The notes under the pieces were generated by a model that saw nothing but the letters and a program-made list of their open reading frames with translations, was not told where the DNA came from and searched no databases. Positions 1 to 64,000 of a DNA stretch of 64,000 nucleotides are shown here, piece by piece; within the stretch, counting starts at the first letter, position 1, and every line of letters starts with the position of its first letter. Origin of the DNA: an uncultured Gammaproteobacteria bacterium (lineage in GTDB: Bacteria; Pseudomonadota; Gammaproteobacteria; Steroidobacterales; Woeseiaceae); the NCBI GenBank assembly GCA_937899415.1, contig CALBPI010000005.1, positions 1-64,000 on the forward strand. The letters run 5' to 3'. Position numbers and translations under genes: made by a program.

Positions 1-38
1 GGCGGCGTCTTACGAAGCTGGGCACGGGGACTTAGGCA

Positions 39-80
39 GAGATCGCCACGGCGCTGCGCGCCTCGCGATGACAGGGTGAC
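39..80. repeat. Possible dispersed intergenic repeat element
   Basis: On the minus strand this non-coding stretch reads GTCATCGCGAGGCGCGCAGC followed by GCCGTGGCGATCTC. Intergenic elements of the general form GTCATTGCGAG...GCAATCTC are scattered in many bacterial genomes, and this looks like a GC-shifted copy. I see no second copy in the window, so membership of a repeat family is inference from remembered patterns. Confidence 0.35.
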
Positions 81-110
81 GGGCCTGCTGCCGCAGGCCG
101 GGCACCCTGT
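71..110. other. Long GC-rich inverted repeat
   Basis: ACAGGGTG at the left pairs with CACCCTGT at the right, and an inner arm GGCCTGC pairs with GCAGGCC around a 4-base loop. It lies directly beyond the terminator of the DoxX-type gene. It may be part of the neighbouring repeat element or a second RNA hairpin. Confidence 0.5.
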
Positions 111-111
111 C

Positions 112-138
112 AAAAAAAAGGGCCGCTTGCGCGGCCCC
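112..138 (-). terminator. Rho-independent terminator after the DoxX-type gene
   Basis: Read on the minus strand, a 7-bp perfect stem GGGCCGC/GCGGCCC with a 4-base loop is followed at once by eight T residues. It lies about 60 bases beyond the stop codon of the DoxX-family gene, so it very probably ends that transcript. Confidence 0.85.
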
Positions 139-194
139 AGAGCTACGGTCAGAGGGGATTGACCGTTGTTACCGAGGGAGGGGGTCTCGATATC

Positions 195-668
195 TTAAAG
201 CGTCATCACGACAGCGCCTGAATCCTGCTTCTTGCCGAAGCCCGGGAAGCGGTCACGGTAAATGAAGAGCAGCGCGGCCTGTGCCAGCCAGGCGATGACC
301 GCCATGACGAACAGCGAAGGCTCACCACCGGGTGCGGCACCCGGGAATTCCACGGCCACGCCCAGCGGTGTGAACAGGTGGAAGAAGATGGCACCGCTCA
401 GGACACCCACGCCGACGAGGGCGCCGATGTGGCGGGTGGCAGGAATCAGCAGCAGGATGCTCGCGATGAGCTCGACGCTGCCGACACCGTAAGCGCCGTA
501 GCGCGCAAACACGTCACCGATACCGCCCAGACCGATGTCGGTCATCCAGGCACCAATGGTGTCGAAGATATAAATGGTCTCCTGCGCGCCAGAAAACTTG
601 AACGGCAGCGACTGCAGGAAGACGAAAACAGGCACGGCGACCAGCACGTAGGGCAGATACTTTTTCAT
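195..668 (-). CDS. DoxX-family inner-membrane protein
   Basis: Predicted integral membrane protein of 157 residues with four hydrophobic segments (about residues 4-20, 53-75, 80-100 and 118-140), the size and topology of DoxX/DoxD-like proteins. The frame can be extended upstream, but the ATG chosen here follows GGAGAAGAGACC, a good ribosome-binding site, and begins MKKYLPY, a normal membrane-protein start. DoxX-like proteins have been tied to quinone or thiol redox systems, but no substrate can be named from this sequence. The gene stands alone, 122 bases beyond the end of nth, and finishes at a clear intrinsic terminator. Confidence 0.75.
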   Translation of the reverse strand: MKKYLPYVLVAVPVFVFLQSLPFKFSGAQETIYIFDTIGAWMTDIGLGGIGDVFARYGAYGVGSVELIASILLLIPATRHIGALVGVGVLSGAIFFHLFTPLGVAVEFPGAAPGGEPSLFVMAVIAWLAQAALLFIYRDRFPGFGKKQDSGAVVMTL

Positions 669-790
669 GGTCTCTTCTCCGGTGTCCTCACCGATCGCAC
701 TGCGCATATCGGTAGGTTATGGCGGAAAAGACCACTGTGGGTCAGGTTTTATTTCATGATCACATCGGTCCGGCCTTAATGCCGTGTTTT

Positions 791-1489
791 TCAGTGCAAA
801 CGACCCGATTTTGGCTGACCGTGAACATGATAGTGGCGGCACAGCTTCTGTAGTGGACAGGTTTCACAACGGGGATTCCGTGAGACGCACACGCGCTTGG
901 CAAACTGGATGAGCCAGAAATGCCCCTCGGCCAGCGCCCAGTCCGGTGCGCGCGCCTCAAGCGCCATGGCCGTCTGATCAGGCGTCGCGCCACGTGCAAT
1001 GCCCGCGCGGTTGCAGATGCGGTGTACGTGCGTGTCCACGGCAATCGTGTTCTGGTCGAACACGAACTGCAGCACGATATCGGCACACTTTCGACCGATG
1101 CCGGGCAGCGACATGAGCTCTTCACGCGTGCGCGGGACCACGCCATTGAAATTCTCAATGAGCGCCCGACAAAACTTCTTAATGCTGCGCGTCTTGTTGT
1201 TGTAGAGACCGGCGGGCTTGATCGCATTCACGATCACAGCGTCCTCGAGTCTGAGCATCGTGTGCGGCTTGCGCGCGAGCCGAAACAAGGCCTTGGTGGC
1301 ACGTGCCGTGTTCTCGTCACGCGACTGCGCCGACAACATGCAGCTCACGCAGCCGCGGAACGGGTCGATGGCTTCTTTAGGACCTTTGGCGCCGGGGACG
1401 TTGCCGGGCATGACTTCGGCGAGAGTCCGAAACGCGCGGGTCACCTCGCGCTTCGTCATCTCGCCCCAGTCGGCGAGGTCATCGGCCAC
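791..1489 (-). CDS. nth: Endonuclease III, DNA glycosylase/AP lyase
   Basis: Base-excision repair enzyme that removes oxidised pyrimidines and cleaves at the abasic site. The helix-hairpin-helix LPGIGRKCAD is at about 128-137 with the catalytic Lys134, followed by the catalytic Asp152 in VDTHVHR. The 4Fe-4S loop is complete near the C-terminus (Cys201, 208, 211 and 217, spacing C-x6-C-x2-C). The listed start is a GTG three bases past the upstream stop codon. An internal ATG at 1459 (MTKREV), preceded by GGGGCGAG, would give a length nearer that of the E. coli enzyme and may be the real start. It is last in an operon with the DUF1499 and prolyl oligopeptidase genes, a pairing with no obvious functional logic. 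Confidence 0.93.
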   Translation of the reverse strand: MADDLADWGEMTKREVTRAFRTLAEVMPGNVPGAKGPKEAIDPFRGCVSCMLSAQSRDENTARATKALFRLARKPHTMLRLEDAVIVNAIKPAGLYNNKTRSIKKFCRALIENFNGVVPRTREELMSLPGIGRKCADIVLQFVFDQNTIAVDTHVHRICNRAGIARGATPDQTAMALEARAPDWALAEGHFWLIQFAKRVCVSRNPRCETCPLQKLCRHYHVHGQPKSGRLH

Positions 1490-1491
1490 GG

Positions 1492-1944
1492 CTAGCGACT
1501 GGCGCCAGCAGCCACCGCACCGCGCTCGATGAGCACGCCTCGCAGTGCCTCGACACGCTTGCGATTGGCGCCGAGGTCCGAGTAACCCACGCGAGATGCG
1601 GAACGCACATCGATGACGCCGCGCTCGCGGTCAAGCAGGAATTCGAGATCGTCGGTGAAACGCATGATGGCCGTGGTCGACGTGGCGTGCAGGTAGTCGC
1701 CGTCGGCACTCACAACACGCGTTCGCGGCGTCGCCTCGAGCACCGCGCGCAATGTGGTCCAGGCGGCATTGGCGTCGCCTTCAATCGCAAAGGGCGCAAT
1801 GCCCGACCGACCTTCGTCAGTCGAGCACACGCAATTGGGCGACGACGGGCAAGGCGCGAGGCCGGCACCGGCTACGGGCCGCTCAGCCACGCTGGCGCAC
1901 CCGATCAGCGCCACGACCGCAACAAGCCCGACCATCCATCGCAT
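1492..1944 (-). CDS. DUF1499 family lipoprotein
   Basis: A 150-residue protein starting with a lipoprotein signal: hydrophobic segment 4-14, then lipobox LIGC with Cys16 as the acylated residue. The motif CPSSPNC (about 32-38) followed by a compact alpha/beta domain with FTDDLEFLLD is typical of DUF1499, a family of unknown function common in proteobacteria. The ATG overlaps the TGA stop of the prolyl oligopeptidase by one base (TGATG), so translation is probably coupled, and nth follows within a few bases. It should be anchored to the periplasmic or outer-membrane face. Confidence 0.85.
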   Translation of the reverse strand: MRWMVGLVAVVALIGCASVAERPVAGAGLAPCPSSPNCVCSTDEGRSGIAPFAIEGDANAAWTTLRAVLEATPRTRVVSADGDYLHATSTTAIMRFTDDLEFLLDRERGVIDVRSASRVGYSDLGANRKRVEALRGVLIERGAVAAGASR

Positions 1945-4121
1945 CAGCCTTCATCGCTGAAGAGCTTCTCAGCCAGGTAGGTGTACTCGAGCGCCGAGCG
2001 CTTGGCACGCTCTTTCTGGTTAGCCGCAGCCGAGTGACCACCGTCGATGTTCTCGTAGTAGAGGAACGGCTTCTCAGCGGCCTGGAACAGCTTGGCCATC
2101 TTGCGCGCGTGACCCGGGTGGACGCGGTCGTCCTTGGTCGACGTTACGAAAAACGGCGTCGGGTAATCGGCGTCCGTATCGAAGTTCTGGTAAGGCGAGA
2201 TGGTCTCGAGGAAGGCGCGCTCCTCGGGAATCTCGGGATCACCGTACTCATCGACCCAGGACGCACCCGCCAGCAGCTTGTGGTAGCGCAGCATGTCGAG
2301 CAGCGGCACCTGCACGACGACAGCGTTCCATAGGTCAGGCCGCTGCGTGAGCATCACGCCCATGAGCAAGCCACCGTTCGAGCCGCCCATGATGCCGAGA
2401 CGGCGCGTCGAGGTGATGCCCCGGTCGATGATGTTCTCGCCCACGGCGATGAAGTCGTCGTAAATGCGCTGGCGGTTACCCTTGAGGCCCGCCTGGTGCC
2501 AGGCGGGACCAAACTCGCCCCCACCCCGGATGTTGGCCAGCACGTAAGCACCGCCGCGTTCGAGCCAGAGACGGCCGATGGTGGCCGAGTAGCTGGGACG
2601 CAGCGACACCTGGAAACCGCCGTAGCCATAGAGCAGCGTCGGTGTGTCGCCGTTGAGTTCGATGTCGCTCTTGTGCACGACGAAGTACGGCACCTTGGTG
2701 CCATCCTTCGAGGTGGCCTCGAACTGCTGCACCGTCAGACCTTCGGGGTCGAACTTCGCGGGCAGTGACTTGAGCGGCGCGAGCGTGCGCGTCGTGGCAT
2801 CAAACTCGAGCAGCGAATCAGGCGTCAGGAAGCCTTCGTAATTCACGTAGGCAATCGTGTTGCGGTCGTTGGCGAAGGCAATACTGGCCTGACCCGCACC
2901 CGGCAACTCAATCGCCTCGGTGGTCCAGCCTTCGTCGCCGGGCTCCAGCAACAAGATGCGGCTGGCCACGTTGTCATTGATCGACAGCAGTGCCGCACCG
3001 TCCATGACCGCCACGCCGTTCACCGCCTGGCGATCATTGGCGCGGAACACGAGCTCAACCTCTGGCAGCTCGCCGCTTTCGAGGTAGGTATCGAGATCAA
3101 ACGCGAGCAGGTCACCACTCTTGAAGGTGTTGCCCTGAACGTCCCAGTCCTGCTGCAGCGTCACGAACTGCTGACCCTTGTAACGGTCGTCAAGCTGCGA
3201 CTTGGGCGGCAGCGGCATGGGCCGCGGCGTGTCCGTGTCGAGCTGGATGAATTTGCGCGTGAAGAAAGTATCGGCCTCGACGGCGCCATAGATCATGCGG
3301 CCGTCATCGAGTTCCTGCGCCCAGGGCCACACGCCGACATCGGTTTTCTGACCTTCGTAGAGTGCCGCGGCGGACTCAAGCGCCTCGCCGCGCTTCCAGA
3401 GCCGCACGCTCAGCGGGTAACCCGATTCCGTCAGCGTCGAGCCATCACCGCCCCAGTCTGTGGCGATGAGTAGCGTGTCGGGATCAACCCAGGCAGCGCC
3501 CTGCTTGGCTTCGGGTGTTTCAAAGCCGCCCTCGACCCACTGCAGGGTGTCGAGATCAAACTCGCGCACAACAACCGCGTCCTTGCCGCCGTCAGAAAGC
3601 GATACGAGGCAGTGTGTCTTGTCACCCTCGAGCGGGCGGAAGCAGTTGGCACCCTTGTATACCCAGTTCTTGTCCTCGGACGCGGCCAGCGCGTCGAAGT
3701 CGAGGACCGTCTCCCACTCGGGTTCCGGGTTGCGATAGCTTGCAACCGGCGTGCGGCGCCAGAGGCCACGCACATTGGTATCGTCCTGCCAGAAGTTGTA
3801 GACGAAGCCGTCACGAATCGTGCCGTAGGGGATGCGCTCGTCGTCGGTCGCCAGCGACATCGCCTTCTCGAGATTGTCGTCGTAGATGCTGTTGGCCGTG
3901 ACCTCGGCCAGCGAACGCTCGTTCTGCTCGCGGACCCACTCGAGCGCCTGCTCGCCCTCGACCTCTTCGAGCCAGAGGTAGGGGTCGGTCGCATCAGCCG
4001 CAGCCGCGGCGGTGTCTTCTGTGGCGGGCTGCACGCTGGCCTCCTGATCCTCGGTGGACTCGGACTTGCCGCATCCTGCGATCACGGCGGCGAGACCGAC
4101 AATAGCAACAACTCGACGCAT
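1944..4121 (-). CDS. Prolyl oligopeptidase family serine peptidase, lipoprotein (S9A)
   Basis: A 725-residue serine peptidase that cuts short peptides after proline, here predicted to be a periplasmic lipoprotein (lipobox IAGC, Cys17). An N-terminal seven-bladed propeller region (about 60-430) precedes the alpha/beta-hydrolase domain. Catalytic residues are visible: nucleophile Ser near 581 in GGSNGGLLMG, Asp near 665 in KDDRVHPGH, and His near 696 in DGGHSAA. Full length for S9A. First gene of an operon with DUF1499 and nth, divergent from the DUF4956 gene. With the M1 and M14 enzymes elsewhere in the window it suggests growth on peptides. Confidence 0.93.
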   Translation of the reverse strand: MRRVVAIVGLAAVIAGCGKSESTEDQEASVQPATEDTAAAAADATDPYLWLEEVEGEQALEWVREQNERSLAEVTANSIYDDNLEKAMSLATDDERIPYGTIRDGFVYNFWQDDTNVRGLWRRTPVASYRNPEPEWETVLDFDALAASEDKNWVYKGANCFRPLEGDKTHCLVSLSDGGKDAVVVREFDLDTLQWVEGGFETPEAKQGAAWVDPDTLLIATDWGGDGSTLTESGYPLSVRLWKRGEALESAAALYEGQKTDVGVWPWAQELDDGRMIYGAVEADTFFTRKFIQLDTDTPRPMPLPPKSQLDDRYKGQQFVTLQQDWDVQGNTFKSGDLLAFDLDTYLESGELPEVELVFRANDRQAVNGVAVMDGAALLSINDNVASRILLLEPGDEGWTTEAIELPGAGQASIAFANDRNTIAYVNYEGFLTPDSLLEFDATTRTLAPLKSLPAKFDPEGLTVQQFEATSKDGTKVPYFVVHKSDIELNGDTPTLLYGYGGFQVSLRPSYSATIGRLWLERGGAYVLANIRGGGEFGPAWHQAGLKGNRQRIYDDFIAVGENIIDRGITSTRRLGIMGGSNGGLLMGVMLTQRPDLWNAVVVQVPLLDMLRYHKLLAGASWVDEYGDPEIPEERAFLETISPYQNFDTDADYPTPFFVTSTKDDRVHPGHARKMAKLFQAAEKPFLYYENIDGGHSAAANQKERAKRSALEYTYLAEKLFSDEG

Positions 4122-4207
4122 GACGAGACTCCTGAGCTAAGAAATTGGGCCGCCGAGTATAACGGATGCCGGCCCTGCGTCGCGCGAGGCGCCGGGCATG
4201 CGCTAAC

Positions 4208-4975
4208 ATGCTGACTATGGGGGAATTACAAGAACCAATCCTCGCCGATTCGACCCACCGCGGTCGCATGATTCGGCTCGGCGTACGCGTCAGCATCTAT
4301 TACCTGGTGCTGTTCTCAAGCATCGGCCTGCTCGTGACGACCTTGCCGATCGGGAGCACGATCTGGCCTGTTGGCGGCATCGACCAGCTTGTCGCCGGCC
4401 CCGACCTGACCGTCACGGATGTCACAGACGCGCTGCGCGAGGGCAGCGGCGCCGAGCTCGAAGCGCTCACGCGCCCACCCGCAACTACCTACCCGGGCGG
4501 CTGGGTCGAGCGCATGATCGCGCTGTTCTCGGCGATGACGGGCGGCTTGTTGCTCATGCTCCCCGTCTCATGGGTGTACCGGTCCATTCACCGCGACGAG
4601 GTGCACGATCGCTCGCTCGATGAAACCACGCTCGTGCTGCCGGCCGTGGTCGCGGGCATCGTTGTCATCGTGCAGCACAGCCTGGCGCTGGCCTTTAGCC
4701 TCGCGGGCATCGTGGCGGGTGTGCGCTTCCGGCGCGCCCTGACCGACACCTTCGATACGCTGTTCATCCTCACGGCCATCGGTGTCGGCATCGCAGCCGG
4801 CACGCGCTCGATGGAAATCGCCATCGTCGTGAGTGTGTTCTTCAGCTACGCGACAATGCTGGTCAGCGCCTTCGGCGACGGTCTCGAGAGCCGCTTCGCG
4901 GCCGAGCACAAACGCCGTCGCAAAGCGGCGAAACGCGCGCAGGCGGAAGCCGAAGCAGAAGCAGAAACCGACTAG
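4208..4975 (+). CDS. DUF4956 family membrane protein
   Basis: A membrane protein of about 255 residues with a first hydrophobic helix near residues 24-45, a second near 105-125, and a cluster of two or three around 145-205, followed by a charged Ala/Glu/Lys-rich cytoplasmic tail. The segment LAFSLAGIVAGVRFRRAL is typical of DUF4956. Family members often neighbour CotH-type or VTC-type polyphosphate-polymerase genes; here a CotH-like gene sits end to end with it, the stops overlapping by four bases. The start is uncertain: the ATG at 4208 and one nine bases later (MGELQEP) are both possible, and neither has a strong Shine-Dalgarno sequence. Confidence 0.75.
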   Translation: MLTMGELQEPILADSTHRGRMIRLGVRVSIYYLVLFSSIGLLVTTLPIGSTIWPVGGIDQLVAGPDLTVTDVTDALREGSGAELEALTRPPATTYPGGWVERMIALFSAMTGGLLLMLPVSWVYRSIHRDEVHDRSLDETTLVLPAVVAGIVVIVQHSLALAFSLAGIVAGVRFRRALTDTFDTLFILTAIGVGIAAGTRSMEIAIVVSVFFSYATMLVSAFGDGLESRFAAEHKRRRKAAKRAQAEAEAEAETD

Positions 4976-6015
4976 TCCTTCGAGCCTGGCCCCACGCAGG
5001 CGGCGATCACATCGCGCCCGAACGCGTCGTCACTTTCGAGCATGGCGAAGAAATCGCGGATGTAGCGGACGTTCTTCGAGCGTACCTTGTTGCTGAGCCC
5101 GTCGTGGTCTTCAAACAGAGCGATCACACCATCCTTCTTGGCCAGCATCACGGTCCGCGCTTGCTCGAAGTGTTCGGGCGCCTTGCAGATCCCGTTGAAG
5201 TAGCGCGTGCGCACATCGTTAATGGGCAGCAGCTTGGCGGGCAGCGCATAGGGCGCGTCGACGAGTCCGGAGCTGTCAAAGTCATAGGGCACGGGCACGA
5301 TCCCCTGCGCACCCTGGAACAGTTTGACGTTGTGGCAGCAACTGTCGCCGTCAGGCCCGCGGATGGTTGAGTAGTCCGTATTGCCAATCATGAGGGAGAA
5401 CAACTCAAGCAGCGCCGCCGCATCGGCATCGAGGTCGGCCGTGCCCGCGCGCTCGACCTCGAGCGCCGGTGCGTCAATACGTTCGGCCAGTGCGTCGATG
5501 TCCTCGATGAGAAAGGCATTGCGCCGCATCGATTCGCTGCCCGACGAGTCGATGTAGCGCAACTCGAGCAGCCGCGTGTCGAAGCTCGCCGGCGTCAGTA
5601 GCGCGTAGGCGCGGTAGGCCAGGTACTCCAGCATGAGGAAATCCCGGAACTGGCGTTGGCGATCACAGACGCCAACGAGCTTGAGCTTGTCCTGGCCGTC
5701 GAACAGCGTGCCCTTGAGTTCCCTCTTGATGAAATTAAGCCGCAGTGGTGGCAGGAAGCAGGCCTGACGACGCATGTTGCCGCGCTGACGAAACCGCACC
5801 TTGAATTTGATGCGGTTGCCCTCGGCGTCGTCGTACATCCACTGCCCGGTGCGCTCGCGCGACTCGCCCGTGGGGCCGTCGTCATACACCTTCGTCAGCG
5901 GGCCGCGCAGTGTCGCCTCGAGCGGCTCCTCGGCGGCGAACAGAGCATCAGCTTGTGCCGGTCCGGGCCAGGCATTCCAGACAAGCAGGGCAACAGCCAG
6001 CAGGCTAACGCGCAT
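4972..6015 (-). CDS. Exported CotH-kinase-like protein
   Basis: A 347-residue protein with a Sec signal peptide ending near AQADA (about residue 24). Motifs resemble the atypical kinase fold of CotH/HipA-like proteins: LMIGNTDYS (around 230), a downstream HN and then VPYDFDSSG (around 255), the expected positions of catalytic-loop and metal-binding residues. Several conserved Cys (CFLPP, GVCD, CC, GIC) suggest disulphides in the periplasm. The start at 6015 is chosen because AAGGGG lies nine bases upstream and the product then begins with a clean signal peptide; it overlaps the end of the upstream metallo-hydrolase by 11 bases, so the two form one transcript. Substrate unknown. Confidence 0.65.
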   Translation of the reverse strand: MRVSLLAVALLVWNAWPGPAQADALFAAEEPLEATLRGPLTKVYDDGPTGESRERTGQWMYDDAEGNRIKFKVRFRQRGNMRRQACFLPPLRLNFIKRELKGTLFDGQDKLKLVGVCDRQRQFRDFLMLEYLAYRAYALLTPASFDTRLLELRYIDSSGSESMRRNAFLIEDIDALAERIDAPALEVERAGTADLDADAAALLELFSLMIGNTDYSTIRGPDGDSCCHNVKLFQGAQGIVPVPYDFDSSGLVDAPYALPAKLLPINDVRTRYFNGICKAPEHFEQARTVMLAKKDGVIALFEDHDGLSNKVRSKNVRYIRDFFAMLESDDAFGRDVIAACVGPGSKD

Positions 6016-6979
6016 CGAAGGCCCCTTGTTTGACGAGGAATGAAAAGTCACCGACGGGATAAGTCACCGTGCCGGGCCAGGCCAACTCGGCCTCAATGTC
6101 GCCTGAACGCATGGCGTCGAAGCCCGCGAGTGCCTGCGCGAGCACGACCGGATTCGCCTCCGGTGTGTTGTGCGCCGGGAACAACGCTGTGAGCGCGGGG
6201 GCGAGCGCGACCAGGCGCGCCATGGACGCGCGATAGGCTTCGAAGTCTGTTTCGGGTGCGTAGAGCCAGATGGGCCCCATATAGAAGGTGTCGCCTGTCC
6301 AGAGATAGCCCGACGCGCGTTCGAGCAAGGCGATGGAATCGGGTGTGTGGCCCGGAATCGCGATGACTTCAAGCACGCGGCCACCCAGTTCGATGCGCGC
6401 GCCATCGTACACGCGGTCATACAACGGATACGGCCGCAGTCGATGTGAAAGGGCCTGGTAACCATCAGGCAGGCCGTGGCAGAGCGCCTGCGGCGATACC
6501 TCATCGGCAACGGCCTCGTAGGGCAGGCCCTGGCTGCGTGCGATGGCGAAGTCATCCATGGTCGAGAGAATCTCGACGAAGGCGTGATTGCCGCCCACGT
6601 GATCGGCGTGGCTGTGCGAATTTGTGACCGTCAACGGCAGGCCGGTCAGGCGGTCGACAACGCGGCGAATGTCAGCGATGCCGTTACCGGTATCGAATAA
6701 CAACGCCCGCGTGTCGCCCACGATGAGCCAGGAGATGACTTCCTGCCACTGCCAGGGCTCGTAAATCGCAAAGGTGCCCGGGCGCACTTCGTAGACCTCG
6801 AACCAATCGTCGCTGGCACCGTGCTTGTCGAGCGCCGCAAACTCGGGCCGCGGCAGGCGGTCGCAAAACGTGCCCAGCGTCGAATCGGCTTGTACAGGCG
6901 TCTCGTCCACGGCACCGCGCGTTGCGCAGGCCGATAGCAAAGCCGCGAAAAGAACAGGCACAAACACTCGGTTCGACAT
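6005..6979 (-). CDS. Metallo-beta-lactamase-fold hydrolase, lipoprotein
   Basis: A 324-residue MBL-fold enzyme with a lipoprotein signal (LLSAC, Cys18). The zinc motif is HSHADH (within TNSHSHADHVGGNH, near 132-145), with further ligands in PGHTPDS (near 210), WTGDTFY (near 230) and FPAHNTPE (near 268). This arrangement fits glyoxalase-II-like or MBL-fold phosphodiesterase and lactonase members rather than true beta-lactamases, because the HxHxDH motif is complete and there is no B1 cysteine. It heads the transcript that continues into the CotH-like gene. Substrate cannot be assigned. Confidence 0.8.
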   Translation of the reverse strand: MSNRVFVPVLFAALLSACATRGAVDETPVQADSTLGTFCDRLPRPEFAALDKHGASDDWFEVYEVRPGTFAIYEPWQWQEVISWLIVGDTRALLFDTGNGIADIRRVVDRLTGLPLTVTNSHSHADHVGGNHAFVEILSTMDDFAIARSQGLPYEAVADEVSPQALCHGLPDGYQALSHRLRPYPLYDRVYDGARIELGGRVLEVIAIPGHTPDSIALLERASGYLWTGDTFYMGPIWLYAPETDFEAYRASMARLVALAPALTALFPAHNTPEANPVVLAQALAGFDAMRSGDIEAELAWPGTVTYPVGDFSFLVKQGAFDAR

Positions 6980-7298
6980 CGTCTGAGCTTAGCGCCGCAG
7001 CGAACCGCCGTCGAACCGGGCCCGCGACACTGGCGCGCCGCGATTACGGCCACGAGCACTGCGGCCCGGATCCGCGCCAGCTGCTCCATGTCATGCATCA
7101 CGCGCGCTTACCCTCTCCGCCTTGGCGCGATCTCTGCGATCGGCGGTACGTCGGACAAATCAACGAATCCAAGCGCACCCGGGAACTTCTTGTCGGTGGC
7201 CAGTACGAACTGAAAACGGGGTAGCGAACTCACCCCACTGTGAGCCACCGTTGTGCCGTTCAGGAATCGGTCATGTCTGTGATGGCAGAATGCGAATC
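6980..7298. other. Divergent intergenic region of about 320 bases
   Basis: Lies between the metallo-hydrolase (minus) and the DUF3108 gene (plus) and presumably carries both promoters, though I cannot pick convincing -35/-10 boxes. One short minus-strand reading frame (7108-7248, 46 codons, GTG start) has a protein-like composition, including the segment FVLATDKKFPGALGFVDLSD, but no recognisable homologue. I see no RNA gene or repeat. Confidence 0.4.
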
Positions 7299-8093
7299 AT
7301 GTCTATCAAAAATCGATTGATCCTTGCCGCGACGGCCTTGCTCGTCACGGCCGGTCTGACTGCCGAAGATGCGCCCGGCGTGGCCCCGACCGCGCCCGTG
7401 GGTCTGACGCCGCATGCCGCGGAGTACAAAGTGAAGGTCAGCGGCGTCGGCGGTCGGCTCACCACGCGGCTTGAGCGGCGTGGCGACGACTTCGAAGCCT
7501 TGCACGTGATCGAAGCCACGGGATTCGCGGGCCTGTTCGCCCGCGGCGAGGTCCGGGAGCTGTCCCGGTTCAGCGACTTTGGTCGCGGCTTGCTGCCGCT
7601 GCACTACGAGGCACGCAACACCCTGCGCCAGGACAGTGGCGCCAACCTCGACTTCGACTGGGACGGCGGGCGCGTGACGGGCTCAGTGTTCGAGGACGGC
7701 ACCAACACGAGCGTCGATGTGGCGCTCGACGAGCCCATGTTCGACCGGCTCGCGGTCCAATATCGACTCATGTCGGACCTTGCACTGGGCGGCATCGAAG
7801 CTCTCGAGGCAGAGGCCGATGACGACGCGCCGGGGCGCGCGAGCTACATCCTTTTCGACGGCGACGAGTCCGACACGCTCGACATCACGCCGATCGGAGC
7901 GCGTGCCATCAAGACCCGCGCCGGCACCTTCGACACGATCGGCGTGCAACACCAAAAGCAGGGTTCATCGCGGCGTACGTTGCTCTGGCTTGCCCCGGAA
8001 CTCGACTACCTGCCCGTGCTCATCGAGCAGTACCGTCGCGATGACCTCAAGGTGCGCGCCACGCTACGCGACTACGACACACTCGACGACTGA
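7299..8093 (+). CDS. DUF3108 family exported protein
   Basis: A 264-residue protein with a signal peptide (MSIKNRLILAATALLVTAG, cleavage near TAEDA) and a beta-rich body matching DUF3108: AEYKVKVSGVGGRLTTRLE near the start of the mature protein, GLLPLHYEARN in the middle, and LLWLAPELDYLPVLIEQ near the end. Members are predicted periplasmic beta-barrel-like proteins of unknown role. The frame is open further upstream, but only this start gives a signal peptide; an ATG nine bases earlier (MRIMSIK) is an alternative. It runs towards the decayed DUF2189 gene on the other strand. Confidence 0.82.
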   Translation: MSIKNRLILAATALLVTAGLTAEDAPGVAPTAPVGLTPHAAEYKVKVSGVGGRLTTRLERRGDDFEALHVIEATGFAGLFARGEVRELSRFSDFGRGLLPLHYEARNTLRQDSGANLDFDWDGGRVTGSVFEDGTNTSVDVALDEPMFDRLAVQYRLMSDLALGGIEALEAEADDDAPGRASYILFDGDESDTLDITPIGARAIKTRAGTFDTIGVQHQKQGSSRRTLLWLAPELDYLPVLIEQYRRDDLKVRATLRDYDTLDD

Positions 8094-8693
8094 GGGTCAG
8101 GGCCGCCGGCCTTGCTGCGGGGCACCGCCGTAATCCCGGTTTCGTGGCGCGGAAAGGCGCTCGCATCAATCGTTTCCAGGTAGCCATGCCAGGCCGCGTG
8201 CCCGATCACGGGCAGAATGACGATGAGCCCCAGAAACAGCGTCGCTGCGCCCAGCAAATCGACACGGCGGCTCCCGCGCGCGCCCACACCAGGAAAATAA
8301 TGAGCAGCACCAGCGCGAAGGTCAGCTCATTGCCCAGGTGTCGCCTCAGGCCCGCGCGCAGCGCACGCTTGCGCGACGGCGGCTGACCACGTTCGATCTG
8401 TGCACGGAGTGCGTACAAACCAATGCAGGTTAGCGGTGCCAAAAAAATGAAGCCGACCATGGCGAACAGGAACCAGAAGCTACCGTAGGTCCAGGCCAGC
8501 CGGCACACGAGTGCGATCGTGGCCGCCATAAAACGGACTTGGCGGCTTCCACGCCGAACCAGGCGCGGGCGCCAAATGCGACAGCCGCGGGCACGAGCAC
8601 GCACAGCCAAGCGGCGAACGGCGCGATCCGAAGCAACAGGCGCTCAAGGCCCGCCGGGCCCGGTTTTCGTTGATTTTTTTGCAGGTACTTCAT
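8072..8693 (-). pseudogene. Decayed DUF2189 integral-membrane-protein gene
   Basis: Three minus-strand frames together resemble one DUF2189 protein. The first piece starts MKYLQKNQRK and carries a hydrophobic stretch. The second, in another frame, holds AMVGFIFLAPLTCIGLYAL, then QIERGQ and FALVLLIIFLVWARA. The third, in a third frame, holds LFLGLIVILPVIGHAAWHGY followed by LETIDASAFPRHE, the family's usual C-terminus. An intact member has roughly 85-100 residues between the second and third pieces, so a central deletion accompanies the frameshifts. The remnant lies between DUF3108 and the secretion-like operon and is unlikely to make a working protein. Confidence 0.75.
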
Positions 8694-8997
8694 CGCAGGG
8701 GGATTCGCCTGAGTACATCCGACCGGGACCGTCGTATCGAACCCTGGCGAACGACGGCACACGATGTCGAGGATTCGTCGCGGATTATTTGCTATAAAAC
8801 ATGAAGAACTTTCTATACATGGCCGCTAAAACTTAGACAAAGTGAGCAATTTTTCGCTGAGCGGGTTCGAAACAATCGGACAATAGATCGGGAAAATCTT
8901 TCTTTAGACGCCCGATACATCGGCTTGAACGCTGTAGTATCGCTCGGCCGATTTTCAGGGCAGCGGCGCGCCACGGGCGCTACACGGGTTAACGCAC
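8694..8997. other. Leader region upstream of the secretion-like operon
   Basis: About 300 bases without a credible gene, and more AT-rich (roughly 8785-8930) than its surroundings. TTGCTA near 8790 and TATACA near 8815, 19 bases apart, are a weak sigma70-like pair; TTGAAC near 8922 is another possible -35. The operon's promoter presumably lies here. No Shine-Dalgarno sequence stands out before the ATG of the first gene. Confidence 0.35.
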
Positions 8998-10752
8998 ATG
9001 GTCGATCAGCTTCTTGCCAAGGAATCGACGGTCGGGGACGTCCTGCGCTACGTGCGCATGATCCTTGGCCCCGAGCGCAATTATTATGCGCTGGCGTTTA
9101 TCTATGGCGTCGGCATCAGCGTCCTGTCGCTCGCGCTGCCCATTTCCGTGCAGATGCTCGTCAATACAGTGGCCAACACCGCACTCGCGACGCCGCTGCT
9201 CGTTTTGTCGCTGACCCTGTTCGGACTGTTGCTGGCCTCGGGTCTGCTCAACGCACTGCGCATTCACCTCATCGATCTGTTCGGGCGCCGGTTCTACGCA
9301 CGTATGGTCGCCGAGATTGCCGTACGCAGCGTGTACGCACTCAATCCCTTCTTCGAGGATTACAGCCGCGGTTCTCTGTTCAACCGCTACTTCGACATCA
9401 TCATCGTGCAGAAGACGCTGCCCAACCTGCTTGTGGGTGGTTTCACGATTGTGCTGCAGGCAGGTGTCGGCTTCCTGCTCGTGTCGAGCTACCACCCGTG
9501 GTTCCTGTTCTTCAACATCGTGATGATCGCCGCAATCTGGGTTATCTGGTTGCTCTGGGGCGGCCGCGCCATTAAGAGCGCCGTTGAGGTGTCGCACAAG
9601 AAGCACGCGGCCGCGCAATGGCTTGAGGGCCTGGGCTCGTCCAACGGCTTCTTCAAGACGCGCCACCACATCGACGATGCGTTACGGCGTACGGATGAGG
9701 TGACGGCGAGGTACATGGAGAAGCACGTCAAACACTTCCGCCACCACTTCGGGCAGACAATTGCGTTTCTGCTGCTCTACGCGGCCGCCAGTGCCGCCCT
9801 GCTGGGTCTGGGTGGCTTCCTTGTCATCCAGGGTCAACTCACTTTGGGCCAGCTCGTGGCCGCAGAGCTCGTCTTGTCGGTCGTGTTCTTCGGCCTCTCA
9901 CAACTTGGCATCTACATGGCGTACTTCTATGAAGTGTGCGGCGCCATCGAGGAGCTCTCGCTTTTCTATGACGTCGAGCAGGACGACCCTGACGAAAGCT
10001 ATGAGCCGTTCACGGGCGGCGGCAATCTGGAGTTCGTACACGCTCGTGGCGATGCACGGGGTCGCGAGGTCGCACTCAACTTTGGCCTCAAAGAGGGCGA
10101 GCGCGTGCTGGCCATCGCGGAGAGCCACGGCCTTCAGCGCGAGGTCACAGACTTTCTCAAGCGCCACGTCAGGACCGCGGGTGGCTACGTCACACTCGGT
10201 GGCCAGGACATCGACACGATTCACATCCACGAGCTGCGCCAACAGGTCATCGTGCTCGATCGCCCCAACGCCATCGAGATGTCGATCAACGACTACCTGC
10301 GCCTGAGTGGGCCCGCCGCGACGGCGCAGCGCATTCTCGAAGTGCTGCGCATCGTCGGTCTCGACAACACGATTAACCAGCTGGTCGACGGGATGGAGAC
10401 CCGGATCTCTGCCACGGGCTGGCCGTTGACCATTGCCGAAACGATGCAGCTCAAACTCGCGGCCGCGATCATCGCGCAGCCCAAAGTGCTCGTGCTGAGC
10501 CAGCTCTTTGACACGATGACGGGCGCGCACCTGACCGAGTCGCTCGATACGCTTGGGCGTGAAGCCAACACTACAGTGATGTACTTCTCGAACCGTCAGC
10601 GCAACATGCACTTCGATCATTACCTGTACCTCGGCTACGAACGCCAGACCTTCTTCGACGACTACCCCGCGCTGTGCGCCGAAACGGGGTACGACAAATG
10701 CGACCCGACACCCGTGTCGTCTTTTCCCGCCGCGGGCGGCGACGGAGCCTGA
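8998..10752 (+). CDS. Type-I-secretion-like ABC exporter with a degenerate ATPase domain
   Basis: A 584-residue half-transporter of the HlyB/exporter type: about six membrane helices (residues 28-330), then a nucleotide-binding-domain-like region (about 340-555). The fold can be followed by position, but the catalytic motifs are gone. The Walker A site reads AESHGLQRE (no GxxGxGKS/T), the signature motif is replaced by PLTIAETMQ, Walker B ends VLVLSQLFD (no acidic pair), and the H-loop position reads FSNR. It is therefore predicted not to hydrolyse ATP. The HlyD-like adaptor starts 3 bases downstream and a TolC-like gene follows. The reading frame is intact with normal codon use, so it appears maintained rather than decaying. 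Substrate unknown. Confidence 0.85.
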   Translation: MVDQLLAKESTVGDVLRYVRMILGPERNYYALAFIYGVGISVLSLALPISVQMLVNTVANTALATPLLVLSLTLFGLLLASGLLNALRIHLIDLFGRRFYARMVAEIAVRSVYALNPFFEDYSRGSLFNRYFDIIIVQKTLPNLLVGGFTIVLQAGVGFLLVSSYHPWFLFFNIVMIAAIWVIWLLWGGRAIKSAVEVSHKKHAAAQWLEGLGSSNGFFKTRHHIDDALRRTDEVTARYMEKHVKHFRHHFGQTIAFLLLYAAASAALLGLGGFLVIQGQLTLGQLVAAELVLSVVFFGLSQLGIYMAYFYEVCGAIEELSLFYDVEQDDPDESYEPFTGGGNLEFVHARGDARGREVALNFGLKEGERVLAIAESHGLQREVTDFLKRHVRTAGGYVTLGGQDIDTIHIHELRQQVIVLDRPNAIEMSINDYLRLSGPAATAQRILEVLRIVGLDNTINQLVDGMETRISATGWPLTIAETMQLKLAAAIIAQPKVLVLSQLFDTMTGAHLTESLDTLGREANTTVMYFSNRQRNMHFDHYLYLGYERQTFFDDYPALCAETGYDKCDPTPVSSFPAAGGDGA

Positions 10753-10755
10753 GCC

Positions 10756-11790
10756 ATGCCGTTCCGCGATCGCCACATCGATCAATTCAAGACGCTGACA
10801 GCACAGCGCGTGCCGCGCGTCATGTCGGCGCTGGCCTGGATTATGACGCTGGGGCTTATCGGCATCGGCTGCTTCATGACCTTTGTGCCCTGGGTGCAAA
10901 CGACCGCCGGTTTCGGCACGGTCACCGCGCTCAACCCCAATGACCGGCTGCAGGAAATCAACGCACTTGTGCCCGGCCGTATCCAGGAGTGGTACGTACG
11001 CGACGGCAGCCCCGTGAGCGTGGGCGACCCGATCGTGCGTATCGCCGACATCGACCCGCAGCTCATTGACCGGCTGCAGTCGGAGCGCACGCAGGTCATC
11101 GCCAAACTGACCGCCGCGGAAACCGCAGTCTCGACGGCTGAGATCGATCTTGAGCGCACCCGCGCGCTGTTCGAGGACGGTCTCGCGGCGCGGCGCGAGT
11201 TCGAGCAGGCGCGCATTCGCGTGGAAGAGCTGCGCGCCACCGAAGCCGAAGCGGCTGCTGAGCTCACGCGCGTCGACGTCAACCTCTCGCGTCAGTCCGT
11301 ACAGATCGTGCGCGCGCCGCGCGACGGCGTGATTCTGCGTGTCTTTGCCGGTGACGCTGCAACATTCGTGCAGGCCGGCGACGTCGTTGCAACGTTTGTA
11401 CCCAACCGGGTCGAGCGCGCCGTTGAGCTCTACCTGGACGGTCGTGACGTCGCGCTGGTGCGACCGGGTGCCAAAGTCCGCCTGCAGTTTGAAGGCTGGC
11501 CCGCGGTTCAGTTCAGCGGCTGGCCCTCGGTCGCCGTCGGCACCTTCCCGGGCGAAGTGGTCGCCGTCGACCCCTCCGCGCAAGCCTCGGGTCGCTTCCG
11601 CGTCCTCGTGGTTGAGGACAATATCGAAGGCGACGTGCCCTGGCCCGATGATCGCTTCGTGCGTTTCGGGGCCAGCGCGCGCGGCTGGGTCCTGCTGGAA
11701 ACGGTGCCCGTGGGTTACGAAGTCTGGCGCCAGCTCAACAACTTCCCGCCGCGCCTGCCCGAGACGCAGACCACCGCGGCCCGCAACTGA
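10756..11790 (+). CDS. HlyD-family membrane fusion (periplasmic adaptor) protein
   Basis: A 344-residue adaptor expected to bridge the inner-membrane exporter to the outer-membrane channel. One N-terminal transmembrane helix (about 25-45) is followed by a split lipoyl/barrel-sandwich domain (LVPGRIQEWYVRDGSPVSVG near 72-91; IVRAPRDGVILRVFAG near 180-195), with a coiled-coil hairpin between (about 105-170, rich in Glu, Ala and Arg) and a beta-barrel region after. GGAG lies eight bases before the ATG, and its stop shares one base with the TolC-like start (TGATG). It contains no feature pointing to a particular cargo. Confidence 0.88.
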   Translation: MPFRDRHIDQFKTLTAQRVPRVMSALAWIMTLGLIGIGCFMTFVPWVQTTAGFGTVTALNPNDRLQEINALVPGRIQEWYVRDGSPVSVGDPIVRIADIDPQLIDRLQSERTQVIAKLTAAETAVSTAEIDLERTRALFEDGLAARREFEQARIRVEELRATEAEAAAELTRVDVNLSRQSVQIVRAPRDGVILRVFAGDAATFVQAGDVVATFVPNRVERAVELYLDGRDVALVRPGAKVRLQFEGWPAVQFSGWPSVAVGTFPGEVVAVDPSAQASGRFRVLVVEDNIEGDVPWPDDRFVRFGASARGWVLLETVPVGYEVWRQLNNFPPRLPETQTTAARN

Positions 11791-13235
11791 TGCGCGCCAC
11801 CGTCTTCGTTCTGTTGCTGGCCGGCTTGTGCGCGCCAGCCGCGCAGGCACAAAAGCCCGTGCCATCAGCCTTGCTTCCAGAGACCGTGCTCGACAGCGCG
11901 GCACGCCACTACCCGGCTGTCATTGCTGCGCTGGCGGCACGACGCGGCGCCGTGGCTGCCGTGATGGAAGCCGAAGGCGCGTTCGACCTCGTATTCGAGA
12001 CGGAGGGCTTCAGCTACGCGAGCGGCTTCTATGACGGCACTGCCGTGTCGGCAACGGCCCGGCAACCGTTGAGGCCACTGGGCGCGGATCTCTACGCGGG
12101 CTACAAGATTTCGGAGGGCGACTTCCCGATCTACGAAGACGTCAACTTCACCAACACGGGCGGCGCCGTCAAAGTGGGCGTGCTGTTCTCATTGCTGCGT
12201 GACCGCGACGTCGACGGCCGCCGCGTTGGCCTCGATAACGCCGATATCGGTGTGCGCCAGGCTGAGCTCGAAATCCTGCTGACCCGCATTGGGGTGCAAC
12301 GGCGCGCACTCGTCGCCTACTGGCGCTGGGTCGCCGCTGGCGAGCAAGTGGCCGTCTACCGCAATCTACTCGATATCGCGCTCAAACGGCAAAACGCGCT
12401 CGAACGTCAGGTCGACCGGGGCGCTCGTGCGCGGATCTTTCTGACCGAGAACATGCAGAACATCACGCGTCGCCGTTCACTCGTAACCGCAGCGGAACGT
12501 GACCTGCAACTTGCAGCGAACACCTTGTCGCTGTACTACCGCGACGAGCGCGGCGATCCGATCTTGCCCGTGACCGCACAGCTCCCCAAGAACGATCCCG
12601 CTGATGCGTTGACGGCCGGCGACCTCCCGACAGGCGACCTGGCGCCGGCCATGGCGCGGCGACCCGAGCTTGGGTTACTGCAGGCCGCCATTGAGCGCGA
12701 ACGCAATCGCATTGCGCTGGCCGAGAACACACTCAAGCCGCGGCTCGACTTCAAACTGGAGGTGCAGGAAGCCTTGGGTGCCGTGGGCGAAGGTGGCGTG
12801 TCACGCGACTCTACGGACACGGTCGTCGGGTTGAGCTTCTCTGTGCCGCTGCAGCGGCGCAGCGAACGCGGCGGCCTGGATCGCGCCCGCGCCGCGCTGG
12901 AAGGCCGCGAAGCGGAGCGCCGCCTGCAAGCGGACCAGATCGCTATCGAGGTGCGCGAGCTACTGATCGACCTCGACGTATCGCGCGAGCTGTTTCAGTT
13001 GGCGCTGCAAGAAGCCGACCTGTCTGGCGAGATGCGCGAGGCCGAAGTGCGTCGCTTCGAAAGTGGCGCCAGTGACTTTTTTGTCGTCAACGTCCGTGAA
13101 CAGACCGAGGCCAGTGCACTGATCCGGCTGGTCAGCGCGTCGCTCGCGATTCGCGAGGCGCGCGCAAATCTCGACGCGGCCACCGTAGACACCGCCCGCC
13201 TGGGCATCGACCCCGACGCACTGCCGAGCCGCTAG
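11790..13235 (+). CDS. TolC-family outer-membrane channel protein
   Basis: A 481-residue outer-membrane efflux protein with a signal peptide cleaved near AQAQK (about residue 20). It has the two long helical, Ala/Glu/Arg-rich repeats of the TolC family (roughly 130-240 and 330-470), with a beta-strand region in between (DTVVGLSFSVPLQRRSERGG) typical of the barrel insertion. It completes the three-gene exporter operon. Its stop overlaps that of the convergent HPF-like gene by four bases. A second TolC-type gene in the window belongs to the copper operon. Confidence 0.88.
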   Translation: MRATVFVLLLAGLCAPAAQAQKPVPSALLPETVLDSAARHYPAVIAALAARRGAVAAVMEAEGAFDLVFETEGFSYASGFYDGTAVSATARQPLRPLGADLYAGYKISEGDFPIYEDVNFTNTGGAVKVGVLFSLLRDRDVDGRRVGLDNADIGVRQAELEILLTRIGVQRRALVAYWRWVAAGEQVAVYRNLLDIALKRQNALERQVDRGARARIFLTENMQNITRRRSLVTAAERDLQLAANTLSLYYRDERGDPILPVTAQLPKNDPADALTAGDLPTGDLAPAMARRPELGLLQAAIERERNRIALAENTLKPRLDFKLEVQEALGAVGEGGVSRDSTDTVVGLSFSVPLQRRSERGGLDRARAALEGREAERRLQADQIAIEVRELLIDLDVSRELFQLALQEADLSGEMREAEVRRFESGASDFFVVNVREQTEASALIRLVSASLAIREARANLDAATVDTARLGIDPDALPSR

Positions 13236-13579
13236 CGCGTCAGCTGCCGCAGCTCACGCGTGGCCATGCGCTCCATACGACGTGCGCGCCCCAGCGAACG
13301 TCGAACGGTGCGGCCGGCCTGGCGTGCGGCCTGCGAGACAGCGGCGTAGAGGTCGTCACGGGTTTGTTGGACGGTCACGCCGCCCGAACGACCGAGATTA
13401 ACGTCGAGCACGACGTGCTTGTCCGGTCCGCCGCGCGGGCCGTTTACATCGCTTAAGTAGACGGTAACGGCCATGACGTGGGCCGTGAAATTGGCCAGGT
13501 GAAAGGCCAGCTGGTCGTAGACGTGTTCGCGGATCGCGGGCGTCACTTCAAAGCCCTGTGATTCGAGTTGGATTCGCAT
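13232..13579 (-). CDS. HPF/RaiA-family ribosome-associated protein
   Basis: A 115-residue protein of the sigma54-modulation/hibernation-promoting family, which binds the 30S subunit in stationary phase or stress. It begins with the typical strand MRIQLESQGFEVTPAIREHV and continues with the beta-alpha-beta-beta-beta-alpha pattern, including KHVVLDVNLGRSGG and DLYAAVSQAARQAGRTVRR. The basic C-terminal helix (RRSLGRARRMERMATREL) would suit rRNA contact. Length matches short HPF/YfiA proteins; there is no long-form C-terminal dimerisation domain. AAGGGGA lies eight bases before the ATG. Monocistronic. Confidence 0.8.
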   Translation of the reverse strand: MRIQLESQGFEVTPAIREHVYDQLAFHLANFTAHVMAVTVYLSDVNGPRGGPDKHVVLDVNLGRSGGVTVQQTRDDLYAAVSQAARQAGRTVRRSLGRARRMERMATRELRQLTR

Positions 13580-13681
13580 AATCGTGTCCCCTTGAGACTA
13601 CGACTGAAATGCTACGCCGCTGCCGAACCCTCTTGGGACGGACTTCACGACACAGCGGTCAGGTCCGGCCGAATCATCCAA

Positions 13682-13702
13682 CCATTCCACTTTTCCGAAT
13701 GG
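13682..13702. promoter_or_regulatory. Small inverted repeat upstream of nhaA
   Basis: CCATTC and GAATGG form a 6-bp inverted repeat with nine bases between, about 75 bases before the nhaA start, followed by TTGAAA. It could be an operator, for instance for the LysR-type NhaR encoded downstream, but it is short and may be chance. Confidence 0.2.
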
Positions 13703-13776
13703 ATGGTAATTGAAAACTCGATTTTTCCGACAACGCTGATCTGCTAGCTTTGCGACTCAATGATAGGGATAGCACC

Positions 13777-14997
13777 GTGGCACTGAGGGCCCTGCAACAG
13801 TTCATCAAGCTCGAATCATCGGCCGGCATCTTGCTGATCGGTGCGACGGCGCTCGCGCTGGTGGTCTCGAATTCTCCGGCCGCGAGCCTCTACGCGGCCT
13901 TTCTGGAGGTGCCGCTGGTGGTCTCGTTGGGCGATCTCGCCATCGACAAGCCGCTGCTGCTCTGGATCAACGACGGGCTCATGGCTGTGTTCTTCCTGCT
14001 CATCGGCCTCGAGGTCAAACGCGAGATCCTGGACGGCGAGCTGTCCTCACCCGAGCAGATTGCCCTGCCCGGCGTCGCGGCCGTCGGTGGCTTTCTTCTC
14101 CCGGCCCTCATTTACGCTGCCATCAACAACAACGACCCGGCCGCAATCGAAGGCTGGGCCATCCCGGCCGCCACGGACATCGCGTTCGCGCTCGGCATCC
14201 TCAAGTTGCTCGGTGACCGCATCCCGCTCGGGCTCAAGGTGTTCCTGACTTCGGTAGCCATCTTCGACGACATCGGCGCCATCATCGTGATCGCAGTGTT
14301 CTACACGAGCAATCTGTCGATCGCGGCACTCGTGCTCGGCACACTCGGCATCATCGGTTTGTTCGTGCTTAACCGCATGGGCGTGCACAAGCTCGGGCCT
14401 TACATGCTCGTCGGCCTGTTTGCCTGGGCCTGCGTCCTCAAGAGCGGCGTGCATGCCACGCTCGCGGGCTTCGCGGTTGGCATGGCGATCCCGATGCACG
14501 CGAAGGATGAATACGGCGAGGCACTGCCCTCACCGCTGCGCCGTCTCGAGCACGTGCTACACCCCTGGATCGCCTACGCGATCATGCCCATCTTTGCGTT
14601 TGCCAACGCGGGCATCTCGTTTACGGGTGTCGAACTCAACGTGCTCTGGAACCCGGTCACGCTGGGCATCGTGCTGGGCCTCTTCGTGGGCAAGCAGATC
14701 GGCGTGTTCGGCATGGCCTGGGCCATGATCAAGCTCGGCCTCGCGCGCCTGCCGGAAGGTGTCGACTGGCGCCAGCTATACGGGGCCGCGCTTTTGTCCG
14801 GTGTCGGCTTCACGATGAGCCTGTTCATTGGCTCACTGGCCTTCGAGCAGGGCAATTTTGAACATACCGTCGCCACACGCGTTGGCGTCATCACGGGCTC
14901 GTTGTTGTCGGCGTTTGTCGGCTACTACGTGCTGGCAAAGAGGGAATCGGTACCAGCCGACATTGGCACACCGGAGAGGGAGGCAAGTTCGCCATGA
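13777..14997 (+). CDS. nhaA: Na+/H+ antiporter NhaA
   Basis: Electrogenic sodium/proton antiporter of the inner membrane that expels Na+ at alkaline pH. About 406 residues with the expected 11-12 helices. The paired catalytic aspartates are in SVAIFDDIGAIIVIAVF (near 163-164 of E. coli NhaA), and the N-terminal SSAGILLIG, the GLEVKRE loop and the closing GFTMSLFIGSLAF are typical. The start is set at the GTG preceded by AGGGATAGCACC; the open frame upstream (a TTG) lacks such a site. The next gene, a NhaR-type regulator, overlaps by four bases (ATGA). Consistent with a saline habitat. Confidence 0.95.
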   Translation: MALRALQQFIKLESSAGILLIGATALALVVSNSPAASLYAAFLEVPLVVSLGDLAIDKPLLLWINDGLMAVFFLLIGLEVKREILDGELSSPEQIALPGVAAVGGFLLPALIYAAINNNDPAAIEGWAIPAATDIAFALGILKLLGDRIPLGLKVFLTSVAIFDDIGAIIVIAVFYTSNLSIAALVLGTLGIIGLFVLNRMGVHKLGPYMLVGLFAWACVLKSGVHATLAGFAVGMAIPMHAKDEYGEALPSPLRRLEHVLHPWIAYAIMPIFAFANAGISFTGVELNVLWNPVTLGIVLGLFVGKQIGVFGMAWAMIKLGLARLPEGVDWRQLYGAALLSGVGFTMSLFIGSLAFEQGNFEHTVATRVGVITGSLLSAFVGYYVLAKRESVPADIGTPEREASSP

Positions 14998-15914
14998 GAC
15001 ACCTGAATTACAGCCACCTGCAGTACTTCTGGGCCGTTGCCCAGGAAGGCAGCATCGTCAAAGCCGCAGAGCGATTGCACCTGACGCCGCAAACGATCAG
15101 TGGCCAGCTGAAGTTGCTTGAGGAATCGGTGGGCGAAGCCCTGTTCGAGCGCGTGGGCCGCGGGCTCGTGTTGTCGGACACGGGACATGTGGTGCTTGAA
15201 TATGCCGACGAGATCTTCACGATCGGCGCCGAGCTTGCCGATGTGGTTCGGCACCGGAAGTTTTCAGGGCCCTCAGTTCTCACCGTGGGCATGGTCAGCT
15301 CGTTGCCCAAGCTCATCGCCGAACGGATCCTCGCGCCGGCGTTGGCGCCCGAGCAATCGATCCGCCTTCGCATTCACGAAGCCTCGCTGCAACACCTGCT
15401 AGGCGAGCTGGCCGTGCACCGACTCGACCTCGTATTGTCCGACCAGCCCATGCCGCAGGGACTCAGCATGCGCGCCTACAACCACAGATTGGGCGAAAGC
15501 GGCCTGAGCTTCTTCTCGCAGCGCGAGGAGGCCGACAAGTACGCCGAGACATTCCCCGGGTCACTCGATGAAGCGCCCATGCTGCTGCCCGGATTGCAGA
15601 CCGCGCTGCGCCGCCGGCTCGACGAGTGGTTCGACACCCATGAAGTGGCGCCCCGCATCGTCGGCGAGTTCGACGACAGCGCGCTGCTCAAGGCCTTCGG
15701 CGAAGCGGGTGTGGGTCTGTTCGCGGCACCGTCAGCCATCGAGGACGAGATCTGCCGTATGTACGGCGTGGGCGTGATCGGCAGCACGCAAGACATCACG
15801 GAACGCTTTTATGCGATTTCGCCCGAGCGCCGTATCAAGCACCCTGCCGTGGCGCGGATCACGGAGGCAGCACGTACGGACCTCTTCTCAGTGCCCGCCG
15901 TGTCGGCGGCCTGA
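14994..15914 (+). CDS. nhaR: LysR-family transcriptional activator NhaR
   Basis: A 306-residue LysR-type regulator. The N-terminal winged helix-turn-helix begins MRHLNYSHLQYFWAVAQEGS, with the recognition region AAERLHLTPQTISGQLKLLE near 23-42, followed by the substrate-binding domain. NhaR proteins activate nhaA in response to Na+; direct coupling to nhaA by an ATGA overlap supports that identity. The opening HLNYxHLxYFW is characteristic of NhaR among LysR proteins. No gene follows in the same operon; a stem-loop without a T-run lies just after it. Confidence 0.9.
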   Translation: MRHLNYSHLQYFWAVAQEGSIVKAAERLHLTPQTISGQLKLLEESVGEALFERVGRGLVLSDTGHVVLEYADEIFTIGAELADVVRHRKFSGPSVLTVGMVSSLPKLIAERILAPALAPEQSIRLRIHEASLQHLLGELAVHRLDLVLSDQPMPQGLSMRAYNHRLGESGLSFFSQREEADKYAETFPGSLDEAPMLLPGLQTALRRRLDEWFDTHEVAPRIVGEFDDSALLKAFGEAGVGLFAAPSAIEDEICRMYGVGVIGSTQDITERFYAISPERRIKHPAVARITEAARTDLFSVPAVSAA

Positions 15915-16040
15915 CGGGCACCTGCGGGCGCAGAATTCACGTGACGAGGTTCTGTCCGCCCGCCCCGCACTTTGACGCGCGGGGCGTTGCGCGGTATGAA
16001 ATCCAGTCGGGAGTACAAAAAACACTAGAAGAAACAGCGG

Positions 16041-17306
16041 ATGACGGGATTCAGCAGCAACACCAAAAGCTTTCGCTCGGTGGTGGCGGCGCTACTCTTT
16101 TGCCTGATCGGACCTCTCTCGGCCGACAACAGCATCGACAACCCCTACTTGCTCGATGACGTTCTCGATCTCTATATCGAGGACGGCGCATTCCCGTTCA
16201 TCTACGCCCGGATCGAGGACGCCAACGGTCGAGTGATCTACGAACACGAGGCCGTCGATGAGGGACTGTTGCCTGGCACCGAGGTCGACGGCCAGACCTG
16301 GATCCGCATCTGGTCGATGACCAAGCTCGTCACGATCACACTCGTCATGGACCTCGTTGAAGACGGCGTGTTGTCGCTCGATGACCCCGTCGTTGACTAC
16401 ATCCCCGAGTTTCGCGACCTGATCGTCGCAACAGCAGCCGACGGCAGCGCATTGGCGGCCGCGGGTGATGCCGCCTGCCCGCTGCGCACCGTACCGATGG
16501 CGGCGACCATGACCGTGCGCGACCTCATGAACCACACTGCGGGTTTTCACTACGCGGTCACGGGCATCGACTGTCTGGACACGCTATCGGCGGCGGCCGA
16601 TTTGCCCAGCGCGAGCAACAGCGCCGAATTCATCGATCGTATTGTCGACATCCCGCTCATCCAGCAGCCCGGCGCGGGCTACTACTACGGCACCAATACG
16701 ACCGTGCTCGGCATCGTGGCGGAACGCGCGACAGACACCTCGCTAGAGGAGCTGGTCCGAACCCGCATCACGGAACCGCTGGGCATTCGCGGACTGCGCT
16801 ACGGTCTGCCCGACGGCGCGACGCTGTTACCGCGGTTCACGGGCAACGACGGCGCGCTGCGAGAAGCGCGCCCTGGCGAGCTCGATATCTTTGGCGGCGG
16901 CCTGCCGCGCTATGACGCGAACGTCGAGCTATATCTGGGCGGCGAAGGCATGCTGGCCACGGCGGACGGCTATGCCGACTTCCTGCGCGTATTCGCCAAC
17001 GGCGGCAGGCTCAACGACTTCACCTTGCTCGAACCCGAGACCATCGCGGAGATGACGGCGCCGCACACACTCGTCGACAATCCCGACGGACACAACGGCT
17101 ACAACATTTGGGTCACGCGTGAGACCGAGGACAGTGTGGGCGGCTTGTGGCTGGGTGGCGGCTACGAAGGCACGCACTTCTGGATCGACCCTGTGCGCGG
17201 GTTTGTGGCCGTGGTCATGAGCCAAATTCACGCCGTGCCCGAGGCCGGGCAGGATCGCGACAACGCCTTTCGCGAGGCCGTCTACGAAGTCATCGTCACG
17301 CGCTAA
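16041..17306 (+). CDS. Exported serine hydrolase, class C beta-lactamase/EstB-like family
   Basis: A 421-residue member of the penicillin-binding-protein-like serine hydrolases (esterases, D-aminopeptidases, class C lactamase relatives). The nucleophile motif SMTK is at 92-95, and the second motif is YYYGTN (214-219) rather than the strict Y-x-N of AmpC. A late GGGYEGTHFWIDP takes the place of the KTG loop. An N-terminal hydrophobic stretch (13-26) should act as a signal peptide. Sequence alone does not separate esterase from peptidase or lactamase activity; an esterase or transesterase is my first guess because the third motif is not KTG. Stands alone. Confidence 0.8.
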   Translation: MTGFSSNTKSFRSVVAALLFCLIGPLSADNSIDNPYLLDDVLDLYIEDGAFPFIYARIEDANGRVIYEHEAVDEGLLPGTEVDGQTWIRIWSMTKLVTITLVMDLVEDGVLSLDDPVVDYIPEFRDLIVATAADGSALAAAGDAACPLRTVPMAATMTVRDLMNHTAGFHYAVTGIDCLDTLSAAADLPSASNSAEFIDRIVDIPLIQQPGAGYYYGTNTTVLGIVAERATDTSLEELVRTRITEPLGIRGLRYGLPDGATLLPRFTGNDGALREARPGELDIFGGGLPRYDANVELYLGGEGMLATADGYADFLRVFANGGRLNDFTLLEPETIAEMTAPHTLVDNPDGHNGYNIWVTRETEDSVGGLWLGGGYEGTHFWIDPVRGFVAVVMSQIHAVPEAGQDRDNAFREAVYEVIVTR

Positions 17307-17321
17307 GCCGCCTGCTCAAGG

Positions 17322-17579
17322 CTAGATCCCGAGTTTGCCCAGCGTATCGATGATCTCGCGCAGCACCCGATTGGCCGTGGGGTGTTCGGCCGCAAATGTC
17401 GACTCGAGTCGCCGCGCCTGTTCCACGACGTCATAACCCTCGTGCTCGTCTGCACCCAACACGCCATGGATATCCGTGTCGAGTTGCGCAAGCGCGGCGC
17501 GCGTTTCTGCGTCGAGCTCGGTGTGTTCAAGTTCGCTTCGGAGCCGGCCCAGCAGCCGGCGGACTTCATCGTTGCTCAT
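17322..17579 (-). CDS. DUF4404 family protein
   Basis: An 85-residue, mostly helical cytoplasmic protein beginning MSNDEVRRLLGRLRSELE and ending TANRVLREIIDTLGKLGI, the pattern of DUF4404, a small family of unknown function in gammaproteobacteria. No signal peptide, no cysteines. The upstream spacing to terC (opposite strand) is about 130 bases. An overlapping longer frame on the same strand is a shadow. Confidence 0.75.
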   Translation of the reverse strand: MSNDEVRRLLGRLRSELEHTELDAETRAALAQLDTDIHGVLGADEHEGYDVVEQARRLESTFAAEHPTANRVLREIIDTLGKLGI

Positions 17580-17706
17580 CGTCGCGGTCCGTCATGGCCT
17601 GATCTGATGGTCTCACAGCCCGCGCCGGCGGCGGAATAGCGGGTTCCCCTAACCCCGCACCTGCAGCAAACCGCTAGAATCGGGATCACACGGGGAGGGA
17701 AACACC

Positions 17707-18453
17707 ATGGAATACCTGATCCAGCTGGCCACCGATCCGGCGGCCTGGATCGCGCTCGCGACACTTGCGGTCATGGAAGTCGTGCTTGGCATCGACAACC
17801 TGATCTTTATCTCCATCCTCTCCAACCGCTTGCCCGAGGGGCAACGTTCCCGGGCACGGCGCATCGGCATCGCCATGGCGCTGGTACTGCGCCTCGCGCT
17901 GCTGGGCACCATCGCGATCATCATCAAGCTCACAGCGCCCGTGTTCACGGTGCTCGGCAATGAGTTCTCGTGGCGCGACCTCATCCTCATCGCGGGCGGC
18001 TTGTTCCTGGTCTGGAAGGCGACACCCGAGATCCATGAGAAAGTCGACCCGGACGACGAGGCGCACGGCGACGGGGCAGGCGCTGCCACCGCGACGGCCA
18101 CGGCGGTCATCGCGCAGATCCTCGTGCTGGATCTCGTGTTCTCTGTCGACAGCATCATTACCGCCGTCGGCATGACGACACACCTGCCGATCATGGTGAT
18201 TGCGGTGCTCATTGCCGTCACGACCATGCTGCTGGCCGCCGATCCGCTGTCCGAGTTCATTCACCGCAACCCGACCATCGTCATGCTGGCGCTGGGCTTC
18301 CTCTTGCTCATCGGCACGACGCTAATTGCCGAAGGCTTCGGCGCGCACGTGCCCAAAGGCTACATCTACGCGGCCATGGCGTTCTCGGCACTGGTCGAGG
18401 GGCTCAACATGGCGGCGCGGCGCGCCAAGCGAAAACGGAGTCAGGCCTCGTAA
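17707..18453 (+). CDS. TerC-family integral membrane protein
   Basis: A 248-residue inner-membrane protein with about seven helices. The family motifs are clear: [20 protein letters not shown] near 20-39 and a second acidic motif [16 protein letters not shown] near 140-155, whose buried Asp residues are thought to bind metal. TerC relatives export manganese or act in tellurite resistance and membrane-protein metallation; no ter genes are nearby, so Mn or metal homeostasis is the likelier role. Strong ribosome-binding site (GGGGAGGGAAACACC). The last 13 bases overlap the convergent MFS gene. Confidence 0.9.
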
Positions 18454-19658
18454 CGGCGTCGGCGCAAGGCCCGCGAAGCCCAGGCCATGGCCAGCGTCGC
18501 GATCAGGCAGTAGCCGCCAAGCCAGCGCATCTGTTTTGTCAGCGGCATACCCGTATCGATGAGCGTGCCCGTCAGGCCGGGTCCCGCCGCTGTTGAAAAC
18601 ACCATGGCCGAGACGATCACCGAGCGCACGGCACCCAGGTGTTTAGTGCCGTAGACCTCAGGCCACAACGCGCCAAACAGCGTCGAGGAAATCCCGTAGC
18701 TCACGCCCACGAGCACGATGACCACAAACAAAGACCAAGCGGGACCTGCGACAGACAACGCGAAGCACGCGGCCGTCAGCGGCAACAGGAATCCGGGCAG
18801 AATTGCCACGGCACCAAATCGGTCGATCACGGCTCCCATGATCAGCGCGCAAACAATCGTCGTTGCCGCCATCGCCATGAGCGAGGTTGCGAACAACTGC
18901 GGCGGCCAATCGAAATAGGCCGTCATGTAATCCTGGTGGTAGAAGATTGTAGTGCCGCTAAACGCAGGTGCGAGTACGCCCGTAAGCAACACCCAAAACA
19001 CGGGGTCCCGGAGCACCTCGCCCCGCGTCCAGTCGCGACCCTGGTCTTGGCTGACCGGATCATCGGCATGGGCCGATTGCGGCGTCCGCGGCTTGGCGTA
19101 GGCCCAGGCCGCCAGTGGCAGGCCTACAAGCACGAGCGCACCGGCTGCGGCGACCCAGCCGAGCTGGTAGCCGAAGCCCGCCGCGATAAGTGCAAACCCG
19201 ATCGGGATCGTCGCCTCGCCGCCCTGGTGGCCAAGCACGACGAGCGATACGGCCCGACCGCGACCACCGACGAACCAGCGGCCCGTCGCCGTCAGTGCCG
19301 TGTGCGTCATCATGCCCTGACCCAAGAGCCGCAGCAGGTAGATGGCAACCGTGAGCAGCAGCACGTTTGGCGCGAAGGCCGCCAGCAACGTGGCACCCGC
19401 GAGTGAGGGAACCACGAGCGCGACCATGCGCGCCTCGGGGATAACATCCACGAGTCGGCCAACGAATGGCAGGCTCATGGCGCTTGCAAGCGTCGCCAGC
19501 ATGTAAAGCCGACCGAACTCGCCGTGGCTCAAACCAAAGGCCTGCTGCCACTCAGCGACAGAGGCCGAGATGAAATAGGTCTGGCCAAAACTCGAGAAGA
19601 ACGTCAGCAGAAAACCGCCGGCGATCCAGCGGAAATTGCGACGCAGGAAAGCAAACAT
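18441..19658 (-). CDS. MFS transporter
   Basis: A 405-residue major facilitator with 12 predicted helices in two halves joined by a cytoplasmic loop (about 195-215, [18 protein letters not shown]). The loop after helix 2 carries [12 protein letters not shown], a variant of the MFS A-motif. Related proteins are usually annotated as oxalate/formate-like or monocarboxylate MFS carriers; substrate cannot be read from sequence. No strong Shine-Dalgarno sequence precedes the ATG. It is convergent with terC and divergent from the M1 aminopeptidase. Confidence 0.85.
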
Positions 19659-19766
19659 CGGCGGAGCTTACCCGCTGCAGCGCCACGGTGCGCGGGCCGC
19701 GGTGAGGCTGACTTGCGCACAGCGCCGGGGCCGGTAGGCTGTCCTCTTTTTCCGCCGGAGTCCCCC

Positions 19767-21674
19767 GTGTCACCGAAACGTCTGTTGCCCCTGGCCGTTC
19801 TGGCCCTGGCCGCCTGCTCCAAGGCCCCCGAATCCACCGAATCCCCTGAGACGACGAGCGCCGAGGCCAGTGCGCCTGCGGAGGCCGGGCCCGTACCTGG
19901 CCGTGATTACCACTCCTACGCCACCGAGACCTTCGCCACGACCCACCTGGTGCTGGATCTCGATGTCGACTTTGAACGCCGCGTTCTTGAAGGCACGGCG
20001 ACGCTCGACATCGAGCGCGGCGGACCCGGCGACACGCTCGTTCTCGATACGCGCGACCTGACGATCACGGGCGTGCGTGCGGGTGGCGAGTCGCTCAGCG
20101 ATACAGCATTCGAGCTCGGCGAGGCCGACGACATTCTGGGCGCGCCGCTGTCGATCACGGTGCCTGAGGGCGCGTCGCGCGTTGAAGTGGCCTACCGCAC
20201 CTCGCCCGAAGCGACCGGTCTGCAATGGTTGGAGCCGCGCCAGACTGCGGGCAAGCGTCATCCCTTTCTGTTCAGCCAGGCGCAGGCGATCCACGCGCGC
20301 AGTTTTGTGCCGTCGCAGGACACGCCAGCTGTGCGCTTCACCTACACCGCGACCGTGCGCGTGCCGCCCGACTTGCTTGCGGTGATGAGCGCCGACAACG
20401 CCACGGAGCGCTCGGAAGACGGGGTCTACGAATTCGAAATGCCGCAGTCGATTCCGAGTTACCTGCTGGCCATCGCCGTCGGTGACCTCGAGTTCAAGGC
20501 CATGGGCGAACGCACGGGCGTCTACGCGGAAGCGGAATTGCTCGATGCCGCTGCTGCCGAGTTCGAAGACACGGAGCGCATGCTAGAAATCGCCGAGGTC
20601 GACTATGGCCCCTACAAGTGGGGCCGTTACGACCTGCTGATCCTGCCACCCAGCTTTCCATTCGGCGGCATGGAGAACCCGCGGCTCAGTTTCATCACAC
20701 CGACGGTGATTGCGGGCGATAAGAGCCTGGTGGCGCTTATAGCGCATGAGCTCGCGCACTCGTGGTCGGGCAATCTCGTGACCAACGCCACCTGGCGTGA
20801 TCTCTGGATCAACGAGGGTTTCACGACCTACCTGACCAACCGCATCATGCAGAAGGTCTACGGCGACGACCGCTACACGATGGAAGTCGCACTCGGCTAT
20901 GCGGACCTGCTCGGTGAACTCGAGCTGCTGGAGACCAGCGACGAGATCATGGCGCTCGACGTTCGCGGCCGTGACCCCGATGAGTCGTTCTCGAACATCC
21001 CTTATGAGAAGGGCTCGCTGTTCCTTTTCGAAATCGAGAAAGCGATCGGCCGAGAGGCCTTCGATGCCTTCCTGCTCGACTACTTCCAGGCATTCGAGTT
21101 CAAGAGCATCCACACGGAAGCAGCCCTGGCCTATTTCGAGGAAACACTGCTGGCGCAGCACGGCGACGCCCTCGACGCGGACCGCATCCGCGAGTGGATC
21201 TACGAGCCCGGCCTGCCCGAGGACGCACCTGCCCCAACGTCTGACGCGTTCACGGGCGTCGACTCGGCACGCGCGGACTGGCTCGCGGGCTCGCTAGCGG
21301 CAGACGCCATCGACACGGCCGACTGGACCTTCCATCAGTGGAAGCACTTCCTGGACGGCATGCCCGAGGCGCTCACGGGCGAGCAGCTCACCGAGCTCGA
21401 TACTGCGTTCGGCCTGACCGAGACACAAAATAATGAGATCGCCTTCAGCTGGCTCATGATCGCGGTGCGTAACAACTATGAAGCTGCCGAGCCCAGACTC
21501 GAGGCATTCCTGACGAGCATCGGCCGCAACAAGTTCCTGCTGCCGCTCTACCGCGCACTCGTCGCCAACGACAAACAAGCCGAGGCACAGCGCATCTTCG
21601 AGGCCGCCAAACCGGGCTATCACCCGCTGACCGTCAAGCGCAACGGCGCTGTCGTTTACGGCGAGGACGCCTGA
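19767..21674 (+). CDS. M1-family zinc aminopeptidase, lipoprotein (leukotriene A4 hydrolase-like)
   Basis: About 635 residues. A lipoprotein signal (lipobox LAAC, Cys17) leads into the N-terminal beta-domain, then the catalytic domain with the exopeptidase motif GGMEN (near 300) and zinc site HELAH at 327-331 with Glu350 as third ligand, then an all-helical C-terminal domain as in the LTA4-hydrolase branch. It should release N-terminal residues from peptides in the periplasm. The start is a GTG with GGAG seven bases upstream; the frame is open further upstream but that part lacks a signal. It ends shortly before a good terminator. Functionally it pairs with the S9 and M14 enzymes in this window. 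Confidence 0.93.
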   Translation: MSPKRLLPLAVLALAACSKAPESTESPETTSAEASAPAEAGPVPGRDYHSYATETFATTHLVLDLDVDFERRVLEGTATLDIERGGPGDTLVLDTRDLTITGVRAGGESLSDTAFELGEADDILGAPLSITVPEGASRVEVAYRTSPEATGLQWLEPRQTAGKRHPFLFSQAQAIHARSFVPSQDTPAVRFTYTATVRVPPDLLAVMSADNATERSEDGVYEFEMPQSIPSYLLAIAVGDLEFKAMGERTGVYAEAELLDAAAAEFEDTERMLEIAEVDYGPYKWGRYDLLILPPSFPFGGMENPRLSFITPTVIAGDKSLVALIAHELAHSWSGNLVTNATWRDLWINEGFTTYLTNRIMQKVYGDDRYTMEVALGYADLLGELELLETSDEIMALDVRGRDPDESFSNIPYEKGSLFLFEIEKAIGREAFDAFLLDYFQAFEFKSIHTEAALAYFEETLLAQHGDALDADRIREWIYEPGLPEDAPAPTSDAFTGVDSARADWLAGSLAADAIDTADWTFHQWKHFLDGMPEALTGEQLTELDTAFGLTETQNNEIAFSWLMIAVRNNYEAAEPRLEAFLTSIGRNKFLLPLYRALVANDKQAEAQRIFEAAKPGYHPLTVKRNGAVVYGEDA

Positions 21675-21745
21675 GCGACTCAACGGCTTGCAGACCCGGG
21701 CGTGAATCTGACGCTCGGATCTGATCCTATAATTTTCAATCGGTT

Positions 21746-21779
21746 ACGCCTCCCTGCACGCGCTGGGGGGCGTTTTTTT
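21746..21779 (+). terminator. Rho-independent terminator after the M1 aminopeptidase
   Basis: ACGCCTCCC pairs with GGGGGGCGT (one mismatch) across a 12-base loop and is followed by seven T residues. It sits about 70 bases past the aminopeptidase stop and insulates the SPFH promoter. Confidence 0.85.
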
Positions 21780-21792
21780 AGGTCCGAAATAT

Positions 21793-21827
21793 TTGACAAG
21801 CCCGCTATCAAAGTGATATCACTTTGA
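21793..21827 (+). promoter_or_regulatory. Promoter with a 20-bp perfect palindromic operator before the SPFH gene
   Basis: TTGACA at 21793-21798 is a consensus -35 box. A perfect 20-bp palindrome TCAAAGTGATATCACTTTGA spans 21808-21827 and covers the expected -10 position (TATCAC, 18 bases from the -35). A repressor bound here would block RNA polymerase. The small ribbon-helix-helix protein encoded just after the SPFH gene is the natural candidate for autoregulation, as palindromes of this kind suit RHH dimers of dimers; that link is inference. Confidence 0.6.
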
Positions 21828-21852
21828 CATCACTGAGAGAGGGAGACATACG

Positions 21853-22776
21853 ATGGATAACATTCACGAACGTACCTACAACGCGATCAGCGGCTGGCTG
21901 CCACTGCTCGTCCTGCTGGGTCTCATCGGCGGCGCCATCGCCGGATTCGCCAACCAGCTTCCGGTCATCGGCATCGTATGCATCCTGCTCGTCACCATCG
22001 GCGTCGTCGGCTTCCAGGCCGTCGCACCCAACGACGCCCGCGTCCTGCTGCTGTTTGGTGACTACAAGGGTTCGATCAACACCTCGGGCTTCTTTTGGGT
22101 GAACCCGTTCTTCTCGAAGAAAAAGATCACGCTGCGTGTTCGCAACTTCGAAACGGGCTCACAGTCTGTGCCGCAGAAGAAAAACTCGTCAGGCGCCGTG
22201 ATCCAGGAGAAAGGCCGCACGGGGGGTCGTCCGTCCAAGGTCAACGACAAGGACGGCAACCCGATCGAGATCTCGGCCGTCGTGGTCTGGAAGGTGGTCG
22301 ACACGGCCGAAGCCATGTTCGAAGTCGACGACTACGAAGACTACGTTGCCGTGCAAAGTGAGGCCGCGTTGCGCAACCTGGCCAGCCGTTACCCATACGA
22401 CGGCGCCGAGGGCGAGGAGTCACTGCGCGGCAACACGGCCGAAGTCGGCGAGGAACTGCGCAAGGACATCCAGGAGCGCCTGGGCAAGGCAGGCGTTGAG
22501 GCCATCGAGGCCCGCATCAGCCACCTCGCCTACGCACCCGAGATTGCTGCTGCCATGCTGCAACGCCAGCAGGCTGCTGCGGTGGTCGCGGCCCGCACCA
22601 AGATCGTCGAAGGCGCCGTGGGCATGGTCGAGATGGCGCTGGAGCAGCTCAAGGCGGACAACATCGTCGACCTCGATGACGAGCGTCGCGCGGCCATGGT
22701 CTCGAACCTGCTCGTGGTGCTTTGCAGCGACAAACATACGCAACCCGTCGTGAACACGGGCACGCTGTACAACTAG
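21853..22776 (+). CDS. SPFH (stomatin/prohibitin-like) membrane protein
   Basis: A 307-residue protein with two closely spaced N-terminal hydrophobic segments (about 14-33 and 36-57), then the SPFH/band-7 domain: [20 protein letters not shown], the [20 protein letters not shown] strand region, and a helical stretch [20 protein letters not shown] leading to a coiled coil rich in Gln/Ala. These proteins form ring scaffolds in membrane microdomains and often work with proteases. It is separate from the flotillin locus 7 kb away. Good ribosome-binding site (GAGGGAGACATACG). Likely co-transcribed with the small RHH gene and controlled by the palindrome upstream. Confidence 0.88.
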
Positions 22777-22843
22777 GACCATGATGTCGGCGCACGACAC
22801 GCAAAGCGCGCGTTGCGGTCTGGCGGCTGGAGGCTGCTAGGCC

Positions 22844-23008
22844 GTGGCGCGCACCTCGTTCCTCTACCGGACAGACCCCGCGGTGATGGACGCGCTCAAG
22901 CGCTGGGCGGGCGATGACCTGCGCAGCGTCAATGCACAGCTCGACTTCCTGGTGCGCAAGGCACTGCGCGATGCCGGGCGACTCAAGAAGCCCGGCGACA
23001 AGAAATAA
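22844..23008 (+). CDS. Small Arc-like ribbon-helix-helix DNA-binding protein
   Basis: A 54-residue protein starting at a GTG with GGAGG ten bases upstream. It begins MARTSFLYRTDPAVMDALKR, a beta-strand plus first helix, and continues with RSVNAQLDFLVRKALRDAGR, the second helix typical of Arc/HicB-like RHH proteins, where RSxNAQ and AGR are common. It ends in a lysine-rich tail. RHH proteins of this size are repressors or anchors that bind palindromes as paired dimers. Located 67 bases after the SPFH gene in the same direction, it probably regulates the palindromic promoter upstream of that gene. Convergent with the CNNM gene. Confidence 0.85.
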   Translation: MARTSFLYRTDPAVMDALKRWAGDDLRSVNAQLDFLVRKALRDAGRLKKPGDKK

Positions 23009-23009
23009 G

Positions 23010-24239
23010 CTAGACCTTCTTCACGGCTAACAGCCGCGCGCGCTTGTGATCGGCACGCACCACCCGAATCTCATGCCCGTTCCACTCGATGGTGTCCCCC
23101 ACCTCGGGAATGCGCTCAAGCTCACGCAACATCAGGCCACTGATGGTCGACACTTCATCATCCGCTTGCCAGACGATATCGAGCGCCTGTGAGAGACGAC
23201 GCAGGTCGACGCGGCCGCGCACAAACCAGGTGCCGCCCTTGTCGCGGCGGATGTCTTTGACGGGCTTGTCGCTCTCGTCGTTAATCTCGCCCACGATCTC
23301 CTCGAGCACGTCCTCGAGTGTCGCGATCCCCATGACGCTGCCGTATTCATCAACGACGAGCGCGAGGTGGCGGTGGCTTTCCTGGAAGGTGCGCAACAAG
23401 CGCGGCAAGGTCATGGTTTCGGGGACGATAAGCGGCTCGTGGGTCACGGCGTCCCAGTCGATGTCGTCGTCGGGGTTCTCGAGCAGCCAGTGCAGCAAAC
23501 GCTTGGCCAGCACCATGCCTGTGACATCATTGAGATCTCCCGTGGGTGTGAACGGGAACCGGCTGTGACCGGTTTCCTCCATGAGCTTGACGGCATCGGC
23601 GCGCTTGAGCGCGGGGTGCACGAAAACGACTTCTACGCCCGGCAGCATCACGTCATCCGCATTGAGATCAGCAAGCTGCGTGGCGCCGACGATGGCCCGC
23701 GCCGTCTTGACGCCCACGACCCCTTCGTTGCGACCCAACGCCGCCAGCACGCGAATTTCCTCGGGTGAGGTCACGGGCAGCTCACGATTGCCGCGCAAGG
23801 CGCGTGAGAGCTTCTCGCTGACTACGACCAGCGGCTTGAGCAGCATCGTGAGCCAGTTGATGCCGTGCGCCACGGGCTTCGCCAGCGCGCCCGCGAAGGT
23901 GACGCCCATGGTCTTCGGGATGATCTCCGTGAACAGCAGCACGGCCAGTGTGAACAGCAGCGAGAAGATCCAGAGCGTCGAAGGGTCGAACACGTTCGAG
24001 TAGCTGGCCCCGGCAACGGCAGCACCCACGGTGTGCGCCGCGGTGTTGAGGATCAGGATCGCGGCGATGGGCACGTCCATGTTGTCTTTGAAGCTCTCGA
24101 GCAGGGCACCGGCTTTCGAACCCTTCTGACGCATCACAGCGATTTGCGGGCGCGTCAGTGACAACAGTACGGACTCAAAGATGGAACACAGGAACGAGAC
24201 GACGAGCACGACGGCGACGGCGGCAATGAACAGCAGCAT
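23010..24239 (-). CDS. CNNM/CorC-type transporter (DUF21, CBS pair, CorC_HlyC)
   Basis: A 409-residue membrane protein in the CNNM/CorC family (hemolysin-C-like; Mg2+ or Co2+ efflux). An N-terminal DUF21 domain of three or four helices (about 1-160) contains SLTRPQIAVMRQKG and FTEIIPKTMGV. Two CBS motifs follow (about 195-315, including VVDEYGSVMGIATLEDVLEE), then a C-terminal CorC_HlyC domain (WFVRGRVDLRRLSQAL onwards). All parts are present at the usual length. The AAGGA that may serve as Shine-Dalgarno sequence lies inside one arm of a strong inverted repeat directly upstream, so its translation may depend on RNA folding. Confidence 0.9.
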   Translation of the reverse strand: MLLFIAAVAVVLVVSFLCSIFESVLLSLTRPQIAVMRQKGSKAGALLESFKDNMDVPIAAILILNTAAHTVGAAVAGASYSNVFDPSTLWIFSLLFTLAVLLFTEIIPKTMGVTFAGALAKPVAHGINWLTMLLKPLVVVSEKLSRALRGNRELPVTSPEEIRVLAALGRNEGVVGVKTARAIVGATQLADLNADDVMLPGVEVVFVHPALKRADAVKLMEETGHSRFPFTPTGDLNDVTGMVLAKRLLHWLLENPDDDIDWDAVTHEPLIVPETMTLPRLLRTFQESHRHLALVVDEYGSVMGIATLEDVLEEIVGEINDESDKPVKDIRRDKGGTWFVRGRVDLRRLSQALDIVWQADDEVSTISGLMLRELERIPEVGDTIEWNGHEIRVVRADHKRARLLAVKKV

Positions 24240-24242
24240 GGC

Positions 24243-24285
24243 GGCGCGGAATCCTTGCGTGGTGGAAACACAAGGATACCGCGCC
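24243..24285 (-). other. Strong stem-loop between the multicopper oxidase and CNNM genes
   Basis: GGCGCGG-(T)-ATCCTTG and CAAGGAT-(TC)-CCGCGCC form a near-perfect inverted repeat of about 17 bp with one mismatch and a one-base bulge. It starts five bases beyond the multicopper oxidase stop and ends four bases before the CNNM start. It lacks a T-run, so it may be a processing or attenuating hairpin, or it may mask the CNNM ribosome-binding site. Confidence 0.6.
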
Positions 24286-24290
24286 TGCGG

Positions 24291-25589
24291 TCAGGATCGG
24301 CGTGGTGCTCGATCCCCGAGGGTCGGATCGCTGCTCACGCGGGCCGCCGTTGCGCCCGCGGGCGCCTGATACCAGCCGGGATCCGTGAAGTCCCCGCGCG
24401 CCACGTCATCGCGAACTTTGACGACCGAAAACATCCCACCCATCTCGATATTCCCGTGCGGACCGGCGCCCGTCATCATGGGCAGCGTGTTCTCCGGCCC
24501 GGGCATGTGCCCCATGTCGACGTGGTCCTGGTGCTCAGCCATGCCGCGCTGGCCCATTGCCATGTAGCCGGGCACGAGCGCACGCACGCGGGCGTCGAGC
24601 CCGGATTGGTCCACACCCAACGCATTGGGCAACCCGTGCCCCATGGCGTTCATCGTGTGATGCGCCATGTGGCAGTGAAACGCCCAGTCACCGGGAACCG
24701 CCGTGAACTCGATGTCGCGCATCTGACCGACGCCGATGATCTCTGTCGTCTCACGCCGCCACAGCGATCGTGGCCAGCGACCACCGTCAGACCCCGTGAC
24801 CTCATACTGCACACCGTGCAAGTGAATGGGGTGATTCCACATCGAGAGATTGCCGATGCGTACACGAACCCGCTCACCGGCTCGCGCCACGAGCGGCTCG
24901 ATCGCGGGAAACACCTTGCTGTTCCAGGTCCAGAGATCGAAGTCCTGCATGATCGACGGGTCGGGCCGGTAGCTGCCCGGGTGCAGCGCCCAGTTATGCA
25001 GCAGGAAGCAGTAGTCACGATCCACGGTTACGGCCTCACCCTCCTTCGGGTGGATGATGAACATCCCCATCATGCCGACCGCCATCTGCACCATCTCATC
25101 GGCATGCGGGTGGTACATGTGCGTCCCGTGCTGGTTTAGCGTGAACTCGTAGGCAAAAGTCTCACCCGGCGCGATCTGCGGTTGGCTGAGACCACCAACA
25201 CCGTCCATGCCGCTGGGCAGCTTGATGCCGTGCCAGTGCACCGTCGTGTGCTCAGGCAGTCGATTGGTCACGAGGATCCGGACCCGGTCGCCTTCGACGG
25301 CCTCGATTGTCGGGCCTGGCGTGCTGCCGTTGTAGCCCCAGCAAACGGCGCGGCTACCGGGCGCAAACTCATGCTCGACAGGCTCCGCCACGAGGTGGAA
25401 CTCCTTAACGCCGTTTTTCATGTCGTAAGGCAGCGTCCAGCCGTTGAGCGTTCGGACGGGCGTAAAGGCAGCGTCACCCGAACGCGTCGGTCGCTCGTTA
25501 TCGCTTTGCGCCTGCGCGGGTCCGCTTGAGACTGCGGCGACCAGAGCGCCGGCGCCCGAAAGGCTGAGAAATTCGCGTCGTGACGTCAT
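24291..25589 (-). CDS. Periplasmic multicopper oxidase (CopA/CueO-like), Tat-exported
   Basis: A 432-residue copper oxidase with a twin-arginine signal (SRREFLSLSG, then a hydrophobic run ending AQAQ). The four copper-binding segments are present in order: HWHG at 118-121, HMYHPHADE at 157-165, HPIHLHG near 252 and HCHMAHHTMNAMGHGL near 300, which supplies the type-1 Cys and axial Met. The C-terminal tail is rich in His and Met (QDHVDMGHMPGPE). It probably oxidises Cu(I) to the less toxic Cu(II). Its start overlaps the end of the TolC-like gene by four bases, placing it last in a copper operon. Confidence 0.92.
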   Translation of the reverse strand: MTSRREFLSLSGAGALVAAVSSGPAQAQSDNERPTRSGDAAFTPVRTLNGWTLPYDMKNGVKEFHLVAEPVEHEFAPGSRAVCWGYNGSTPGPTIEAVEGDRVRILVTNRLPEHTTVHWHGIKLPSGMDGVGGLSQPQIAPGETFAYEFTLNQHGTHMYHPHADEMVQMAVGMMGMFIIHPKEGEAVTVDRDYCFLLHNWALHPGSYRPDPSIMQDFDLWTWNSKVFPAIEPLVARAGERVRVRIGNLSMWNHPIHLHGVQYEVTGSDGGRWPRSLWRRETTEIIGVGQMRDIEFTAVPGDWAFHCHMAHHTMNAMGHGLPNALGVDQSGLDARVRALVPGYMAMGQRGMAEHQDHVDMGHMPGPENTLPMMTGAGPHGNIEMGGMFSVVKVRDDVARGDFTDPGWYQAPAGATAARVSSDPTLGDRAPRRS

Positions 25590-27052
25590 TGTTCTGCTCC
25601 GTGGTCGTGATGCTCAGGCATGTCGTGCCGGGCGTTCGGATCGTCGTTGTCTTCGTGATGCGTGGGCATGTCGTGGCCCGAGTGCGGCGCCATCGGCTGC
25701 GCGCGCGCTCCGGGGATCGACAACGGGCTGGTCTGCGGCACATCCAGCACATGCCCCGCTGCAGCGGCCAGCTCAACGTGTGCCTGCCAGTAGGCGCGAA
25801 TACTCGCCACGTAGTCCTGCCAGCCCGCGATCTCTCGTTGCTTCACCTCAAGCAGCTCGAATACGCCGATGAGCATAAAGTTGTACTGCGCGGCCGCCTC
25901 GCTGGTTGCCCGTGCGCGCGCCGGCAACAGAAAATCGCGCTGGGTCTGCGACTGTTCGTATGCTGCAGCCAGTCGCGCGTGTGCGCGCCGCAGACCATTC
26001 TCAATATCGAGCTCTACCCGCTGCACAGCGGCACCCGCCTGGATCAGCGCAGCCTGTTGCCGCGCGACTCGGCCTCGTCCCGTGTCGAATACAGGCAATC
26101 CAATGGACAACGATGGCCCCTTAAGGCGTGTACCGTCGGGCTCGCGCTCGACCTCGCCGCCGATCGACAAACCGCCTAACCAGCGCGACCAGTTTTCGAT
26201 CCCGACGCGCTCGGCCTGGGCGTCGGCACGCAAGCGCGCGGCGGCAAGATCCAACCGCCAGGTGCGTGCCGCATCAAGTAACGGTTCCAGGGCAGGCAGT
26301 TCGCGTGGCGGTTGCTGCAGCGTTCCGGAGAGCTGCCAAGAGCCACCGCTGCTGATACCCAGCGCATCGGCAAAATCGGCGCGAGCCTCCGCGGCGCGAC
26401 GCGCGGCACCGATGGCATCGACACGCAACGCGGCGGCGACGGCCTGCTGCTCAGCAAGCTCTCGCGGCGTCAGGTTCCCTGCGCTGCGAAAGCGAGCCGC
26501 GAGTTCTGCTGAAACGATGCCCGTCTCGGAGACCTGCGCCTGAAGCGCTTCAAGCTCGAGCGCCGCGGCGTAGTCAAACCAGGCATGCCGCGCGTCGATG
26601 GCCGTCTGCATCGCGTGCATGGCGACGTCATGCTGCAACGCTGTGAAGTCAGCCGCAGCCAGGTTCCGCCGTGCACCGAGCGTCAGCAGGTCCGTGAATG
26701 CAAATACGATCCCGAAGGTCTCGAGCCGCCCCGAAGCATCGCTGTCGAGGCGCGCCACATCGATCATCGGGTTAGCGATCCGGGCGGCTTCGTACACATC
26801 CGCAGCACCAAACCCGATGCTCGCGAGCGCGGCCATCAATTCGGGATTGCGGCCGAGAGCAATCCGCACGGCAGCATCGTGATCAATCTCGTCAGGAACG
26901 CGCGCCGTCGCTGCGTCCGCGGGCGGCAAGGCCAGCCCACGCGCTTCGCCAAGCGTACGCACGGCGTCGTCGCCCTCCGACAGGGGCAAGGCACTGCAGC
27001 CTGCGAGTGCCCCTGCAGCGACGACCGTCGCTGCCAGTCTTTTCGTCAACAT
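25586..27052 (-). CDS. TolC-family outer-membrane lipoprotein in the copper operon
   Basis: About 488 residues. The start chosen gives a lipoprotein signal (MLTKRLAATVVAAGALAGCS, Cys19); the frame is open further upstream without one, and GGAAAG precedes this ATG. The body is Ala/Arg-rich and helical with the internal duplication of outer-membrane efflux proteins. The C-terminal tail is His-rich (SGHDMPTHHEDNDDP and a later HDMPEHHDHG), an unusual addition that may bind copper. No RND pump or adaptor is adjacent, so its partner must be elsewhere. Middle gene of the CopL-like/TolC/multicopper-oxidase operon. Confidence 0.87.
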   Translation of the reverse strand: MLTKRLAATVVAAGALAGCSALPLSEGDDAVRTLGEARGLALPPADAATARVPDEIDHDAAVRIALGRNPELMAALASIGFGAADVYEAARIANPMIDVARLDSDASGRLETFGIVFAFTDLLTLGARRNLAAADFTALQHDVAMHAMQTAIDARHAWFDYAAALELEALQAQVSETGIVSAELAARFRSAGNLTPRELAEQQAVAAALRVDAIGAARRAAEARADFADALGISSGGSWQLSGTLQQPPRELPALEPLLDAARTWRLDLAAARLRADAQAERVGIENWSRWLGGLSIGGEVEREPDGTRLKGPSLSIGLPVFDTGRGRVARQQAALIQAGAAVQRVELDIENGLRRAHARLAAAYEQSQTQRDFLLPARARATSEAAAQYNFMLIGVFELLEVKQREIAGWQDYVASIRAYWQAHVELAAAAGHVLDVPQTSPLSIPGARAQPMAPHSGHDMPTHHEDNDDPNARHDMPEHHDHGAEQ

Positions 27053-27130
27053 GAGAACTTTCCAGATCCGCGTCGGGCGCCGGGCGCCCGCGCACAAACA
27101 GACAAACCCGCTGCTCGCGGGCCGGTTCGC

Positions 27131-27493
27131 TTAGCGGTGCTGGTGTTGCGGTGGCCTGAGTAGGTCGGTACCGGGTGGATCGATGTAGAACGATGGCAAG
27201 ACGATGCAGCTGTGGCGCTGCGGTCGCATTTCATCTTCGATCACATTGACGGCCGCGAGGGCTGGCGACGGTGCGGTATCACAATGATTGACGCAGTCGT
27301 GATCACAAGGACACGGGGCGTCAGCATGGGCTGCCTCGTGCGCCCCATCCGTCATGGCCCCATGATTGTGCACGCCTGACTCCGACATGTGCGCTGTGGT
27401 CTGAGGCTCGTGCGCACACGAATCCGGCCAGGCCTCCGCAACAGGAGCGGCCAGCCAGGCGAGTAAACACACGATGACGAAAGGCTTGCGCAC
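27131..27493 (-). CDS. Exported His/Cys-rich protein, CopL/DUF2946-like
   Basis: A 120-residue protein with a signal peptide (cleavage near AEAWP, about residue 21) and a metal-binding middle: repeated His (HMSESGVHNHGAM, EAAHADA) and a Cys/His cluster CPCDHDCVNHC near 61-71. The tail DPPGTDLLRPPQHQHR resembles the ends of CopL and DUF2946 proteins, whose genes often lead copper-resistance operons. It probably binds copper in the periplasm or acts in copper-dependent regulation. First gene of the operon, starting at a GTG, about 80 bases ahead of the TolC-like gene. The family name is inference from this pattern. Confidence 0.65.
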   Translation of the reverse strand: MRKPFVIVCLLAWLAAPVAEAWPDSCAHEPQTTAHMSESGVHNHGAMTDGAHEAAHADAPCPCDHDCVNHCDTAPSPALAAVNVIEDEMRPQRHSCIVLPSFYIDPPGTDLLRPPQHQHR

Positions 27494-27613
27494 ACCCTGA
27501 GCCTAATCAATGACAAGGGGTCTCGACAAGCACGCGGGTCTCAGCTTATGCCGCGAATTGCGTTCCACGCCGTGCTGGCCCACGCTTGTCGCGGTTGCCG
27601 ATCGAGAGACGAT

Positions 27614-28537
27614 ATGAGCCTCGCGTTGATCACCCACCCAGTGTTTGCCAGCCACGAAGTTCCGGGCGGACACCCTGAAGCCGGCTCGCGCATTACGGCC
27701 ACGACCGAAGCACTGAGCAACCTGAGGGCGCCCGACCTCACTGAGATCCAGGCCCCGCGGGCAACGCGCGAGCAACTGGACCGCGTGCATGCTCCCGCTT
27801 ACGTTGATGCCGTGTTTGACAGCGCCCCGGCTGACGGGCTCATTGCACTCGATCCCGAAACGACCATGGGCCCCCATTCTCTGGAGGCCGCCGTGCGTGC
27901 TGCAGGCGCCGTGTGTCATGGCGTGGATCTCGTTCTGGCCGGCGATGCCAGACACGTGTTCTGTCTCGTACGACCACCGGGTCACCACGCGGCTGCCGCG
28001 AATTCCGCAGGATTTTGCATCTTCAATAATGTCGCCGTGGGCGCAGCGCATGCGTTGACCAAGGACGCGATCGAACGCGTTGCCATCCTCGACTTTGACG
28101 TCCACCACGGTGACGGCACCGAGTCGATGGTTCGCGAAGATTCGCGCATCCTGATGTGCTCGACCTACCAGCACCCGCTTTATCCGGGCACCAACCTGCC
28201 TTCGGTTCCGGGCAGCCAGGTCAATGTGCCCTTGCCGGCAGGCACCGATGGCAGCACGTTTCAGACGGCGGTCACGCAGCGTTGGCTGCCCGAACTCGAA
28301 GCCTTCGCACCACAGCTGGTTCTGATTTCAGCGGGCTTTGATGCGCACGCGGCTGATCCGCTCGGCCAGCTCGGCCTGACTGAGAGCGACTTTGCCTGGG
28401 TAACTTCTCGCGCGATAGAGATCGCCGAACGCCACGCGCAAGGGCGCCTGGTGTCCGTACTCGAAGGGGGCTACAACCTTGAGGCGTTGAGCGCTAGCGT
28501 GCTCGCACACGTTGCTGCACTCAGGGTCCGCCGCTAA
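27614..28537 (+). CDS. Histone-deacetylase-family amidohydrolase (AcuC/HDAC-like)
   Basis: A 307-residue zinc deacetylase of the arginase/deacetylase fold. Active-site elements are visible: the tandem His PPGHHAAA near 123-130, the metal-binding DFDVHHGDGT near 160-169, GFDAHAADPLGQL near 237, and a C-terminal EGGYN. Bacterial members remove acetyl groups from polyamines, acetoin-related substrates or protein lysines; no neighbour points to the substrate. Start chosen at the ATG with GAGAG just upstream; the open frame extends 22 codons more without a better site. Its stop overlaps the convergent flotillin gene. Confidence 0.92.
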   Translation: MSLALITHPVFASHEVPGGHPEAGSRITATTEALSNLRAPDLTEIQAPRATREQLDRVHAPAYVDAVFDSAPADGLIALDPETTMGPHSLEAAVRAAGAVCHGVDLVLAGDARHVFCLVRPPGHHAAAANSAGFCIFNNVAVGAAHALTKDAIERVAILDFDVHHGDGTESMVREDSRILMCSTYQHPLYPGTNLPSVPGSQVNVPLPAGTDGSTFQTAVTQRWLPELEAFAPQLVLISAGFDAHAADPLGQLGLTESDFAWVTSRAIEIAERHAQGRLVSVLEGGYNLEALSASVLAHVAALRVRR

Positions 28538-30123
28538 GCGTCGTCCTGCGCCTCGCCGTCGATATCGACCTGCTCATAGGCTTTCGCCACTGCATCAATC
28601 TTGCCGAGCGCTTCGGGCAACTCAATGCCAGCCTGCTTGGCCAGCTCATGCACGGGCGGCAGCGCGCCGATCATGCCTTTGAGAAACCCGGCGGTGGCCG
28701 ACTCCGATCCACCCTCGCCATTCGGGCCGCTGTCCCAGACCGTGATCTTGTCGATCTGAAGGTTCTGGATCGCCTTGACCTGTTCGGCCACAAGCGTCGG
28801 CAGCTGTTCGATGACGAGCAGCGCGGGCGCGATGTCCTTGCGTTCACCGCAGACTTCGAGGAGGCGTTCGTAACCCGCTGACTTGGCTTCGAGGACAGCC
28901 TGCGTACCTTCGGCCTCGGCCTTGTACTTGGCCAGGATGGCGTCGGCCTCACCGGCCGCGATACGCCGTACACGCTCGGCTTCCGCGTCGGCCTCGATCT
29001 CGATTTTCTGTTGATCGACGAGTTGCTGCGCGATTTCCTGTTTCTCTAGCCGGGCGATCTCGGCTTCTTTCTCGGCCCTCAGAACATCGCGGCTGGCTTC
29101 GGCCATGGCGACCTCACCCAGACGCTTGGCTTCAGCGCGCCGCTTTTCGAGCTCGGCTTCGTAGTCGGCGATGCTCGCCTTGCTCTGGTTCTCACCCTGA
29201 ACGGCGCTGGCTTCGAGGTTGGCCACCTTGATGCGCTGGTGCGCCTGGGCCTTTTTCTTACCCTCGGTCGACAGTGCGGCTTGCTCGGCCGTGGCGATCT
29301 CGAGCTTCTTCTGCGCCTCGGCCTCACCGGCGACACCCTCGGCTTCGAGCCGGGCCACCTGCACACGCTGGTCGCGCTCGGCCTCTTTGGTACCCGTCGC
29401 CGACAGCGCCGTCTGCTGCGCAACTTTGACGTCGCGCTCGCGCATGTTGTCGGCCTCACCGATCGCGCCTTCACGCTCGGCCGCGGCCACTTCGATCTTG
29501 GCCTTGTTGATAGCCTCGGCGGCGGCCTTCTGACCCAGCGCTTCGATGTAGCCACTCTCGTCCGTAATGTCGCGAATGTTCACGTTGATCATCTCGAGCC
29601 CGATCTTGTTGAGCTCGAAGTTCACGTTCTTGTTCACGAGGTCGAGGAATTTCTCGCGGTCCTGGTTGATCTCCTCGATCGACAGCGTCGCGATGACGAG
29701 ACGCATCTGACCCAGGATGATGTCCTTGGCCTGGTTCGAGATCTGGTGGTCGTCGAGGCCCAGCAGACGCTCGGCCGCGTTGTTCATGATGTTCGGGTCA
29801 ACCGAGACACCGATGGTGAACGTCGAAGGCACGTTAACGCGGATGTTTTTCTTCGAGAGCGCGCTCTGCAGCTCGATATCGATCGTGAGCGGCTCGAGCG
29901 TCAGGTAGGCAAAGCTCTGCAGCAGCGGCACGACGAAGGTACCGCCACCATGAATACAGCGGGCCGCACGTTCGCCGCCGACCTTACCGTAGACGACCAG
30001 GATGCGGTTCGAGGGGCAGCGCTTGTACTGCGTGACGAGGATCGCGAGAAAGAATGCGACCAGCAGGACGACCGAGACGACCAGCATGAGCGGGCCGGGA
30101 GAGAATCCTTCCAGAAAAGCCAC
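28534..30123 (-). CDS. Flotillin-family membrane scaffold protein
   Basis: A 529-residue flotillin. A single N-terminal membrane segment (about 10-32) precedes the SPFH domain (GTFVVPLLQSFAYLTLEPLT near 60-80; VNVPSTFTIGVSVDPNIMNN near 95-114). A long Ala/Glu/Lys/Arg coiled coil with repeated EAE and ATAEQAAL patterns runs from about 205 to 420, ending in a flotillin C-terminal region (ALLVIEQLPTLVAEQVKAIQ). It should assemble membrane microdomains. The start is a GTG with AAAGGA eight bases before it. The NfeD-like gene lies 11 bases upstream in the same operon, the usual partner of bacterial flotillins. Confidence 0.93.
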   Translation of the reverse strand: MAFLEGFSPGPLMLVVSVVLLVAFFLAILVTQYKRCPSNRILVVYGKVGGERAARCIHGGGTFVVPLLQSFAYLTLEPLTIDIELQSALSKKNIRVNVPSTFTIGVSVDPNIMNNAAERLLGLDDHQISNQAKDIILGQMRLVIATLSIEEINQDREKFLDLVNKNVNFELNKIGLEMINVNIRDITDESGYIEALGQKAAAEAINKAKIEVAAAEREGAIGEADNMRERDVKVAQQTALSATGTKEAERDQRVQVARLEAEGVAGEAEAQKKLEIATAEQAALSTEGKKKAQAHQRIKVANLEASAVQGENQSKASIADYEAELEKRRAEAKRLGEVAMAEASRDVLRAEKEAEIARLEKQEIAQQLVDQQKIEIEADAEAERVRRIAAGEADAILAKYKAEAEGTQAVLEAKSAGYERLLEVCGERKDIAPALLVIEQLPTLVAEQVKAIQNLQIDKITVWDSGPNGEGGSESATAGFLKGMIGALPPVHELAKQAGIELPEALGKIDAVAKAYEQVDIDGEAQDDA

Positions 30124-30134
30124 TGTCTTGTCCT

Positions 30135-30755
30135 TTAGTTGTTGTCGCCGTAGTCCATGGGCTCAACGATGAAAATGCCATCGTCGCGCACAGACGTAAC
30201 GGTCACGCTTTTGAATTCCTTGATCGCGGGGCCGGCGCTGATGGCGTCCATCGTCTTGCGGCGACCCGAGACGGTCACCGTGATCTTGCCCATGCCATCA
30301 CCACGCGCGGGGATCGACATGTAGACGCTGGCCGTGTGGCCGACTGCCGTCTGCACGTCGTAAGACACTGTGCGGTTGAGCTTGCGCGTGAGCGCCATGA
30401 GGCCCGAGGCAGCGCTCATAAGCACCACACCGAAGCCTGTGGCCGCCGCGGCCGAGGCCATGCTCGACAGCTCCCAGTCGATGCGACAGGTGAGCCCCAT
30501 CCATCCCGCGCCCATGAAGAAGGCCAGGATCGACAGCATCGAGAACATGTCGAAGGCGCCATCGCCGCCGCCGACCGTGAGGTCGCCGTCGATGTCGCCC
30601 GAGTCACCGAAGAACAACGCCAGCAGCAGACGGATCACGAAAAACGTGGTGCCCAGCAGCGCCATGACGAGATAGACGAGCACGTCCATGCCGTAGCGCA
30701 GCGCGTCGTCCCAGTTGAATAGCAGGTCGAGTATCTGCCCGCTCCAGTCCCTCAC
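30135..30755 (-). CDS. NfeD-like membrane protein with C-terminal OB fold, flotillin partner
   Basis: A 206-residue protein with about three to four hydrophobic segments (residues 20-50, 68-90, 97-120), then a soluble domain (about 125-200) with the beta pattern of the NfeD OB fold (VGHTASVYMSIPARGDGMGK, then VTVTSVRDDGIFIVEP). The short, peptidase-free form matches the NfeD proteins encoded next to flotillin and SPFH genes. GTG start with GGGGA immediately upstream. Possible promoter boxes sit very close, which would give a short leader. Confidence 0.78.
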   Translation of the reverse strand: MRDWSGQILDLLFNWDDALRYGMDVLVYLVMALLGTTFFVIRLLLALFFGDSGDIDGDLTVGGGDGAFDMFSMLSILAFFMGAGWMGLTCRIDWELSSMASAAAATGFGVVLMSAASGLMALTRKLNRTVSYDVQTAVGHTASVYMSIPARGDGMGKITVTVSGRRKTMDAISAGPAIKEFKSVTVTSVRDDGIFIVEPMDYGDNN

Positions 30756-30767
30756 TCCCCAGAGCCC

Positions 30768-30796
30768 AATATAGCACTGGGCCCCGGGGTGGTCAG
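30768..30796 (-). promoter_or_regulatory. Possible sigma70 promoter of the NfeD-flotillin operon
   Basis: On the minus strand CTGACC (30796-30791) and TATATT (30773-30768) are 17 bases apart. Transcription would begin only about six bases before the NfeD start codon, so the leader would be unusually short. It partly overlaps the hairpin behind the upstream gene. Confidence 0.35.
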
Positions 30797-30810
30797 CCGC
30801 AACAGCGGCT
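30795..30810 (-). other. Short hairpin after the DFRG-repeat protein gene
   Basis: AGCCGC and GCGGCT pair around a 4-base loop five bases beyond the stop codon. There is no T-run, so termination is uncertain; it may simply mark the 3' end of the transcript. Confidence 0.35.
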
Positions 30811-30815
30811 CGACA

Positions 30816-31175
30816 TTAACGTCGTGAGGTGAGCTTTCCGGGCGGGCCGCGACGCGTGCGTCGCGGGCTGGCTTCAACGTCCGAAGCCTCGAAGCGTGCA
30901 AACTCGGCGCGCTCGACAGGCGCGTCGGCACCATGACGTTTGTAAGGCGGCGCGCCGCGGAAGTCGACGCGTGCTGATGCTGCGCGAACAAGTGCTGCCT
31001 CGTCCTTGCTGGCAGCCGAGACCCGCTGACGCTTGAACGGCGGCTTGCCGCGGAAGTCCGTCTCGAGGACCACCGCATCGGCGCGCGCCTCGTCAGCAAC
31101 GACGTCAGACGTCATCACGCCGAGCCCGATGGCCGACAGGGCACCAACAACTACCAAACTGCGAACCGTATGCAT
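30816..31175 (-). CDS. Small exported protein with repeated DFRGxPPxKR motif
   Basis: A 119-residue protein of unknown function. The first 28 residues form a signal peptide (hydrophobic 7-22, cleavage near VVADEA). The mature part is highly charged, lacks Cys and Trp, and contains two close copies of one motif, DFRGKPPFKRQRV (about 40-52) and DFRGAPPYKRHG (about 72-83), plus a degenerate third copy RRTRRGPPGK near the end. The spacers are Ala/Glu/Arg-rich and look disordered. A good ribosome-binding site (AAGGAAAAAACC) supports a real gene. Monocistronic between the NfeD gene and the retropepsin-like gene. The repeats could be binding modules or cleavable peptides. Confidence 0.75.
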   Translation of the reverse strand: MHTVRSLVVVGALSAIGLGVMTSDVVADEARADAVVLETDFRGKPPFKRQRVSAASKDEAALVRAASARVDFRGAPPYKRHGADAPVERAEFARFEASDVEASPRRTRRGPPGKLTSRR

Positions 31176-31365
31176 GGTTTTTTCCTTCTTGTCTCCAGGC
31201 GAACAACGCGAACCGTTCCGGTGCAGCCTGGCCAGTTATCGCCCCGCATTGGTGCGGAACGCGACCGGACAAGGCCTGCGCTGCTCTGTAAGTGCTTGAT
31301 AGTTTATCGCGTTCTGGGTGGCGCGAACATTGCAACGACCCGAGTGTGATCTTCGAGCAAACCGA

Positions 31366-31857
31366 ATGATCGGGCGCCTTGCGCTCGTTTTGACCGCCTG
31401 CCTCCTGCCGTTGCCGAGCGCGGGCTCGGACCCCGTTCAGCTGTTTGAAATCGCCCTGGAGCGCCACGAAGCCGGCACCTTTTACGTTCGCGGCCGGCTC
31501 GGGGAAGACCTCGAGACCGAATTGCTGCTCGATACGGGCTCGACCTACGTCGCCCTGACCAAAGACACGTTTGCTGCGGTCCGCCGCCAGGCCGAGGTCG
31601 TTCATGTGCGCGACATCGAAGGCACGATGGCCGGCGGCCGCACGCTGCGTGTGCCCATTTACGAGGTGCCGCTGCTCGAACTCGGTGCCACCTGCGTGCT
31701 GCACGATATCGAGGTGGCCGTGATCCCGGGCGCCACCCGCAACATTCTCGGGCTCAGCGCGCTGCAGCAATTGCAGCCGCTCACGCTGAGTCTTGAGCCG
31801 CCGCGCTTACAGTTTTCCCAGTGCCCCGGGAGATCGCAGACGACCGCCGCACGCTAG
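31366..31857 (+). CDS. Exported retropepsin-like aspartic protease
   Basis: A 163-residue protein with a signal peptide (MIGRLALVLTACLLPLPSAG) and a single pepsin-like lobe. The catalytic motif LLDTGSTYVAL is at about 52-62, followed by a flap region (IEGTMAGGRTLRVPIY) and the closing NILGLSALQQL expected after psi-loop strands. One DTG per chain implies an active homodimer, as in retropepsins and bacterial clan AA proteases. The frame is open upstream, but this ATG gives the signal peptide. The 3' end overlaps the convergent gene by four bases. Confidence 0.8.
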   Translation: MIGRLALVLTACLLPLPSAGSDPVQLFEIALERHEAGTFYVRGRLGEDLETELLLDTGSTYVALTKDTFAAVRRQAEVVHVRDIEGTMAGGRTLRVPIYEVPLLELGATCVLHDIEVAVIPGATRNILGLSALQQLQPLTLSLEPPRLQFSQCPGRSQTTAAR

Positions 31858-32993
31858 TAGCCGTACTCCGAGAGCTCTGTACCGAATTCACCCGTCGCCC
31901 CAACCGGGTTGAAGAAGCGATCGTTGGTGCCGACGTAAACGTCATTGGGCAGCTGGAACACCCGCTGGTATTGCTGCGGCATGTAGACGGCCTGGTTCTG
32001 GTTGTTGACCACCACACGGCGTTCGTGGACCGCATCGATGAGCTTGCTCTGACCGGCGTCATTCATGCCGTTGCGCCGGCGCCAGGAGTCCATCGAGCTG
32101 TCGAGCACGTCACTGCTTGAAGAGGTTGTCGAAGTCGTGGCCGAGTTGGCCGCGATGCGTGCTGCGTTGGCCTTGAGCCAGGCCTGCTGCGCGGCGCGCT
32201 TGCGCTGTGTGGCGGCTGCGATCATCTGCGAGCGTTGCTGGTAACGCTGGGCAACGCGGTTCAGGTACTGCGGGTCGTGCTTCATGCCTTCGCCCACGAA
32301 GTCCAGGAGCGACTCCTGCGCTTCGCCGTCGACCTGGGCGCTCGTGATCGTGCCGACCGCCATGGCGGTCGTGACGTAGCCCGACATGCCACCCCACATG
32401 TCGGCCGCGCGCTGATCGACAAACAGAACGGCCGGCAGCAGCAATTCGTTGATTGTGTGACCGTTGGCTTCGTAGCTCAGGCGCACCTCGAGCACCTCCA
32501 TGCGCGGGTACTGGCCCGGCTGCAAGCCCAGGTTGCCCATTTCGGCGAGCAGCTTCTGCGCCTGGTCCGGGCGCGGTCGCATGCTCTGAATGCGCGCGTT
32601 GGGGCGGATCGTTGGAATGTACTGGTCGGCGAAGCTCCTGATATCGCGAATTGGTCGCGCATCGCAGCCCGCAAAGCCCTGTTGCGCTGTGTGCGGCATG
32701 GCATCGAAGTTCGAGGTACAGCCCCAGACGCCGCCCGGGATGAACTCCACCCAGCGCTTGCCGTCGGGTGCCGTGGCCATGAAGTGCAGCTTCATGGGCT
32801 CCATGAGGCAGCTCGGGTGCCCCGTCCACTGCACATTGCCGCTGACGTTCCAGCCCTTGGGCAGCGTGACCGTCATGGCCCGCATGGGCCGCTCAAAGCC
32901 GAACTCGTCGCGGATTTCGTGGGTGGTGGTCTGTGCGCTTGCGGTGGCGGCAAGCGTGAGCGCGGCCAGCAGGGTGGTGTGTCGCTTGAACAT
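31854..32993 (-). CDS. Exported protein of unknown function
   Basis: A 379-residue protein I do not recognise. A signal peptide (MFKRHTTLLAALTLAATASA) gives a mature start QTTTHEI. The first part is beta-rich (MTVTLPKGWNVSGNVQW, then a mention-worthy pair of Cys in HPSCLMEP and GGVWGCTS), while residues about 240-330 are Ala/Gln/Arg-rich and helical with a Ser/Thr linker (TTSTTSSSS). The C-terminus PLNDVYVGTNDRFFNPVGA-like segment is hydrophilic. The frame continues upstream to 33437, but that part overlaps another gene and lacks coding character. It is expected in the periplasm or outside. Confidence 0.7.
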   Translation of the reverse strand: MFKRHTTLLAALTLAATASAQTTTHEIRDEFGFERPMRAMTVTLPKGWNVSGNVQWTGHPSCLMEPMKLHFMATAPDGKRWVEFIPGGVWGCTSNFDAMPHTAQQGFAGCDARPIRDIRSFADQYIPTIRPNARIQSMRPRPDQAQKLLAEMGNLGLQPGQYPRMEVLEVRLSYEANGHTINELLLPAVLFVDQRAADMWGGMSGYVTTAMAVGTITSAQVDGEAQESLLDFVGEGMKHDPQYLNRVAQRYQQRSQMIAAATQRKRAAQQAWLKANAARIAANSATTSTTSSSSDVLDSSMDSWRRRNGMNDAGQSKLIDAVHERRVVVNNQNQAVYMPQQYQRVFQLPNDVYVGTNDRFFNPVGATGEFGTELSEYGY

Positions 32994-33060
32994 GTCGGTC
33001 TCCGAATGCGGTGAATCGCAGGGGCTTGTCCGTATAGGCGCAAGCCCGATGGAAACCGGG

Positions 33061-33618
33061 TCAGCTTTTTGGGGCGTTGTTGGTGTCTTTTGGCAAAAAG
33101 GCCGCGCAAGCGTCCACCAGAAGCAGCGCGGCAAGCAGATCAGCCATGGGCTCAGGCCCCGCATCCTCGAAATCCAGCTGGAACACCGTGAAACCAGATC
33201 GCGCGTCGTAAGCCCGCCTGGTCTCTTCCGCCGACGCCAGGGCCGCTGAATACACCGGGATCGGTGACCCCTCAACCAGCAGGGTAGCGACCGGGCCTGT
33301 GTAGGCGTCTCGACCCGCTTCACTGGGTTCTCGTCGACCGATGACGAACCAGCCGGGATCGGCGCCCGATGCGGCGTCAGCGACCTGGCGCACGCGCGCG
33401 ATCTCGTCGCCCACGACCTCGTCCGAGTCTGGCACAAGCCATCCCGGTCCCAGCAGGTGGCCGAGGCACATTGAAAAATCCGGGCTGACGATGGGGTCGA
33501 CCCATTCCGGTTGGATTACGTAGAGCCGCACGATGATCCAGGTCGCCGCCGCAATGGACGCCAGCCAAAGAAACCGGTTAGTTATTTTGCCCGGTGGCCG
33601 CCTGCTGTCCTCGGACAT
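33061..33618 (-). CDS. Membrane-anchored protein of unknown function
   Basis: A 185-residue protein with one hydrophobic helix near the N-terminus (FLWLASIAAATWIIVRLYVI, about 16-35) preceded by basic residues, so the rest should lie in the periplasm. The soluble part has no recognised domain; it contains GWFVIGRREPSEAG and a hydrophobic C-terminal stretch (MADLLAALLLVDACAAFL). The start is placed at MSEDSRRPPGK; the nine residues upstream look non-coding. It lies just downstream of the tRNA-Gly gene on the same strand and 67 bases upstream of another unknown exported protein, possibly in one transcript. Confidence 0.6.
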   Translation of the reverse strand: MSEDSRRPPGKITNRFLWLASIAAATWIIVRLYVIQPEWVDPIVSPDFSMCLGHLLGPGWLVPDSDEVVGDEIARVRQVADAASGADPGWFVIGRREPSEAGRDAYTGPVATLLVEGSPIPVYSAALASAEETRRAYDARSGFTVFQLDFEDAGPEPMADLLAALLLVDACAAFLPKDTNNAPKS

Positions 33619-33668
33619 CAGCCCGCCGCTCCGGGCGCAGAGCATGCTGGCGTATCAGGAGTGTGTTG

Positions 33669-33739
<71 letters not shown>

Positions 33740-33838
33740 GGCCGTGGCGTGCCCCCGGATTCTAGACCACCCGCTGCCGTGGCGGTGGTTTAGAATCGCC
33801 GGGACCGGGGCAGCAGACCGCGGGCAATGGGGACAAGC

Positions 33839-35029
33839 ATGACTGAGTCGCAGCAAAAAGACCGGTTCCGGCCGTTTCTGGTCGTCGTCACACTGCTCGC
33901 GTGGGCCTTGTTTCTCTGGATGGCCACGCACCGCAGCGAGCAGGCCAGCTACTTCGGCTACTCGAAGTCTTACCTCGCGCTGCTCGTCGTTCTGGGTTGC
34001 GGCGCCATCGTGACCACGCTCCTGCATTGGGGCCCCGTATACCGCTGGCTGTACACCAGACGTCTCAACATTATCGTTCCGATCGTGACGACCGTGCTGG
34101 GGCTGGGTGTGCTCGAACTCGCCGTGCGCTTTATCGATCCGGCGGGCATTTCCTACTACGCCTACGCCAAGCGCTACCACCTGGCCAAGCTTGCCGACGA
34201 CGAGGTCTTCTACCGCCACCCGTCGGACTGGTCGGCACGCTACGGCGACGTCGAGGTGACCACGAACGCTTACGGCTTCCGCAGTGCGCCCATCACCGAC
34301 AAGCAGGCTGACGAGTTTCGTGTGCTGTTTCTCGGCGACTCGGTGACCTTTGGCTGGGGCGTCGACCAGGGCGCCGTGTTTGCCACTCGCGTCGCCGACA
34401 TGCTGAGTCCTCGCCTTGGCCGCCCCGTGACAACGATCAATACGGGCGTCGGTAGTTACAACACCGACAACCAGTTCAAAACCCTGCGCCGCCATCACGA
34501 CGCCCTGGACCCGAACATCGTGGTCCTTTTGTACGTGAGCAACGACATCGAGCCGACACCCGAAACAGCGTTCGACCCGAGTCGGGAAGTGCGCATGTCG
34601 GACAAGAGTCCGCCCGAGGTCATCAAGCTCGTGCTGGGCCGAAGCTGGACCTACCGGCTCGTCGCGCATCTGCGCCAGTTCGGCGGTGGCGGTGGCTCGG
34701 CTGGCCTCAACACCGAGAGCGCAGGCTGGGCGCAGTCGGCGCAGGCACTGCGCGATCTCATCGCTTATTGCGAGGCTCGGGACCTGCCGCTTGTGGTCCT
34801 CATGTACCGACCATTCCCGACGCCGCTCGAAACGGAAATCTCGGCGCAGCTGGCCGACATCACGAACGGGACCGACGCACACTTCGCCGACGTCTACCCG
34901 TGGTTTGAGGGCCGCGATATGCGCGTGCTCCTCAACTCGGCCGTTGACAGCCACCCCAATGCCGACGGCCACACGGTGCTCGCCGAGGGCATCACAGACC
35001 TCATCGCCACGCTCGATCTGGCCGAGTGA
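33839..35029 (+). CDS. Membrane-anchored SGNH/GDSL-family hydrolase
   Basis: A 396-residue protein with three N-terminal hydrophobic helices (about 9-28, 42-60, 75-98) and a periplasmic SGNH domain. Block I is FLGDSVTFGWG (near 160-170, nucleophile Ser), a Gly/Asn pair follows in NTGVGSYNTDNQ and VSNDIEPT, and block V is DSHPNADGH (near 368-376) with the catalytic Asp and His. Such proteins act as esterases or as acetyl-transfer partners on cell-surface polysaccharides. GGGGACAAGC precedes the ATG used here; an ATG four codons earlier is possible. Confidence 0.82.
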   Translation: MTESQQKDRFRPFLVVVTLLAWALFLWMATHRSEQASYFGYSKSYLALLVVLGCGAIVTTLLHWGPVYRWLYTRRLNIIVPIVTTVLGLGVLELAVRFIDPAGISYYAYAKRYHLAKLADDEVFYRHPSDWSARYGDVEVTTNAYGFRSAPITDKQADEFRVLFLGDSVTFGWGVDQGAVFATRVADMLSPRLGRPVTTINTGVGSYNTDNQFKTLRRHHDALDPNIVVLLYVSNDIEPTPETAFDPSREVRMSDKSPPEVIKLVLGRSWTYRLVAHLRQFGGGGGSAGLNTESAGWAQSAQALRDLIAYCEARDLPLVVLMYRPFPTPLETEISAQLADITNGTDAHFADVYPWFEGRDMRVLLNSAVDSHPNADGHTVLAEGITDLIATLDLAE

Positions 35030-35072
35030 TGCTTGGCCGAATGCTGCGCGCGCGTGAGGGTGCGTCGACAAA

Positions 35073-36272
35073 GTGAGTGACCCGAAACGCCAGGACTACG
35101 ACGTCATCGTCATCGGCGGTGGCGCCGCGGGCCTCATGTGCGCGATCACGGCGGGCCAGCGCGGCCGCCGCGTTGTCGTGCTCGAAGGCTCGAACAAGAT
35201 CGGCAAGAAGATCCTCATGTCGGGCGGCGGGCGCTGCAACTTCACCAACCTCTACTGCGAGCCCGAGAACTTCCTTTCTTCGAATCCGCCGTTCTGCATT
35301 TCGGCACTCCGGCGTTACACGCAGTGGGACTTCATCGCGCTCGTCGAAAAACACGAGATCCCCTACCACGAGAAAACGCTGGGGCAGCTCTTTTGCGACC
35401 GCTCGTCGAAGGACATTGTCGCCATGCTGCGGGCCCAGTGTGACGACGCCGGCGTCGATATCCTCGTCGACTGCGAGATTCAAAGTGTCGCCGCGGATGT
35501 CGGCTACACAGTGACCACGAGTCTTGGCACGTTCCAGGCGCCATCGCTCGTGATCGCAACGGGCGGATTGTCGATCCCGAAGATGGGTGCGAGCGGCCTC
35601 GGCTATGAGCTCGCGCGTCAGTTCGGTCTCGAGGTTCTCGAGACCCGGGCGGGACTCGTGCCCTTTACCTTCTCGGGCCCAGCCAAGGACCTGACGGCCA
35701 GTCTCGCCGGTGTGAGTCTGCCGGCCTCGGTATTCGCGGCCGACGCACAATTTAACGAAGGCCTGCTGTTTACACACCGCGGATTGAGCGGCCCTGCGGC
35801 ACTGCAAGTCTCAAGCTACTGGCATCTGGGCGAGCCCATCTTCATCGACCTGGCACCCGACACCGATCTCGCAGGCATGTTGCTCACGCACAAGTCGCAG
35901 CAACCCCGATCGCTGCTGCGCTCCGTGTTGTCGGATATCCTCCCGCGTGCCCTGGTCACGAACCTGCAACCCTTGCTCTGGGAAGAACTCGCCGAGCTAC
36001 CCCTGGCCGAGATCTCCGACGACGCACTACGGGAGCTCGCCGAGACCCTGAGCCATTGGGCGCTGAAGCCCTCGGGCACCGAAGGCTACCGCACGGCCGA
36101 AGTCACGCTGGGGGGCGTCGACACGCGTGCGCTTTCATCGCAAACGATGGAAGTCCGCAACCAGTCCGGCCTCTACTTCATCGGCGAGGTCGTCGATGTC
36201 ACGGGGCACCTGGGCGGCTTCAATTTTCAGTGGGCCTGGGCTTCGGGGCACGCGGCTGGCGAAGTTTGCTGA
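35073..36272 (+). CDS. FAD-dependent oxidoreductase, HI0933/YhiN family
   Basis: A 399-residue flavoprotein of the HI0933-like family. The N-terminal FAD-binding Rossmann motif is VIVIGGGAAGLMCAITAGQRG (shown here in part; about 11-30), followed by the family signature KIGKKILMSGGGRCNFTN near 42-59. The closing TGHLGGFNFQWAWASGHAAG is characteristic for the C-terminal FAD-contact region. The physiological substrate of this family is not settled. It starts with GTG about 40 bases after the SGNH gene and is followed 38 bases later by the nitroreductase-like gene, so these may be one transcript. Confidence 0.9.
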   Translation: MSDPKRQDYDVIVIGGGAAGLMCAITAGQRGRRVVVLEGSNKIGKKILMSGGGRCNFTNLYCEPENFLSSNPPFCISALRRYTQWDFIALVEKHEIPYHEKTLGQLFCDRSSKDIVAMLRAQCDDAGVDILVDCEIQSVAADVGYTVTTSLGTFQAPSLVIATGGLSIPKMGASGLGYELARQFGLEVLETRAGLVPFTFSGPAKDLTASLAGVSLPASVFAADAQFNEGLLFTHRGLSGPAALQVSSYWHLGEPIFIDLAPDTDLAGMLLTHKSQQPRSLLRSVLSDILPRALVTNLQPLLWEELAELPLAEISDDALRELAETLSHWALKPSGTEGYRTAEVTLGGVDTRALSSQTMEVRNQSGLYFIGEVVDVTGHLGGFNFQWAWASGHAAGEVC

Positions 36273-36310
36273 GTGATAGGCTCAGGGCCAGGCCACAGGG
36301 GACAACACAC

Positions 36311-37462
36311 ATGGTAAGTCGCAGAGCAGTGTTGAAGACGGGCGCGGCATCCGCGGTGTTGCTGGGGCTCGGCGGCGCCTGGTGGGTCGGCACTGGCCCT
36401 GCCCAACGCGCGCGCGAGCCCTGGCGCGCGGCGGCGGCCGGGTTTGGCGATCCGCGACTCGACATCCTGGCCTACGCCATTCTCGCGCCCAATGCGCACA
36501 ACATGCAGCCCTGGCAGATTGCGCTCGACGACGCGAATGGCTTCTCGTTGTTCTGCAATCCCGAGCGTCTGCTGCCCGAGACGGATCCACCGGGTCGGCA
36601 GATCACGATCAGTTTTGGCTGCTTCCTCGAGCTCTGCCGCATGGCCGCGGCCGAGTCCGGTCTGCGCGCCGATGTCGACCTGTTTCCCGAGGGCGAGCCG
36701 CAGCCGACGCTGGATAGGCGGCCCATCGCGCGCGTCTCGTTGGTACCGGACGCCAGCGTGACGCCGGACCCACTGTTCGACACGGTCCTTGCACGGCGCA
36801 CGAATCGCATGCCGTTCGACACCGAACGCAACGTCGCCGAAGCGGACCTCGCGGCTATCGCTGCCGTTGGCGTGCCCGGTGTCGACCTCGCGGGCACCAC
36901 CGAAACCTCGCGTGTTGAGTTGCTGCGCCAGCTTGCCGTCGACGCCTGGAGCGTCGAGTGGTCCACAGATGCCACGCGGCGCGAGAGCATCGAGGTCATG
37001 CACATCGGCAAGTCCGCAGTAGATGACGCGCCCTACGGACTCTCCGTCGACGACCGCTTTACGAGCACGATGGGCATGCTGGGTGTCGTCACGCCCGAGT
37101 CGCTCGACGACCCGGAAGCGATCGCGTTTCGCGAGTCCTACGCCTACTACGAAAAAGCCTGCGCCTCGGCGACGGCCTTCGTCTGGTCGACGACGTCGCG
37201 CAACACGCGTCACCACCAGATTGCGGCAGGCCGCGCCTGGGTGCGGGCGCAGCTCATCGCCAACGCGCGCGGCATCGCGTTTCATCCGTTGAGCCAGGCG
37301 CTGCAGGAGTTTCCCGAGATGGCGCAGAACTATCGGCGTGTGCACGACCTGCTCGCGCGCGAAGATGGTGACACGGTGCAGATGCTGGCACGCGTTGGCT
37401 ACGCGCCCGCGTTGGGGCCGTCGCCGCGTCACCCGCTCGAGTCCCGGATCATCCAGACATGA
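36311..37462 (+). CDS. Tat-exported Acg-type nitroreductase-like flavoprotein
   Basis: A 383-residue protein with a twin-arginine signal (SRRAVLKTGAASAVLLGLGG). The body resembles the Acg/nitroreductase-like FMN-binding proteins: LAPNAHNMQPWQIAL near 63-77 matches the family's opening motif, and RRTNRMPFDT near 165-174 a second conserved region. Acg-type proteins lack the standard nitroreductase activity in Mycobacterium and may bind or sequester flavin. The upstream open frame is a shadow of the previous gene's end. Its stop overlaps the B1 metallo-beta-lactamase start by four bases (ATGA), implying coupled translation. Confidence 0.82.
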   Translation: MVSRRAVLKTGAASAVLLGLGGAWWVGTGPAQRAREPWRAAAAGFGDPRLDILAYAILAPNAHNMQPWQIALDDANGFSLFCNPERLLPETDPPGRQITISFGCFLELCRMAAAESGLRADVDLFPEGEPQPTLDRRPIARVSLVPDASVTPDPLFDTVLARRTNRMPFDTERNVAEADLAAIAAVGVPGVDLAGTTETSRVELLRQLAVDAWSVEWSTDATRRESIEVMHIGKSAVDDAPYGLSVDDRFTSTMGMLGVVTPESLDDPEAIAFRESYAYYEKACASATAFVWSTTSRNTRHHQIAAGRAWVRAQLIANARGIAFHPLSQALQEFPEMAQNYRRVHDLLAREDGDTVQMLARVGYAPALGPSPRHPLESRIIQT

Positions 37463-38217
37463 GAAGACTGACGGCGCGCTGCGCGGTCCTCATCTCGCTG
37501 TTCCTCTGCGGCTGCGCTACGCGAAGTGCAGACGAGCCGCAAGTCACATTCGACGAAATCGCGCCGGGGGTGTGGACGCACACGGCGTATCTCGAGATCA
37601 AACCCTGGGGACCCGTCGCGAGCAGCGGTCTCGTGGTGGTCACCGACACGCACATCGTGCTTGTGGATACTGCCTGGACCGATGCACAAACGCGCGAGAT
37701 TCTGGATTGGGCAGACACGACCTTTGGGCGACCGGTGACGGGCGCGGTCTTCACCCACGGCCACAACGACAAGATGGGCGGCGTCGCCGCCGTGCGCGAG
37801 CGCGGGATCCCCAACTACGCGAACTACCTATCGAACCGGCTTGCCGAGCGTTGGGGCCTGACCCCCGCTGCACGCGTGGTTGAGTTTGATGGTGCCGGCG
37901 AAGCTGACGCCGTCGCCGAGCTGGCACCGCTGACCCTGTTTTATCCGGGGCCCGGGCACACGGACGACAACATCGTCGTGGGCGTCAACGGTACGGAGGT
38001 GTTGTTTGTCGGCTGCCTCGTGCGTCCGGGAAGCTCGCGGACCCTGGGCAACACAAACGACGCCGACGTCGGCCATTGGGCCGACGCCGTTGTCGCTGTC
38101 ACCAGGCGGTTTCCCGAAGCGTCGCTCGTGGTGCCGAGTCACGGCGCGCCGGGATCACGCGCCCTGCTCGATCACACCATCGAATTAGCTAGGCGCGGCG
38201 CCGACCCAGCGCAATGA
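37459..38217 (+). CDS. Subclass B1 metallo-beta-lactamase, NDM-like lipoprotein
   Basis: A 252-residue enzyme with every zinc ligand of a B1 lactamase: His100, His102 and His167 for Zn1 and Asp104, Cys186 and His228 for Zn2, in the motifs THGHNDKMGG, YPGPGHTDDN, GCLV and SHGAPGSR. From memory it shares several blocks with NDM-1: VDTAWTD, DKMGG, YPGPGHT and LGN before a DAD. It also has a lipobox (LCGC, Cys19), and NDM is likewise a lipoprotein. The residue equivalent to the substrate-binding Lys224 of many B1 enzymes is Arg189. No integron, transposon or insertion sequence flanks it; it is translationally coupled to the nitroreductase-like gene, so it looks like a resident chromosomal gene. 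Beta-lactam hydrolysis is likely but unproven. Confidence 0.88.
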   Translation: MRRLTARCAVLISLFLCGCATRSADEPQVTFDEIAPGVWTHTAYLEIKPWGPVASSGLVVVTDTHIVLVDTAWTDAQTREILDWADTTFGRPVTGAVFTHGHNDKMGGVAAVRERGIPNYANYLSNRLAERWGLTPAARVVEFDGAGEADAVAELAPLTLFYPGPGHTDDNIVVGVNGTEVLFVGCLVRPGSSRTLGNTNDADVGHWADAVVAVTRRFPEASLVVPSHGAPGSRALLDHTIELARRGADPAQ

Positions 38218-38791
38218 GGCCAAGCCCCATGAGCAGCAGGGAAGCGGGCGCGGGCACGGGCGTTGAGGTCGCGACACCTGCGGTGCCACCAAAGCCGTTG
38301 AATGCGGAGCGGAACGGTGTCTCGAACGTATCGCGCGAGCAAATCGCTACGCCCTGATCGCACTGCCACTGGAACGCGCCAATCATGTTGACGGAGCCAC
38401 CCGCGTCCGTCAGCGGCGTTTCAAACACCAGCGACAACACGTTGAAGAAGCCGTCATCGAATGCGAGCAAGCCAAAGTTGCCCTCGAAATTGCCGGGGCC
38501 AAAGACGACGCCGTTCAGTGTCGACGTGAAGGTGCCACCAGCGTAGTTCGTTGCAGGCGCGGGCGCGCAGGGCGCAGGCGGCGCCTGTGTGCACAGCAAG
38601 AGATCCCCAGCCGATGCCGTGATGCTCACATCACTCGTCATGTTGGTATCTGCGTCGTAGATGAAGGTCCCGTTAACGGTGCCGTTGCCACCGATGAAGG
38701 TTGTATCCGCCAGATTCCATTCCACGGGTACAGCGTGCGCTGACGCGGCCAGGCCGAGTGCCAGCAGTGCTGAAGTGAGTGAACGTTTCAT
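38189..38791 (-). CDS. PEP-CTERM sorting-signal protein
   Basis: A 200-residue exported protein with an N-terminal signal (MKRSLTSALLALGLAASAHA) and a C-terminal exosortase sorting signal: VPAPASLLLMGLGLIALGRRR, i.e. a V-P-A-P variant of the PEP motif, a hydrophobic helix and a basic end. The mature part is Gly/Thr/Asn-rich and beta-like with three Cys (LLCTQAPPAPC and QWQCDQGVAIC). Such proteins are cut by an exosortase and are often tied to extracellular polysaccharide. No exosortase gene is in this window. The 3' end overlaps the convergent lactamase gene by 29 bases. Confidence 0.82.
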   Translation of the reverse strand: MKRSLTSALLALGLAASAHAVPVEWNLADTTFIGGNGTVNGTFIYDADTNMTSDVSITASAGDLLLCTQAPPAPCAPAPATNYAGGTFTSTLNGVVFGPGNFEGNFGLLAFDDGFFNVLSLVFETPLTDAGGSVNMIGAFQWQCDQGVAICSRDTFETPFRSAFNGFGGTAGVATSTPVPAPASLLLMGLGLIALGRRRA

Positions 38792-39081
38792 TGTTGTTTT
38801 CCAGACTGTTGTTGTGGTTTTCGCTGTATTTAAAGGCAATTTGGATACCTTAGCGCCACAAGTTACTAATTTTTATAAATTTATTGGATTCTTTGACGAC
38901 CCCTCTGCGACTCACGGGCGCTCAACTGTAAAGCCTCCCGACACCCGTAATCCGGCCTGGGTGGACGATTCGACGCGTCGTAGCAGCACAGTCATTGCTG
39001 CGGCAGAACTTGTCGCGGCGCGGGATCGGGACTAGCGTGCTCCCGGGGACGACAACAACAACAAACCTGGGGGATCGGGCC

Positions 39082-39906
39082 ATGCCGTACAAACGCGCCT
39101 GGATCGGCGTCTTCATCATGCTGCTGCTCAGTGTTGCGGCGTTCTGGCGCTCGTATTGGAGCACCTTCACGACGGCGCCCTGGCAGTATCACGTGCACGG
39201 CCTGTCGGCGACGGTCTGGATGCTGCTGCTGATCGCGCAGAGCTGGTCAATCCACCACGGGCAGCGCAGCTTTCACAAAACCGCGGGGCTCGCGACGTTC
39301 GCGTTGATCCCGGTCTTTGCTGCGGGCGGCTTGCTGGTCATTGGCACCATGGCAGTGGGCCAGAGCCCGTTCTATGAGATCTACGGTGACCGACTGGCGG
39401 CGGTGGACGTCATCACCACCGCGGTGTTTCTCTGGTTCATCTACGAGGCACTGAGACATCGGCGCCGTGCAGGCCTGCACGGTGGCTACATGATTTCGAC
39501 CGTGTTTCTGCTCATGGCGCCGACGCTCGGCAGGATCATGCCCAACTTTGTGCCGGGCATGACCATTCGCTCCATGGACGAGATCCACCGCTTTGGGTAC
39601 GGGCTGCACATGAGCCACGCTATCGCTCTGATCATCCTGGCGTTCCTCATCACCCGCTACCGGCGCTTCAGCCGACCGTTCCTCATTGCGGCCAACACCG
39701 TCGTCTCGCAGTCCATTGTGTTCGAGACGCTTGCGAAGACCGACGCCTGGGACGCCACGATGCGTGCCTACGCCGGCATCCCGCCCATGGCCCAACTCGT
39801 CGCCGGGCTCGCCCTGGGGGCCGCGGTTGCACTGGCGGGCTGGAGCGCCGGCAAAGCCGAGGCTGGCCCCAGCGCACCGCCCGACATCGCCCAGACGGCC
39901 TCCTGA
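39082..39906 (+). CDS. Multi-pass membrane protein of unknown function
   Basis: A 274-residue protein with about seven to eight hydrophobic helices and no signal peptide beyond the first helix (WIGVFIMLLLSVAAFWRSYW). Conserved-looking polar residues inside or near helices include YHVHGLSATVWMLLL, HHGQRSFHKTAGL and EIHRFGYGLHMSHAIAL, whose histidines could bind haem or metal, as in b-type or DUF2306-like membrane proteins. I cannot assign a function. GGGGGA lies ten bases before the ATG. It is followed by the ECF-sigma operon on the same strand but separated by a promoter. Confidence 0.6.
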   Translation: MPYKRAWIGVFIMLLLSVAAFWRSYWSTFTTAPWQYHVHGLSATVWMLLLIAQSWSIHHGQRSFHKTAGLATFALIPVFAAGGLLVIGTMAVGQSPFYEIYGDRLAAVDVITTAVFLWFIYEALRHRRRAGLHGGYMISTVFLLMAPTLGRIMPNFVPGMTIRSMDEIHRFGYGLHMSHAIALIILAFLITRYRRFSRPFLIAANTVVSQSIVFETLAKTDAWDATMRAYAGIPPMAQLVAGLALGAAVALAGWSAGKAEAGPSAPPDIAQTAS

Positions 39907-39923
39907 AATTATTTTGCGTCCCT

Positions 39924-39951
39924 GCATCCATACGCGCCTGCGCCCCGTCTA
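39924..39951 (+). promoter_or_regulatory. ECF-type promoter of the DUF6249/sigma operon
   Basis: GCATCC at 39924-39929 and CGTCTA at 39946-39951 are 16 bases apart. This matches the general form of ECF sigma promoters (a -35 ending in a CC-type element and a CGTC -10) and not sigma70. It lies 33 bases before the first gene of an operon that encodes an ECF sigma factor, so self-activation is likely. Confidence 0.6.
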
Positions 39952-39984
39952 GATAAATAACAGGGCAACACACGGGAGACCCTC

Positions 39985-40365
39985 ATGGGCAACTTGGCCG
40001 TCTTTGGATTCTGGATGTTTATCGCCGCCGTCTCGGTAGCGGGCATCTGGTACGACGCAAAGGAAAAAGAGACCAAGCAGGAGACGCTGCGCCGCGTCGT
40101 CGAAAGCGGTCGCGAAGTCGACCCGGAGACGATCCGCCAGATCATCGGCGAGAACTCCGGCGGCAATACCGCGAGGGACCTGCGCATTGGCGCCTACATC
40201 CTGTTTGGCGTGGCGCCCGGCATGTTCCTGTTCAGTCTCTTCCTGGGCATGGTCAATGACGATGCCCGCGTGGTGCTCATGGGCGTCTCAGCATTGATCG
40301 CCTGCATCGGCGGCGGCCTGCTTGGCGCGGCCAAGCTCGTCGAGCGCAACCAGGCCGAGGCCTGA
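39985..40365 (+). CDS. DUF6249 family membrane protein
   Basis: A 126-residue protein with one N-terminal helix (about 4-22), a charged cytoplasmic segment (KEKETKQETLRRVVESGREV) and two C-terminal helices (about 70-90 and 97-116). This architecture and the segment TRRVVESGREVDPETI-like region fit DUF6249, often found ahead of ECF sigma genes. It may act as membrane sensor or sigma-associated factor. GGGAGACCCTC gives a good ribosome-binding site, and the sigma gene begins nine bases after its stop. Confidence 0.7.
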   Translation: MGNLAVFGFWMFIAAVSVAGIWYDAKEKETKQETLRRVVESGREVDPETIRQIIGENSGGNTARDLRIGAYILFGVAPGMFLFSLFLGMVNDDARVVLMGVSALIACIGGGLLGAAKLVERNQAEA

Positions 40366-40374
40366 CACGCCTGC

Positions 40375-40926
40375 ATGCCGGATGCACCCGGCTATTACGC
40401 GCAAGGTCCGGAGGCACTGATCGTGAACCTGGCCGCACGCGGCGACCGTGACGCCTTCGCAGAGCTCGTGCGTCGCCGCCAGCCGTGGCTGCGCAATCTC
40501 ATGCGCCGCCTGTCGGGCGATGCAACGCTCGCCGACGACCTCGCCCAACGCGTGTTCCTCAAGGTCTGGCAAAAGATCCGCAAGCTGCGCCAGGCAGATC
40601 GGTTCGCGGGCTGGATCAAGCAGATCGCCGTGAATGAGTGGATCGATCACCGCCGCAAGCAAGGCACGGCGTGGCACGAAGCTTATGAGGACGAGGCGCA
40701 GGCCGCGCCTGCACAAACACCAGCCGCCGCCATCGATCTCGATGCGGCGCTTGCGACGCTGTCCGATCCGGTGCGCACCTGCATCGTACTCGCCTACCAC
40801 GAGCGGCTGTCGCACCCCGAAATCACTGAGCTCACGGGACTGCCTGCAGGCACCGTGAAGTCACACATTCGTCGCGGCAGCCAGAAGCTGCGCGACGCGC
40901 TGGAAGCTTACGGAGGCGCGTCATGA
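40375..40926 (+). CDS. ECF-subfamily RNA polymerase sigma factor
   Basis: A 183-residue group-4 sigma factor. Region 2 spans about 18-85 with ADDLAQRVFLKVWQKI (core binding and -10 recognition) and RFAGWIKQIAVNEWIDHRRK. Region 4 spans about 120-175 with LSHPEITELTGLPAGTVKSH, a helix-turn-helix for the -35 element, then RRGSQKLRDAL. It should drive its own operon through the ECF-like promoter ahead of the DUF6249 gene. The next gene, a membrane protein, overlaps by four bases (ATGA). Confidence 0.92.
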   Translation: MPDAPGYYAQGPEALIVNLAARGDRDAFAELVRRRQPWLRNLMRRLSGDATLADDLAQRVFLKVWQKIRKLRQADRFAGWIKQIAVNEWIDHRRKQGTAWHEAYEDEAQAAPAQTPAAAIDLDAALATLSDPVRTCIVLAYHERLSHPEITELTGLPAGTVKSHIRRGSQKLRDALEAYGGAS

Positions 40927-41270
40927 GCGAAGAGCGCGACCCGACACTCGAGTCTCTGTTTGCCGCAGCCGAAGAGCCGCTGCAGGACGCGGCGTTTACG
41001 GAATCGGTCACCGACGAGATCACCGGGCGCCGGCGTCGACTCATCTTCAGCCGCTTCGGCGTGCTCGGCATGATCCTCGTGCTCGAGGTTCTGCTGCAGT
41101 CACCATTGCAACAGTCGCTGGGCGTCGCGGCCGACTGGCTCGGCCGCCCGCTGATCCCGCTTGAAGGCGAGTGGCTGTCGTTCGCGCTCTCGCCCGTGAA
41201 CACGGCCGCCGGAATTCTCGGCGCCGTGCTGCTAGGCGTTCACCTGTTCCTGCGCAGCGTCCTCAAGTAG
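40923..41270 (+). CDS. Small membrane protein coupled to the ECF sigma gene, possible anti-sigma factor
   Basis: A 115-residue protein with an acidic cytoplasmic N-terminus (MSEERDPTLESLFAAAEEPL), a basic stretch (GRRRRLIFSRF) and two hydrophobic segments (about 43-58 and 88-110). Overlap with the sigma gene, small size and membrane location are those of simple anti-sigma or co-regulatory proteins, but no zinc-binding HxxxCxxC motif is present, so the role is inference. It ends a few bases from the convergent molybdoenzyme gene. Confidence 0.6.
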   Translation: MSEERDPTLESLFAAAEEPLQDAAFTESVTDEITGRRRRLIFSRFGVLGMILVLEVLLQSPLQQSLGVAADWLGRPLIPLEGEWLSFALSPVNTAAGILGAVLLGVHLFLRSVLK

Positions 41271-41276
41271 CGCCAA

Positions 41277-43541
41277 TCAGATTCGGATCGGCAGGTCTCT
41301 GGCTCGTACCCCCGCCGCCGCATAGATCGCGTTACCAATCGCGGGCGGCACCGGAATCAGCGGCGGCTCACCAAGACCGGTCGGCGTCTCCGTACTCTCC
41401 ATGAAGCGGATGTCGAGCTCGGGCGCATCGGCCATGCGCAGCGGCGTGTAGCTGTCGAGATTGCGATCGCGCACCTGCCCGTCGACGAACGCAGTGCCTT
41501 CGTGCAGCGCGAGGCTTACGCCCCAGAGTGCCGCGCCCTCGGCCTGCGCCAACGCACCGTCGGGGTGGACGACCGTGCCGCAGTCGATGCTCTGCCAGAG
41601 CTTCTTGACCGTGACCTCTTTCGAGTCCGGGTCCACCGCGACATGCGCCACACACGCAACCCAGGTCGGCATGTTGCGCTCCTGGCCGTGGCACACGGCG
41701 ACACCCAGGCCCTCGTTATCGGGCAATTCGCGGCCCCAGCCGCTGCGCTCGCGTACATCTTCAAGCACCTTGGCCAACCGACTCGCACCACCCACGGAAT
41801 TGGGTGACGTGCCCGCGTTCTTCCCTGCCGCATCGAGACGGGCCAAACGGAACGCGATGGGGTCTTCGCCAGCACGTTCGGCCAACTCGTCCATGAAGCT
41901 CTCCACGCCCCAGCCGACCCAGCCCGGGCCCACAGCGCGCAGCCAGCCGGGCAGGAAGGTTTTCTGCGCCAGCGGATTGTTGATGGCGCGCACGCGATGC
42001 GCGCGCAGCGTGTACCAGTGGTCGCCGCCCGAGATCGAGAACGTATCAAACTTGCCGTTGCCGTCCACGCCGGGCGCCAGGAAGCCGGGCGCCATGGACA
42101 GCGTCGGCCAGCCGGCCGCTGCGGCGTGCTCGATACCCGTCAGCGCACCGTCGGCGTCGAAGGACGCGTCGAATTGCTGCACCGAGGCCGATCGCACGCA
42201 GTCGAAACGACTGTCGTCGGGACGCTGGAACACGAGCTTCACAGGCTGGCCCAGTTCACGCGCGGCGAGTGCTGCGGGAATCATCTGGTCGCCAAACAGG
42301 CGCCGACCGAAACCACCGCCCAGGTAGTACTGGTGCAGGATGACGTCGGTCTCGGGCATCTCGAGCGCTTTGGCCAGGTACGGCAAGATCAGCGACTGCC
42401 ACTGGTTGCCCGCATGGATGTGGCACTTGCCGTCTTTGAATTCGACGAGCGCGTTTTGAGGCTCCAGCGTGAAGTGCAGGGCCGTCGCCGTACGATAGGT
42501 GGCGTTGTGCGTGCTCGCGGCCTGAGCCCTCGCCCGGGCGACATCACCGTCGTCGACGACGAGCACACCCGTGCTGCCGTCGGCGGCGAGGCGCGCGCCT
42601 TCAGCCAGGATATCCGCCTCACTCACGCCCGCGGTCTCACCGGCCTCCCAGTCGACCTCGATGGCCGCCGCGGCATTCATCACCGCCGGAAAGCTCTCGC
42701 CGACGACGACCGCCCAGCCCTGGATGGTGTCGCTGGGATCGGTGATCACGACCGTCTTGAGGTAGCCGGGAATGTCTCGCGCCGCCGTATCGTCGATGTC
42801 GATGATACGGCTGCCGTAACGCGTCGGCGGGATCAGTGGCGTGGCGTACACCATGCCGGGCAATTCGACGTCGAGACCATAGACCGCCGCGCCGCGCGAC
42901 TTCTCGGGGATGTCGAGCGCTGCCGTGTCCTTGCCAATAAAGCGACGCTCCGAAGCCGGCTTGATGGGCAGCGCGGCAAGCTCTTCGTCGGTGAAGCTTC
43001 GGGACACATCGCCGTTGCGCACGATCTCGGCAAACGTGATCGACTGATCACCTGCGGACACGGTGCTGTCGGCGACGGTGCAGTCTTCAGGCGTTACGCC
43101 CAACAGGCTCGCACCCGCGTCGCGCAAGACGGTGCGTCCCGCAGCGCCGGCCTGACAGAGCTGCACCCAGGTAGTGTGAACAGACCAGGAACCGCCCGTG
43201 ACCATGTAGCCCCACTTCGGGTCGGTATCGACATGCTTGATGGAAATAGCGTCCCAGGCGGCGCCGAGCTCATCGGCGACCACACGCGCGAGTGCGGTGC
43301 CCACATGCTGGCCCATTTCGGCCTTGGCGATGTTGACGAGCACAGCGCCCGCGCCGTCGATCTCAAACCAGACGGCGGGTGAGAACGTGGCGCTCGCATC
43401 GCCGCCCGAGAACTCGAGCGCAGCCTGTTCCTGACTGCAACCGGGTAATACGGTGCCGAGGGTCATCACGAGGCCGGTATTCATAGTGCCGACGAGGAAG
43501 GTGCGGCGGCTGAGGTTTGGCAGGTTCTTTGCGACAGACAT
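41277..43541 (-). CDS. iorB: Isoquinoline 1-oxidoreductase-like molybdopterin subunit, Tat-exported
   Basis: A 754-residue large subunit of the xanthine-oxidase family, of the IorB/aldehyde-dehydrogenase type. An N-terminal twin-arginine signal (SRRTFLVGTM) implies export folded with cofactor. Cofactor-region motifs include GGFGRRLFGDQ near 385-395 and the C-terminal PTGLGEPPLIPVPPAIGNAI with the catalytic Glu in GLGEPP. It would hydroxylate an aldehyde or N-heterocycle using water, passing electrons to the iron-sulfur subunit encoded just upstream; no cytochrome subunit is present here. GAGGAG precedes the ATG. The iorB symbol reflects family similarity, not a known substrate. Confidence 0.88.
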   Translation of the reverse strand: MSVAKNLPNLSRRTFLVGTMNTGLVMTLGTVLPGCSQEQAALEFSGGDASATFSPAVWFEIDGAGAVLVNIAKAEMGQHVGTALARVVADELGAAWDAISIKHVDTDPKWGYMVTGGSWSVHTTWVQLCQAGAAGRTVLRDAGASLLGVTPEDCTVADSTVSAGDQSITFAEIVRNGDVSRSFTDEELAALPIKPASERRFIGKDTAALDIPEKSRGAAVYGLDVELPGMVYATPLIPPTRYGSRIIDIDDTAARDIPGYLKTVVITDPSDTIQGWAVVVGESFPAVMNAAAAIEVDWEAGETAGVSEADILAEGARLAADGSTGVLVVDDGDVARARAQAASTHNATYRTATALHFTLEPQNALVEFKDGKCHIHAGNQWQSLILPYLAKALEMPETDVILHQYYLGGGFGRRLFGDQMIPAALAARELGQPVKLVFQRPDDSRFDCVRSASVQQFDASFDADGALTGIEHAAAAGWPTLSMAPGFLAPGVDGNGKFDTFSISGGDHWYTLRAHRVRAINNPLAQKTFLPGWLRAVGPGWVGWGVESFMDELAERAGEDPIAFRLARLDAAGKNAGTSPNSVGGASRLAKVLEDVRERSGWGRELPDNEGLGVAVCHGQERNMPTWVACVAHVAVDPDSKEVTVKKLWQSIDCGTVVHPDGALAQAEGAALWGVSLALHEGTAFVDGQVRDRNLDSYTPLRMADAPELDIRFMESTETPTGLGEPPLIPVPPAIGNAIYAAAGVRARDLPIRI

Positions 43542-43543
43542 GG

Positions 43544-43996
43544 CTACATCTCCTCACTCGCGGCGCGGATCGCCTTCTTGATACGGGTGTAGGCCATGCA
43601 CCGGCAGAGATTGCCGGTCATGTGCGTGGTGATCTCGTCGTCGGTCGGATTCGGGTTGTTGGCCAGCAGGTTCTCGGCCTGCATGATCTGGCCCGACTGA
43701 CAGTAGCCGCATTGCGGGACCTGGCCATTGACCCAGGCCAGTTTGAGCGCCTTGCCAGGGGGGCTGTCGAGCCCCTCGATGGTGGTGATGGCTCTGCCGG
43801 CCGCAACACTTACCGGGACAGAGCAGGAGCGAATGGGTGTGCCTTCAAGGTGAACTGTGCAGGCACCACACTGGGCGATGCCACAGCCAAACTTGGTGCC
43901 CTTGAGCTTTAGCTCGTCACGAATCACCCATAACAGCGGTGTGTCGTCGGGACTCTCGGTTTGAACGGCCTTTCCGTTCAGGGTGAACTCGGTCAT
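43544..43996 (-). CDS. iorA: 2Fe-2S subunit of the isoquinoline-oxidoreductase-like enzyme
   Basis: A 150-residue electron-transfer subunit with two [2Fe-2S] clusters. The plant-ferredoxin-type cluster has Cys in GCGIAQCGACTVH (about 38-48) plus a later Cys (SCSVP near 58). The second cluster has CGYCQSGQ near 96 and CRC near 132-134. This Cys pattern is standard for the small subunit of xanthine-oxidase-family enzymes. A strong ribosome-binding site (GGGGGGAGG) precedes the ATG, and the large-subunit gene starts three bases after its stop, so the two are one unit. Confidence 0.92.
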   Translation of the reverse strand: MTEFTLNGKAVQTESPDDTPLLWVIRDELKLKGTKFGCGIAQCGACTVHLEGTPIRSCSVPVSVAAGRAITTIEGLDSPPGKALKLAWVNGQVPQCGYCQSGQIMQAENLLANNPNPTDDEITTHMTGNLCRCMAYTRIKKAIRAASEEM

Positions 43997-44079
43997 TGGC
44001 GCCTCCCCCCAGACTTGCTCATAACCTGAGCCTGAGTCTACTCCAGCGGAGACGGCTTTGCCGGAGGCCGACGGCTCGT

Positions 44080-46218
44080 CTAAATCGGGGGCAAGTCCGG
44101 GCGCGCCTCGTAATCGGCGCGCTGGCGTGCGATCTCGGCCTCGAGCGCATCAAATGCGGCTGCGAACTCCGCACCTTCGAGTGCGCTCTCAAAGACGGGC
44201 GCTCTGAAAACCCACCAGTTTTGCACGTTGCCAATGTCGATGGCCTTGCGCAGCGCAGCGGCGGCGGACGCATCGTCGTCTTGAGCCAAGGCGCCCATGA
44301 CGCCCGAAAACTCAGCCACCGTGATCCGACCTGGCACAGAGGCCGCCGAACGCTGGACTGCGTTGTACATGTCCTCGGCCTTCTCGATCTCGCCAGCGTT
44401 CTCAAGCAACGCGGCGACGACCAGTGCCAGGGTGATTTCCTGCGGTCGAATCTCGGGTGTGGGCGATTCAAACAGCTCGGGACGGACGCCGGAGATCAGT
44501 GTGTGCGCCTTCTCCAGCTCATTTGCCAGAAAGTACGCCGACCCGTAGCCCACGCGCGGGCCATCGGGAAGGCTCTCAATGACCTCAAGTGGCAGCAAGA
44601 AATCCTCTAAGCGACCGCCTTGAATGCTGGCCGAAAGATCCGCGCTCGAGGTGCCCGGGGGGTACTGCGTCGGAAAATCCCGCCCCAGCGCTTCGGCACA
44701 GGTCACAGCGTCCTCGAGCTTGGCAAGCTCGGCGAGTAGCAAGCACTGCATGCTGCGCGAGTCGGGGCTCGTGGGCGCGAGGCGCACGGCCTCATCCACC
44801 CAGCGCAACGATTCGGCCAGCCTGCCCTGGACGTACATCAGGTTGCCGCGGGTGTTGTACAGGCCGGAGAAGTCAGGGTTCCGGCGAATGCCGTCAAGCA
44901 GCACCGCGTCCGCCTCATCCATCTGACCCAGTTCTGTCAGCAACCCGGATTCGGCAACCGCAAGAATCGCGGCCCCGGGGTCGATATCGCGCGCCTTCGA
45001 CATCTGCACAAGCGCCTCGTCGAAGCGCCCCAGCTCGCGCAGCATGATGGAATACCAGTGCCGTGCTGTTGCGTAGTTGGGACTCTGCGCAATGGCCTGC
45101 AGGAAGTAGCCTTCTGCCGCCTCGAAATCATTCTGATCCTCACGCAGGTCCGCGAGTGCCGTCAGGACCTCGCCGGAATTCGGATTCAGGCTCAGCGCTT
45201 TATCAATGGCACGACGCCGTGGCTCGAACGACTCCGGCAGCGCAATATCATCGTACAAGGATCGAAGCGCGTGCACATCGGCAAGCCCGACCCAGGCCAG
45301 CGCATAGCTGGGGTCAAGTTCGACCGCACGCTCGAAATGCCCCAATGCCCGCGTGAGCGCCGGCGCTGTGCGCCGCGCCATTTCGGTCTTGCCCGTTCGG
45401 TACTCGATGTAGGCTTCGCGAATCGCCGTCTGCTGGCTGCCGATCGCGTTGCGGTCGCTGTCGCTGAGCGTGCCCTGCAGCGCGGACACCACTTCTTCGG
45501 TGATTTCGGTTTGCGTCGCGAACACGTTTTCAAGCGTCAGTTCGCGGTCCCAGCTCTCGGCCCAGATCGTCACATCGTTGCGCGCATCGCGCAGCTGCAT
45601 GTTGATGCGCACGTTGTCACCTGCGCGCTGGAACGACCCGGTGAGCACGGCAGCCACACCCAGCTCGTCGGCGATCTCCTGCGGCGACTTCGTGGTGTCT
45701 CGGTAGGCCTCGGCCGTGCGCTGCGAAATCACCTTGTCCATCGTCGCGAGCTTGGCGAGCTGCGTGAGGATGTCATCGTGCATGCCATCGACGAAGAAGG
45801 CGTCATCAGCATCGGCGCTGCGATTCGTAAACGGTAGCACCGCCAGCGAGCGCTCGAGCGCGGCGGCTTGTGCCTTCGAATCGCCATTGAACTTGTCGAC
45901 GACGAGCACACCGACAGCAACCGCCAACACGACGATAATCGCGAGCTGCACGTACTGCCCGCGCGTCGCGGGCCCGGGTGTCGCCTCGGCACGGTCTCGC
46001 TTGATCCCGTCGGGTGTGAGCTCGAAGGCCCAGGCAATGATCAGCGCGATGGGAAAACCAACAACGATCACGATCAGCAGCGTCGGGAACACCCAGCCAG
46101 GCACGTCGAGGTTCTCGAGCATGACGTCGGCGAGCTGAAGCGCAATCCAGGACGCCGCGAGGTACGCGATGCCCACGCGGTAGACCTTCCTGCGTTTGAG
46201 TTCCTGGAGCAGTGCCAT
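44080..46218 (-). CDS. Membrane protein with TolB/FlgO-like domain and TPR repeats
   Basis: A 712-residue protein. The N-terminus LLQELKRRKVYRVGIAYL leads into two or three hydrophobic segments (about 15-35, 42-66 and 90-110), a form typical of a common family of TPR membrane proteins. A FlgO/TolB-like domain follows (SLAVLPFTNRSADADDAFFV near 125-144, through about 260), then TPR-like helical repeats (about 285-500), for example HFERAVELDPSYALAWVGLA and IMLRELGRFDEALVQMSKA. Probably a scaffold at the periplasmic or cytoplasmic face of the membrane; these proteins sometimes carry a winged-helix or cyclase domain, absent here. Single gene. Confidence 0.8.
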   Translation of the reverse strand: MALLQELKRRKVYRVGIAYLAASWIALQLADVMLENLDVPGWVFPTLLIVIVVGFPIALIIAWAFELTPDGIKRDRAEATPGPATRGQYVQLAIIVVLAVAVGVLVVDKFNGDSKAQAAALERSLAVLPFTNRSADADDAFFVDGMHDDILTQLAKLATMDKVISQRTAEAYRDTTKSPQEIADELGVAAVLTGSFQRAGDNVRINMQLRDARNDVTIWAESWDRELTLENVFATQTEITEEVVSALQGTLSDSDRNAIGSQQTAIREAYIEYRTGKTEMARRTAPALTRALGHFERAVELDPSYALAWVGLADVHALRSLYDDIALPESFEPRRRAIDKALSLNPNSGEVLTALADLREDQNDFEAAEGYFLQAIAQSPNYATARHWYSIMLRELGRFDEALVQMSKARDIDPGAAILAVAESGLLTELGQMDEADAVLLDGIRRNPDFSGLYNTRGNLMYVQGRLAESLRWVDEAVRLAPTSPDSRSMQCLLLAELAKLEDAVTCAEALGRDFPTQYPPGTSSADLSASIQGGRLEDFLLPLEVIESLPDGPRVGYGSAYFLANELEKAHTLISGVRPELFESPTPEIRPQEITLALVVAALLENAGEIEKAEDMYNAVQRSAASVPGRITVAEFSGVMGALAQDDDASAAAALRKAIDIGNVQNWWVFRAPVFESALEGAEFAAAFDALEAEIARQRADYEARPDLPPI

Positions 46219-46269
46219 GGCGTGGTCAGGATACCGTCTCAGGCTGACAATTACCTGAATGCTGTGGCC

Positions 46270-46776
46270 TTAGAGTTGGCTGGCAATCTCGGCGATGTGG
46301 GCGTCGGGGGCACCCAGGTTGCGCAGCGCGCGATCGAGCTCAACGACGTATTCGATGTTGCTGCCGCTTTCGCCGACGCAGCGCCGAACTTGCGTCACGA
46401 TTTCGGCGAGCGGCGCGTCGCCCAGAAAGGCAGGATTGTCGGGGTGACCGACGTAGGTCACGCCGTCAACAGCGTCGCTGCCGAGATCCAGCGATACACG
46501 CAGGCGCGAGTAGCCGTTCTTCTCGCGGTAATCGAGATGCTCGAACACGTCGGGTGCGACGAGAAAGGCCCGGCCGATGCACTGCGCCTGTGCGTCTGCC
46601 ACGAGCGTGGCTACGCGCCCTGGGTCTTCGGGTGTCCCGCGGTGGTCGTGCGAGCCCTGCCAGAGCCGTCGCACCCAACCCGTAAGCTGTGCGTCGCGCG
46701 CATCGAGGAACGGAAAGTCCTGGCGCCAGATCAGCGATCCGTAACCAAATACCCAGCTCGGCGCAGTCACGCTCAT
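46270..46776 (-). CDS. Gamma-glutamylcyclotransferase (ChaC-like)
   Basis: A 168-residue cytoplasmic enzyme that splits glutathione or gamma-glutamyl dipeptides to 5-oxoproline. The substrate-loop motif VFGYGSLIW is at about 9-17, the catalytic Glu is expected in LDYREKNGY (near 81-89), and a late region VGESGSNIEYVVEL is typical for ChaC proteins. Slightly shorter than E. coli ChaC. Its ATG overlaps the stop of the FFLEE-motif gene by four bases, so both are translated together. Confidence 0.9.
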   Translation of the reverse strand: MSVTAPSWVFGYGSLIWRQDFPFLDARDAQLTGWVRRLWQGSHDHRGTPEDPGRVATLVADAQAQCIGRAFLVAPDVFEHLDYREKNGYSRLRVSLDLGSDAVDGVTYVGHPDNPAFLGDAPLAEIVTQVRRCVGESGSNIEYVVELDRALRNLGAPDAHIAEIASQL

Positions 46777-47531
46777 GCGGCCTCGGCGATGGGCGCGCCC
46801 GAGAGCTGTTCCACGTCTTCAAGGAAGACGCGGTGGAACACCGTCTCCATGCGGTCCTCGAGTAGTTCGAGAAACTCGTGCACGTCTTCCACACCACGAA
46901 ACGTTGCGAGGCCCTTCTCGAGGAAAGACTGCAGGTCGCCAACCCCGGCCAGGCGTGCCGGGCCGCGCATCGACTTCAGCAAGGGCCCAATCATGGGCAG
47001 TGCCACGATGCGCTCGAGCGACATGCCCGCCTCGCGTGTCATACCGATAAGCGTCGTGAAGTCATCGAACATCGCGACCTCTCGGGTCGCAAGACAGTAG
47101 CGCCGTTCCGAGATGTGCTCGCCGTTGGCGATGGCCGGGGCCAGCCGTTGCGAGATCCCGAGATTGATCTCGAGAATGCGGGCGTTGAGTTCCATCGCTG
47201 TAGCCAGTGCCGCCAACGCACGGCCGGGCAACAGCCGGGTCATCACGGGCACGACCTTCTCGAGTTCACGGTCACGGTCGGCGATCCCGGGGCCGACCAG
47301 ATCAGAGATCACGAAGTCGATTGCGGGGCCGTAGCCCGGACGCTCCCGCAGGTCGGCATAGAGGGGCAGGAAGTACTCAAGCTGCAGGTCCACGAAGTCA
47401 CGGTAAGCGTCACGCCGTTCGGGCGTGTCGAGGTGCGCCCGGTGCAGCGTGTTGCTGGCCGCCACGAAGTCGCGCAACCGCTTTCGGCTTTGTGCGTGTG
47501 CCACTGGAAAAACTCCTGGCCCGAACGCCAT
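46773..47531 (-). CDS. FFLEE-motif family protein
   Basis: A largely helical, soluble protein of about 252 residues with the features of the FFLEE-motif family: YADLRERPGYGPAIDFVISD, where the family has FFLEDLY, then LVGPGIADRDRELEKVVPVM and ALATAMELNARILEINLGI. Function of the family is unknown. Several starts are possible; the ATG at 47531 has GAGAG eight bases upstream, while an ATG further upstream (47585) would add a stretch without good translation signals. Coupled to the ChaC-like gene. Confidence 0.65.
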   Translation of the reverse strand: MAFGPGVFPVAHAQSRKRLRDFVAASNTLHRAHLDTPERRDAYRDFVDLQLEYFLPLYADLRERPGYGPAIDFVISDLVGPGIADRDRELEKVVPVMTRLLPGRALAALATAMELNARILEINLGISQRLAPAIANGEHISERRYCLATREVAMFDDFTTLIGMTREAGMSLERIVALPMIGPLLKSMRGPARLAGVGDLQSFLEKGLATFRGVEDVHEFLELLEDRMETVFHRVFLEDVEQLSGAPIAEAA

Positions 47532-47650
47532 CAAAGCGCTCTCGGGCATTCCTGGAAAAAATATGGGGTCCGCACGGGCGAATGCAATCATGCCGAGTGG
47601 CCGGCCGCATCGGCTACACTCGGTCCAACGCACACCTGACTGGGGGCCTC

Positions 47651-48442
47651 ATGATTACGCCGACGTATCGCGCCGCTGCCTTGGCGCTTTGCTGGATTCT
47701 CGCGCAACCGGCGCTGGCCGGCGGCTTTGACCGCGAGCGCTACGAGCAATGGGTCACCATGCGCGTCGGCGACGGCGAGCCCGTTTACTGGTATTCGCAC
47801 GGCACCATCCGCGCCTACCCGGGCGGCAAACTCATCGCCACCATCGAGGGCTATGACACAGCCAGGCTCGACGTCGACTCGACGACAGCGGACAAAGCCG
47901 TCCAGCTCTCGCGCAAGACCTACATCTATCGCGACGCCGAAACGGGCGAGATCATGCGTAACCCCGACGGCAGCACCGTCGCGCCCATCGCCTACCCCTA
48001 CCAGCTCATCACTTACGAGCTCAAAGGCGACACGCTCGAGACCTGGGTCGAGCAAGGCAAAGGCGACAAGATGCGCCGCATCGGGCCCGGCGGCGATATG
48101 AAGGCGCAAGTGCTCGAAGCGGGCACGTTGTTTACCGCGCCGCTGTACCTAGACTTCGAGACGCCGCGAGGCCGCTACCAGACCTTCGAGAATTACGACT
48201 TTTTCGCACCCGGCGGCAACCCGCGGGATGGCTTCATCCTGTTCATCCGTTACGGCGACGCGCCGGCCTGGGCCGAGGGCACGGACAAGATCGTCATGCA
48301 CATGACCACGGAGCGCTTTGAGTCACTCGACGCGGTCCCCGAGTCGTTCCGCGCCTGGGTGAGTGACAACGCGCCACTCTGGCTCCAGCCACCGGCCGAC
48401 ATGGATGAAATCGAGAACCTGCAGGCCGCCAGCGACGACTGA
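47651..48442 (+). CDS. DUF1838-like exported protein
   Basis: A 263-residue protein with a signal peptide (MITPTYRAAALALCWILAQ, cleavage near ALAGG). The body fits DUF1838: GEPVYWYSHGTIRAYPGGKL and a second-strand region TIEGYDTAR early on, then ITYELKGDTLETWVEQGKG and a C-terminal WVSDNAPLWLQPP. It is expected to be a beta-rich periplasmic protein; the family's function is unknown. The frame is open upstream, but this ATG follows GGGGGCCTC and starts a clean signal sequence. The next gene begins about 50 bases later. Confidence 0.68.
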   Translation: MITPTYRAAALALCWILAQPALAGGFDRERYEQWVTMRVGDGEPVYWYSHGTIRAYPGGKLIATIEGYDTARLDVDSTTADKAVQLSRKTYIYRDAETGEIMRNPDGSTVAPIAYPYQLITYELKGDTLETWVEQGKGDKMRRIGPGGDMKAQVLEAGTLFTAPLYLDFETPRGRYQTFENYDFFAPGGNPRDGFILFIRYGDAPAWAEGTDKIVMHMTTERFESLDAVPESFRAWVSDNAPLWLQPPADMDEIENLQAASDD

Positions 48443-48490
48443 TCGGCGCCACGCGCTACACTCGCCGCAGCAATCCGGGGGGTCAAGCCG

Positions 48491-49333
48491 ATGCGTTGGC
48501 GGGGACGAAGAACAAGCAGCAACGTAGACGACCGACGCCGGCGCGTCGGTAAACGCGGCGTCGCGGCCGGCGGCGCGGGCGCCATCATCATGGCGCTCAT
48601 CGCTGTATTCGTGCTCGGGCAAGACCCGGCCACGGTGCTGCAGCAGGTCGTCACGCAGTCGTCGACGGGCACGACACAGCAACGCACACCCTCCGCAGCC
48701 GAAGACGAGGTCGCGGAGATGTCGAAAGTGGTCCTGGCGACGACCGAAGATGTCTGGAATGCGTTGTTCCAGCAATCAGGGTCCCGTTACCCGCCGCCCA
48801 CGCTGGTGTTGTTCACGGAATCCACGCCCACGGGCTGCGGCTTCGGTTCAGCCGCCACCGGGCCGTTCTACTGCCCTGCCGACCAGAAGCTCTACATCGA
48901 CCTGAGTTTCCTGTCGCAGCTGCGGCGCATGGGCGCCGAGGGGGACTTTGCCCTCGCGTACGTGATTGCGCACGAAGTCGGCCACCACATCCAGACAATC
49001 ACGGGCACGTCACGCCAGGTCCGTCAGGCGCAACGACGCGCGAACCAGACGCAGAAGAATGCGCTGCAGGTTCGCATGGAGTTGCAGGCCGACTGCTACG
49101 CCGGCGTCTGGGCGCATTACGCACGACGGGACATGAACCTGCTCGAACGCGGGGATCTTGAGGAAGGCTTGCGCGCGGCCGCCGCCGTCGGCGACGACAC
49201 CTTGCAGCGCAACGCGGGGCGCCGCGTGCAGCCCGAGACGTTCACGCACGGCAGCTCACAGCAACGCATGGAGTGGTTTCAGCGCGGCGTGCAGACCGGT
49301 TCTGTCAACGCCTGCGATACCTTCGGCGGCTAG
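48491..49333 (+). CDS. Neutral zinc metallopeptidase, YpfJ/KPN_02809 family
   Basis: A 280-residue membrane-anchored protease. A basic N-terminus and one helix (about 25-45) place the catalytic domain outside the membrane. Zinc motif HEVGHH near 160-165 follows the usual AYVIA strand, and MELQADCYAGVWAHYA near 199-214 supplies the third ligand (Asp or Glu in the QADC segment). The segment GPFYCPADQKLYIDLSF is a family signature. Good ribosome-binding site (GGGGGG nine bases upstream). The 3' end overlaps the convergent nucleotidase gene by four bases. Confidence 0.9.
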   Translation: MRWRGRRTSSNVDDRRRRVGKRGVAAGGAGAIIMALIAVFVLGQDPATVLQQVVTQSSTGTTQQRTPSAAEDEVAEMSKVVLATTEDVWNALFQQSGSRYPPPTLVLFTESTPTGCGFGSAATGPFYCPADQKLYIDLSFLSQLRRMGAEGDFALAYVIAHEVGHHIQTITGTSRQVRQAQRRANQTQKNALQVRMELQADCYAGVWAHYARRDMNLLERGDLEEGLRAAAAVGDDTLQRNAGRRVQPETFTHGSSQQRMEWFQRGVQTGSVNACDTFGG

Positions 49334-50871
49334 TCGGACACCACCCGGTAGCGCCCGACCTTGGGCACCGACACGAGCTCGCGAGCCTCGAAGGCACGCA
49401 GCAGCGCGTCTGCGAACGACAGCGCGAGCAGCTCGTTGGACGTCGCATCCGCAAACTGCGTGAACTGATCGCCACCCGCAGCGAGAATCTCGAGCGTGCC
49501 GACCGTATAGGTCTTGTCAGCATCCAACGGCGCACCGCCCACAAGAACCGAAATGAGTCGCGCGCCTGACGGCCTCGCCGGGTCGTATTTGATGTCGAGC
49601 CCCGAGATCTGCAGCAAGCCACGCTCAAGACTCAAACCCTGCTCGAGCACGCGCACCAGCACGTCCCCCGTGAGCTCGATGCGAGCCACGCGGTCCTGGA
49701 ACGGGAAAGCGTCGAGCAAGTCGACGCGGCGCACAACGCCCTGCGGCAGATCACGACGCAGCGCGCCCGAGGGCATCAAACCGATCTGGGCATCCACAGC
49801 GTCGCGGACGATGTCTGCCAATACATTGCCCAGCGTCGACTCCGCGTCGTAACGCCGCGTCAACGGTGCGGCGGTTTGTCCGATGGATACGTAAAGGTCT
49901 GCGTGCTGTGATCGATACGCCTCCAGCCGCTCGCTGACGGCGGCGTCGGGTTCCAGCCGATCCGCATTCACCGCTTCAAGTCGACCGCCAACAAATCGCG
50001 TGCCCGACGACGCCACGTCAAACTCAAGCACGCCCACATGCTGCCCCTGACCGAAGGTCTGCATCACCACCGTGCCGTTGACGGGTTCAACGAGCGGCTC
50101 GCGAGTACCCGCATCCGTGTGCCCGGCCAGAACGACGTCGATGCCAGGTACGGCACGCGCCAAAGCAAGGTTGGCTTCGTTGCCGCGCTGCACCGTGTTG
50201 TCTGCCTCATCATTGGTTTGCATGGGCGCTGTCTGACCCTGGTGCGCCAATAGGACAACGAGATCGCACTCCGCGCGCAGTCTCTCAACGATGGGTGCAA
50301 TGACCGCGGCGGGATCGCGGACTTCGAGGCCTGCGATGTGCGCGGGAATGAGCGCCGTGCCGGCGTCCTGGCCCATGACGCCGATGACGCCCACACGAAC
50401 GCCATCGCGCTCGATGATCGCCCAGGGCTGCGCAAACGGGTGCTCAGTACCCCGGTAGAACAGGTTGGCGCCCAGGACGGGAAACGCGACGCGGTTCTTC
50501 TGGTCCGCCAGTACTTCCCAGCCGTATTCAAACTCGTGGTTGCCGATGACCATGGCGTCATAGTCCATGAGCGCCATGAGGTCGAACGAAACCGCGCCCT
50601 GCGTACGTTGCGCCAATGTGCCCGTAAAGATGTCGCCGGCATCGAACAGGAAAAAGGTCTCGGAGGTCTCGCGCAGCGTATTGACGAGTGTTGCGAGTTC
50701 GGCGATTCCGCCGATGCGCCTGATGTCGTCACGCCACCATGCCTCGACGGGGTCATAAGCGCTCTCAAAGTCGTTCGTGAACGCGATCGTCACGCGCTGT
50801 TCATCACCCAGCGCAAACGCCGGCAGCAGTGCGAAAACCGCCGCCGTGACCGCGAGAATCCAGACGCGCAT
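49330..50871 (-). CDS. Metallophosphatase of the UshA/5'-nucleotidase family
   Basis: A 513-residue exported enzyme with a signal peptide (MRVWILAVTAAVFALLPAFA). The dimetal phosphatase domain has DAGD (near 75), GNHEFEYG (near 108), LAHQG (near 208) and AGHTDAG (near 252). The first metal motif reads FTNDFESAYDP: the usual D-x-H is D-x-E, so one His ligand of the first metal site is replaced. The C-terminal substrate domain is present (LMPSGALRRDLPQGVVRRVD, then VGTLEILAAGGDQF). The ATG used is two codons inside a possible TTG. It follows the M14 peptidase gene closely, suggesting co-transcription. Confidence 0.85.
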   Translation of the reverse strand: MRVWILAVTAAVFALLPAFALGDEQRVTIAFTNDFESAYDPVEAWWRDDIRRIGGIAELATLVNTLRETSETFFLFDAGDIFTGTLAQRTQGAVSFDLMALMDYDAMVIGNHEFEYGWEVLADQKNRVAFPVLGANLFYRGTEHPFAQPWAIIERDGVRVGVIGVMGQDAGTALIPAHIAGLEVRDPAAVIAPIVERLRAECDLVVLLAHQGQTAPMQTNDEADNTVQRGNEANLALARAVPGIDVVLAGHTDAGTREPLVEPVNGTVVMQTFGQGQHVGVLEFDVASSGTRFVGGRLEAVNADRLEPDAAVSERLEAYRSQHADLYVSIGQTAAPLTRRYDAESTLGNVLADIVRDAVDAQIGLMPSGALRRDLPQGVVRRVDLLDAFPFQDRVARIELTGDVLVRVLEQGLSLERGLLQISGLDIKYDPARPSGARLISVLVGGAPLDADKTYTVGTLEILAAGGDQFTQFADATSNELLALSFADALLRAFEARELVSVPKVGRYRVVSD

Positions 50872-50878
50872 ACGCAAC

Positions 50879-53557
50879 CTAGCGCACGGGCCGCGCGTGT
50901 GCGGCGCCGCGGAAGATCGCGTTCATGAGGATCACGTTAAGCCCGTCGAGGTAAGCACGCACAGTCGGGTCCTGCGTGAAGGCCACGACGTAGCCGTCAC
51001 CGTGATCCTGCACAACGACGAACGGCTTGTAGGCGTACTGCAGTCGATTTTCTTCCCAGAGAAAGCCGCTTGCGAGCACCTCGTCGGCGGGCGCGAATCG
51101 CGCCACGTTGACCCCCTCATCGAGCCGCATGGGCGTGTAGACGTCGGAGCCACGTACGAGCACGTTGAGCGTTTCGGCCACTCCGGCACCCAACCAGTGG
51201 TCGCCATCCACCACAGCGCGCAGCAGCACCCCGCCGACGCTGTCGAGGCTGTCCTCGTCGGGCGTCGTGCGCGTCTTGTAATCCTCGTCGCTCTCGATGA
51301 TCGTGCCGGCCACCGTCGTTTCGGGATCATCTTCGTCTTCCTCGGGCACCGACTCCGTCACCGCCTCGTCGACGACGCGGTCCTCACGCCGAATCGCAAC
51401 AAGGTCCACTTCGGGATCGGCGACCCAGCGCGTGGCGTCACCCAGCGTGATCAGCACCCCACCGCGATCCACCCAGTCGGTAATGTGGTCGGCGTCGAGC
51501 GCGCTGCCGTAGCCGCTGCGCGACTCGGGCAGGATCAACACCTGGTAGCGGCGAAGATCGGCGCCATCAAGGTCACTCGTGCGGATCGCCGTTACGGGGT
51601 AGTCGAACTGACGCTCGATGACGAAGCGCGTGTTGCCCGCGCTGTACTGGCTTGTGGGTTCATCCCAGGCAATGGCCACGCGCGGCGCGTTCATGCGAAC
51701 CACGTTGTTGCTGCCGAAGTTCGGACCCGCAGTCACCCAGGTCGAGGCCACGCCGACAACCTCGGCGCCGGTCGTGGTGGCCAGCGCGCTGAGCGTGCCA
51801 CGCAGCGTATCCGGGTTATCGGGCGCATCGAAAATCAATGTGCCTGCGGGGTACTCGCGCCCCGCATGCGTGAACGCCTTGTCCGAACTCTTGACCGCCA
51901 GGCCTGCGCGGTGCGCGTTGCCGAGCAGGCGTGCCGCCGAACGCTGGCCCCACGGAACCAGGTAGGCCACAGCATCGGACGGCCCCGAAACACGCGCCGG
52001 CTGCACCAGCTCGGGCCCCGCGGCCGTGAAGCTGCCCGACGGCGCGCGGTTACAGGCGTCGACCGTCACATTCATCATGAGTGGTAGCGACCACGCGGTG
52101 ACGTCGTAAATCTGATCGCGCAGGCCTTTGGCACGGCGACGCTGCTGCTCCTCGACAAAATCCTCGGGCAGCGGGACGTCGGGGTCGAGCAACGTGCGGA
52201 TCAGCCGCTTGGCCGGCTGCGCCAGGTCGATGGCGTAGCTACCCGCGGCATAGCGGTTGCCACACGCCGAGAACGCGCCGTCGGCGCGCTGCACATCGAC
52301 ACCCTGTCCCGCGAGCAGGCCCGCGAGCTTATCCGCACCCGCCTGGTCAGCCTGGGTTGGAATCAGGTAGCTGCGCGGCCCACCGCGGCGGCCTTCCTCG
52401 ATGGCTGTCACCTGGTAGTCGTAGAAATCCTCGAGCAACTTCTTGGCGTTCACGGCCGTGGTTTCGGCCGTGCCGATCGAGGTCACAAACTGATTGCGTA
52501 CGGTCTCGACGTAGGTCATCTCAACACCATCATACTTCCGGAACACGAGCCCGCGCGCCGACGCCTGCTCGTAAGTCATCGCCACGCTGCCGAAATAGGA
52601 TGGCCAGCTCGCGCCGTAGCCCGGGTAGAACGCGTCGTAGACCTCGCGCGTGAAGTAATCGATGCCGAACTGGTCGAACCACTTGGCATTTGTCCGCCCG
52701 AACAACTCGAGGTTGGCGCGCTGGTCGGCCGCAAGGTGCGGGTTGTAGGGCTCAGCCTCTGGCGCGAAGTAGTAGGTCAGGTCAGAGCCCATCTCGTGCG
52801 AGTCGACAAACGCGACAGGGTAGAACTCCGCGATCGCCTTGGTGCGACCTTGGGTCTCGGGCTGCGTCTGTACAAACCAGTCGCGGTTCATGTCGAACAG
52901 GTAGTGGTTGGTTCGCCCACTGGGCCAGGGCTCATTGTGCTCGGCCGAGATGCGGTCGCTGTCGGGCACCAAGCCGCGCGCCATATTGAACCGCAGGATG
53001 AATCGGTCGCGGCCATCAGGGTTCTGCAGCGGATCGATGACGACGACGGTGTCGTTCATGATTGCCGGCACGCGCGGGTCGTTGGTCGCGGCCAGCAGGT
53101 GGTAGGCCGTGTAGAGCGCTGAATCCGGCGTAGAGATCTCGTTGCCGTGCACGGCGTAGGAGAGCCAGGTCACGGGCTTCTGGCTCTCGATGATGCGCGC
53201 TGCCTCGGCGGCCGAGGTCTTGCGCGGATCGCGCAAGGCCTGCATGCCCGCTTTGATGGCATCGAGTTGCGACAGGTTGTCGGCAGCGGTCACCACCGCA
53301 TAAAAGAGCTCACGGCCTTCCCAGGACTGGGCATAAGGCACGACCTTGATGCGCTCGGGCGCTGCCGCGGCCAGCGCATCGAAATAGCGTCGGGTGTCTG
53401 CGTGGGTGGTGATGCGCTCGCCCGGTGCATATCCGAGCACGGATTCGACGGTCGGAATGGCGGTGTCGTAGATGGCGCCGGGCCAAAGCTCAATGTCATC
53501 GGCGACGGCGGTTGGGGTGGCGAGCGCACACAGCGCGGCAAGCAGCATCAATCGCAT
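50879..53557 (-). CDS. M14-family zinc carboxypeptidase, exported
   Basis: An 892-residue peptidase with a signal peptide (MRLMLLAALCALATPTAVAD). The M14 domain covers about 50-400: zinc ligands in AVHGNEIS (HxxE, near 138) and the third His in VDSHEMGSD (near 248), with a candidate catalytic Glu in MTYEQASARG (near 326). A long C-terminal part (about 420-880) includes a class-I-glutamine-amidotransferase-like stretch (RRYQVLILPESRSGYG) and ends in a beta-rich domain. This multidomain form is common in marine gammaproteobacteria that degrade protein. AGGA lies ten bases before the ATG. Confidence 0.9.
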   Translation of the reverse strand: MRLMLLAALCALATPTAVADDIELWPGAIYDTAIPTVESVLGYAPGERITTHADTRRYFDALAAAAPERIKVVPYAQSWEGRELFYAVVTAADNLSQLDAIKAGMQALRDPRKTSAAEAARIIESQKPVTWLSYAVHGNEISTPDSALYTAYHLLAATNDPRVPAIMNDTVVVIDPLQNPDGRDRFILRFNMARGLVPDSDRISAEHNEPWPSGRTNHYLFDMNRDWFVQTQPETQGRTKAIAEFYPVAFVDSHEMGSDLTYYFAPEAEPYNPHLAADQRANLELFGRTNAKWFDQFGIDYFTREVYDAFYPGYGASWPSYFGSVAMTYEQASARGLVFRKYDGVEMTYVETVRNQFVTSIGTAETTAVNAKKLLEDFYDYQVTAIEEGRRGGPRSYLIPTQADQAGADKLAGLLAGQGVDVQRADGAFSACGNRYAAGSYAIDLAQPAKRLIRTLLDPDVPLPEDFVEEQQRRRAKGLRDQIYDVTAWSLPLMMNVTVDACNRAPSGSFTAAGPELVQPARVSGPSDAVAYLVPWGQRSAARLLGNAHRAGLAVKSSDKAFTHAGREYPAGTLIFDAPDNPDTLRGTLSALATTTGAEVVGVASTWVTAGPNFGSNNVVRMNAPRVAIAWDEPTSQYSAGNTRFVIERQFDYPVTAIRTSDLDGADLRRYQVLILPESRSGYGSALDADHITDWVDRGGVLITLGDATRWVADPEVDLVAIRREDRVVDEAVTESVPEEDEDDPETTVAGTIIESDEDYKTRTTPDEDSLDSVGGVLLRAVVDGDHWLGAGVAETLNVLVRGSDVYTPMRLDEGVNVARFAPADEVLASGFLWEENRLQYAYKPFVVVQDHGDGYVVAFTQDPTVRAYLDGLNVILMNAIFRGAAHARPVR

Positions 53558-53743
53558 AAGCAGGGTTCCTGGCCGGGTTGATGGGGGCAGCCGCGCAGCG
53601 GCCGACGCCGCAATCTAGCAGTATCCGCGCGCCCCGGGCCAGCCGCGCACCCGATTTGACCCACTTTTCCGCTCCCTTGCGCCTTACAGGACAAGCGCGC
53701 CGATTTTTTCGGCCGCAGCCACTGAACACTGGGAGAGGGATCA

Positions 53744-55780
53744 ATGACGATAACGACACTCGCCGCCTGGCTACGCGCGGCACTTTTTGCACTTTGCCTC
53801 GGGCTCGTGGCCTGTGGCGGCGGCGGCAGCGACGGCCCGCCGCCCGTAGACACCGACGGCGACGGCACGCCGGACATCTCCGATACCGATGACGACAACG
53901 ATGGTGTTGCGGACACAGCTGATGCGTTCCCGCTCGATCCCAGCGAATCTGCCGACTTCGACGGCGATGGCACGGGCGACAACGCCGACCCCGATGACGA
54001 CAACGACGGCACGGACGATGTCAATGACGCCTTTCCGTTCGACCCCAGTGAGACCGCGGACTCGGACAGTGACGGCACGGGCGACAACGCCGACGCGTTC
54101 CCCACCGACCCCAACGAGACGGCCGATTTTGACGGCGACGGTATTGGCGACAACGCCGACCCCGACGACGACAACGACGGCACCGACGACGTCAATGACG
54201 CGTTCCCCAACGACCCCGCGGAGACCCTGGACACGGACGGCGACGGCATTGGCAATAACGCGGACACCGATGACGACGGCGACACAGTCGATGACGTCAA
54301 CGACGCCTTCCCGCTGGACCCGACCGAGACAGTTGATTCGGACGCCGACGGCATCGGCAACAACGCCGACCCCGACGACGACAACGACGGCGTCGCCGAC
54401 GCGAGCGATGACTTCCCGCTGAACCCCGCGCGAACCAAGCCCATCGAGGCACTGTTCCCCGTGGTCAACGGCGAGTTCGTCCTTCCCAATACGCCCGCGG
54501 CCATGCAGATGGACTGGATCATCGACCAGTTCGCCGCGTCATCGACGTCGCTGCAGGACATTAACGACCGTTTCGACCCTGCCGCACTTGCCGCGATCTC
54601 GGACACGCAATGGCAGGCGTTCATCGACTCGCTGCGCGGCGTGATCCCGAACGGCACGATCCAGGACATCATCACGATGACGCCAACGAGCATCCGCGTG
54701 CTCGTGGGTGACGCCAACGTACCGGGCTCGGGACAGTTCATCACGCTGACGACGACCTACAACACAGGCCTGATCCTCTCGTTCGGGTCCTCGAACTTCC
54801 CGCTCAACGGCTCCTCGACGGGTGCTGCCGACGCGAACCTCACCTTCGCGACGGCCAGTGACAAGCTCGAGACCATTGCTGAGGACGTCGGCGTGCTCAT
54901 CGCCGAGATCGACGACAATAACCAGTGCACACCGATCTTCGGGCGCAACGCCGACACCGCACTGGCCACAGCCTCGATCTTCAAGGTCTGGACCATGGGC
55001 GCGGTGGCGCAGGCCATCGAGGACGGCCTCATCACGCCGGACCAGCTTGTGACGCTCGAAGCCGACAAAGAAGTGCTGGGCGGTTCGATCAACGAGGAAC
55101 CCATGGGCACGCAGATCTCTGTTCGGGATCTCGCCGCGCTCATGCTGGGCATCAGTGACAACACGGCCACGGAACACCTGTTCCGGCTCGTGGGGCGCGA
55201 CGCCAATGAGGCCATCCTGACGCAGTTCAACTACGCCAACCCTGACCTCATGCTGCCCTTCCTCTCGATGAGCGAGGCCTTCCACCTCTACTTCACGGTA
55301 CCGCTGCAGGACGCACTCGACTACCTCGTCGCGAGCGAACAGGCGCAACGTGACTACGTTGACAACGTACTCGAGCCACTGGGCCCTGTTACAAGCTTCC
55401 CGACGGCCAACCTCGAAGTGCTCGTGAAGGGCACCTGGCAGGGCAGCCCAACCGACGTGTGCAACGCCATCGCCGGCCTGCGCCAGTTCAACGATCTGAG
55501 CGAAGGCTTTGCGGTCACGGACCAGGCTTACGGTGCCGAGACGGCTGTTGTGAACCTGCGCAACAAGTGGGAGCGCGTCTGGTTCAAGGGCGGCGGGCTT
55601 AGCGACAACGGCGGCTTCCGTGTGCTGACCTACGGCTGGTTGCTTGAGACCGACAGCCGCGGTGCCTTCGTGGTCGTCGCCATGGGCAACAACGACTCAG
55701 GTGGCAGTGCACGCATCAGCCAGGGCGACTTCGCCTCGGTGGCGTCACGGCTCGTCGACATCGTTAATGAAACCAACTGA
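53744..55780 (+). CDS. Thrombospondin-type-3 repeat / class-A-beta-lactamase-like fusion lipoprotein
   Basis: A 678-residue lipoprotein (lipobox LVAC, Cys24, followed by a Gly run). Residues about 34-225 are tandem Ca2+-binding repeats of the thrombospondin-type-3/dockerin-like form, DxDxDGxxDxxDxDDDNDG, alternating with DAFPxDPxE. A linker domain (about 230-370) precedes a serine hydrolase domain related to class A lactamases and D-ala-D-ala peptidases: SIFK at 411-414, SDN at 471-473 and KGG at 615-617 in place of KTG. The Ca-rich arm probably forms a stiff stalk from the outer membrane. Good ribosome-binding site (GAGAGGGATCA). Activity could be lactamase, peptidase or esterase. Confidence 0.85.
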   Translation: MTITTLAAWLRAALFALCLGLVACGGGGSDGPPPVDTDGDGTPDISDTDDDNDGVADTADAFPLDPSESADFDGDGTGDNADPDDDNDGTDDVNDAFPFDPSETADSDSDGTGDNADAFPTDPNETADFDGDGIGDNADPDDDNDGTDDVNDAFPNDPAETLDTDGDGIGNNADTDDDGDTVDDVNDAFPLDPTETVDSDADGIGNNADPDDDNDGVADASDDFPLNPARTKPIEALFPVVNGEFVLPNTPAAMQMDWIIDQFAASSTSLQDINDRFDPAALAAISDTQWQAFIDSLRGVIPNGTIQDIITMTPTSIRVLVGDANVPGSGQFITLTTTYNTGLILSFGSSNFPLNGSSTGAADANLTFATASDKLETIAEDVGVLIAEIDDNNQCTPIFGRNADTALATASIFKVWTMGAVAQAIEDGLITPDQLVTLEADKEVLGGSINEEPMGTQISVRDLAALMLGISDNTATEHLFRLVGRDANEAILTQFNYANPDLMLPFLSMSEAFHLYFTVPLQDALDYLVASEQAQRDYVDNVLEPLGPVTSFPTANLEVLVKGTWQGSPTDVCNAIAGLRQFNDLSEGFAVTDQAYGAETAVVNLRNKWERVWFKGGGLSDNGGFRVLTYGWLLETDSRGAFVVVAMGNNDSGGSARISQGDFASVASRLVDIVNETN

Positions 55781-55789
55781 TGACGAGGA

Positions 55790-55818
55790 CCGGCCGGCGA
55801 CCCCGGGTCGCCGGCCGG
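55790..55818 (+). other. Perfect 14-bp stem-loop after the fusion lipoprotein gene
   Basis: CCGGCCGGCGACCC and its exact complement flank a single central C, starting ten bases beyond the stop codon. The stem is very stable but no T-run follows, so it may protect the 3' end or pause polymerase rather than act as a classical terminator. Confidence 0.7.
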
Positions 55819-55844
55819 ATATAAACAATAGCGAGCAGTAAAAG

Positions 55845-56072
55845 ATGGGAGAAAAGGAGCGCCAGCAAGAGCAGCCCGCGCAGAAACGGGCACGCACGAT
55901 AATCGAGCTCTGCGACTCGGCCATCACGCTCGAGCCCGAGCTGCGCGAGTGGTTCCTGAGCCGCGCCTGCGGCGACGATCATGAGCTGCGCAACGACGTG
56001 CGCGCGCTGCTCGAAGCCATTGACGAGTCCTGCGGCTTTCTATCGACGCTAGGCCCGCACGGCAAACGCTAG
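55845..56072 (+). CDS. Stand-alone homologue of the kinase N-terminal segment
   Basis: A 75-residue soluble protein. Residues about 17-65 align by eye with the first 60 residues of the Ser/Thr kinase encoded opposite it: here IIELCDSAITLEP...ACGDDHELRNDVRALL, there LDICERVLDAPES...EACGDDAELRAAVNSVL. In kinases of this type that segment precedes the catalytic domain and its job is unclear. Stop codons of the two genes share the bases CTAG. As a separate unit it might compete with or modulate the kinase, or be a remnant of a duplicated kinase gene. Start codon ATG with only a weak ribosome-binding site. Confidence 0.6.
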   Translation: MGEKERQQEQPAQKRARTIIELCDSAITLEPELREWFLSRACGDDHELRNDVRALLEAIDESCGFLSTLGPHGKR

Positions 56073-58594
56073 TCGCAGTTGGCGAGCAGCTCGCGCACGT
56101 AGTCGGGCTGCCCCGCATCAAACTCCGATACCCCGAAGCGCGTCTCGATATCCGCCCAGACATCAAGCGTGCGCCGGTACCAGGTGCAGGCCTGCTGCGG
56201 CTCACCCGCGTAGTGGTAGATGTCACCCGTCATGTGATGGGAGACCGCCAGCGAGCGCTGTGCACCTGGCGTGTCGGGCTCGGCCCGCGCCTGTGACGTG
56301 AACCAGTCGTCGACCTCGAGCATGAGGGCAATCGCAGGCTCACTGTCGCCCATGCGCACGAGCGCCATCGCGCGCGATCCTTTGAGAATCGCGAGCCGCC
56401 GCGCTGTCGAGGTATCGGCCGGATCCCGGGCCACGGCGACGCTCACGATGTCGATAGCTACGGCGTAGTCGTCAGCCGCAAACTCAGGTCGCTCCGTATC
56501 GATGTAGGTGTTGCCGCGTGACCAGCGCGCGACACCGAGCGCCGCCGAGATCACGCTGTCTTCACCGCCCGCCTTCAGCGCCTGTTCGTAACGCGCGATG
56601 GACGTGCCGTAGGCCTCGAGTGCGCCGTCGAAGTCCTCGCTGAAATAGCGCGCCTCACCCATGAGCTGCAGCGCGTCGCCTTCAATCTTCAGGATTGCTG
56701 CCGTGTCGCCCCACTGCTTGCGCGCAGCAACCGATTGCTCCATCACCGCCGCTACGGCTTGCTGCGTGCCGGCGTAGTCCTGCTGCCACTTGTAAGTCTC
56801 GGCATCGCGCTCGCCGGCAAGCAGGCGCGATTCGGCGAGTGCCAGGCTGTCCCCGCCACGGTCAGCGGCCGTATCGAAAGCGGCAAACGCATCGGTCAGA
56901 AACCCGCGCGCCGCCTCGGGATCATTGTCGACGGTGATCAGGCTCGCACCGCGATCCGAAAGCAGTTGCCCCCTGACGAGCCACACGGCCGCATCAGCCT
57001 CGGGCGCCGCAGCTAGTGATTCCAGAATGTCGGCCGCACGCGTCCAGGCCTCGAGCGCGCGCTCCCGATCCTCGGTACCACCGACAGCCTGGCGATTGAG
57101 GATCGCGTACAGCCGCGCGTAACCGCGGGCCGCATCGAGCCGCACGGCCGGATCCGCGCTCTCGTCCGCCAGTGACTCAAGGTACTGCTGCGCCGTGCCC
57201 GCGAGGCGTTGCCGCGCTGTGGTCGTACCCGGCACGCGCTCGAGGTCGTCGAACACATCGAACATCATGGTCCGAGCGATCTCGCGCACCTGGTTGAACT
57301 GGCGCGCAGCATCGCGGCGGGCCGATTCCGCATTGAGGTAGGACCAGCCCGTTGCGGCAAGCCCCACGGTCAGCGACAGGAACAGCGCCAGCGAGAACCC
57401 AACGGCGAGCTTGTGCCGCGAGACAAAACGCCGCGCGCGGTAGGCCAGCGACGAGGCCCTGGCTTCCACAGGCTGGCCTTCGAGAAATCGACCCAGATCG
57501 GCGCTGAACGCTGAGACTGACGGGTAACGATCCGCGGGGCGCTGCGCGAGTGCCTTCATGAGAATGTTGTCGAGATCACCAGCCAGTGCGCGCCGCAGGC
57601 GCTCGGGTGTCGTGGCCCGAGCTTGCGCGATCGCGTCGAGTTTCGATCGCGCGTCATCGAGTCCGAGGCGGCGACTGGGCAGCGGGATGGCGAGCCGCGC
57701 CACCGTCTCGGCCATGCGCCCCTGGCTCGAACGTTCGACCTGGTAAGGCCTGACGCCGGCGAGCACCTGATAGGCGAGCACACCCAGCGAGTAGACATCG
57801 CTCACGGTGGTCACGGCATCGTCGAGCAACTGCTCGGGGCTCGCGTAGTCGGGCGTCATGGCGGGCGCACCGAAGAGGGTCGTATTGCCGTCGCCGGGAT
57901 CGTCCTCGGCGCGCATGAGCCGCGCGATGCCAAAGTCGAGCAGCTTCGGGATCCCATCGTCGGTCACGATGACGTTCGACGGCTTGATGTCGCGGTGTAC
58001 GACGAGATTCTGGTGGGCCGCATGCACGGCCAGCGCGACCTTCTGCAGCATTTCGATGCGCCCCGGCAGGTCGACGCGCGCCGCGTCGAGCGCTGCGTCG
58101 ATAGGCTGCCCGTCGATGTACTCCATGACGAGGTAAGGCACGCCGTCATCGGTGCCGCCATCGATGAGGCCCGCGATGTAGGGATGATTGAGGCCCGCAA
58201 GGATCTGCCGCTCGGCATTGAAACGCTCGAGCAGCGTCTTCGAGAGAAACCGCGTGCGCACGACCTTGACGGCCACGCGCTGTGTGAACTCGTCGGTCTC
58301 GCGTTCGCCGAGGTAGACGGCACCCATGCCGCCTTCGCCCAGCAACTCGACCAGCCGGCAGCCGCCCAGGGTCCGCCCCACGAGCTGCTCGGCCGTAAAG
58401 CTGTCGGCCACGGTTTCGCCCAATGCGGCATCAGCCGAGGTGATCGCACCCAGCACCGAGTTCACGGCAGCCCTGAGTTCGGCGTCGTCACCGCAAGCCT
58501 CGTCGATGAGTGCCGCGCGCGCCGACTCGGGCGCGTCGAGCACACGCTCGCAGATATCGAGTGCATCGCGGGTGCGACGATTATCCGTCGTCAC
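56069..58594 (-). CDS. Membrane Ser/Thr protein kinase with C-terminal TPR-like region
   Basis: An 841-residue Hanks-type kinase. An N-terminal helical segment (1-60, ending ACGDDAELR...) leads to the kinase domain at about 78-345: LLGEGGMGAVYLG (P-loop), Lys110 in VAVKVV, HRDIKPSN at 200-207 and DFG at 220-222, so all catalytic residues are present. A transmembrane helix near 400-420 (AVGFSLALFLSLTVGLAATG) places a TPR-like, Ala-rich C-terminus (about 430-840) outside the cytoplasm as a likely sensor. The GTG start overlaps the sigma-factor gene by 14 bases, a common pairing in which kinase and ECF sigma act together. Confidence 0.92.
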   Translation of the reverse strand: MTTDNRRTRDALDICERVLDAPESARAALIDEACGDDAELRAAVNSVLGAITSADAALGETVADSFTAEQLVGRTLGGCRLVELLGEGGMGAVYLGERETDEFTQRVAVKVVRTRFLSKTLLERFNAERQILAGLNHPYIAGLIDGGTDDGVPYLVMEYIDGQPIDAALDAARVDLPGRIEMLQKVALAVHAAHQNLVVHRDIKPSNVIVTDDGIPKLLDFGIARLMRAEDDPGDGNTTLFGAPAMTPDYASPEQLLDDAVTTVSDVYSLGVLAYQVLAGVRPYQVERSSQGRMAETVARLAIPLPSRRLGLDDARSKLDAIAQARATTPERLRRALAGDLDNILMKALAQRPADRYPSVSAFSADLGRFLEGQPVEARASSLAYRARRFVSRHKLAVGFSLALFLSLTVGLAATGWSYLNAESARRDAARQFNQVREIARTMMFDVFDDLERVPGTTTARQRLAGTAQQYLESLADESADPAVRLDAARGYARLYAILNRQAVGGTEDRERALEAWTRAADILESLAAAPEADAAVWLVRGQLLSDRGASLITVDNDPEAARGFLTDAFAAFDTAADRGGDSLALAESRLLAGERDAETYKWQQDYAGTQQAVAAVMEQSVAARKQWGDTAAILKIEGDALQLMGEARYFSEDFDGALEAYGTSIARYEQALKAGGEDSVISAALGVARWSRGNTYIDTERPEFAADDYAVAIDIVSVAVARDPADTSTARRLAILKGSRAMALVRMGDSEPAIALMLEVDDWFTSQARAEPDTPGAQRSLAVSHHMTGDIYHYAGEPQQACTWYRRTLDVWADIETRFGVSEFDAGQPDYVRELLANCD

Positions 58595-59144
58595 TGCCGC
58601 CCCCCTGCATTTGTTGGTAGAGCCAGCCGCGCGCCACGCGCCAGCTGCGCTTCACGGCAGTCGCCGAAGTATCGAGCACCTCAGCCGTTTCTTCGATCGT
58701 CAGTCCGCCAAAGAACCGCAACTCAACGAGCAATGCGCGGTCGGGGTCAGCTTCGGCCAAACGCTCGAGCGCCTCGTTGAGCGCCAGAATCTCGGTGGCC
58801 TGGTCGGGTGCGCCATCGACACCCGCTAGCGTGACCTGAATGCCGCCATCGCGTTTGCGAGCATTGCGGCGTCGCGCCGCATCGACGAGGTACTCGCGCA
58901 TCACACGCGCGGCCATGGCCAGGAAGTGTGAGCGCCCTTGCCATTCGATGCGGTCGATGCCGATGAGCCGCATGTAGGCTTCGTGAACCAAAGCCGTGGG
59001 TTGCAGGTCGACGTTGGCCCGCTCGTCCGCCAGATACCGCCGAGCGATACCGCCAAGCTCACCGTAGATGCGCTCGATAATGGCTTCGCGCGCTGCGGCG
59101 TCGCCGCTGTTCCAGCGCTGGAGCAGCTCGGTGACTTCGGACAC
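58581..59144 (-). CDS. ECF-type sigma factor paired with the Ser/Thr kinase
   Basis: A 187-residue ECF sigma factor of the kinase-associated type. Region 2 includes PTALVHEAYMRLIGIDRIEW and SHFLAMAARVMREYLVDAARR (about 49-95). Region 4 has VELRFFGGLTIEETAEVLDT and SATAVKRSWRVARGWLYQQM (about 140-180), the latter a helix-turn-helix with the ending usual for this group. GTG start with GGGAG eight bases upstream. No anti-sigma gene is adjacent; activity is probably controlled through the overlapping kinase gene's product. Target promoters cannot be deduced here. Confidence 0.92.
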   Translation of the reverse strand: MSEVTELLQRWNSGDAAAREAIIERIYGELGGIARRYLADERANVDLQPTALVHEAYMRLIGIDRIEWQGRSHFLAMAARVMREYLVDAARRRNARKRDGGIQVTLAGVDGAPDQATEILALNEALERLAEADPDRALLVELRFFGGLTIEETAEVLDTSATAVKRSWRVARGWLYQQMQGGGSDDG

Positions 59145-59278
59145 GGACTCTCCCGTTGTTATCGGTTCTTGTCGGGCCCGCCCAGTTTAGCCGAGGGCCG
59201 TCTGGCGGCTTCCAAACGGCGCGAATACGCGAATTGCGTTGCAGATCAACGCATCCCACCGATGGCATACTGCGGTTT

Positions 59279-59977
59279 ATGAACGACGACATGAAGCACA
59301 AGCCCGACAGCAAAGCCGTCTCGGTCCGCCCCGGCGACCTCGACAGCCAGGGCGAGCTCGTATGCCGTCACTACGACCACGCGGCCGTCGCCCTGCCTGA
59401 AACCTACGCCCACGGCAACGGTACGGTCGGCTTCCTGCAGGACTGGTACGCCAGCACGCCGCGCGGTGTTGTGGTCAAGCAGCAGCGCCAGGTCCTGGCC
59501 GAGTTTTTCACCTCGATGCTCGTGCTCTCGGCGGAGTTCAAGTACAAGCCCGCCGTCGGCGCCGTGAACTACCTCTACTACGTCGACAGCACCTGGTCGC
59601 TGTCGCTGATCGCGCCCGAGCAGTGGTCTGATATCCGACGCGAAGGCTTCGCGGGCACCTGCGTCTTGCAGCGTGACCGAACCTGGACCATCACACCCTC
59701 GGAACAGCTCGCGAAAGACACCGATGTTGCCGACGCCGTAGCGCGGTTTTACGACGGCTTCCGTGCCGCGATGGACACGGACGGCACGCTCGAGGACGTG
59801 CTGCCGTTCTACGCGGGCAAGCTGTCTTACTACCGTCGCCTCAACGCCAACGCACTCAGCCGCTCGCTGCGCGCCACGGTCACGATTGGTGGCCAGCGCG
59901 CCATCACGAACCGCGAGTGGCTGCTCACGCTGCCGCGCTCAGGCCGGCGACTGCTCGCGGCCAGCGACGCGGCGTGA
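59279..59977 (+). CDS. DUF2452 family protein
   Basis: A 232-residue cytoplasmic protein without signal peptide. It contains FKYKPAVGAVNYLYYVDSTW followed by LSLIAPEQWSDIRREGF, the central signature of DUF2452, and an all-alpha/beta C-terminal part ending in an Arg-rich segment (RSGRRLLAAS). The family is of unknown function. Upstream open frame is ignored because only this ATG starts recognisable sequence; no strong Shine-Dalgarno sequence is visible. The next gene starts with GTG overlapping this stop (GTGA), so they are coupled. Confidence 0.72.
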   Translation: MNDDMKHKPDSKAVSVRPGDLDSQGELVCRHYDHAAVALPETYAHGNGTVGFLQDWYASTPRGVVVKQQRQVLAEFFTSMLVLSAEFKYKPAVGAVNYLYYVDSTWSLSLIAPEQWSDIRREGFAGTCVLQRDRTWTITPSEQLAKDTDVADAVARFYDGFRAAMDTDGTLEDVLPFYAGKLSYYRRLNANALSRSLRATVTIGGQRAITNREWLLTLPRSGRRLLAASDAA

Positions 59978-61197
59978 TCACGAGACTCGCGGCCTGCGGT
60001 ATTGCCGCTGCGGTCGCGGTGCTTGGGGCCTGCCAGCCGGGCAACGACACACCCGATATCAGTGACCCACCCGCCGCTGCGGGAAGCGGTATGCCCCACC
60101 TGGCGCCTGGCCCAGACGGCAGTGCGGTACTGAGCTGGCTCGAGCCTGACGGCGGCGGCCACCGGCTTCGCTTTGCCAGGTTGGTCGACGATCAATGGCG
60201 CGAGGCGACGACGGTCGCTCGCGGCGCGGACTGGTTCGTGAACTGGGCCGACTTTCCATCCGTCGAACCGATCGCCGGCAATCGCTGGGCGGCCCACTGG
60301 CTCGTCAAACGCCCCGGCGGCACCTACGCTTACGACGTGGCCATTGCGCTGTCAGAAGACCGTGGCGCGACTTGGTCTCCGGCGCTCACGCCGCACACGG
60401 ACGGCACCGCAACCGAGCACGGCTTCGTGAGCCTCTACCCCGATGGCGATACCGTCGGCGCACTCTGGCTCGACGGTCGTGAGATGACGGGGCACGGCGG
60501 GCACGCCGATCATGGCGAAGGGGCGATGACGCTTCGCAGCGTCCGCATCGACGAGGGCAACGCCCTGCAAGACGGCGGCGTCGTGGACGCGCGCGTCTGT
60601 GACTGCTGCCAAACCGATGTTGCCGTCAGCGCCGCGGGCCTCATCGCTGTCTATCGAAACCGCACCGAAGACGAAGTGCGCGACACCTACATCGCACGCC
60701 AGGTCGATGGGCAGTGGCTGCCGGGTGTGGCGGTGGCGGACGACAACTGGACCATCGACGGTTGCCCCGTGAACGGCCCGGCCGTGGCGACACGCGGTGA
60801 AGCGGTCGCCGTCGCCTGGTACACCCAAGGCGATGATCGCGCCCGCGTGCAGGTCGCGCTCTCACGCGACGCCGGTGCGTCCTTCGCAGCGCCCGTCGTC
60901 ATCGACGCCAACGACCCCGTGGGGCGCGTTGATGTCGCCTGGCTTGAAGATGGCAGCACCGTGACGAGCTGGATCGCCCGCGGAGAACGTGGTGTCGGCA
61001 CCGTCATGGCGCGTGCGCTGCGTCCGAACGGCACACTCGCAGACGCGCATGCGATTGCCGGAACGGATGTGGCTCGCCGATCCGGGTTCCCGCAGATGTT
61101 GCACTACGGGACCGGCCTGCTGTTCGCGTGGACCGACCTGGCGGATGACACGCAGCGCGTGCGGGCGACCTGGGTCGACGGCGACGCGTTGCGCTAG
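59974..61197 (+). CDS. Sialidase-like (BNR/Asp-box) lipoprotein
   Basis: A 407-residue lipoprotein (signal VLGAC, Cys near 19) with a beta-propeller of the sialidase/BNR kind. Asp-box motifs are visible: SEDRGATWSPA near 124 and SRDAGASFAAP near 298. A Cys-rich segment ARVCDCCQTDVAV near 205 is also found in related exo-sialidase-like proteins and may bind metal or form disulphides. The catalytic Arg triad of true sialidases cannot be confirmed, so a carbohydrate-binding or unrelated propeller role is possible. GTG start; overlaps the preceding DUF2452 gene. Convergent with the SGNH gene, stops overlapping by four bases. Confidence 0.75.
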   Translation: MITRLAACGIAAAVAVLGACQPGNDTPDISDPPAAAGSGMPHLAPGPDGSAVLSWLEPDGGGHRLRFARLVDDQWREATTVARGADWFVNWADFPSVEPIAGNRWAAHWLVKRPGGTYAYDVAIALSEDRGATWSPALTPHTDGTATEHGFVSLYPDGDTVGALWLDGREMTGHGGHADHGEGAMTLRSVRIDEGNALQDGGVVDARVCDCCQTDVAVSAAGLIAVYRNRTEDEVRDTYIARQVDGQWLPGVAVADDNWTIDGCPVNGPAVATRGEAVAVAWYTQGDDRARVQVALSRDAGASFAAPVVIDANDPVGRVDVAWLEDGSTVTSWIARGERGVGTVMARALRPNGTLADAHAIAGTDVARRSGFPQMLHYGTGLLFAWTDLADDTQRVRATWVDGDALR

Positions 61198-62408
61198 CGC
61201 AGTACCTCGGCGTACTCGGACACGAGGAACCCGGTAAACGCGACCGCGCCCTCATAGCGATTGAGGTGAGTCGTATCGCTGAACATGCTGTTGCTCACGC
61301 CTTCGACCACCTGGAAGTCGCGCACCGGTAACCCGGTTGCTTCGCTGATCCGCGCCACGGCCGCAGCCTGCCGCTCGAGCGCCTCGGGCGGGTTCTGAAT
61401 CCAGTCCGTGTTCTTGGGCAGCATCACGACTTCGACATGGTCGGAGACTTCCTTGAAGTTCTCGACGATGCGGATGAAGGCTTCAACGAGGTCGTCATCG
61501 AAGTTGAGTGCCTCAATATCCGCCGTGCGAATCCGCGACTGGCGATCCGCTTCCATGCGGTTGTCCTGCGAAATCAGTTCGTAGTACTCGTAGATCATCT
61601 CTAGCGTCTTTTCGGAACGCTCTGTTTTGATGGTGCCGCCGCCACGCCACGGGTAGTACCAGTCAGACCCGTCGTAATCCGGGTAATCCTTATCGAACAC
61701 CTCGTTCAGGTACTCGCCGATCTCACCAAGGCGCTCGCGGTCTTCGTCACTCATCTGCGGCCGCTGGCGGTCGTCGGGCGGCTGGAACGGCTCGGCCCAC
61801 ATAAACGTCGTGATCATCTCGGCCGAGATGCCATCACGCAGGTAGCGGATCAGCCCCATGCGAATGCCGCTGGTCGGATCGTCGACCGTCTTCTCCCAGA
61901 GCTCGCCGCCGCTCGCGAGCATGGCGATGTAGGACTCCTCAAGCGCGGTGGCGCCGTTGCGCCGCGTCACGGTCGTCTGGAAGGGATTGAACTCGATGAC
62001 CACGAGCTTGAGGCGGCGGTCGCGCGCCTTGAGTTCGTCGACGACACGCCGCGACAGGTAGTCCTGGAACAATGGGTTGAGGCCGCCGAAGCCAAAATTG
62101 AACGAGGTGACGTCGATGCCCTGCTCGGCCAATGCGCCGTCGAACTCGCGCGGTGAAAAGCCTGCGCGCACCATCGAGGACCCGAACACCATGACAAGAT
62201 CGTTGGGTTCCTCGGCGATCTGCGGCAGCGCGCGCTGCGCCTGCATCACGCGCCCGAGCAGCGACTCGGAGCCGACCCCCAGGGTCAGCGCGAACAGACG
62301 GACGCCCCCGAGTGCGAGGCCCATGCCGATGAGCACCGTGAACAGGACCCGGGCGAAGGCCCCGCGGCCGCTGCCGGTTTGCTCAGAACTGGAAGTAGAT
62401 GAACTCAT
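61194..62408 (-). CDS. SGNH-like membrane-anchored partner of the MBOAT acyltransferase
   Basis: A 404-residue protein with one N-terminal membrane helix (about 20-45) and a periplasmic domain with SGNH features: VMVFGSSMVRAGFSP near 72-86 (block I, Ser nucleophile), GFGGLNP near 106, and DTTHLNRYEGA near 382 (block V, Asp and His). It overlaps the MBOAT gene by 26 bases. Such pairs move acyl groups across the membrane and attach them to polysaccharides, the MBOAT protein doing the transfer over the membrane and the SGNH protein the final step, as in alginate acetylation. The polymer acylated here is unknown. Confidence 0.78.
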   Translation of the reverse strand: MSSSTSSSEQTGSGRGAFARVLFTVLIGMGLALGGVRLFALTLGVGSESLLGRVMQAQRALPQIAEEPNDLVMVFGSSMVRAGFSPREFDGALAEQGIDVTSFNFGFGGLNPLFQDYLSRRVVDELKARDRRLKLVVIEFNPFQTTVTRRNGATALEESYIAMLASGGELWEKTVDDPTSGIRMGLIRYLRDGISAEMITTFMWAEPFQPPDDRQRPQMSDEDRERLGEIGEYLNEVFDKDYPDYDGSDWYYPWRGGGTIKTERSEKTLEMIYEYYELISQDNRMEADRQSRIRTADIEALNFDDDLVEAFIRIVENFKEVSDHVEVVMLPKNTDWIQNPPEALERQAAAVARISEATGLPVRDFQVVEGVSNSMFSDTTHLNRYEGAVAFTGFLVSEYAEVLR

Positions 62409-63789
62409 TACTCGGTTCCCCGATCATCAGGCAGAGGCCCTGGATCAGCACCAGGACGGGCCAGAACAACCACCATTTTTGCTCGAAGCTCTCGCCCTTG
62501 GCGATGACGAACCAGTCGAGCAGGTGCAGGAGGACCACGGTCAGCGCCGTGGCGATGAAGATACGCATGGCCACAGGCCCGGCCTCGGGCAAGCCACCGA
62601 AAGTGTGCATGTTGGCGATGATGTCGAACGCCGAGCCGATGTCGTGCGCGCGGAACAGCACCCAGCCGATGAGCACGAGATAGAACGTGATGGCCCAGGT
62701 GACCACGCGACGCAGCTTCGACTGGGATTTCACGAAAGCACTGAAAGCGCTCAGCCCCGACAGGAGGTGGGTACCCATGATGATCAACGCGTGGAAGGCG
62801 CCCCAAGCGACAAAGGTCCAGGCCGCGCCGTGCCAGAGCCCGCCCAGCAGCATCGTGATCGTGACATTGCGGTAGCGCTGATTGCGCCCGCCCAGTGAGA
62901 TGTAGAGGTAGTCGCGAAGCCAGGTCGACAACGAAATATGCCAGCGGCGCCAGAAGTCGACGGGTGAGACGGCGAAGTACGGCAGCCGGAAATTGGGCGG
63001 AATCTTGAAGCCGATGAGCAATGCGAGCCCGATGGCCATGTCCGTGTAGCCCGCGAAGTCACCGTAAATCTGCCCCGCAAAGGCCAGCACGCCCGTCCAT
63101 GCCTCGAGCAGGCTCACGGGACCACCTGCTTCGAACAGCACGCCGGCCGGTATCGCCAGCAAGTCGGCAGCGGTTTTTTTCACGAGCCCCGAAGTGATGA
63201 GCAGGAAACCGTGCCGTGCGTCGACCCAGTTCGGGACGGGCAGCGTGTGGAACTGCGGCAGAATCTGGCGCGCGCGCAGAATCGGGCCCGCGACGAGTTG
63301 CGGGAAGAACGCGAGCGCCGTTGTGAAGTAGATGAGCCCGCGCTTGGGCTGCATATCGCCCCGGTACACGTCGATCGTGTAGCTCAGGCTCTGGAAGGTG
63401 TAGAACGAGATGCCGACCGGCAGCACCCAGGACAGCGTCGGCAGCCCCGCCTCGACGCCGAACACGCCCAGGAAATCCGAGACGGAGGCCAGGACGAAGT
63501 CCGCGTACTTGAACAGCCCGAGGATGCCCAGATTGACGACAACCGACAGCGTCAGAAACAGGCGTTTTCGTTGCTGCGTCTGCGCATTGCCGATGGCAAT
63601 CGCCAAGTAGTAGTCGACGATCGAGCTGCCGACCAGCAACGGGATGAAGCGCCAGTTCCAGGCCCCGTAGAAGACGAGGCTTGCCGTGAGCAGAAAAGCG
63701 ACCCGCGGCAGCTTGCGCACAAACACGAGCCCGTAGAAAAACAGGAACGCGACGAAAAACAGGAAAAAGATCGGTGTGTTGAAAAGCAC
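62383..63789 (-). CDS. MBOAT-family membrane-bound O-acyltransferase (AlgI-like)
   Basis: A membrane protein of about 468 residues with some 10-12 helices. The invariant catalytic His is in GGLWHGAAWTFVAWGAFHAL (near 330), with WRRWHISLSTWLRDYLYISL near 290 carrying the other conserved region, and YADFVLASVSDFLG/SFYTFQSLSYTIDVYRG earlier, all typical for AlgI-type O-acetyltransferases. The GTG used gives MLFNTPIFFLFF, the normal opening for the family, with GGGGGA upstream; the frame is open for 19 more codons. It leads the SGNH gene in a two-gene operon. Confidence 0.9.
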   Translation of the reverse strand: MLFNTPIFFLFFVAFLFFYGLVFVRKLPRVAFLLTASLVFYGAWNWRFIPLLVGSSIVDYYLAIAIGNAQTQQRKRLFLTLSVVVNLGILGLFKYADFVLASVSDFLGVFGVEAGLPTLSWVLPVGISFYTFQSLSYTIDVYRGDMQPKRGLIYFTTALAFFPQLVAGPILRARQILPQFHTLPVPNWVDARHGFLLITSGLVKKTAADLLAIPAGVLFEAGGPVSLLEAWTGVLAFAGQIYGDFAGYTDMAIGLALLIGFKIPPNFRLPYFAVSPVDFWRRWHISLSTWLRDYLYISLGGRNQRYRNVTITMLLGGLWHGAAWTFVAWGAFHALIIMGTHLLSGLSAFSAFVKSQSKLRRVVTWAITFYLVLIGWVLFRAHDIGSAFDIIANMHTFGGLPEAGPVAMRIFIATALTVVLLHLLDWFVIAKGESFEQKWWLFWPVLVLIQGLCLMIGEPSNEFIYFQF

Positions 63790-63925
63790 CTGGCCGCGTC
63801 CCCCACGGGTCTTGTTGTTTTCATTGACCCCGGGTGCTGTGCGCACGCGGCATCGTCATCGTTTTGATGCAGCAACCCGGCAAAAGGTTGCGTCCCCGGG
63901 AGTCTTGTACAGCGCGACAGGGCGT

Positions 63926-64000
63926 TTAGGCAATCGTCTCCGCGAGCCACTGCGCCAGCAGATCAGGCACCGGCGCGGCAAATGGGGTGCCCAAGGCCTC
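63926..64000 (-). CDS. C-terminal end of a gene cut by the window edge
   Basis: Twenty-four codons and a TAA stop on the minus strand, ending LGTPFAAPVPDLLAQWLAET-I-A. The composition looks like real coding sequence and the gene should continue beyond the right edge. Too little remains to name a family. It lies upstream of the MBOAT gene on the same strand, about 136 bases away. Confidence 0.5.
   Translation of the reverse strand, partial: EALGTPFAAPVPDLLAQWLAETIA

Follow-up and report, generated by a model that had tools for sequence, protein, structure and literature searches.

FIM-1 is an acquired subclass B1 metallo-beta-lactamase of Pseudomonas aeruginosa, a resistance enzyme recovered from a clinical isolate, and it is a known carbapenemase. 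It shares a clade with NDM-1, which was plasmid-borne in the records that we retrieved, and with two environmental B1 enzymes of solved structure, 6v54 and 6v72, whose PDB chains are named only “Beta-lactamase” and “Beta-lactamase II”; we take 6v72 to be, probably, the Erythrobacter litoralis enzyme. Environmental, chromosomal B1 enzymes are already well documented, and most of them are active. Berglund et al. reported 76 new B1 genes in 2017, chromosomal for the most part, and found that 18 of 21 B1 genes detected by sequence hydrolyzed imipenem in Escherichia coli, the other 3 being inactive (PMC5637372). In the same survey, NDM, FIM, VIM, and six further mobile families fell into two proteobacterial groups (PMC5637372); because group B1-2 contained six mobile families, we infer from these counts that NDM, FIM, and VIM should lie in group B1-1, for which the only chromosomal hosts in the survey were alpha- and deltaproteobacteria. 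On the IMP/VMB side of the tree (B1.2), SZM-1 of an Arenimonas MAG (PMC9549060) and AMM-1 of an Alteromonas mangrovi MAG (PMC12238668) are chromosomal B1 enzymes, and carbapenem resistance has been demonstrated for both.

The gene described here lies in a 64,000-nucleotide stretch of DNA (the window) from the genome of an uncultured gammaproteobacterium. As with the genes for SZM-1 and AMM-1 (PMC9549060, PMC12238668), its host is an environmental gammaproteobacterium and no mobile elements accompany it; in light of these two MAGs and the earlier survey, it joins a kind already known. It differs from them in its place in the FIM/NDM part of the B1 tree, to which it adds a chromosomal member from a gammaproteobacterium. 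The B1-1 hosts reported earlier were alpha- and deltaproteobacterial only, a range that widens with gammaproteobacterial members like this one. Judging from its sequence and setting, we consider it very probable that the gene encodes an exported, chromosomal, sporadically distributed B1 enzyme of the FIM/NDM/ElBla2 part of the tree that affords protection against beta-lactams.

Subclass B1 membership and active-site residues

An intact open reading frame at 37459-38217 on the plus strand encodes 252 amino acids (P0001) and is a real gene for a subclass B1 metallo-beta-lactamase, with the position, strand, and length given in a first-pass annotation made from the DNA letters. The genome (3.94 Mb in 102 contigs, 98% complete) carries no second gene of this type; its partial 16S rRNA finds its best matches among Gammaproteobacteria, at 83-87% identity. 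The features of the locus are listed below; we mapped the BBL numbers via NDM-1 Cys208, and the residue counts come from an alignment of 36 B1 sequences.

36314..37462, plus strand: Acg/Rv3131-family FMN-binding oxidoreductase with RR signal (NF047509, 237.6 bits, cutoff 199)
37459..37515, plus strand: putative lipoprotein signal peptide, residues 1-19, with lipobox-like L16-C17-G18-C19 (read by eye)
37756..37770, plus strand: H-G-H-N-D motif with His100 and His102 (Zn1) and Asp104 (Zn2); BBL 116, 118, and 120; ligands invariant in 36/36
37957..37959, plus strand: His167, third Zn1 ligand, BBL 196; invariant in 36/36
38008..38010, plus strand: Val184, BBL 219, Gly in 34/36 B1 sequences (alignment column count)
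38014..38016, plus strand: Cys186, Zn2 ligand, BBL 221; invariant in 36/36
38023..38025, plus strand: Arg189, BBL 224, putative carboxylate contact (alignment)
38140..38142, plus strand: His228, Zn2 ligand, BBL 263; invariant in 36/36

The protein scored 226 bits against the NCBI curated subclass B1 model NF033088 (cutoff 200), and the E value of 4e-67 puts the match well beyond chance. The best three named-family models were FIM (233.1 bits), NDM (216.6 bits), and AFM (207 bits), scores far under the family cutoffs (590 bits for FIM and 580 bits for NDM), so that the protein belongs to none of these three families. A PDB search returned FIM-1 at the top (E = 2.5e-67), followed by NDM variants (about 1e-63), with nearly all of the mature protein covered. 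The B1 assignment of the first-pass annotation is borne out by the model score, by the zinc-ligand pattern HxHxD/His/Cys/His, and by a tree that places the protein inside B1, not outside it, in a clade with support of 100/98; no non-lactamase metallo-beta-lactamase (MBL) family was preferred over B1 by profile. An MBL-fold protein encoded in the same window (6005-6979, minus strand), used as a control, failed the B3 and class B models.

All six zinc ligands had been named correctly in that annotation, as had the blocks VDTAWTD, DKMGG, YPGPGHT, and LGN, which NDM-1 matches letter for letter in the alignment; Asn198 of the LGN motif is present. Arg189, however, had been taken as a replacement of the Lys of B1 enzymes, and this view does not hold. 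Arg occupies BBL 224 in FIM-1, 6v54, and all of the genome relatives, Lys is found in NDM-1, 6v72, and IMP, and Tyr is found in VIM-2; Arg is the common state of the clade and the NDM Lys the exception, which bears on the reading of substrate-binding residues. Since FIM-1 is a carbapenemase with Arg at this position, Arg189 is no argument against activity.

The lipobox-like L16-C17-G18-C19 comes after a short hydrophobic stretch. An NDM-like lipoprotein signal had been proposed, and a lipobox-like Cys is indeed present here, as it is in the relatives L002, L003, and L032 and in NDM-1, but the Cys at lipobox position -2 is atypical (L003 likewise has L-C-S-C). The +2 residue, Ala, would predict sorting of the protein to the outer membrane.

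Tree placement and closest relatives

A maximum-likelihood tree was built from 36 proteins, comprising the window protein, its genome relatives, sequences of solved structures, and NDM-1, VIM-2, and IMP-1 from plasmid records; it was drawn without BcII, SPM-1, AFM-1, and the myxobacterial enzymes. The window protein falls in a twelve-member clade (support 100/98). Its companions there are FIM-1 (6v3q), NDM-1, 6v54, and 6v72, along with three own-family proteins, two found in the order, and one each in the class and the phylum; VIM, IMP, DIM, VMB, and CcrA lie outside. Within the clade, 6v72 pairs with NDM-1 (100/99), and the partner of 6v54 is a relative found in a different genome of the class (100/99). 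Tests of the sister position of the window protein, with NDM (p-AU 0.59), with FIM-1 (0.29), or with the own-family enzymes (0.57), separated none of these arrangements.

Identity to the window protein is 50% for FIM-1, the highest among the characterized enzymes compared, 44% for 6v72, 43-46% for NDM-1, 43% for 6v54, 34% for VIM-2, 33% for IMP-1, and 32% for CcrA. The NDM-like label given in the first pass is therefore right as to clade, but the nearest characterized enzyme is FIM-1, NDM-1 standing at 43%. Likeness to NDM-1 consists in the shared clade, the sequence blocks cited above, and a lipoprotein-type signal; NDM-1 differs in its Lys at BBL 224. FIM-1 and the window protein both have the DKMGG, PGPGHT, and GCL-x-RP motifs and Arg at BBL 224, and they differ at BBL 219, where FIM-1 has Gly and the window protein Val184, and in setting, the one gene being acquired and clinical and the other belonging to an environmental genome. 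An identity of about 50% puts the window gene far from the direct ancestor of any clinical gene.

Among the enzymes compared, the chromosomal ones of the host's family come nearest to FIM-1 (50-55% identity), from which it could be argued that this family is a natural reservoir of the FIM branch and that FIM-1 may have originated within its order or close to it. We regard this as a long shot; 6v54 and 6v72 are nearly as near to FIM-1 (50% identity). Elsewhere in the tree, one genome of the host's order (G067) carries two different B1-type genes (L033 and L036), and a B1 protein from the host's class (L042, genome G554) pairs with VIM-2 (100/95) and may be a chromosomal relative of the VIM branch.

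Genomic neighborhood and distribution

The stop of the upstream oxidoreductase gene and the start of the B1 gene share four bases (ATGA, 37459-37462), an overlap that suggests co-transcription of the two. An overlapping, Tat-exported, nitroreductase-like gene had been described at this place; the overlap and an RR motif (SRRAVLK) are there, but the protein belongs to the Acg/Rv3131 family, and the Tat model TIGR01409 gives it 15.0, short of the cutoff of 16.7. Conservation of this neighbor was also anticipated, and here the comparison went the other way. No Acg homolog was found near the B1 gene at any of 12 B1-bearing loci. Of the other 106 family genomes, 6 have Acg homologs, and no B1 gene lies beside these in the five contexts examined. 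On the evidence of these 12 B1 and five Acg loci we reject a conserved oxidoreductase-B1 operon and regard the pairing as local to the window.

The B1 loci of relatives have no neighbors in common with the window, and none with each other except in the closely related genomes G043 and G056. No empty site could be found in relatives that lack the B1 gene, the gene order around their HI0933-like and Acg homologs differing from that in the window, and searches for a promoter or terminator gave no strong match. The B1 gene and a minus-strand gene for a PEP-CTERM-anchored exported protein (38189-38839) share 29 bases at their 3' ends. An antisense open reading frame of 401 amino acids (36227-37432, minus strand) covers the oxidoreductase gene; with a codon score close to zero, this frame is probably an artifact of high GC content.

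As the first-pass annotation had noted in finding no integron, transposon, or insertion sequence, mobile genes are lacking: Pfam scans of almost all called window genes revealed no transposase, integrase, or recombinase. Repeats flanking the B1 gene are weak and none is convincing, no copies were found on viral contigs, and plasmid-borne relatives are all less than 60% identical. The window lies on a 71.9-kb contig on which no plasmid or mobile genes were seen, which makes a chromosomal location likely. Relatives at E <= 1e-15 occur in 4 of 107 family genomes and in 9 of 396 sampled from the order, and those at E <= 1e-20 in 7 of 369 class and 11 of 398 phylum genomes; the samples overlap one another, and the window's own genome is counted in them. 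This is the distribution of a sporadic accessory gene rather than of a lineage marker.

Proposed function and alternative explanations

The reading as a protective B1 enzyme starts from what was observed of the protein's family, zinc ligands, and clade and of the gene's surroundings and distribution; how the enzyme works, which substrates it takes, its anchoring, its co-translation, and its ecological role are inferred from there. The protein, probably translated together with the Acg-family oxidoreductase, would face the periplasm, with an outer-membrane anchor probable. One zinc ion would sit on His100, His102, and His167 and the other on Asp104, Cys186, and His228; the beta-lactam ring would be opened by a water molecule activated by the pair, and Arg189 probably holds the substrate carboxylate. 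The enzyme is probably active and probably destroys penicillin- and carbapenem-type antibiotics, and its most likely role would be protection from the beta-lactams of neighboring microbes. That 3 of 21 predicted B1 genes proved inactive in the published screen weakens this reading (PMC5637372).

A related concern is that the protein has the B1 fold but is catalytically weak or specialized. Val184, two residues before the zinc ligand Cys186, is unique in the 36-sequence alignment (Gly in 34 and Ala in 1), and by replacing a near-invariant Gly beside the Zn2 ligand, it could weaken the enzyme; Gly101, between the first two His residues, might also disturb the zinc site. Gly101 is the less unusual of the two, being found in one other of the 36 sequences, and active enzymes carry quite different residues at BBL 117: NDM-1 and FIM-1 have Ala, VIM-2 and IMP-1 have Phe, and CcrA has Trp. 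With the ligands, Asn198, and flanking motifs all intact, we judge a weak or specialized enzyme unlikely. A single-sequence AlphaFold model was set aside at a pLDDT of only 50. The MBL fold is functionally diverse, and the window itself encodes another MBL-fold protein that is by profile no beta-lactamase, so a hydrolase with some other physiological substrate also has to be weighed; the B1-specific ligands Asp104 and Cys186, a score that clears the curated B1 cutoff, and a position nested in a clade of characterized carbapenemases make it highly improbable.

The alternative to long residence in the lineage is recent horizontal acquisition, which would fit a gene carried by so few family genomes at loci without common neighbors, and its codon usage deviates mildly, ranking 7th of 47 window genes in atypicality. 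Its GC content (0.66, with GC3 of 0.77) nevertheless fits that of the window (0.64 overall), mobile genes are absent nearby, and a clade with the own-family enzymes is not rejected (p-AU 0.57). Recent transfer seems to us somewhat doubtful, though it is the most credible of the alternatives weighed in this section.

The MBL-fold protein at 6005-6979 (minus strand) is lipoprotein-like, has SoxH-related quinoprotein-relay hydrolases and hydroxyacylglutathione hydrolase as its top profiles, and lies far under the B3 and class B cutoffs. A PF00144 “Beta-lactamase” family protein (16041-17306, plus strand) adjoins an NhaA-like antiporter and a LysR regulator, and its profiles suggest an esterase (AcmB-like, under cutoff) over AmpC. 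An unusual mix of thrombospondin-3 repeats, an ORF_12_N domain, and a class A beta-lactamase-like domain (PF13354), well under the class A cutoff, is encoded at 53744-55780 (plus strand).
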